Assembly: GCA_009699765.1 (NCBI GenBank)
Contig: WLNN01000002.1
Span: 1-28,140, forward strand
Reading direction: 5' to 3'
DNA: 28,140 nt
DNA from: Actinomycetota bacterium
Lineage (GTDB): Bacteria; Actinomycetota; Actinomycetes; Nanopelagicales; Nanopelagicaceae
Below the pieces are notes generated by a model, which saw only the letters and a list, made by a program, of their open reading frames with translations, searched no databases and had not been told where the DNA came from. A program made the position numbers and the translations under genes. Position 1 is the first letter of the stretch; each line of letters begins with the position of its first letter. Below are positions 1 through 28,140 of this stretch, one piece after another.

Positions 1-383
1 GCATCAGCAGATAGTGACAGTGTAAGTTTCTTTTTATTCGCAACTGTTGAAATAAGAACATCACCTGAAAATAACTGTAATGAAGTGCCGGATGATGTGG
101 TTGAGAAAATTACGCTCTTAAGTGCATGGCCGATATTGACACGAATTGTTGCGGTATCAACTACTGGTGCAATCACAACATCCTTGTAGTAATAATTAAG
201 AATCGCTGTTGCACTATCGCCTTGCACCGCACGTTCTCTTGCACCGATTTGGCTCATTCCGACGCCATGGCCATATCCAGAACCTGTAAATGAAAAAGTT
301 GAAGGAATATCCACACCACGTGCAGGAGTAATAGATGAAAATACTAAAAGAAGTACGAGGAGCTTAGGTAACTTCTTAAACAT
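1..383 (-). CDS. SpoIID/LytB-type secreted protein, N-terminal part only
   Basis: This reading frame runs off the left edge of the window, so only about 127 N-terminal residues are visible. It begins MFKKLPKLLVLLLVFSS, a basic N-terminus followed by a hydrophobic core, which reads as a Sec signal peptide. After it comes FTGSGYGHGVGMSQIGARE, matching the GxGxGHGVGMSQxGA motif of SpoIID/LytB-domain proteins; members of this family act on or regulate peptidoglycan, and actinobacterial relatives often carry this motif near the N-terminus. The ATG overlaps the end of the upstream ABC-exporter ATPase gene by 8 nt, so it is probably the last gene of that operon and translationally coupled. The exact enzymatic role cannot be seen because the rest of the protein is missing. 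Confidence 0.8.
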   Translation of the reverse strand, partial: MFKKLPKLLVLLLVFSSITPARGVDIPSTFSFTGSGYGHGVGMSQIGARERAVQGDSATAILNYYYKDVVIAPVVDTATIRVNIGHALKSVIFSTTSSGTSLQLFSGDVLISTVANKKKLTLSLSAD

Positions 384-1182
384 CCTCATCGGAAGATGCG
401 CTCTTTCCAACATTCATAAATTTTTGATACTCCGCAATAACTTCTGCGGGCTTACCGCGAGCCATTAACTTTCCTTTGTTGAGCCAAATTACTTCATTAC
501 AGAGATCCTCAATTGTTGCCAGAGCATGACTCACCAGAATCAATGCACGGTCTGCTGTACGAAGTTCCTTCATTCGATTGAGCGATTTCTCTTTAAATTT
601 CGCATCACCAGTGCTCAGGGCTTCATCAACAATCAAAATATCGGGCTCGACTATTGCGGCAACCGAGAAAGCCAAACGTGCATACATTCCGGATGAGTAT
701 GTACGCATTGGTGAATCAATTGCTTCGCCAAGCTCGGAGAAATCTGCGATAGCTTCAAACTTTTCGTCGATTTCACTTTGAGACATTCCTGCTGCCAAGC
801 CTCCTAAATAAACATTTTCACGACCCGTCATCGAAGGATTAAATCCCACGCCAAGGGCAAGCAAAGTGCTGACACTTCCATACACTTCAACTCGACCACT
901 TGTAGGCGGAACAATTCCAGATATCACTCGCATAAGTGAGGATTTTCCAGCCCCGTTCGATCCGATAATTCCTAGAACTGTTCCATAGTGCACATCAAGA
1001 GAGACTTCATTGAGAGCTTGCACTGTGCGAGTGTGCTTCTTACCGCGTCCGAGTGTTTTTAATCGAGCTTTTAGAGTTGGCTTCTTATCAATAGAAGTTG
1101 TGTAAGTAAGTCCAAGTTCTTGAACTGAAACGGCGAGAGAGCCCCGTGTGTGCTCATGACTAAAGTCGGACAGCGAAATCAC
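376..1182 (-). CDS. Polysaccharide/teichoic-acid-type ABC exporter, ATP-binding protein (TagH/Wzt-like)
   Basis: A 268-residue ABC ATPase. Walker A is GSNGAGKSS (about 74-82), the signature is YSSGM (162-166), Walker B is ILIVDEALSTGD (182-193) and the H-loop His is near 219. The YSSGM signature and VDEALSTGD Walker B are typical of the Wzt/TagH/RfbE family, which energises export of undecaprenyl-linked glycans or polyol-phosphate polymers through an ABC-2 permease. The roughly 50-residue basic N-terminal extension before the nucleotide-binding core is also common in this family. The start is GTG at 1182, preceded by GAGGGAG, and lies inside the permease gene (23-nt overlap). The substrate is unknown; the adjacent glycosyltransferase, LCP ligase and UDP-glucose dehydrogenase point to a cell-wall polysaccharide. 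There is no long C-terminal carbohydrate-binding domain, so chain-length recognition of the E. coli O9a Wzt kind is unlikely. Confidence 0.9.
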   Translation of the reverse strand: MISLSDFSHEHTRGSLAVSVQELGLTYTTSIDKKPTLKARLKTLGRGKKHTRTVQALNEVSLDVHYGTVLGIIGSNGAGKSSLMRVISGIVPPTSGRVEVYGSVSTLLALGVGFNPSMTGRENVYLGGLAAGMSQSEIDEKFEAIADFSELGEAIDSPMRTYSSGMYARLAFSVAAIVEPDILIVDEALSTGDAKFKEKSLNRMKELRTADRALILVSHALATIEDLCNEVIWLNKGKLMARGKPAEVIAEYQKFMNVGKSASSDEDV

Positions 1183-1987
1183 GCTCCCTCGATAGGAAAA
1201 AATACGTTCCTACAATAAATATTCCAAAGGCAAAAAGTGAGGCGTGAAGGAGGCCATCCATCGTTGGGGCGAGGCCATGAACCATAACCCGGGACCAAGA
1301 ATCAAGTAAGTAAAAAATTGGATTCACAACTTCAAAACGTTTGATGCTATCTGAGATCTTTGATGCCTCATATAAAATTGGCGATAAGTAAAGCAAACTG
1401 CGAGTTAAGTATGGGAGCATGCTTGAGATGTCGCGGAAATATACATTTATGCATGAAATCAAAATTGCCATCCCAAGTGCCATAACAATTGCAATCATGA
1501 GAATTGGAAAGGCCCAAAGCATTTCCCACGAATATGGAAGGCCCAAAATTGCGTGAATTGCGAATGCAACTACAAGAGTTGGAAGGAATCTAAATATCGC
1601 GACCACTACGGCCGAAATCGGCAACATAATTCTTGGAAAAGAAGTATTGAGAATCAATCTCTGCCCCGATGTAATTGCCTTGACTCCACCAGTAAGACTG
1701 TTTGCAATTAAGTAAAAAAGGAAGAGGGTTGAAGTCAAGTGCCCAAAACGCGTTGCATCACTCGTTCCGCCAATTACATAAATCAATAAGAAATAAACAC
1801 CAGAAAGCAAAAGTGGATTGAGAACGAGCCAGAGCTGGCCAAAGACAGAGCCGAAATTCTGTTCACGAAGTTCAGAGCGAGCAAATTCCGAAATAAATGC
1901 TCTGCGATGCCATAGCGAGCGAAGATATGCCCGCATCGGTGGAAGGCCAGCCTTAAATGGCTCATAGACAACAATCGGCTGGGTCAT
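1160..1987 (-). CDS. ABC-2 type polysaccharide export permease (TagG/Wzm-like)
   Basis: A 275-residue membrane protein with about six hydrophobic segments after a cytoplasmic amphipathic N-terminus (FISEFARSELREQNFGSVFGQLWLVLNPLL). This matches the ABC2_membrane family of TagG/RfbA/Wzm permeases, including the characteristic RELRxxxxGSxxGxxWxxxxPL start. The partner ATPase follows directly and overlaps by 23 nt, so the two form one exporter. A TAATCT hexamer on the minus strand lies 7 nt before the ATG with no Shine-Dalgarno, so this gene probably has its own leaderless start downstream of the glycosyltransferase gene. Function is by family; the exported glycan is not identifiable from sequence. 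Confidence 0.9.
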   Translation of the reverse strand: MTQPIVVYEPFKAGLPPMRAYLRSLWHRRAFISEFARSELREQNFGSVFGQLWLVLNPLLLSGVYFLLIYVIGGTSDATRFGHLTSTLFLFYLIANSLTGGVKAITSGQRLILNTSFPRIMLPISAVVVAIFRFLPTLVVAFAIHAILGLPYSWEMLWAFPILMIAIVMALGMAILISCINVYFRDISSMLPYLTRSLLYLSPILYEASKISDSIKRFEVVNPIFYLLDSWSRVMVHGLAPTMDGLLHASLFAFGIFIVGTYFFLSRERDFAVRL

Positions 1988-1994
1988 ATGGGGA

Positions 1995-2000
1995 AGATTA
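1995..2000 (-). promoter_or_regulatory. -10 element, leaderless promoter of the export permease
   Basis: Minus-strand TAATCT ends 7 nt before the permease ATG, placing the expected transcription start on or next to the A of the ATG. No Shine-Dalgarno is present. The -35 region is not convincing. Confidence 0.5.
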
Positions 2001-2017
2001 CCCCAGCAATGTCTGCC

Positions 2018-3022
2018 CTAGCGCTCTGACGGGACGAGATTCTTAGGTGATGTGATAAATCCCGCTCCCCATGCGAAGTGCATCGTTGGAATTACTGCCA
2101 ATAGATAGATGTATTGCGAAATCGAACGAGCAATAGCAATTGATGAACCTGCAACAAATAGCAGGTAGATCGCAGCTGGAATAAAGAAAATCGCATGAAT
2201 AACAGCACCCATCGCGAGCGAAAGGAGAAATCCAGTCAGCGCAACTGGTGGAGCCAGGTAACGGTAATTAATTGTTCCTTTATGTCTGCGAGAAACAACT
2301 CGACGCCAACGTCCATACTCAAAATATTGCTTTGCTAGCGCTCCGATGGTTGATCGCGGTCGATATGTAACCTCTAAACGAGGATCAAAATAAATGCTTC
2401 CCCCATTGCTTCGCAACCTGAAATTAAGTTCCCAATCCTGTGCTCTTGTAAAACGCTCATCAAATCCACCAATTGCTAGAAGCGCAGCTTTTTGAAAGAC
2501 GCCTAAATAAACAGTATCAACTTCTCCTGCCTCGCCTCCAGTGTGAAAACGAGACGCTCCAACCCCGAGAGAACTTCGCATTGCACCAGCAACAGCCTTT
2601 TCAAATGTTGTGATGCCCTCTGCTGCCATCATGCCACCCACATTGACTGCGCCAGTTTTTGCTAGCAAATCAACTGCAATGGAGATGTAATTCTGTGGAA
2701 TCTGCGCATGTCCATCAACTCGAACAATTACCGAGCCTGATGAGGCTTGCAATGCAGCATTTAATCCGGCCGCAGTTCTTCCCGATGGATTGTCGACCAC
2801 GATTACTCGTGGATCTGTTTTGTGAAGTTCATCTGCAATTTCATGGGTCAGATCACGTGAAGGGCCAACTGCAAGAACAACCTCGAACTCACCTTGATAA
2901 TCCTGAGAAAGTATTGAGGAAACTGCGTCACGAAGATAAAGCTCTTCATTGAGAATTGGGAGGATGACTGAGACTGCTGGCAACGGTGAGCCAGCTAACC
3001 CTTGATTCTCCTGTGTCGCCAT
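2018..3022 (-). CDS. Family 2 glycosyltransferase, membrane-anchored (ExoA-like)
   Basis: A 334-residue GT-A fold protein. The N-terminus VSVILPILNEELYLRDAVSSI (about 17-37) is the classic GT2 nucleotide-binding start. VRVDGHAQIP (about 100-109) sits at the DxD metal site, with DGH in place of DxD. AQDWELNFRL (about 194-203) matches the ED/acceptor motif and YGRWRR the QxxRW-like position. Two or three hydrophobic segments near the C-terminus (about 258-320) anchor it in the membrane. The layout resembles ExoA-type beta-glucosyltransferases of exopolysaccharide synthesis, but the donor sugar cannot be assigned. The permease gene begins 30 nt after its stop, so it heads the envelope cluster, divergent from the LCP gene across 36 bp. 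Confidence 0.87.
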   Translation of the reverse strand: MATQENQGLAGSPLPAVSVILPILNEELYLRDAVSSILSQDYQGEFEVVLAVGPSRDLTHEIADELHKTDPRVIVVDNPSGRTAAGLNAALQASSGSVIVRVDGHAQIPQNYISIAVDLLAKTGAVNVGGMMAAEGITTFEKAVAGAMRSSLGVGASRFHTGGEAGEVDTVYLGVFQKAALLAIGGFDERFTRAQDWELNFRLRSNGGSIYFDPRLEVTYRPRSTIGALAKQYFEYGRWRRVVSRRHKGTINYRYLAPPVALTGFLLSLAMGAVIHAIFFIPAAIYLLFVAGSSIAIARSISQYIYLLAVIPTMHFAWGAGFITSPKNLVPSER

Positions 3023-3031
3023 AACCCCGTA

Positions 3032-3037
3032 ACGCTA
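3032..3037 (-). promoter_or_regulatory. Candidate -10 of the glycosyltransferase gene
   Basis: Minus-strand TAGCGT ends 9 nt before the ATG at 3022, which would give a leader of only about 3 nt. It lies in the 36-bp divergent gap, 9 bp from the opposing LCP -10. The match is modest. Confidence 0.35.
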
Positions 3038-3046
3038 TCGTCCAAG

Positions 3047-3052
3047 TACCCT
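3047..3052 (+). promoter_or_regulatory. -10 element, leaderless promoter of the LCP gene
   Basis: TACCCT ends 6 nt before the GTG at 3059. This spacing decides the start: it supports GTG 3059 rather than the upstream TTG at 3002, which would overlap the divergent glycosyltransferase gene. Confidence 0.45.
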
Positions 3053-3058
3053 ACGCAT

Positions 3059-4174
3059 GTGAAATCAACGCGCGCGATTCGAATTATTACATCACTCTCT
3101 TTGGGTGTTGTAGCCCTCTCTGCCATCACTTGGCTTGGGCTAGGCCAAATCAGTGGCCAGATTTCTCGCATCGATGTCTTCGCTGGATTATCGGACCGAC
3201 CCGAGAAGGTGAATTCAGCTCTTAATTATCTTGTCGTCGGATCAGATAACCGCGAAGGTTTAACAAAAGAACAAATCAAGAAACTACGCGTTGGTGGTGT
3301 GAAGGTCGCAGCAGGCGGACGCTCAGACACGATGCTGCTCGTACATATAAGCAAGAGTCGAGATGCTGCATACATTGTTTCACTACCACGCGACACACTT
3401 GTCACGATTCCCGCGCATACAAGTACTGATGGCAAATCTGAAATACCAGCTCGAGCTGGAAAATTAAATGCTGCATTTGCATTTGGTGGAGCCCCATTAT
3501 TAATTCGCACAATCGAAGGAATGACTGCACTAAAAATAGATCACTATGTTGAAGTAAGTTTTGCTGGATTCGTCGGAGTTGTCGATGCACTTGGAGGAAT
3601 TCAAGTCTGCTCTAAGGTTGATATCAACGACCCAAAGAGTCACTTAGTAATGAGCGCTGGCAATCATCTTCTCGACGGTGTTGAAGCACTTAAGTTTGTT
3701 CGTACTCGTGATTTCGATGGACGTGGTGATATCGGACGTATGGAACGTCAGCAACAATTTGTTTCTGCAATTATTCGCAAGGCTACTTCTTCTGGAACAT
3801 TGCTTAATCCAATTAAGTTGGCGAATTTCTATACAGCTACAATCTCAACTGTAAAGATGGATGAAGGCGTCAACAAAAATGACTTGCTCACTCTAGGAAA
3901 GCAGATGCGAAATCTTTCTTCTGGAAATGTTCGCACATTGACCGTTCCGCTCTCTGATCCCAATGGTCGCTACCCTGGCCTTGGTTCCGTTGTAATCTGG
4001 GATGAAACTCTGGCTCCAGACCTATGGAGTCGCATCAAAAATGACACTGCCCTGCTTGATGAAATCGTGGCAGAGAAGTCATCTGCGTCACCTAAAGCCT
4101 CTCCTTCGAGTACAACTATCGATAAATTTAAGACACATACCGCAGCAGAAAATCCCTGCGCATCAAATAAATAA
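3059..4174 (+). CDS. LCP family (LytR-CpsA-Psr) cell-wall glycopolymer ligase
   Basis: A 371-residue protein with a short basic N-terminus and one transmembrane anchor (about residues 7-30), then an extracytoplasmic LCP domain. Visible motifs are NYLVVGSDNRE (about 56-66), GRSDTMLLVHI (87-97), VSLPRDT (107-113), KLNAAFAFGG (135-144) and VRTRD...DIGRMERQQQF. They supply the conserved Arg and Asp residues that bind polyprenyl pyrophosphate and Mg. LCP enzymes transfer undecaprenyl-linked glycopolymers onto peptidoglycan (arabinogalactan, teichoic acid or capsule, depending on the organism). The reading frame stays open upstream to a TTG at 3002, but that would overlap the divergent gene. I chose GTG 3059 because the protein then starts just before the membrane anchor and a -10 lies 6 nt upstream. 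It fits the neighbouring exporter: polymer is exported, then attached to the wall. Confidence 0.9.
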   Translation: MKSTRAIRIITSLSLGVVALSAITWLGLGQISGQISRIDVFAGLSDRPEKVNSALNYLVVGSDNREGLTKEQIKKLRVGGVKVAAGGRSDTMLLVHISKSRDAAYIVSLPRDTLVTIPAHTSTDGKSEIPARAGKLNAAFAFGGAPLLIRTIEGMTALKIDHYVEVSFAGFVGVVDALGGIQVCSKVDINDPKSHLVMSAGNHLLDGVEALKFVRTRDFDGRGDIGRMERQQQFVSAIIRKATSSGTLLNPIKLANFYTATISTVKMDEGVNKNDLLTLGKQMRNLSSGNVRTLTVPLSDPNGRYPGLGSVVIWDETLAPDLWSRIKNDTALLDEIVAEKSSASPKASPSSTTIDKFKTHTAAENPCASNK

Positions 4175-4185
4175 GCGCCCTGCAA

Positions 4186-4191
4186 TAGACT
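4186..4191 (+). promoter_or_regulatory. -10 element, leaderless promoter of ugd
   Basis: TAGACT ends 7 nt before the ugd ATG at 4199. It lies in the 24-bp gap after the LCP stop codon. There is no Shine-Dalgarno before ugd. Confidence 0.5.
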
Positions 4192-4198
4192 CACGGGT

Positions 4199-5509
4199 AT
4201 GACGCTAAAGCTTTCAGTTATTGGTTGTGGCTATCTCGGCGCGACCCATGCCGCATGTATGTCCTCACTCGGGTTTGAAGTAGTTGGTATCGACACAGAT
4301 CCCCACAAAGTTGAGCTTCTCTCGCGAGGCGAGCTTCCTTTCTACGAGCCGGGTCTGGATACGTTACTTGCGGCAGAGATGAAGACTGGTCGACTTTCTT
4401 TCACAACAGATTTTGCTGCAGTCGCCGACGCTGACGTTCACTTTATTTGCGTAGGAACGCCTCAGAGTAAAGATGGACTTGCTGCAGATCTAACATACGT
4501 CAAGTCATCCGTTGCAGCGATTGCACCATTTCTTAAAGATGGCTCGCTCGTAGTTGGAAAATCAACAGTGCCTGTCGGAACAGCGCAAGGACTTCGCGAT
4601 CAATTAGCTGAGACAGCGCCACAAGCAGATCTTGCATGGAATCCAGAATTTTTGCGCGAAGGTTTCGCAGTCGAAGATACCTTGACCCCTAACCGACTAG
4701 TTGTTGGTGTTGCAAATGATCGCGCGGAAGAAATCCTCAAGGAAGTTTATGAGCCAGTTATAGCTCTTGGAACACCTTGGATTCGCGCAGATCTCCCAAC
4801 TGCAGAGCTTGTTAAAGTGGCAGCAAACTCATTCCTTGCTACAAAGATTTCATTTATCAATGCGATGGCTGAGGTTTGTGAAGCAGCTGGTGGTGACGTA
4901 ACAGTCCTAGCTAAAGCAATTGGATATGACCCACGTATTGGTAGTCGTTTCTTACAAGCAGGAATTGGCTTCGGTGGTGGTTGCTTACCTAAAGATATTC
5001 GTGCATTTATGGCGCGCGCGCAAGAACTTGGTGCAGATCAGGCACTTGAGTTCCTACGTGAAATCGACAACATCAACCTTCGTGCTCGTCAACGCGTGAT
5101 TGATGTCGTTCGCGCCGATCTCTCAGAAGATTTAACGCAATACAAAATTGCAGTTCTTGGCGCGACATTTAAGCCAGATAGTGATGATGTGCGTGATTCC
5201 CCCGCTTTAGATATTGCGGCACAATTACAAGCGGCAGGCGCTCAAGTTGTCGTCCATGATCCAAAAGGCATCGAACCTGCTCGAAAGCGCTTCCCGAACC
5301 TTGATTACGCAGAGAAGGTAGTCGATGCAGTTAAAGGCGCAGATGCAATCTTGCACTTAACTGAATGGAAGGAATATCGCGAGCTCGATCCATCAGTTAT
5401 TGGACAACTTGTTAAACAGAAGTTCCTTATCGATGGTCGCAACATGCTTGATCGCAATCTCTGGCGTAATGCTGGATGGCGGGTGCATGCACTTGGACGT
5501 ACGGATTAA
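4199..5509 (+). CDS. ugd: UDP-glucose 6-dehydrogenase
   Basis: A 436-residue protein that oxidises UDP-glucose to UDP-glucuronate with two NAD+. The N-terminal Rossmann motif is GCGYLG (about 9-14), with an acidic IDTD at 31-34 selecting NAD. FICVGTPQ (82-89) and STVPVGTA (122-129) are family motifs, and GFGGGCLPKD (258-267) holds the catalytic thiol at Cys262. The C-terminal UDP-binding domain has GATFKPDSDDVRDSPAL. The length is standard. It sits 24 nt after the LCP gene on the same strand, so it likely supplies a uronic acid precursor to the envelope polysaccharide. It has its own leaderless promoter and faces purE tail to tail, with only 21 bp between stop codons. Confidence 0.96.
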   Translation: MTLKLSVIGCGYLGATHAACMSSLGFEVVGIDTDPHKVELLSRGELPFYEPGLDTLLAAEMKTGRLSFTTDFAAVADADVHFICVGTPQSKDGLAADLTYVKSSVAAIAPFLKDGSLVVGKSTVPVGTAQGLRDQLAETAPQADLAWNPEFLREGFAVEDTLTPNRLVVGVANDRAEEILKEVYEPVIALGTPWIRADLPTAELVKVAANSFLATKISFINAMAEVCEAAGGDVTVLAKAIGYDPRIGSRFLQAGIGFGGGCLPKDIRAFMARAQELGADQALEFLREIDNINLRARQRVIDVVRADLSEDLTQYKIAVLGATFKPDSDDVRDSPALDIAAQLQAAGAQVVVHDPKGIEPARKRFPNLDYAEKVVDAVKGADAILHLTEWKEYRELDPSVIGQLVKQKFLIDGRNMLDRNLWRNAGWRVHALGRTD

Positions 5510-5530
5510 TTACAAAGTCGGGAGATAAAT

Positions 5531-6052
5531 TCAAAAACCAGTTTTCTGATTGCGACGGGCGCTCAATTGAGCGCCTTTTGCTTTTGCCTCGTCAGATAAT
5601 TCAGAAAGTTGAGCTTCAATTTTCTTAGCCACAACAGCATCTGCAGAACCAATTATTCGTGCGGCAAGAATTCCTGCATTCTTTGCATTGTCGATTCCTA
5701 CGGTTGCAACAGGAATACCTGCAGGCATTTGAACGATTGAGAGAAGAGAATCCATTCCATCGAGATTCTTAAGTGATACAGGAACACCAATTACTGGAAG
5801 CGTTGTAAGTGATGCAACCATTCCTGGGAGGTGTGCTGCTCCACCAGCTCCAGCAATAATTACTTTGTAACCTTTTGACGCTGCGGTCCTGGCAAACTCA
5901 ACCATCTCTTCTGGCATGCGGTGAGCTGAGACAACATCTGCAGTGTAAGTAATCCCAAAAGAATCAAGTGCTATTGCTGCGGCTTCCATAACTGGCCAAT
6001 CAGAGTCAGATCCCATAATGATTGCTACCGTGGAATTTACTAATTCACTCAT
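5531..6052 (-). CDS. purE: N5-carboxyaminoimidazole ribonucleotide mutase (PurE class I)
   Basis: A 173-residue protein. [12 protein letters not shown] near residue 12 is the phosphate-binding loop and SAHRMPEEM holds the catalytic His. [25 protein letters not shown] is the conserved core. Class I PurE converts N5-CAIR to CAIR in purine synthesis, using the product of PurK. The start overlaps the end of purK by 8 nt, so the pair is translationally coupled in the order purK-purE. The C-terminus extends about 15 basic residues past the core, and the DNA for this tail doubles as the hairpin of the opposing ugd terminator. Confidence 0.96.
5558..5579 (+). terminator. Intrinsic terminator of ugd, embedded in the purE coding end
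   Basis: GGCGCTCAATTGAGCGCC is a perfect 18-nt palindrome (7-bp stem, AATT loop) followed on the plus strand by TTTTGCTTTTG, a canonical intrinsic-terminator shape. It lies about 49 nt past the ugd stop codon. It falls inside the 3' coding part of convergent purE, where it encodes Gly-Ala-Gln-Leu-Ser-Ala. Confidence 0.6.
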
Positions 6053-7157
6053 CGATTACTCCGCTCATATAGTCGCGTGCATGCTCTACTTCCTGGGTTA
6101 AGTGTAGAAGGTCATTCCCGCAGGCGGTGACGTGACCGATTTTGCGACCCAGGCGTACCTCTTTCTTGTATTGATGAAAGTGCAAGCTCGGTGTTCGAGC
6201 CATCAAGTGAAGATATGGGCGATACATGTCAGTCTTTTCGCCACCTAATACATTTCCCATCACAGCAAAGTCGTGGCTCATTGCGGGACTTCCAAGTGGA
6301 AGATCAAGGATTGCACGCAAGTGTTGTTCAAATTGAGAAGTAATAGAGCCTTCAATTGACCAATGACCAGAGTTATGTGGACGCATTGCAAGTTCGTTGA
6401 TGAATAGATTTTCACCCTTAACAAACATTTCTACTGCCATGACCCCTACGACGCCAACAGTTTGTGCAATTTCCAAAGCCATCTTCTGTGCCCGTTCAGC
6501 AACTTCTGGAGAAATGCTCTGCGCGGGAGTGATTGTCATAATGCAGATTCCATCTTCTTGCAGAGTTTCAACTGGCGCCCATGAAGTTGCTTGTCCATGT
6601 GGGGAACGAGCAACCATTACCGCAATCTCTGAATCAAAATCTATTAACTCTTCAATCAGTAATGGAGAAGTATTTTTGAGAATTTCCTGAAGTTCTTCAG
6701 CTGAGTTAATTTTCCAAACCCCACGGCCGTCATAACCACCACTAATCGCTTTAGCAATAACCGGAAAGTCCGAGACTGTTGATACATCTCGAACAATCTG
6801 TGAATGTGGTGATGGGAAATCTTTTAACTTTTCGCGCATTGCAGCTTTATCTTGTGAATAAACAAATGCTGAAGATGCTGGATAAACCTTTATTCCTTCC
6901 GCTTCAATACCTTTAATTACTGATAATGGAATTAGTTCATGCTCGAAAGTTATAACATCGCATTGCTTTGCAAATTCTAAAACTTCTGCCAGGTTGGTGT
7001 AATCACCAACTACGTGATGTGTGATTTGCGCACCAGAGTCTTTTGCATCCGATGCAAAGAGAAGGAGATCGATTCCAAGTGCAGTTGCTGGAGCCACCAT
7101 CATGCGGGCAAGCTGGCCTGCACCAATAACTCCAACACGTGGGAAGCGGTTACTCAC
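6045..7157 (-). CDS. purK: N5-carboxyaminoimidazole ribonucleotide synthase (PurK)
   Basis: A 370-residue ATP-grasp enzyme that makes N5-CAIR from AIR, bicarbonate and [17 protein letters not shown] at the N-terminus and YDGRGVWKI in the ATP-grasp lid are PurK motifs. [33 protein letters not shown] is the typical C-terminal active-site segment. The start is GTG at 7157; no Shine-Dalgarno is visible, but a TAAGAT -10 lies 6 nt upstream, so it is probably leaderless. It begins 4 nt after the birA stop codon yet can be transcribed independently of it. Followed by purE with an 8-nt overlap. Confidence 0.96.
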
Positions 7158-7161
7158 TGGC

Positions 7162-7929
7162 TTATCTTAGATGAACGACATCCCCCACGGTTACCTCTTC
7201 GCCGCTGGCAAGTATGAGCGCTCCAGTATTCGAGATATCAACGGCACGAGAATTGAGAACCTTGCCGTCTGGCAGAGTTACCTCTACATCTGAGCCGATG
7301 GTCGCCGATGCAAATCTATATTCAGCGAGAAAGCTCTTGTCGTTCTCCCACATTTCAAGATTGATCTCAAAATGGTTAATGATTGTCGCAAGAATTACGT
7401 TGCGGTCTAATTCGGTAAATCCCTCGATAGCAAGTGAAGTTGCATTATCAACTGGCAACTCATCTTCACTCATGCCGACGTTAATACCGATTCCAAGGAC
7501 TACACCTTTGCTGGTTGCTTGCGCAATCATTCCAACAAACTTTTTTCCGCCAATCAATAAATCATTTGGCCACTTAATGTTGATTTCAGTTTGAGGATCC
7601 AAGAGTTGTAAAGCTTCATGAACACTTAGCCCGGCAAGTAGTGTTAGGAATGGCCACTCTTGCTTATCGGCTTTTGGTTCGATGTAAATTGAAAATGTAA
7701 GCGCAGACATCGGTACAGCTGTAAATGTTCGATCTAATCTTCCACGCCCACTACTTTGAAATTCGCTTGCAAGTATTGTTTTAGGAATTGCGGTTCCTGT
7801 ACTCGCGAGTTGAAACAAATCATCTTGAGTGGAACCGGTGACTTCAACCACGCTTACCCGCCAGTACCGCGAGATTTCCTTCGTTAGCAGTGATTTATCA
7901 AGTGGCGCTCTTGGCGCATCTATACCCAT
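7162..7929 (-). CDS. birA: Biotin--[acetyl-CoA carboxylase] ligase
   Basis: A 255-residue biotin protein ligase that makes biotinyl-AMP and attaches biotin to the lysine of the BCCP domain. SSGRGRLDR (about 59-67) is the GRGR biotinyl-AMP loop, IKWPNDLLIGGKKFVGMI (118-135) is the KWPND core and LGIGINVG (145-152) is the third conserved block. It lacks the N-terminal winged-helix domain of E. coli BirA, so it is a monofunctional group I ligase and probably not a repressor. The frame is open upstream into the divergent gene, but ATG 7929 gives the expected length and lies 7 nt after a TAAGGT -10. Its substrate, the carboxylase alpha subunit with its biotin site, is encoded in the operon transcribed in the opposite direction. 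Confidence 0.94.
   Translation of the reverse strand: MGIDAPRAPLDKSLLTKEISRYWRVSVVEVTGSTQDDLFQLASTGTAIPKTILASEFQSSGRGRLDRTFTAVPMSALTFSIYIEPKADKQEWPFLTLLAGLSVHEALQLLDPQTEINIKWPNDLLIGGKKFVGMIAQATSKGVVLGIGINVGMSEDELPVDNATSLAIEGFTELDRNVILATIINHFEINLEMWENDKSFLAEYRFASATIGSDVEVTLPDGKVLNSRAVDISNTGALILASGEEVTVGDVVHLR
7164..7169 (-). promoter_or_regulatory. -10 element, leaderless promoter of purK, inside birA
   Basis: Minus-strand TAAGAT ends 6 nt before the purK GTG. It is written across the last birA codons (CTA AGA TAA), sharing its final T with the first base of the birA stop codon. Confidence 0.5.
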
Positions 7930-7935
7930 GACTAG

Positions 7936-7942
7936 TACCTTA
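7936..7942. promoter_or_regulatory. Shared near-symmetric -10 element for birA and pccB
   Basis: The 7-bp sequence TACCTTA contains TACCTT on the plus strand (7936-7941), ending 6 nt before the pccB ATG at 7948. It contains TAAGGT on the minus strand (7942-7937), ending 7 nt before the birA ATG at 7929. The whole gap between the two start codons is 18 bp, so one element appears to serve both directions with leaderless mRNAs. TTGGCG at 7911-7916 is a possible plus-strand -35, with a long 19-bp spacer. Confidence 0.55.
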
Positions 7943-7947
7943 TGCAC

Positions 7948-9519
7948 ATGAGCCATGATCTGCATACCACCGCCGGAAAAATTGAAGACCTCCGCGCTCG
8001 AATTGATGATGCCGTTAACGCAGGATCTGCCCGCGCCGTTGAAAAGCAGCATGCCAAAGGCAAAAAGACTGCACGTGAGCGTATTGAGATGCTGGTAGAT
8101 CCAGATTCTTTTACTGAAATTGATGAGTTTGCTCGCCACCATGCAACTAATTTCGGCATGGAAAAGAATCGTCCCTACGGTGACGGAGTTGTAATTGGAA
8201 CTGCAACGGTAGATGGTCGCCCAATCGCGCTCTACTCACAGGACTTCACGGTCTTTGGTGGCTCCCTTGGTGAAGTTCATGCAGATAAAATTGTAAAGAT
8301 TGCAGACTTTGCGCTGAAGTCAGGGATTCCACTTATTGGAATCAATGACTCTGGCGGAGCGCGCATTCAAGAGGGAGTTGCATCTCTCAACGGTTACGGA
8401 AAAATCTTCCGGCTAAACACTCGCTCATCCGGCGTTATTCCTCAAATTTCATTAATCCTTGGCCCATGCGCTGGAGGTTCTGCATACTCTCCAGCACTGA
8501 CTGACTTCACTGTTATGGTGAAGGAGACTTCAAATATGTTTATTACCGGCCCTGATGTAATCAAGACTGTCACCGGCGAAGATGTTGGGATGGAAGAGCT
8601 CGGTGGAGCTTTCACTCACAACACAAAATCAGGAAATGCGCACTACATGGCTGATTCAGAAGCTGATGCAATTGATTATGTGAAAGCACTTCTCTCGTAC
8701 TTGCCATCAAATAATATGGACGGCTCCCCTGTTTTGCCTCCTACTGAAACACTTGAGAAGAAGGCTTCGGATACAGCGCTCAACACTTTGATCCCTGATA
8801 GCCCGAATCAGCCATACGATATGAAAGTTTTAATTCAAGCTATTGTTGATGAAGGCGAATTCCTAGAAGTGCATTCTCTATATGCGCCAAATATAGTTGT
8901 TGGCTTTGCACGAATTGAAGGTCAATCAATTGGAATAATCGCTAACCAGCCAGCACAATTAGCTGGAACTTTAGATATTAATTCATCAGAGAAAGCCGCT
9001 CGATTCTTGCGATTCTGCGATGCGTTTAATATTCCAATTCTTACCCTTGTAGATGTACCTGGATTCTTGCCTGGTACAGAGCAAGAGTGGAATGGCATCA
9101 TTCGCCGCGGAGCAAAATTGCTCTATGCCTACGCTGAAGCATCTGTTCCACTTGTAACTCTCATTACCCGAAAAGCCTACGGTGGAGCTTTTATCGTCAT
9201 GGGCTCTAAGTACCTCGGTAGTGATATTAACTTCGCTTGGCCAAGCGCTGAAATCGCCGTAATGGGTGCTCAAGGTGCTGTAAATATTTTGTATCGCAAG
9301 GAAATTGCAGAGTCAAAAAATGTTGATGCCACTCGCAAAGAATTAGTTGAGGATTACACCGAGAAATTCTCAAATCCTTATCTTGCTGCAGAGCGCGGAA
9401 CAATTGATAGCGTGATCGAACCTGAGGAGTCACGCCAATACATCACAAAAGCCTTCCGGACTTTGAAAACAAAGCGCGATATCTTGCCTGCGCGCAAGCA
9501 CGGAAATATTCCGCTATAA
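7948..9519 (+). CDS. pccB: Acyl-CoA (acetyl/propionyl-CoA) carboxylase carboxyltransferase beta subunit
   Basis: A 523-residue carboxyltransferase that moves the carboxyl group from carboxybiotin to an acyl-CoA. Crotonase-fold motifs include [38 protein letters not shown] and [16 protein letters not shown] in the N-terminal half. The C-terminal half has [29 protein letters not shown] and the terminal basic KHGNIPL. Length and motifs match actinobacterial AccD5/PccB enzymes. Two in-frame ATGs lie at 7942 and 7948; I chose 7948 because the -10 TACCTT ends exactly 6 nt before it. The stop codon is followed directly by the epsilon-subunit ATG. Whether acetyl-CoA or propionyl-CoA is preferred cannot be decided by eye. 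Confidence 0.95.
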
Positions 9520-9702
9520 ATGAAATTTACAGTTGCGTCAGGGCACCCAACAGAAGAAGAGTTAATTGCCCTTCAAGTTGTACTTGCCAATCACAAAAAG
9601 GTTGAGTTGAAGCCTGTGATCAAACGGAGCATCTTCGGACTTCCACAATTACGCCAGCCTTTGCCTCATCAGGTGACATTCGGCGCAAGAAAGTTCGATT
9701 AA
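9520..9702 (+). CDS. accE: Acyl-CoA carboxylase epsilon subunit (AccE/PccE)
   Basis: A 60-residue protein. VASGHPTEEELIALQVVLA (about 5-23) matches the GxPTxEElAAl helix that defines the small epsilon subunits of actinobacterial acyl-CoA carboxylases, which stabilise the alpha-beta complex. The C-terminus is basic (KRSIFGLPQLRQPLPHQVTFGARKF), also normal for the family. The ATG starts on the base right after the carboxyltransferase stop codon, and the TAA overlaps the Maf ATG (TAATG), so translation is coupled along the operon. Position between beta subunit and Maf is the conserved actinobacterial arrangement. Confidence 0.88.
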   Translation: MKFTVASGHPTEEELIALQVVLANHKKVELKPVIKRSIFGLPQLRQPLPHQVTFGARKFD

Positions 9703-10304
9703 TGCCACGTATCGTTCTTGCTTCACAATCTACTTCACGCCGCCGATTGCTCGAAGGTGCGGGAATTACTCCAACCGTTTTGGTAAGCCATGTTGATGAG
9801 GAGACAGAGTTCTTTAACTCAATGACACCCTCAGATATGGTGATTGCGCTTGCGATTTCAAAAGCCCACACTGTGCGAGAGAAGATTGATTACCCTGCAA
9901 TCATTATTGGATGCGATTCAACATTTGATGTTGATGGAGTCTCTTTTGGTAAGCCTGGTACTCCTGAAATTGCTATCGAGCGAGCCAAGAAAATAAGCGG
10001 CCGCACTGGTTTGCTTCATACCGGTCATTGCATCATCGACACTGCGCAAGGAATCGAAATTGCAGATCGCGTAACTACAAAAGTTACTTTCACAGATATG
10101 AGCGATGTAGAGATAGCTGACTACGTGGCATCTGGTGAGCCGCTACATGTTGCAGGCGGATTCACTCTTGATGGATTTGGCTCTCCGTTTATTCCAGTAA
10201 TTGAGGGCGATTACACCAATGTTGTTGGGCTATCGATGCCTTTTCTTCTTAAAGCAATGAAGCAACTTGGATATTCTTGGCCGCAAGTAAAGGAGATGCG
10301 ATGA
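9702..10304 (+). CDS. maf: Maf-like nucleoside triphosphate pyrophosphatase
   Basis: A 200-residue Maf/HAM1-superfamily protein. The N-terminal phosphate loop is [19 protein letters not shown], matching the LASxSxxRxxLL motif. SHVDEE follows, [13 protein letters not shown] holds the catalytic Asp region and [22 protein letters not shown] the KPxxxxxAxxxLxxLSG block. Maf proteins hydrolyse non-canonical or modified NTPs to monophosphates, and some are linked to arrest of cell division. It overlaps the preceding accE stop (TAATG) and the following carboxylase alpha start (ATGA), so it is an integral gene of the carboxylase operon, as in Mycobacterium. Which nucleotide it cleaves is not evident. 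Confidence 0.93.
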
Positions 10305-12019
10305 AACGCGTACTGATAGCAAATAGAGGCGAAATCGCACTTCGTGTTATTCGTGCCTGCAAGGACCACGGCCTCGAGTCTGTTGCCATGTATTCTGAGG
10401 AAGATCGCGACGCCCTTCATGTGAAGAGCGCTGACTTTGCTTATTCTTTAGATGGAACGGTCGCAAAAGATACTTACCTTAATATTCCAAAAATTATTAA
10501 CCTCGCCAAAAAAGCAGGTGCAGATGCAGTGCACCCTGGGTACGGGTTCTTATCTGAGAACGCGAATTTTGCGCAGGCTGTAATTGATGCCGGATTAATC
10601 TGGATTGGTCCTTCCCCTGCTGCAATTAGTGCTCTTGGAGATAAAGTTTCAGCACGTCGAATTGCAGCCGCAGCTGGTGCTCCACTTGTTGCAGGCACCA
10701 AAGATCCCGTTGAAACTGCTGATGAAGTAGTTGCATTCGCAAAAGAGTTTGGATTACCTGTCGCAATTAAAGCTGCCTTTGGTGGCGGTGGTCGAGGTCT
10801 CAAAGTTGCACGTAATCTAGAAGAAATTCCAGAGCTTTATGCATCTGCTGTACGTGAAGCAATTGCAGGTTTTGGGCGCGGAGAGTGCTTCGTAGAACGC
10901 TACCTCGATAAACCACGTCACGTAGAGACTCAAGTTCTTGCCGATAAATTCGGTCATGCTGTAGTTGTATCGACTCGTGATTGTTCCTTACAGCGACGTC
11001 ACCAGAAGTTAGTTGAAGAGGCGCCAGCACCATTTCTGACTGATGAACAGAATGCAGAGCTTTATCGCTCATCAAAGGCGATTATGAAAGAAGCTGGCTA
11101 CGTTGGCGCAGGCACCTGCGAATTTTTAGTTGGTCTCGACGGAACCATCTCTTTCCTTGAGGTCAATACAAGACTTCAAGTTGAGCACCCAGTCTCTGAA
11201 GAGGTGACTGGAATCGACTTGGTGCGCCAGCAATTTAGAATTGCGATGGGAGAACCTCTGGGTTTTGAAGATCCAATAGTTCGCGGACACTCGATTGAGT
11301 TCCGTATTAACGGTGAAGATCCTGGCCGATCATTTCTTCCAGCGCCTGGGCGCATTACTGAGTGGCAAATACCAACTGGTCCTGGAGTGCGTGTGGATGC
11401 GGGATTCCGCAAGGGAGATGTCATAGGTGGAAATTTCGATTCACTCCTTGCAAAATTAATCGTGACCGGCGCAACTCGTGAAGAAGCAATTCAACGTTCA
11501 CGTCGTGCACTAGCTGAGTTTGAGATTGAAGGTCTCGCAACCGCAATTCCATTCCATCGAGCAATTGTTGATGATCCAAACTACACCGAGGTATTTAAGG
11601 TCTACACAAGTTATATCGAAAATGAATTCGTAAATGAGATTCCTGCGTTTTCAATAGGTGAGCTAGATATTCAGACGACTGCTGCCACAGAAAAATTAGT
11701 TGCAGAGGTGAATGGAAAGCGATTTGAAATTCTTGTTCATGCACCAGAACCAGTCGTAAAGCGTCACCGAGCAAAGCAAGCTTCCGCCGCTGGCGCTGCT
11801 GGAGATGGTCTTCCTAGCCCTATGCAGGGCACCGTCGTAAAGATTGCCGTCATCGAAGGTCAGAGCGTTGAGGCTGGAGATTTAGTAATCGTTCTTGAGG
11901 CGATGAAGATGGAACAGCCACTAAATGCCCATAAGAGTGGTGTGATTAAGAACTTAAAGGCAGTTGTCGGCGAGACAGTTTCTAGTGGCTCCATTCTCTG
12001 TGACATTATTGAGGCATGA
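10301..12019 (+). CDS. pccA: Acyl-CoA carboxylase alpha subunit: biotin carboxylase plus BCCP
   Basis: A 572-residue fused biotin carboxylase and biotin carrier protein. [18 protein letters not shown] opens the biotin carboxylase N-domain; [14 protein letters not shown] and the Gly-rich [12 protein letters not shown] belong to the ATP-grasp region, and [18 protein letters not shown] holds active-site residues. The C-terminal lipoyl-type domain contains EAMKMEQPL with the biotin acceptor at Lys536. It carboxylates biotin with ATP and bicarbonate. The ATG at 10301 is preceded by a strong AAGGAG five bases upstream, inside the maf gene; the longer frame start at 10277 has no such site. This is one of the few genes here with a clear Shine-Dalgarno. 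The stop overlaps the next gene (ATGA). Its biotin is attached by the BirA encoded divergently. Confidence 0.96.
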
Positions 12020-12846
12020 CCTCAACCGAACTTCTCTACAAAGATCCAATGGCGGCAGCAACACAAGCTGCATCTGAAATCGCATCTCGCACAGGTGCGG
12101 CATCTCACGATGTTGCACTTGTAATGGGCTCTGGCTGGGTAACAGCGTGCGACGCTCTTGGTACTCCTGCATACGAATGTGATGCCCATGAAATTACTGG
12201 CTTTGAGGCGCCTGCCGTAGAAGGTCACTCAGGAAAAGTTCGATCTTATGAAATTGAATCCGAAGGCAAAACAATTCGTGCTCTCGTCTTTCTTGGTCGC
12301 ACTCACCTTTATGAGGGCAAAGGAATGGAGCCGGTCGTGCATAACGTCCGTACTGCAGTAAAAGCGGGCTGCAAGGTAATTGTTCTGACAAATGCATGTG
12401 GCGGTATCAATGCAAAATACAAAGTCGGCGAACCAGTTTTGATTCGTGATCACATCTCTCTTACTGCACAGTCTCCACTCTCTGGTGCAACTTTTGTCGA
12501 TCTCACCGATCTGTATAGCAAGCGCATTCGCGAGATTGTTCGCCGTGAAGATTCATCTCTACAAGAGGGCGTCTATGTGCATTGGCGTGGACCTACCTAC
12601 GAGACTCCTGCAGAAATTTTAATGATGCGCACTATCGGTGCGGACCTTGTTGGAATGTCCACTGTTCCGGAAGCGATCGCTGCACATGCCATGGGCGCCG
12701 AAGTTCTCGGAATCTCCCTTGTCTCAAATGCTGCGGCAGGAATGACTGGTGAAAAACTCAACCACGAAGAAGTAATTGCTGCCGGCAAGGCGGCTGCCAG
12801 TCGAATGGGCGCTCTTCTTAAAAATACAATTCCGAAACTTATCTAA
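12016..12846 (+). CDS. punA: Purine nucleoside phosphorylase (trimeric PunA type)
   Basis: A 276-residue protein of PNP family 2. [10 protein letters not shown] is the phosphate-binding loop, [13 protein letters not shown] follows, and [10 protein letters not shown] plus [13 protein letters not shown] are core motifs. [35 protein letters not shown] is the base- and ribose-binding block with a conserved Asn. It cleaves inosine or guanosine with phosphate to ribose-1-phosphate and the base. The start codon overlaps the carboxylase alpha stop (ATGA), so it is co-translated with that operon. The mutase gene that follows could use its pentose-1-phosphate product. Confidence 0.94.
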
Positions 12847-12852
12847 CTCGAG

Positions 12853-12858
12853 TAATCT
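12853..12858 (+). promoter_or_regulatory. -10 element, leaderless promoter of the PGM-family mutase
   Basis: TAATCT ends 6 nt before the ATG at 12865 in the short gap after the phosphorylase stop codon. No Shine-Dalgarno is present. Confidence 0.5.
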
Positions 12859-12864
12859 GCTTAT

Positions 12865-14484
12865 ATGAATCCATCACTTATTGAAGAAGTTACTGCATGG
12901 ATTGCTGATGATCCAGATCCAGTAACAGCTGCACAATTGCAGGCATACCTGGATGCGGATGATGAAGCAGCGCTAAAGCCACTCTTTAACGGCTTCCTTC
13001 AATTCGGAACTGCTGGACTGCGCGGCCCAATTGGCGCTGGTCCATCATGCATGAATCGCGCTGTCGTAGGGCGTACCGCGGCAGGCATTGCTTCATATAT
13101 GAAGAAGCGCGGAATGACTTCGGTAGTTATTGGTCGCGATGCACGTTACGGATCAGAGGATTACACCTTTGAATCTGCAGAAATATTAAGTGGTGCTGGC
13201 ATGGAAGTCTTTATCCTTCCACGTCCACTACCCACACCGGTTCTTGCCTTTGCAACATCACGACTTAAATGCGATGTCGGAATTATGGTTACAGCAAGCC
13301 ATAACCCACCACAAGATAACGGCTACAAGGTATATATCGGACCAGAGGCAGATGGAATTGCTTATGCTTCATCTCAAATTATCAATCCGACCGATGGGTT
13401 TATTGCATCAGAGATTGCTGCAGTAACTTCTCTCAAATCGCTCCCCCGCGGAACAAAATGGACCATCTTGGGTGAAGAAGTAATCACTGAATATATTCAG
13501 CGGACAATAAAATTAGCTCCACGTCCCGGTGATATCAAAGTTGTTTACACAGCGATGCACGGTGTCGGAACAGAAACGATTCAGAGAGTTTTTAATCATG
13601 CCGGCTTTGCAACTCTCATTTTGGTTGACGAACAATGTGCTCCGGATCCAGATTTTCCAACTGTAGCTTTCCCTAATCCTGAAGAACCCGGTGCAATAGA
13701 TTTAGCACTTGCTAAGGCGCGAGATTTCGGTGCGGATTTAGTTATCGCAAATGATCCTGATGCCGATCGCTGTGCTGCTGCAATAAATGACCCTAAAGGT
13801 GGATGGCGAATGCTCCGCGGTGATGAGCTTGGAGTGATCTTCGGTGAATGGATTGCTCGCACTCACCCAGAAGGAAGTATGGGTAATTCAATAGTTTCAT
13901 CATCTGCACTCCGCAAAATTGCTGCGTATTACGGCGTTGATTTTCAGGAGGTCTTAACTGGTTTTAAATGGCTTGCAAAGATTGAGGATCTCGCCTTTGG
14001 TTATGAAGAAGCTATCGGATATGCAGTCGATTCGGAGACGGTAAATGATAAAGATGGAATCTCTGCCGCTCTTTTTCTCACCCAAATTGCTATGGATCTA
14101 AAGCGAGATGGATTGACCTTAAGTAATTTGCTCGATGAAGTTTGGGATCGTCATGGCTTTCATGGAACCGAGCAGATTTCTATTCGTGTCTCAGATATGG
14201 GCGCTATTACTCGCCTACTGGCCTCTCTTCGCTCTACTCCCCCTCGCGAGATAGCAGGGCGCGCCGTCGAAGGCATAGATGACCTTGCAGCACCTACTAA
14301 TGGGCTTCCACCAACTGATGGATTGCGACTCTGGCTTGCTGGTGGAATCAGAATCATTATTCGACCATCTGGCACTGAGGCGAAGTTGAAGTGTTACATC
14401 GAAGTGATTACAAAATCTGCAGACGAAGCTGATCTACTTATAAATGAACTTCGCGGACCGCTTAAAGATTTCTTGTCAAAATAA
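12865..14484 (+). CDS. pmmB: PMM/PGM-family mutase, probable phosphopentomutase
   Basis: A 539-residue alpha-D-phosphohexomutase. FGTAGLRGPIGAG is the substrate-binding start, GIMVTASHNPPQDNGYKVYIG contains the phosphoserine loop, NDPDADRCA is the metal-binding DxDxD and RPSGTEAKLKCYIEV is the phosphate-binding C-terminal loop. The FGTAGLR-type start with a DNGYKVY extension is the form seen in the PGM2/PmmB branch, whose studied members include phosphopentomutases. It directly follows purine nucleoside phosphorylase, as pmmB follows deoD in Mycobacterium tuberculosis. I therefore infer ribose-1-P to ribose-5-P conversion; phosphoglucomutase or phosphomannomutase activity remains possible, and the family assignment itself is firm. 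It converges with the BMP gene, with 27 bp between stop codons. Confidence 0.9.
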   Translation: MNPSLIEEVTAWIADDPDPVTAAQLQAYLDADDEAALKPLFNGFLQFGTAGLRGPIGAGPSCMNRAVVGRTAAGIASYMKKRGMTSVVIGRDARYGSEDYTFESAEILSGAGMEVFILPRPLPTPVLAFATSRLKCDVGIMVTASHNPPQDNGYKVYIGPEADGIAYASSQIINPTDGFIASEIAAVTSLKSLPRGTKWTILGEEVITEYIQRTIKLAPRPGDIKVVYTAMHGVGTETIQRVFNHAGFATLILVDEQCAPDPDFPTVAFPNPEEPGAIDLALAKARDFGADLVIANDPDADRCAAAINDPKGGWRMLRGDELGVIFGEWIARTHPEGSMGNSIVSSSALRKIAAYYGVDFQEVLTGFKWLAKIEDLAFGYEEAIGYAVDSETVNDKDGISAALFLTQIAMDLKRDGLTLSNLLDEVWDRHGFHGTEQISIRVSDMGAITRLLASLRSTPPREIAGRAVEGIDDLAAPTNGLPPTDGLRLWLAGGIRIIIRPSGTEAKLKCYIEVITKSADEADLLINELRGPLKDFLSK

Positions 14485-14511
14485 CTTCAGAAAATTTGCT
14501 ACAAAATAAAG

Positions 14512-15510
14512 TTAATTAGTAATTTTAGAAGCTTGAGTAGCCGCTGAATTAATCAATCCATTTGCCGCGCTAAGTGCGGGTAAATAAGTAGTAAGCGTAA
14601 TTCCTCCGTCATCTACCGTGTAGCGATGACCATAGATTCCGACATTCTCATCAAGAACATCTAGATACTGCTGTCCAGAGACTGCCTTTGCAATCACGTC
14701 ATACATGGCCTTATCCACATGCTTCACAACGACTGCATAAAGGAATTTCTTGGTTGTACTAGTAACTGTCAGGTATTGATCAGGCTCAATAGCAATCATT
14801 CCGACTTGCTTATAATTCTTAATCTTTGCCTTTGCTTTATTACGCGCGACAATGAGGTTGAAAATCTCTGAATTAGAGCCCGGACGAGCTATGAAGATAA
14901 CGTCAGCTCCGGCATCCATAGCTTGCCTTGTTGCAGTCGAAGAGGAACCGTTGGCATATTGGATAAGTGAAGTTACAGATTTCTTTGAATCAATAACCCC
15001 TTGAGCAAAACCATTACGAAAAAGATCTGCCTGATTTGTTGCACCAACCATTGCAACTTTGCCGCTCTTGGAGGCAAGTGCGGCGCTAAAGCCAGCCAGG
15101 TAAGCGCCCTGAGTATCTGAAAATACAAGTGACGTCACATTGAGTGCGTCAATAGTTGCGTCATTTAGAATTGCAAATTGGGTATTTGGAAATTCAATTG
15201 CCAAAGCTTGCAATGTTGGTGCGTAGCCATTTCCGACAACAATAATTGGATTGCAATTCTTGGCTATGAGCGAGCGAAGGCGACGGTCACGATCAACAGT
15301 TGTTCCATCAGTTACAACCGGTTCAACTGAGAAAGAGAATTTTTTCTGGGCTTTCTCTAGACCTACAGCTGCGGCATCGTTAAATGAGCGATCCCCACGA
15401 CCACCGATGTCATAGGCAATACCAATGCTAAGAGAGTTGGCATAAGAAGGCGTCGCAATCATTGCTGCGCCAATCATTACAACTGCGCTCAATAATGCAC
15501 GTATCTTCAT
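14512..15510 (-). CDS. BMP/Med-family ABC transporter substrate-binding protein (nucleoside-binding, PnrA-like)
   Basis: A 332-residue exported binding protein. The first 24 residues ([24 protein letters not shown]) form a Sec signal peptide with an AxA-like cleavage site. SIGIAYDIGGRGDRSFNDAAAVGLEKA is the diagnostic N-terminal motif of the BMP family; VGNGYAPTLQALAIEFPNTQFAILND and GFSAALASKSGKVAMVG follow. BMP proteins typically bind purine nucleosides. There is no lipobox Cys, which is odd for a binding protein in a single-membrane bacterium. No permease or ATPase gene is nearby. The ATG overlaps the trpS stop (TAATG), so it is co-translated with trpS, and it lies tail to tail with the phosphorylase/mutase genes, which fits nucleoside uptake. 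Confidence 0.88.
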   Translation of the reverse strand: MKIRALLSAVVMIGAAMIATPSYANSLSIGIAYDIGGRGDRSFNDAAAVGLEKAQKKFSFSVEPVVTDGTTVDRDRRLRSLIAKNCNPIIVVGNGYAPTLQALAIEFPNTQFAILNDATIDALNVTSLVFSDTQGAYLAGFSAALASKSGKVAMVGATNQADLFRNGFAQGVIDSKKSVTSLIQYANGSSSTATRQAMDAGADVIFIARPGSNSEIFNLIVARNKAKAKIKNYKQVGMIAIEPDQYLTVTSTTKKFLYAVVVKHVDKAMYDVIAKAVSGQQYLDVLDENVGIYGHRYTVDDGGITLTTYLPALSAANGLINSAATQASKITN

Positions 15511-16508
15511 TAGAGAACTACCCCTAGGTTGTTGTATGTCGCAGCTAAAGTTGTTTGTGCGACTTCACGAGCCTTCTCTGACCCCTGGTGGAGAATCTTT
15601 AAGAGATGAGCTTCATCTTCTAAAAGCTCAAGAGCATGAGCGCGAATTGGCCGGAAGTATTCAACAACCACTTCTGCGACAGCTGATTTGAAATCTCCGT
15701 AGCCTTTGCCATCGAATTCACTCTCAAGCTCAGAAATACCCTTGCCTGAGAGTGCAGAGTGGATGGTTAGCAAGTTGCTAATACCTGGCTTTTCAACTGA
15801 ATCAAATTTAACTTCGCGTCCTGCATCGGTCACGGCGCTCTTAAACTTTTTGAGATTAACTTCTGGTGCATCGAGAATATCGATGAGTCCAGAGGCGCTG
15901 CCTGCTGATTTACTCATCTTTGATGTTGGGTCCTGTATGTCATAAATCTTTGCGCCTTGTTTCAAAATAAAACCTTCTGGGATCTGAAAAGTTTGGCCGT
16001 AGCGGGTATTAAATCGTCCGGCAATATCTCTTGTTAGTTCGATGTGCTGACGTTGATCTTCGCCCACCGGAACTAGATGTGTTTGATAAAGCAAAATATC
16101 TGCAGCCATCAACATCGGATATGTAAATAAACCCACGCGTGCGGCATCTGCTCCAGATTTAGAGGATTTATCTTTAAATTGCGTCATGCGACTGGCTTCA
16201 CCGAAACCAGTCACGCACTCCATAATCCAACCTAATTGATTGTGTTGCGGAACTTGAGATTGCACAAAGAGAGTTGATTTATCTGGAGAGATTCCAAGTG
16301 CTAGCAATTGTGCCGCCGACATTAATGTGCGCTTGCGCAAAAGTGCTGGGTCTGTTTCTACAGTGAGAGCATGAAGATCGACGATGCAGTAAAAAGCATC
16401 ATGGCCATCTTGAAGCTCGACCCATTGCTTTACTGCACCGAGATAATTGCCAAGGTGGAAGGAATCGCTGGTTGGCTGAATTCCTGAGAGGACCCGCTTC
16501 TTGCTCAT
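15510..16508 (-). CDS. trpS: Tryptophanyl-tRNA synthetase
   Basis: A 332-residue class I aminoacyl-tRNA synthetase. [18 protein letters not shown] contains the HIGH-equivalent HLGN (18-21), and [15 protein letters not shown] contains KMSKS (197-201). [22 protein letters not shown] and [18 protein letters not shown] are family motifs. The length is standard for a bacterial TrpRS. The BMP gene follows with a TAATG overlap. There is no Shine-Dalgarno; GAGAAT 6 nt before the ATG is a possible weak -10. Confidence 0.97.
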
Positions 16509-16514
16509 AGCGTC

Positions 16515-16520
16515 ATTCTC
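16515..16520 (-). promoter_or_regulatory. Weak candidate -10 of trpS
   Basis: Minus-strand GAGAAT ends 6 nt before the trpS ATG, matching the spacing of the other leaderless genes here but lacking the first consensus T. Confidence 0.3.
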
Positions 16521-16543
16521 GCACGTCTGCCTCTAATGGCTCG

Positions 16544-17836
16544 CTAGCTTCTAGAAATCAGAAGTCGCCCTACGCGCTTTCCTTCCATAGAAACCACAGT
16601 GATTCGAATTCCATTGACGTTGAGTAGGTCACCCTCGACAGGAATACGTCCAAGGAAGTGCATTACATACCCGCTCAGAGTTTCATATGGGCCCTCAGGA
16701 ATATCGACCCCTGCTTGCTCGCTCAAATCCTCGAGCGAAATGAGGCCATCGACCTCAAAATCACTGGTGCGAGATTCAGACGAGAGATCTTGCTCGTCTT
16801 CGTCGTATTCATCACGGATATCGCCAATCAAACACTCAACGAGATCTTCCATGGTTACGATTCCATCGGTTCCGCCGTACTCATCTAAAACGATCGCCAG
16901 GTGCTGACGTTGTGCTCGCATCTCTGTCAGCGCCGGCAGAACACCCTTTGTGCCAGGCAAGAACATGATGCTTCTGCTTAGCTCTTGAATCTTTGCTTGA
17001 GAGTTTACAAGTGACGGATCAATTAAGTCACGTACGTGAATAAATCCAATGACTTCATCAGATGATCCACGAACCACCGGATAGCGAGAATGTGCCTTCT
17101 CTGATGCGAGCGCCATAGCTTTCGCGATTGTTAAAGAGCCGTCAATGAAATCCACTTCAGTGCGAGGAACCATAACTTCATGAACTTGTCGCTCTGAGGC
17201 GTTAAAGACTTCCTCAACTATGTCACGTTCTTCATCAGTAAGAGCAGCATGTCCTGCAACAAGATCAAGGAGTTCTTCTTCTGACATCTGCTCACGTTGT
17301 TCCTTGGGATCAATTCCGAAGAGGCGTACTACTTGATCGGTGGATTTGGAGAGCAGCCAAATAATCGGGCGAAATATATTTGCGATGAGATCGACAGAAG
17401 CAGCAGACCAGAGTGCAATTGGCTCGGTGCGAAAGAGTGCTAATCGCTTTGGTACCAACTCACCTAAAACGAGTGATATATACGCAATCACAATCGTCAC
17501 TGTTACGAGAGAAATCGTGCTTGCTGATCTCTCAGATATACCTTGATCAACTAGCCAAGGAATGAAATGGACTCCAAGTTTTTCTGCACCTAGAGCCGCC
17601 GAAAGAAAACCACAGAATGTGACACCGACCTGGGCGGCCGCTAAAAGTCTGTTCGGGTTAGAAGCTAACTTTGCTACGCGAGCTCCCCTTTTTCCACGCA
17701 GAGCCATCTGTTTGACCTGGCTCTCGCGAAGGGAGATTTGGGCTATTTCAGCGGCTACAAAGAGGCCAGCTACAAGAATTAGGGCTAGAACGATGAGAAC
17801 TGCTGAGATCAACGAGCCGCTCGGGTGTGGGTCCAT
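16544..17836 (-). CDS. CNNM/CorC-family membrane protein with CBS pair (hemolysin-like)
   Basis: A 430-residue protein with the standard three-part order. Residues about 10-190 are the DUF21/CNNM transmembrane domain, including FVAAEIAQISLRESQVKQMALRG and LVLGELVPKRLAL. Residues about 210-330 are a CBS pair, with VMVPRTEVDFI, HSRYPVV and GFIHVRDL, then LAIVLDEYGGTDGIVTMEDLVECLIGDIRDEYD. The final roughly 80 residues are the CorC_HlyC domain. Family members have been linked to Mg2+ or other divalent-cation efflux; the old name hemolysin is misleading. trpS follows after 35 nt. A minus-strand TAGACT 9 nt before the ATG would give a leader of about 3 nt. Confidence 0.92.
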   Translation of the reverse strand: MDPHPSGSLISAVLIVLALILVAGLFVAAEIAQISLRESQVKQMALRGKRGARVAKLASNPNRLLAAAQVGVTFCGFLSAALGAEKLGVHFIPWLVDQGISERSASTISLVTVTIVIAYISLVLGELVPKRLALFRTEPIALWSAASVDLIANIFRPIIWLLSKSTDQVVRLFGIDPKEQREQMSEEELLDLVAGHAALTDEERDIVEEVFNASERQVHEVMVPRTEVDFIDGSLTIAKAMALASEKAHSRYPVVRGSSDEVIGFIHVRDLIDPSLVNSQAKIQELSRSIMFLPGTKGVLPALTEMRAQRQHLAIVLDEYGGTDGIVTMEDLVECLIGDIRDEYDEDEQDLSSESRTSDFEVDGLISLEDLSEQAGVDIPEGPYETLSGYVMHFLGRIPVEGDLLNVNGIRITVVSMEGKRVGRLLISRS

Positions 17837-17845
17837 AGTGAGATA

Positions 17846-17851
17846 AGTCTA
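17846..17851 (-). promoter_or_regulatory. Candidate -10 of the CNNM/CorC gene
   Basis: Minus-strand TAGACT ends 9 nt before the ATG at 17836. It lies in the 127-bp divergent region shared with the MsiK gene, 32 bp from the opposing -10. Confidence 0.4.
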
Positions 17852-17883
17852 GCGAGCGACTTCCTTCTTGGTCTACGTAAGGC

Positions 17884-17889
17884 TAATCT
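17884..17889 (+). promoter_or_regulatory. -10 element of the msiK leader promoter
   Basis: TAATCT, with the expected transcription start near G17896, exactly where the first leader hairpin begins. TTCCTT at 17861-17866 is a weak -35 with a 17-bp spacer. Unlike most genes here, this one would have a leader of about 68 nt. Confidence 0.5.
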
Positions 17890-17894
17890 TGCCC

Positions 17895-17963
17895 CGTTGG
17901 CCAACCGGCCAGCGCCTTACCCTCGGAACGTCGGGCACGTACCTGCCCGGATAAGGAAGAAAA
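17895..17963 (+). promoter_or_regulatory. Structured 5' leader of msiK, two hairpins (msiK RNA motif candidate)
   Basis: The leader is strikingly GC-rich next to its surroundings and can fold into two strong hairpins. Hairpin 1 is CGTTGGCC-AACC-GGCCAGCG (17895-17914, 8 bp including one G-T). Hairpin 2 is CGGGCA-CGTACC-TGCCCG (17932-17949, 6 bp). A good ribosome site AAGGAAG (17953-17959) follows four bases later. An RNA motif named msiK is known upstream of actinobacterial msiK genes, and the position fits, but I cannot confirm membership from memory of its consensus. It may act as a cis-regulator of translation or mRNA stability. Confidence 0.5.
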
Positions 17964-19046
17964 ATGGCATCAGTTGTATTCGAAAATGCATCACGTATCT
18001 ACCCAGGCACAACAGCACCTGCTGTAGACAAGCTCAACCTCACCGTCGCAGATGGCGAGTTCCTTGTTCTTGTTGGTCCATCAGGTTGCGGAAAGTCCAC
18101 ATCACTTCGTATGTTGGCTGGTCTTGAGGAGATCGATGGTGGTCGTATTCTCATCGGCGATCGTGACGTTACAAACGTTGCACCAAAGGATCGCGACATC
18201 GCAATGGTTTTCCAGTCATATGCGTTGTACCCACACATGACAGTTGCAGAGAATATGGGCTTTGCACTCAAGATCGCAGGCGTCGATAAGGCAGAACGCG
18301 AGAAGCGTGTTCGCGATGCTGCAAAGCTTCTTGACCTCGAGCTCTATCTCGAGCGTAAGCCAAAGGCACTTTCTGGCGGTCAGCGTCAGCGCGTTGCTAT
18401 GGGTCGCGCAATCGTTCGCGAACCACAGGTCTTCTTAATGGATGAGCCTCTCTCTAACCTTGATGCAAAGCTTCGCGTTGCAACACGTACTCAGATTGCA
18501 GCGCTTCAGCGTCGCCTCGGAATCACAACTGTTTATGTAACTCACGACCAGGTTGAAGCTATGACCATGGGTGATCGCGTTGCAGTTCTTAAGGATGGTC
18601 TCCTACAGCAGGTAGACACACCACGTAATCTTTATGATAAGCCAGCAAATGCATTCGTTGCCGGCTTTATCGGATCTCCTGCAATGAACTTGCTTATTGC
18701 ACCTGTCTCAGGTGGCAAAGCTCAGATGGGCGATCTCAATATCGATGTACCTGCATCAGCTGGTTCATCAGTAATCGTTGGTATCCGTCCAGAAGGATGG
18801 GTTCCTGCAGAGACTGGCTTCCACGTTCTTGTTGAAGTTGTTGAAGAGCTTGGATCAGATGCATTTGTTTATGGAAAGCCTGCTGATACAAATGTTCAGT
18901 TTGCTAACTCAACAGATGAAGGCGCACAGGTAATTGTTCGCTGGGATCCAAAGAACCCACCAAAGCCAGGTCAGACTGTGACAGTAGCCAATATTGGTAA
19001 CGCTGTTCATCTATTTGACGCAGCAACTGGTGCTCGTATTAACTAA
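17964..19046 (+). CDS. msiK: MsiK/UgpC-type multi-sugar ABC transporter ATP-binding protein
   Basis: A 360-residue CUT1-family ATPase. Walker A is GPSGCGKST (38-46), the Q-loop is MVFQSYALYPHMTVAEN, the signature is LSGGQRQRVAMGRAI and Walker B is VFLMDEPLSNLDAKLR. THDQVEAMTMGDRVAVL is the H-loop block. The C-terminal third is the MalK-type regulatory OB/TOBE domain, including IVGIRPEGW. No sugar permease or binding protein is adjacent. In actinobacteria MsiK is a shared ATPase serving several sugar importers encoded elsewhere, which fits its solitary position. It has its own promoter, a structured leader and a Shine-Dalgarno, and ends at a strong terminator. UgpC or another single-substrate ATPase is the alternative. 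Confidence 0.92.
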   Translation: MASVVFENASRIYPGTTAPAVDKLNLTVADGEFLVLVGPSGCGKSTSLRMLAGLEEIDGGRILIGDRDVTNVAPKDRDIAMVFQSYALYPHMTVAENMGFALKIAGVDKAEREKRVRDAAKLLDLELYLERKPKALSGGQRQRVAMGRAIVREPQVFLMDEPLSNLDAKLRVATRTQIAALQRRLGITTVYVTHDQVEAMTMGDRVAVLKDGLLQQVDTPRNLYDKPANAFVAGFIGSPAMNLLIAPVSGGKAQMGDLNIDVPASAGSSVIVGIRPEGWVPAETGFHVLVEVVEELGSDAFVYGKPADTNVQFANSTDEGAQVIVRWDPKNPPKPGQTVTVANIGNAVHLFDAATGARIN

Positions 19047-19057
19047 TAAGAATCAAT

Positions 19058-19099
19058 ATAAGAAAAGCCCCATCGGTAATCCGGCGGGGCTTTTCTTAT
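19058..19099. terminator. Bidirectional intrinsic terminator between msiK and the DinB-like gene
   Basis: Left arm ATAAGAAAAGCCCC (19058-19071) pairs perfectly over 14 bp with right arm GGGGCTTTTCTTAT (19086-19099). An inner CGG-TAAT-CCG helix lies in the loop. The A-rich outer left arm and T-rich outer right arm give a U-tract in both directions. The right arm contains the stop codon of the minus-strand gene (19096-19098). Confidence 0.9.
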
Positions 19100-19617
19100 T
19101 CTCCAATAGTTTCGGCGTAGGCCCACAGGTCATAATCATCAAGGCTAATCGTATTGAAGCCACGAAATTCAAGAGCTGAAATTAGTTGCGCACGATGCTC
19201 GGTCGCGTGATGGATTGCTTGAGAAATAACTGTTGAACGTTTGCGAGCAATAATTTTGCCCTCCCACTCACGATAGACAGTTCCATCCGGATGCATTGAC
19301 TCTGCGACTAAATCTTCATCTGCAGTTAGCAAAGTAGGCAGAACAGATTTCACATCAGCACTCGTCTTTGGAATTAATTCACTTTCGATGTATCGAGCTC
19401 TATCTTGCTCGCCAATCTGTAAATCTTCGAGTGAATTAATTTTTAGGCGATAGCCATAGAAATGAGCCGATCGAATAATGTGATGGATGATCTCACGTGC
19501 AGTCCATTCGGGATTGACCATGTATGAATCGAGAGCCTCATCTGGGAGTTCTGAGACCTTAGTAAGAATCTCCTGATTAGCCCAGGCCATATGCCTTAGT
19601 AATTTAGTTGCATCCAT
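19096..19617 (-). CDS. DinB-superfamily protein
   Basis: A 173-residue four-helix-bundle protein. The start LLRHMAWANQEILTKVSELPDEAL is the usual DinB opening (YxxWAnxxllexvxxLs). HHIIRSAHFYGYRL (about 45-58) and AIHHATEHRAQLISALEFRG near the C-terminus carry the His residues of the metal-binding triad typical of DinB/YfiT proteins. These are putative metal-dependent enzymes, often thiol-transfer related; in actinobacteria some use mycothiol. No specific reaction can be assigned. The gene has a perfect TATAAT 7 nt before its ATG and ends inside a bidirectional terminator, so it is probably a single-gene, leaderless transcription unit. Confidence 0.8.
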   Translation of the reverse strand: MDATKLLRHMAWANQEILTKVSELPDEALDSYMVNPEWTAREIIHHIIRSAHFYGYRLKINSLEDLQIGEQDRARYIESELIPKTSADVKSVLPTLLTADEDLVAESMHPDGTVYREWEGKIIARKRSTVISQAIHHATEHRAQLISALEFRGFNTISLDDYDLWAYAETIGE

Positions 19618-19624
19618 AATTAAA

Positions 19625-19630
19625 ATTATA
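19625..19630 (-). promoter_or_regulatory. -10 element (perfect TATAAT), leaderless promoter of the DinB-like gene
   Basis: Minus-strand TATAAT ends 7 nt before the ATG at 19617. The -35 position (TGTATT, 17-bp spacer) is weak. Confidence 0.6.
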
Positions 19631-19653
19631 TAGAAGGTATTGTGGTAAATACA

Positions 19654-19791
19654 TTAATTACTATGAATGATAAATTCTTGATCGTCCTTGTTCATCTCTG
19701 GCGAAGAGAAAGCGCCAGCAACTACAGCAACGATTGCCAGAGCTATGAGTGACCAAACTATTTTTTTGGAAACTCTTATCTTGCTTTTCAT
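19654..19791 (-). CDS. Small single-pass membrane protein, 45 aa, unrecognised
   Basis: A short frame in the 198-bp gap between icd and the DinB-like gene encodes 45 residues. A basic N-terminus (MKSKIRVSKK) is followed by a hydrophobic stretch IVWSLIALAIVAVVAGAFSS and then an acidic, polar tail (PEMNKDDQEFIIHSN). This is a textbook positive-inside, single-pass membrane topology, unlikely in random intergenic DNA. The ATG lies 24 nt after the icd stop codon. No Shine-Dalgarno is visible; a minus-strand TAGCAT (19804-19809) ends 12 nt upstream. A secreted peptide with a signal sequence is an alternative reading. I do not recognise a family. Confidence 0.5.
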   Translation of the reverse strand: MKSKIRVSKKIVWSLIALAIVAVVAGAFSSPEMNKDDQEFIIHSN

Positions 19792-19805
19792 TAATGAGTA
19801 GAAAT

Positions 19806-19827
19806 GCTATGGCGGTTAAGCCATAGC
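19806..19827 (-). terminator. Hairpin at the icd stop codon, possible terminator
   Basis: GCTATGGC (19806-19813) and GCCATAGC (19820-19827) form a perfect 8-bp stem with a 6-nt loop that contains the icd stop codon. On the minus strand it is followed by ATTTCTACTC, a poor U-tract, so it may be a weak terminator or a 3' stabilising structure. Confidence 0.45.
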
Positions 19828-21030
19828 CTTCTTCAAGTTTTCATCAATTGAAGCTAAGAACTCTTGCGTTGTTTGGTAAGGAGCATCCTTAGAGATCAAG
19901 AGCGCGAGATCTTTGGTCATCTTTCCTTCTTCAACAGTCTGAATACATACCTGCTCTAGAGTCTGCGTGAATTTAGCGAGTTCAGAGTTGTTATCAAGCT
20001 TTGCACGGTGTGCAAGTCCCTGTGTCCAAGCGAAGATTGATGCGATTGGATTTGTTGAGGTTGCCTTACCTGCCTGATGATCGCGGTAGTGACGTGTCAC
20101 GGTTCCGTGAGCAGCCTCAGACTCGCAAACTTTTCCATCTGGTGTCATAAGAACTGATGTCATCAAACCGAGTGAGCCATAACCCTGTGCCACGGTATCT
20201 GATTGAACGTCACCGTCGTAGTTCTTACATGCCCAAACGTATCCACCCTCCATACGAAGTGACATAGCAACCATGTCATCAATGAGGCGGTGCTCGTACC
20301 AGATTCCGGCTGCATCAAATGCAGTCTTGAACTCTGCTTGGTAAATCTCTTCAAAGATATCTTTGAAACGCCCGTCGTATGCCTTAAGAATTGTGTTCTT
20401 TGTTGAGAGATAAACCGGGAACTTACGGAGCAAGCCATAGTTAAGTGATGCGCGAGCAAAGTCGCGAATTGAATCATCAACGTTGTACATAGCAAGTGCT
20501 ACACCTGATGATTGAAAATCAAAAACTTCGTGAGTGATTGGCGTTGAGCCATCTTCTGGAACGAATGAGAGTGTCAGCTTTCCTTTTCCTGGAACGCGGA
20601 AATCTGTTGCTTTGTACTGATCACCAAAAGCGTGGCGGCCGATAACGATTGGCTTAGTCCAGTGTGGAACCAAACGCGGAACGTTTGAGATGATGATTGG
20701 CTCGCGGAAAATTACTCCACCAAGAATGTTGCGGATTGTTCCGTTAGGAGACTTCCACATCTTCTTTAGCCCAAACTCTTCAACGCGAGCCTCATCAGGA
20801 GTGATAGTTGCGCATTTGATGCCAACGCCGTGCTTTTGAATAGCTTTAGCGGAATCAATAGTTACCTGGTCATCTGTTGCATCACGATGCTCCATACCGA
20901 GGTCGTAGTACTCAAGATTGACGTCGAGATAAGGCAAAATCAACTTATCTTTGATGAACTGCCACATAATGCGGGTCATCTCATCACCGTCGAGCTCTAC
21001 AACTGTTCCTGATACTTTGATCTTTGACAT
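19816..21030 (-). CDS. icd: NADP-dependent isocitrate dehydrogenase (homodimeric, eukaryote-like type)
   Basis: A 404-residue enzyme converting isocitrate to 2-oxoglutarate and CO2 with NADP+. [21 protein letters not shown] at the N-terminus and [13 protein letters not shown] (about 93-105) match the homodimeric type also found in eukaryotes and mycobacterial Icd1, not the 740-residue monomeric type. [20 protein letters not shown] and [30 protein letters not shown] carry catalytic Tyr, Lys and Asp residues. [12 protein letters not shown] is the NADP-binding segment. A good AGGAG lies 6 nt before the ATG. It follows mdh by 35 nt, so the two TCA enzymes form an operon likely driven by the mdh promoter with its operator-like palindrome. 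Confidence 0.97.
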
Positions 21031-21065
21031 TTTCTTCTCCTGATTAGCCTTGAATTAAAGAGTTT

Positions 21066-22016
21066 TTACAGTGCTTGAACGTCTGCTTGCTTTGCGCGAA
21101 CCGCTTCCGCAGCTTCTTTCAGCGATGCAACCTCAGAATCTGTGAGCTTGCTTTCAACAACCTTACGGATACCACTCTTACCAATCTCAGCTTCAACGCC
21201 GAGATAAACACCAGTGATTCCGTATTCGCCATCAACCCATGCGCAGACAGGCATTACAGCACCAGAATCTTCAATGACAGCCTTTGCCATACGAGCAGCC
21301 GCTGCAGATGGGGCGTAGTAAGCAGATCCTGTCTTCAAAAGTGCAACGACTTCTGCTCCACCATTGCGAGTGCGATCAACGAGTTCATCAATTTCTGCTT
21401 GAGATAACTTTTCAGAAAGTGGCTTGCCATCAACTGTGCAACGACTTGGAACTGGAACCATTGTGTCGCCGTGTGAGCCCAAGGTAAGAGTCTTCACTGA
21501 ACTAACTGCAACACCGAGCTTCTCAGCAACAAAATTAGTAAAGCGCGCAGTGTCGAGCATTCCTGCTTGACCCATCACGCGATTCTTTGGAAAGTTAGTT
21601 GCAAGTTGTGCCAATGCTGTCATTTCATCAAGTGGATTAGAGACCACGATGATGACTGCATTAGGTGAATGCTTTGCAATGTTCTCTGCTACACCACGAA
21701 CGATTCCAGCATTAACACCTATGAGATCCATGCGGCTCATGCCCGGCTTACGTGGAAGTCCCGCAGTAATTACAACTACATCTGAATTAGCTGTCTTCTC
21801 GTAACCTGCACCATCAGCAGTTGTTGTTGCGCCGGTAATTTTTGTCTCAAAGCCTTCGATTGAACGAGATTGGTTCATATCAAGAGCGAGACCTTCTGGC
21901 TTACCTTCGACGATGTCGGTAAGAACTACCTCATCGAAAATGTTGTACTCAGCTAAACGAAGAGCTGTAGTTGATCCGTAAAATCCTGCACCTACAACGG
22001 TGACCTTCTTTGACAT
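21066..22016 (-). CDS. mdh: Malate dehydrogenase (LDH-like type)
   Basis: A 316-residue NAD-dependent malate dehydrogenase interconverting malate and oxaloacetate. The Rossmann loop is GAGFYGSTTA (9-18), with Asp34 selecting NAD. Substrate-binding Arg89 and Arg95 lie in LPRKPGMSRMDL; the second Arg in place of the lactate dehydrogenase Gln indicates malate. The catalytic pair is Asp155 and His182 (LDTARF and GSHGDTMVPV), with Arg158 as the third substrate Arg. This is the shorter LDH-like form (MDH3 type) rather than the roughly 330-residue cytosolic type of many actinobacteria. The ATG is preceded by AGGA within AAGGATAGGA. icd follows after 35 nt. Confidence 0.95.
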   Translation of the reverse strand: MSKKVTVVGAGFYGSTTALRLAEYNIFDEVVLTDIVEGKPEGLALDMNQSRSIEGFETKITGATTTADGAGYEKTANSDVVVITAGLPRKPGMSRMDLIGVNAGIVRGVAENIAKHSPNAVIIVVSNPLDEMTALAQLATNFPKNRVMGQAGMLDTARFTNFVAEKLGVAVSSVKTLTLGSHGDTMVPVPSRCTVDGKPLSEKLSQAEIDELVDRTRNGGAEVVALLKTGSAYYAPSAAAARMAKAVIEDSGAVMPVCAWVDGEYGITGVYLGVEAEIGKSGIRKVVESKLTDSEVASLKEAAEAVRAKQADVQAL

Positions 22017-22043
22017 TGATGCGTCCTATCCTTGTCGATACAT

Positions 22044-22069
22044 GAGTTATCTTGACGTCGAGATAACTC
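22044..22069. promoter_or_regulatory. Operator-like 26-bp palindrome upstream of mdh
   Basis: Arms GAGTTATCT (22044-22052) and AGATAACTC (22061-22069) are perfect 9-bp inverted repeats around a GACGTC core that is itself palindromic; only one base pair (22053/22060) breaks full symmetry. It lies in the 52-bp gap between the DUF3017 gene and mdh, overlapping the predicted mdh -10 and transcription start. This is the expected place for a repressor operator. The regulator is unknown to me. Confidence 0.6.
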
Positions 22070-22071
22070 TA
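22066..22071 (-). promoter_or_regulatory. Candidate -10 of mdh-icd
   Basis: Minus-strand TAGAGT begins with the TAG stop codon of the DUF3017 gene and enters the palindrome. Transcription would start near 22058, giving a leader of about 42 nt with the AGGA ribosome site. The -35 is not evident. Confidence 0.35.
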
Positions 22072-22311
22072 CAACCCTTTTGGTAGAGCGATTGCCAGGG
22101 TGAAGAGCACCCCCGCTAAGGCTAGAGGGAAGTAAGTCTCAATAATTCGGCGGCGTCCCGAAGACCGCCCCCACTGTGCAAGGGCAATTATCCCGGTTCC
22201 GAGAGCAATCAAAATTGAGCCGGAGCGAACTGCGCCAAATACGCCGACACCGACTCCAACGATTATTAGCGCCGCAGCTACTCGCCGCTGAAAAAGTGTT
22301 ATCGCTCGCAT
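22069..22311 (-). CDS. DUF3017 small integral membrane protein
   Basis: An 80-residue hydrophobic protein with three predicted membrane helices (about 11-27, 31-46 and 60-78) and a basic loop [15 protein letters not shown] between the second and third. Size, topology and position directly after folD match the actinobacterial DUF3017 family (for example Rv3355c beside folD in M. tuberculosis). The ATG overlaps the folD end by 13 nt, so the two are co-translated. No function is known for the family. Confidence 0.8.
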
Positions 22312-23141
22312 GCATCAACCACATTTGTTAGCAGCATTGCACGAGTCATAGGTCCGACTCCGCCCGGCATCGGCGCGATCCATGAAGCAACTTCATTTAC
22401 TCGCGGATCAATGTCACCGAGCAGACCTGCATCGGTACGTGAAATTCCAACGTCGAGAACTGCTGCACCTGGTTTTATCATCTCCGGTTTTAAGAAATGT
22501 GCCTGACCAATTGCGGCGACGACAATATCTGCGCGACGAGTATGCGAAAGCAAATCTTTTGTACCGGTATGTGTCAAAGTCACAGTAGCGTTTTCTTGCT
22601 TGCGCGTGAGCAACAATCCAAGTGGCCGACCAACTGTGAGACCACGACCGATGACGACTACTTCTGCACCATTTAATGCAACGTTGTAGTGATTGAGAAG
22701 TTCAACGATTCCACGAGGCGTGCAAGGAAGTGGTGCATCATAACCAGCAACGAGTCTTCCTAAATTCATTGGGTGTAATCCATCTGCATCTTTTTCTGGA
22801 TCAATTGCTTCAAGGATTACCTGAGTATCAATTCCTCGAGGTAACGGAAGCTGCACGATATAGCCAGTACATTCCTTAGCGTTATTTAAATCGCGAATCG
22901 CAGCAAGAATATCTGCCTGCGTAGCGCTCTCAGGTAGATCTACGCGGATTGAATTAATTCCAACTTCTTGGCAATCGCGATGCTTGCCACCAACATACGA
23001 ATGCGATCCGGGATCATCTCCTACTAAAACTGTGCCAAGTCCCGGCGTAATTCCCTTGGCTTGGAGTGCAGAGGTGCGAGCCGCAAGGTCCTTTTTAACC
23101 GAGGCCGCTAAAGCCTTGCCATCTAGAATCTGTGCGCTCAT
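22299..23141 (-). CDS. folD: Bifunctional methylene-THF dehydrogenase / methenyl-THF cyclohydrolase
   Basis: A 280-residue protein that interconverts 5,10-methylene-THF and 10-formyl-[18 protein letters not shown] carries the catalytic Tyr and Lys (YxxxK), [13 protein letters not shown] is the QLPLP folate motif, [17 protein letters not shown] the DxDG block, [17 protein letters not shown] the NADP loop and [12 protein letters not shown] the C-terminal signature. The ATG at 23141 is preferred over the in-frame TTG at 23147, because a TAAGGT -10 ends exactly 6 nt before it. The product, 10-formyl-THF, is the substrate of PurN and PurH encoded just upstream. The DUF3017 gene overlaps its 3' end. 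Confidence 0.96.
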
Positions 23142-23147
23142 GAGCAA

Positions 23148-23153
23148 ACCTTA
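23148..23153 (-). promoter_or_regulatory. -10 element, leaderless promoter of folD
   Basis: Minus-strand TAAGGT ends 6 nt before the folD ATG at 23141, in the 24-bp gap after purH. It is the same hexamer as the birA -10. Confidence 0.5.
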
Positions 23154-23165
23154 TCTATTAGTAAA

Positions 23166-24707
23166 TCAAGCGTGTGAAAAGTGTCTTGTGCCGGTAAAGA
23201 ACATTGCAATTCCTGCCTTTTGCGCAGCAGCTATTACTTCTTCATCGCGAACTGAGCCACCTGGTTGAACGATTGCAGCCACACCGGCATTGGTAAGAAT
23301 TTCTAGACCGTCGGCAAATGGGAAAAACGCATCTGATGCAGCAACGCTTGCCTTCACGCGATCGCCTGCACGATCAACAGCAAGCTTTGCAGAATCAACG
23401 CGATTAACTTGTCCCATTCCAATACCTACCGCCGCACCATCATGAGCAAGCAAGATTGCATTGCTCTTTACTGCTCGAACTGCACGCCATGCGAATTGAA
23501 GGTCAGCTAAAACAGCTGGTGCTACAGGTGCTCCAGTGACTTGCTTCCAATTATTTACATCATCACCATCGGCATTTATGAGATCTGTTTGTTGTACTAA
23601 GACACCACCTGAGACAGGTCTGATTTCTAATGGCGAAATTCGAGTAATTGGATTGGTAAGAATTCGGATAGATGGCTTCTTCATCAATATTTCTAAAGCA
23701 GCTGGTTCGTAATCAGGTGCGATGATGACTTCGGTAAAAATCTGTGAGAGAGGCTCTGCCATTGCAACGGTCACTGTGCGATTGGCAGCAACAACTCCAC
23801 CGAATGCCGATACCGGGTCACATAAATGTGCTTTCTTATATGCGTCAGCGATATCGACACCTATTGCAATGCCACATGGATTTGCATGCTTGATAATTGC
23901 AACGCAAGGATCTGAGTGATCAAGGGCTGCTCGCCAAGCTGCATCTGCATCGGTGTAATTATTGAATGACATTTCTTTGCCATGCGATTGAACTGCGCTA
24001 ACGATTCCCGGAGGACCACCACGATAAATTGCTGCCTGCTGATGGGGATTCTCGCCATAGCGCAGAGTGTTTTCACGCTTCCAAATAAGTCCGAGCCAAT
24101 CAGGCATCTCCATTGAAATTGTTGTACCGAGCCAACTTGCAATTGTGAGATCGTATTCAGCTGTCGTGCGAAACACTTCTAGGGCGAGAGTCTTACGCTC
24201 ATCAGCAGTGAATCCACCTGCCTTAATTGCCTCAATTGCAGCGTCATATTGGTGCTCGTGACACAGAACAGCGACAGAGCCATGGTTTTTAGCCGCACCG
24301 CGCAACATTGAAGGACCACCGATATCAATTTGTTCGATTGAGTCTGCAAAGTTTGCGCCAGACATAATAGTTTTTAAGAATGGGTAGAGATTAATTACAA
24401 CTAAATCAAATGGTTCGATATCAAGCTCTTTAATGGCAGCAAGGTGGTCAGGATTATTCTGATCAGCCAGAATTCCTGAATGCACGCGTGGGTGAAGAGT
24501 CTTTACGCGACCACCCATAATCTCGGGGAATCCTGTATAGCTACTTACTTCGGTAACTGCGATACCAGCATCTGCCAAAGTTTTTGCAGTTGAACCAGTT
24601 GAGAGAATTTCGACCCCGGCATCTGCGAGTACTTGTCCGAGTTCAAGCAGACGATCTTTGTCGTAGACGCTTAGCAATGCGCGGCGAATTGGTTTGCGAT
24701 CTGACAT
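23166..24707 (-). CDS. purH: Bifunctional AICAR formyltransferase / IMP cyclohydrolase
   Basis: A 513-residue enzyme catalysing the last two steps to IMP. The N-terminal cyclohydrolase half has [46 protein letters not shown] and NLYPF. The transformylase half has [28 protein letters not shown] with the catalytic Lys-His, and ends with [27 protein letters not shown] and FTGTRHFSH. Two ATGs are possible: 24713 and 24707. GGAG lies 8 nt before 24707 but only 2 nt before 24713, and homologues start M(S/T)DR; however a TAATTT hexamer 6 nt before 24713 leaves a leaderless start open. It follows purN by 16-22 nt. Confidence 0.96.
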
Positions 24708-24719
24708 TCTCATGGCTCC

Positions 24720-24725
24720 AAATTA
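24720..24725 (-). promoter_or_regulatory. Weak candidate -10 for purH
   Basis: Minus-strand TAATTT ends 6 nt before ATG 24713. A GGAG suited to ATG 24707 overlaps the same spacer, so this gene may be read both from the purN operon mRNA and as a leaderless transcript. Confidence 0.25.
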
Positions 24726-24729
24726 AACA

Positions 24730-25284
24730 TCACAGGGAAGGCACTAACTGGCGGATGGTCGCAACAATGAGACCGCGTTCGATAATCTTAATGCGTTCGT
24801 GAAGTGATTCTTCGGTATCACTCGGCAAAATTTCAATTTTCTCTTGTGCAATGACCTCGCCGGTATCTATGCCGGCATCAACCCAGTGAATTGTTGTGCC
24901 TGTCTCACTGGCGCCGGCAGTCAAAGCATCCCGGACTGCATGAGCCCCCGGAAAATTTGGCAAAAGCGCTGGATGGCTATTGATGATTTTAAAACGTGTG
25001 GTTATCACTTCGGGCAGTATGCGCATGAATCCTGCGCTAACAACTAAATCTGGACGTAGCGCCGCGATCAGATTTTCGAGTTCGATATTCCAAAGATCGC
25101 GATCAGCAACCATAGGTATCAGGTAACTTTCAATATGGCGTAACTCTGCACGTTGTAAGACATATGCCTCAGGTTGGTCACAGATGAGTGCAACCACTTC
25201 TGCTCCCTGGTTAGCTAGATCAGCATCGAAAATTGCTTGTGCAAGTGAGCCATTGCCGGATGCCAAAATAACTAGCCGCTTCAT
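24730..25284 (-). CDS. purN: Phosphoribosylglycinamide formyltransferase
   Basis: A 184-residue 10-formyl-THF-dependent GAR transformylase of the purine pathway. The phosphate loop is LASGNGSLAQAI (7-18). INSHPALLPNFPG contains the catalytic Asn102 and His104, and GIDTGEVIAQ contains Asp140. All three catalytic residues are present at normal spacing. The ATG overlaps the DUF6350/PerM stop by 4 nt (ATGA), and purH follows, reproducing the perM-purN-purH order of mycobacteria. Confidence 0.95.
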   Translation of the reverse strand: MKRLVILASGNGSLAQAIFDADLANQGAEVVALICDQPEAYVLQRAELRHIESYLIPMVADRDLWNIELENLIAALRPDLVVSAGFMRILPEVITTRFKIINSHPALLPNFPGAHAVRDALTAGASETGTTIHWVDAGIDTGEVIAQEKIEILPSDTEESLHERIKIIERGLIVATIRQLVPSL

Positions 25285-26354
25285 GAGCGTGTTCTCGAGG
25301 CAATCATGGTTGTCGCCAAAGCTCCAATGGCGATTTCTAGTACTGCAGTGAATCCGAACTTCCAGATAGAGACACCGACTGCACCCATTTCATCAGTCAT
25401 GAGAGAACCGCTAGAGAGATAAGCAATTAAAAGTAACATCACAACTAAAAAGATTGAAGATTGCAAAAGCAATTGAACACCAGATTGCAGAGTCCAATAG
25501 GCCAGCAAAATACCAATTGCAACAAAGAAAAGTGAAGCAACTACAAAGAGCGGGTGGCGAGAGGTTGGGAGAATTCCAAAGAGAGGAAAGACAGGTATCT
25601 GATCACTGTGGTACCACATTGGAGATATTAGTGTTCCGCTTCCTATTGCGAATCCAGAACCTGCAAGGTAAGAAACAAGTGCGACTGCTGCATTAGGCAG
25701 GTAAAGAATATTGAGGAGAAGTAGTAGCACTCCCCCGAATATCCCAGGCTGCAAAGTCACAGTCAGATTCTTAATTACAGAAAACTGAGTAAAGGTAAGT
25801 ACGCCTACGATGATCAATCCAGTTCCAAGGATTACCGCGATGATTCGTGATGCAACCAAGACAGGCTGAGCTAAAGCTAATTTATCTCCGCAAGTCAACG
25901 TTGCAATAAGAGAGATGAGGAAAGCAAAAATAGGTGCGAGATACCACTTGGGAGTAACAGTTGGTGATGCGCTAACGAATGCAATTAAAGTTACAACGAT
26001 TGTGTAAAAGAGTGAGTAAATAGTGCGCACGCCATTAATATCGTGAAAATCTCCTTGAAGACGGTCTAAAGCACGATTAAATGTTGAACGAATCGCAAAA
26101 AACGGAAGTGCAATCGCACCCCATGGAAGAAATGAGAAGAATCCAGCTTGACCTGTTGGTGGAAGCGCAAGAGAAAATGGAATGTGGTGTGCGCCAAGCC
26201 AAATCCAAGATGCCCCCCGAATGGGATCAGTTGTTGTACCTGTTGCACTTCCCGCAGTTGCCCAAGCAACAAGTGCGATAAAAGCAAATGGGAGCAGTAC
26301 TAATGCCACGCCGCGTATGGCGTGAGACAACGAGACCGAAAGGACGCGTTGCAT
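25281..26354 (-). CDS. perM: PerM/DUF6350 polytopic membrane protein
   Basis: A 357-residue very hydrophobic protein with about eight to nine membrane segments. Its opening (HAIRGVALVLLPFAFIALVAWATAG), an early WIWLGAHHIPFSL segment and the FFSFLPWGAIALPFF stretch resemble the DUF6350 family. In M. tuberculosis the family member PerM (Rv0955) lies between sucD and purN, exactly as here, and is reported to support cell division and persistence through the divisome protein FtsB. The assignment rests mainly on synteny, topology and family feel; sequence conservation in this family is low. It begins 7 nt after the sucD stop codon and overlaps purN by 4 nt. Confidence 0.75.
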   Translation of the reverse strand: MQRVLSVSLSHAIRGVALVLLPFAFIALVAWATAGSATGTTTDPIRGASWIWLGAHHIPFSLALPPTGQAGFFSFLPWGAIALPFFAIRSTFNRALDRLQGDFHDINGVRTIYSLFYTIVVTLIAFVSASPTVTPKWYLAPIFAFLISLIATLTCGDKLALAQPVLVASRIIAVILGTGLIIVGVLTFTQFSVIKNLTVTLQPGIFGGVLLLLLNILYLPNAAVALVSYLAGSGFAIGSGTLISPMWYHSDQIPVFPLFGILPTSRHPLFVVASLFFVAIGILLAYWTLQSGVQLLLQSSIFLVVMLLLIAYLSSGSLMTDEMGAVGVSIWKFGFTAVLEIAIGALATTMIASRTRS

Positions 26355-26361
26355 ATCTAAA

Positions 26362-27243
26362 TTAGCGGCCGAGAATCTCGCGCATTAACCGCGCAGTCTC
26401 GCTAGGAGTTTGACCTACTTTTACACCAGCAGCTTCAAGTGCATCTTTCTTACCCTGAGCTGTGCCTGAAGAACCAGAGACAATCGCGCCTGCATGGCCC
26501 ATTGTCTTTCCTTCAGGTGCTGTAAATCCTGCAACATATCCGACAACAGGCTTCGTAACGTACTCAGCAATAAATGCTGCTGCACGCTCTTCAGCATCTC
26601 CGCCGATTTCGCCAATCATGACAATTGCTTCTGTCTCTGGATCATCTTGAAATGCGCGAAGACAATCAATGTGTGTTGTCCCGATAACTGGATCTCCACC
26701 AATGCCAACTGCGGTTGAGAATCCAATATCGCGAAGCTCGTACATCATTTGATACGTCAATGTTCCTGACTTTGAGACGAGGCCAATCGGACCCTTCTTT
26801 GTAATGTCTGCTGGAATAATTCCAACATTTGATTGTTCTGGACTAATGAGACCAGGACAGTTCGGCCCAATGATTTGAGTTGTTCCAGAAGTTAATGAAT
26901 ATGCATAGAAGAATGCAGAGTCATGAACCGGAATACCTTCAGTGATAACAACAACCAAAGGCATCTTTGCATCTATTGCATCAATTACAGCAGCCTTAGC
27001 AAATTTTGGCGGTACGAAGACAACTGAAACATTTGCACCAGTTGCAACCATCGCTTCGGAAACAGTATTAAAGACAGGCAATGTTGTTCCATCAATATCA
27101 ACGGATTGACCGCCTTTACCTGGAGTTACTCCGCCAACAACTTTTGTACCAGATGCCAACATGCGACGTGTGTGCTTTGTTCCTTCAGAGCCAGTCATTC
27201 CCTGAACAATGACTTTGCTGGAAGAGTTTATAAATATTGACAT
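26362..27243 (-). CDS. sucD: Succinyl-CoA synthetase alpha subunit
   Basis: A 293-residue subunit of the TCA enzyme that couples succinyl-CoA cleavage to nucleotide triphosphate formation. The CoA-binding domain has [17 protein letters not shown] and [29 protein letters not shown] and [13 protein letters not shown] follow. [20 protein letters not shown] contains the phosphohistidine, His250. The ATG overlaps the sucC stop codon (TAATG). Nucleotide specificity is set by the beta subunit. Confidence 0.97.
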
Positions 27244-28140
27244 TACTTTGCCGCCAATTCTGCAGCGCGTGATGCTGCTCCATCCATAGTCTCTGCCTGC
27301 TCAATCAATGGATGATTTGCGGCCTTCAAAATCGCGCGCCCCTCAAGGACATTATTGCCATCGAGGCGAACTACGATTGGCTTTGTTGCCTTTGTGCCGA
27401 GTAGTTCAAGTGCCTGAACGATTCCATTTGCGACTGCATCACATGCAGTGATTCCGCCGAAGACATTAACAAAAACACTTTTAACATCAGGATCACCGAG
27501 GATAATTGAAAGACCGTCAGCCATAACCTGAGCAGATGCTCCACCACCAATATCGAGGAAGTTTGCCGGACGCATTCCGCCAAACTTTTCACCGGCGTAG
27601 GCAACGACATCGAGTGTCGACATAACAAGCCCTGCGCCATTACCGATAATTCCAACCTGGCCATTATCAAGCTTTACGTAATTGAGACCCTTGGCCTTAG
27701 CGGCTTCTTCAAGAGCGTTTGCTGTTTCAGTATCAACAAGTGCCGCATGATCTGGCTGACGGAAATCCGCATTCTCATCGAGAGTGACTTTTCCATCAAG
27801 CGCAATTATGCGTCCATCTTCAGTTTTTACAAGTGGATTAACTTCAACAAGAGTGGCATCTTCAGATTGGAAGGTCTCCCATAACTTAACGAGAACATCT
27901 GCAACTTGATCTGCAACATCTGCAGGGAATTGTGCTTGAGAAATAATCTTTTTAGCAAGCGCAATATCAATTCCATCGACTGCGCTTACTGGAACCTTTG
28001 CAAGCTTTTCGGGAGTTGTATGAGCAACTTCTTCGATATCCATTCCGCCAGCAACTGATGCCATAACTAAGAATGTGCGATTTGAGCGATCAAGAAGAAT
28101 TGACATGTAGTACTCATCAACGATTGGAGCGGCCTGGGCA
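27243..28140 (-). CDS. sucC: Succinyl-CoA synthetase beta subunit, C-terminal part
   Basis: The gene enters from the right edge, and about 298 C-terminal codons are visible; the frame stays open to 28140 ([10 protein letters not shown] precedes the first internal Met). [32 protein letters not shown] is a signature of SucC, followed by [31 protein letters not shown] (metal and ATP-grasp region), [36 protein letters not shown] and [16 protein letters not shown]. The N-terminal nucleotide-binding part lies outside the window, so ATP versus GTP preference cannot be judged. sucD follows with a TAATG overlap. Confidence 0.96.

Follow-up and report, generated by a model that had tools for sequence, protein, structure and literature searches.

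How are two divergent genes transcribed when 18 nt separate their start codons and their products form one functional pair? The question is raised by birA, which encodes a biotin protein ligase, and pccB (accD), which encodes a carboxyltransferase subunit, in a stretch of 28,140 nucleotides from a member of the Nanopelagicaceae (Actinomycetota); this whole stretch is called the window here. A preliminary description had proposed that both genes share one symmetric −10 element and that both are leaderless. The genes concerned are listed below with the evidence for each.

7162..7929, minus strand: birA, biotin protein ligase without a helix-turn-helix domain (Pfam PF03099, PF16917, PF02237)
7948..9519, plus strand: pccB/accD, carboxyltransferase subunit (Pfam PF01039)
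9520..9702, plus strand: short open reading frame where the small carboxylase subunit AccE is expected, named from its position (sequence)
9702..10304, plus strand: maf-like open reading frame, named from the locus order
10277..12019, plus strand: accA, biotin carboxylase with a biotin carrier domain (Pfam PF00289, PF02786, PF02785, PF00364)

The birA ATG is the complement of 7929–7927, with its reading frame open farther upstream, and the pccB ATG occupies 7948–7950. A Pfam search gave no match for the frame at 9520..9702. The start of accA may lie downstream of 10277, and its product is expected to be the substrate of BirA. The preliminary description had this BirA without a DNA-binding domain, and Pfam agrees: it finds the ligase and C-terminal domains alone, and no helix-turn-helix or other N-terminal DNA-binding domain, the part that distinguishes the regulator type of BirA, a repressor of the biotin operon.

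A symmetric 7-mer between the two start codons

The proposed elements of the intergenic gap are given below, where g1, g3 and g4 denote the window's genus and two related genera and G016 is a complete genome of the window's genus.

7936..7942, no strand: symmetric 7-mer TACCTTA (TANNNTA), proposed common −10 element (sequence and conservation)
7936..7941, plus strand: proposed −10 hexamer TACCTT for pccB, ending 6 nt before the ATG at 7948 (sequence, conservation, genome-wide 6-nt signature)
7937..7942, minus strand: proposed −10 hexamer TAAGGT for birA, ending 7 nt before the ATG at 7929 (sequence, conservation in g1, g3 and g4)
7932..7942, no strand: conserved block CTAGTACCTTA around the 7-mer (conserved columns in g1, g3 and g4)
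7948, plus strand: predicted leaderless transcription start of pccB, the A of its ATG (spacing and preceding pyrimidine, the pattern of leaderless-like G016 genes)
7929, minus strand: predicted leaderless transcription start of birA, the A of its ATG (same grounds as for pccB)
7942..7944, plus strand: alternative in-frame pccB ATG overlapping the 7-mer, an unlikely start (absent from most relatives)

When the sequence was read again, TACCTTA was found 6 nt from pccB and 7 nt from birA, just as first described. The TA at 7936–7937 pairs reciprocally with the TA at 7941–7942, which makes the element symmetric. What had been missed is that the last A of TACCTTA doubles as the first base of the in-frame pccB ATG at 7942. 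Because that ATG abuts the −10 and most relatives are without the codon, 7948 is the better start. The predicted starts at 7929 and 7948 are 19 bp apart, and a C precedes both start codons. Counting against a promoter is that TACCTT and TAAGGT each agree with TATAAT at three of six positions.

In leaderless genes, which are numerous in Actinobacteria, TANNNT lies about 12 nt ahead of the start (PMC3160421, PMC3898074). On the pccB side, the window has this motif at the 6-nt spacing and no Shine-Dalgarno-like stretch; on the birA side, it has it at 7 nt. To place these distances we used G016, cut into 68 stretches, in which a simple gene caller that weighs nothing but coding score and start codon when choosing starts gave 1177 genes. 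TANNNT ends 6 nt ahead of the start in 197 of these and 7 nt ahead in 71, with about 10 at other offsets. The two peaks are more than chance and are the sequence signature of leaderless genes. The distances at birA–pccB are thus the two usual spacings of G016, that of birA being the second most used. A pyrimidine stands directly before the start in 82% of the 6-nt and 89% of the 7-nt leaderless-like genes, and the base following TANNNT, where T is favored, is an A in 40/268. In the window itself, 9 of the 26 genes examined carry the signature at a start no more than 45 nt from the listed one.

Among the divergent gene pairs of G016, 45/148 have leaderless-like elements on both sides, by a permissive test that accepted every in-frame ATG or GTG up to 120 nt from the called start. 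A 7-mer common to both leaderless-like genes occurs in 2 of the 148. Five other divergent pairs (L137, L146, L158, L167 and L169) have leaderless-like −10 hexamers with one TA in common, an offset commoner than any other among the divergent pairs of this genome and one that implies starts 23–25 bp apart.

Conservation in the family and the bases held fixed

The family set comprised 137 loci with both genes, out of 142 genomes with a BirA match; the five genomes left out had weak, partial or contig-edge matches. TANNNT lies 5–9 nt before the pccB start in 133/137 loci, at 6 nt in 132 of them, and it is symmetric (TANNNTA) in 121/137. A leaderless-like element serves birA in 88/137, and both genes are leaderless-like on the same 7-mer in 78/137, counts that do not represent independent events, as loci within one genus are related. 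This arrangement is complete in g1 (38/38), g3 (1/1), g4 (20/20), g5 (1/1), g10 (5/5) and g13 (5/5), partial in g7 (1/3), g8 (6/26) and g16 (1/24), and absent from all loci read of g6 (3), g9 (4), g11 (5), g12 (1) and g15 (1). A further named set, in which 60 of 80 loci were kept (20 had one gene missing from the locus), has 41/60 symmetric sites and 28/60 with a 7-mer common to both genes; it is not independent, since it has at least three genomes in common with the family set. Its 7-mers with other centers, such as TAACGTA and TAACCTA, are still symmetric.

Within g1, g3 and g4, the reverse TANNNT lies 7 nt from the birA start in all 59 loci, and TA..TA and both spacings are invariant. Position 5 of the hexamer varies between T and G, so that the exact 7-mer is TACCTTA in 12/59 and TACCGTA in 47/59. 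Conservation in close relatives had been set beforehand as a test of the proposal, and the result divides: the TA..TA frame and its spacings held throughout, and the exact letters TACCTTA did not. The earlier interpretation survives in the same measure, as one symmetric −10-like element with two leaderless-looking genes by sequence, its exact 7-mer being variable.

Could the 7-mer be conserved for translation instead? The AAGG within TAAGGT is Shine-Dalgarno-like, and its distance from the birA ATG would be workable; the open frame upstream would allow a longer BirA in which the 7-mer is coding sequence. We hold either version, a leadered birA mRNA or a longer protein, to be very improbable. 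The same hexamer reads TACGGT in 47/59 loci, which is not Shine-Dalgarno-like, while its TA and T are invariant. As coding sequence, the block is too uniform: its codon third positions in the birA frame are identical in 52 to 59 of the 59 loci. The 7-mer is constrained as DNA, its TA..TA being fixed in 59 loci in which the N-terminal coding columns of birA are poorly conserved.

Other bases are fixed as well. A G at −13 and CC at −10/−9 (window 7932–7939 and aligned columns) occur in 59/59 loci of g1, g3 and g4; both lie inside CTAGTACC and are invariant though a TANNNT promoter could do without them, which suggests a further constraint. It is these bases that speak for CTAGTACCKTA being mainly the operator of a regulator covering both promoters. 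Other observations make this improbable. The block CTAGTACCNTA is present once in G016; the start regions of that genome (−60 to +10, both strands) hold no one-mismatch site, and their 18 two-mismatch matches fall at varied places. Moreover, other genera and families change the flanks and the center of the block while TA..TA often stays. A regulon with several sites was rejected on the same grounds, the block being single in G016 with no one-mismatch site near starts.

A third alternative is that the 7-mer is used by pccB alone, its symmetry being incidental, and that birA has a promoter of its own within pccB and a leader. We judge this unlikely, and evidence within the family falls on both sides. 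The pccB −10 in 133/137 loci compares with a leaderless-like birA element in 88, and g16 and g11 keep the symmetry in 28/29 loci although their birA mostly starts farther off, being leaderless-like in one. Counting also against the two-way reading, birA does not begin at the site in 43 of the 121 family loci with symmetry (g16 and g8 make up 32 of these), and symmetry itself is lost in 11/26 g8 loci. Against this alternative, the A on which the symmetry depends is uncommon at the one-way promoters of G016 yet present in 59/59 birA–pccB loci of g1, g3 and g4. Symmetry kept in g16 and g11 despite a distant birA start implies that the fit to two leaderless genes is not the sole thing selected.

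Three side observations concern particular relatives. First, all three g6 loci (L126, L130 and L131; estimated pccB starts at 272, 269 and 269 in locus orientation) contain TACCGTA together with a 14-codon frame whose ATG lies 5 nt behind the forward hexamer and whose stop overlaps the pccB ATG; from its sequence, this frame is a possible leaderless micro-ORF coupled to pccB. Second, six genomes of genera g2 and g17 (G001, G018, G030; G017, G029, G041), listed as 94–100% complete, have neither BirA nor PccB at E ≤ 0.001, and ligase and carboxylase may have been lost jointly in these genera. Finally, three MAGs titled Streptomycetaceae or Bifidobacterium breve (L437, L448 and L462) encode a PccB 88–92% identical to that of the window, and their titles look misassigned.

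Recurrence across the class and a control pair

Beyond the family, 136 loci were available from part of the class genomes found, and 88 loci from 28 other families were kept; 43 were dropped because one gene was missing from the locus or too unlike, and 5 as duplicates. TANNNTA occurs in 42 of the 88 birA–accD gaps, in 17/28 families; over 300 dinucleotide shuffles, the mean count was 5.6 and the highest 11. The middle three bases of the 7-mer differ widely among families. Two observations count against the two-way reading here. The motif is absent from the class loci of 11/28 families, among them f4 (0/7), f13 (0/4), f16 (0/12) and f22 (0/10). In f17 (for example L246, L292 and L297), a second, non-symmetric leaderless-like element, TAGGGT, stands 7 nt before a birA ATG in addition to TANNNTA.

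Outside the family, it is birA to which the site is anchored. TANNNT lies 5–9 nt ahead of the birA start in 61/88 class loci, and a symmetric site lies at this distance from an in-frame birA start in 31/88, from 16 families. An accD start also lies 7–9 nt from the site in 10 of these 31 (f9, f11, f14 and f24). In the other 21, one of them without any accD start found, the site is 6–8 nt from the birA start and at least 18 nt from any accD start found, and by a permissive test 18 of the 21 have a candidate accD start with a Shine-Dalgarno-like stretch. These 21 loci, with symmetric sites near birA and far from accD, argue against a 7-mer that belongs to pccB alone.

Is a common symmetric site simply a trait of divergent pairs? 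The control pair nth–crp has a tight common site in 4/30 family loci, and these four all belong to the window's genus. A TANNNTA anywhere between the genes is found in 9/30 family and 2/24 class loci, the class gaps being 146–1280 nt long. As far as one control pair shows, recurrence across families is therefore not a general property of divergent pairs. A generic trait was rejected as the sole cause on this control and on the 2/148 pairs of G016. In the four tight nth–crp loci, among them those of G016 (L194:16900–16918) and L378 (G000:C142), the common 7-mer is TAAACTA or TAAAGTA, and 17 nt separate the starts. Like birA–pccB, nth–crp in the window's genus has a symmetric 7-mer common to divergent starts; its site is limited to that genus, whereas birA–accD sites recur in many families.

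A tree was built from 103 PccB rows, 17 of them chosen from the family and 86 from the class set, which lost two of its 88 as too short. TANNNTA is present in 57 rows, on both sides of the midpoint root, and needs at least 12 trait changes. The tree fits an old element with losses, gains and losses being indistinguishable on it. Taken together, conservation and distribution suggest that the symmetric element is probably a selected and old bidirectional promoter, and that in compact genomes both messengers became leaderless.

Proposed mechanism and known bidirectional promoters

Our answer to the opening question is that TACCTTA is likely to be a single two-way −10 element between birA and pccB, on which both genes would be leaderless and which is probably old. 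The housekeeping sigma factor would read it as a −10 on either strand. The forward reading would start a messenger at the pccB ATG, probably including the genes behind pccB, and the reverse reading would start one at the birA ATG. Within the 7-mer, A2 and T6 would serve both directions, T1 pccB alone and A7 birA alone. One polymerase at a time could occupy the 7-mer, mutual exclusion being expected from the overlap. The sequence itself gives the element, both spacings and a TA..TA that is kept while other bases of the 7-mer change; from these we infer transcription both ways, leaderless 5′ ends and mutual exclusion.

The preliminary description had gone further, to a fixed ratio of birA to pccB expression. 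Such a ratio is not implied by our analysis, which found nothing in the sequence to support it, and it is doubtful because E. coli bidirectional promoters tend to be repressed in one direction when they are activated in the other (PMC12825309). More tentatively, selection across much of the class may have kept the symmetric −10 as a regulator-free device in which the polymerase chooses ligase or carboxylase, damping noise or balancing the pair, and which contracted in streamlined genomes to a gap of 18 bp, both messengers being leaderless.

That divergent transcription can arise from symmetric −10 elements, as the preliminary description stated for bacteria, is borne out by published bidirectional promoters, which are read on both strands, the polymerase picking the orientation (PMC12825309, PMC10268837). 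Their starts on opposite strands are 7–25 bp apart, most often 18 (PMC10268837), which makes 18 bp the commonest arrangement (PMC10268837, PMC12825309); 23 bp is another common distance (PMC12825309). At five such promoters tested in E. coli by Warman et al. (2026), basal activity was too low for polymerase competition (PMC12825309). In M. tuberculosis, prpD and Rv1129c are adjacent, divergent and both leaderless, and a figure legend calls closely juxtaposed divergent promoters common (PMC3898074).

Neither leaderless genes nor this type of promoter is new. A common birA–accD promoter or a leaderless bidirectional promoter was not found in the open-licence literature, among the matches listed. 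As far as that literature goes, among those matches, the novelty lies in a symmetric −10 that two leaderless-looking genes with paired functions would use together, and in the return of such a site at this pair in many families. Two-way promoters of the symmetric kind were discovered recently and have so far been put down to the near-symmetry inherent in the −10 element. That one functional gene pair has such a site in family after family points to selection on some of these promoters, and birA–pccB offers a small, testable system in which single bases are assigned to each direction.

Set against these systems as their published accounts present them, birA–pccB resembles bidirectional promoters in having one −10 for two strands and predicted starts about 18 bp apart. 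It shares motif and distance with the leaderless genes of PMC3160421 and PMC3898074, which are described there gene by gene. It is like prpD/Rv1129c in being a pair of divergent neighbors, leaderless there and leaderless-looking here, the passage describing that pair naming no common −10. It is unlike the leaderless genes in that one 7-mer would serve two opposite leaderless-looking genes, and unlike the bidirectional promoters in that both genes look leaderless, form one functional pair and recur with their site in many families.
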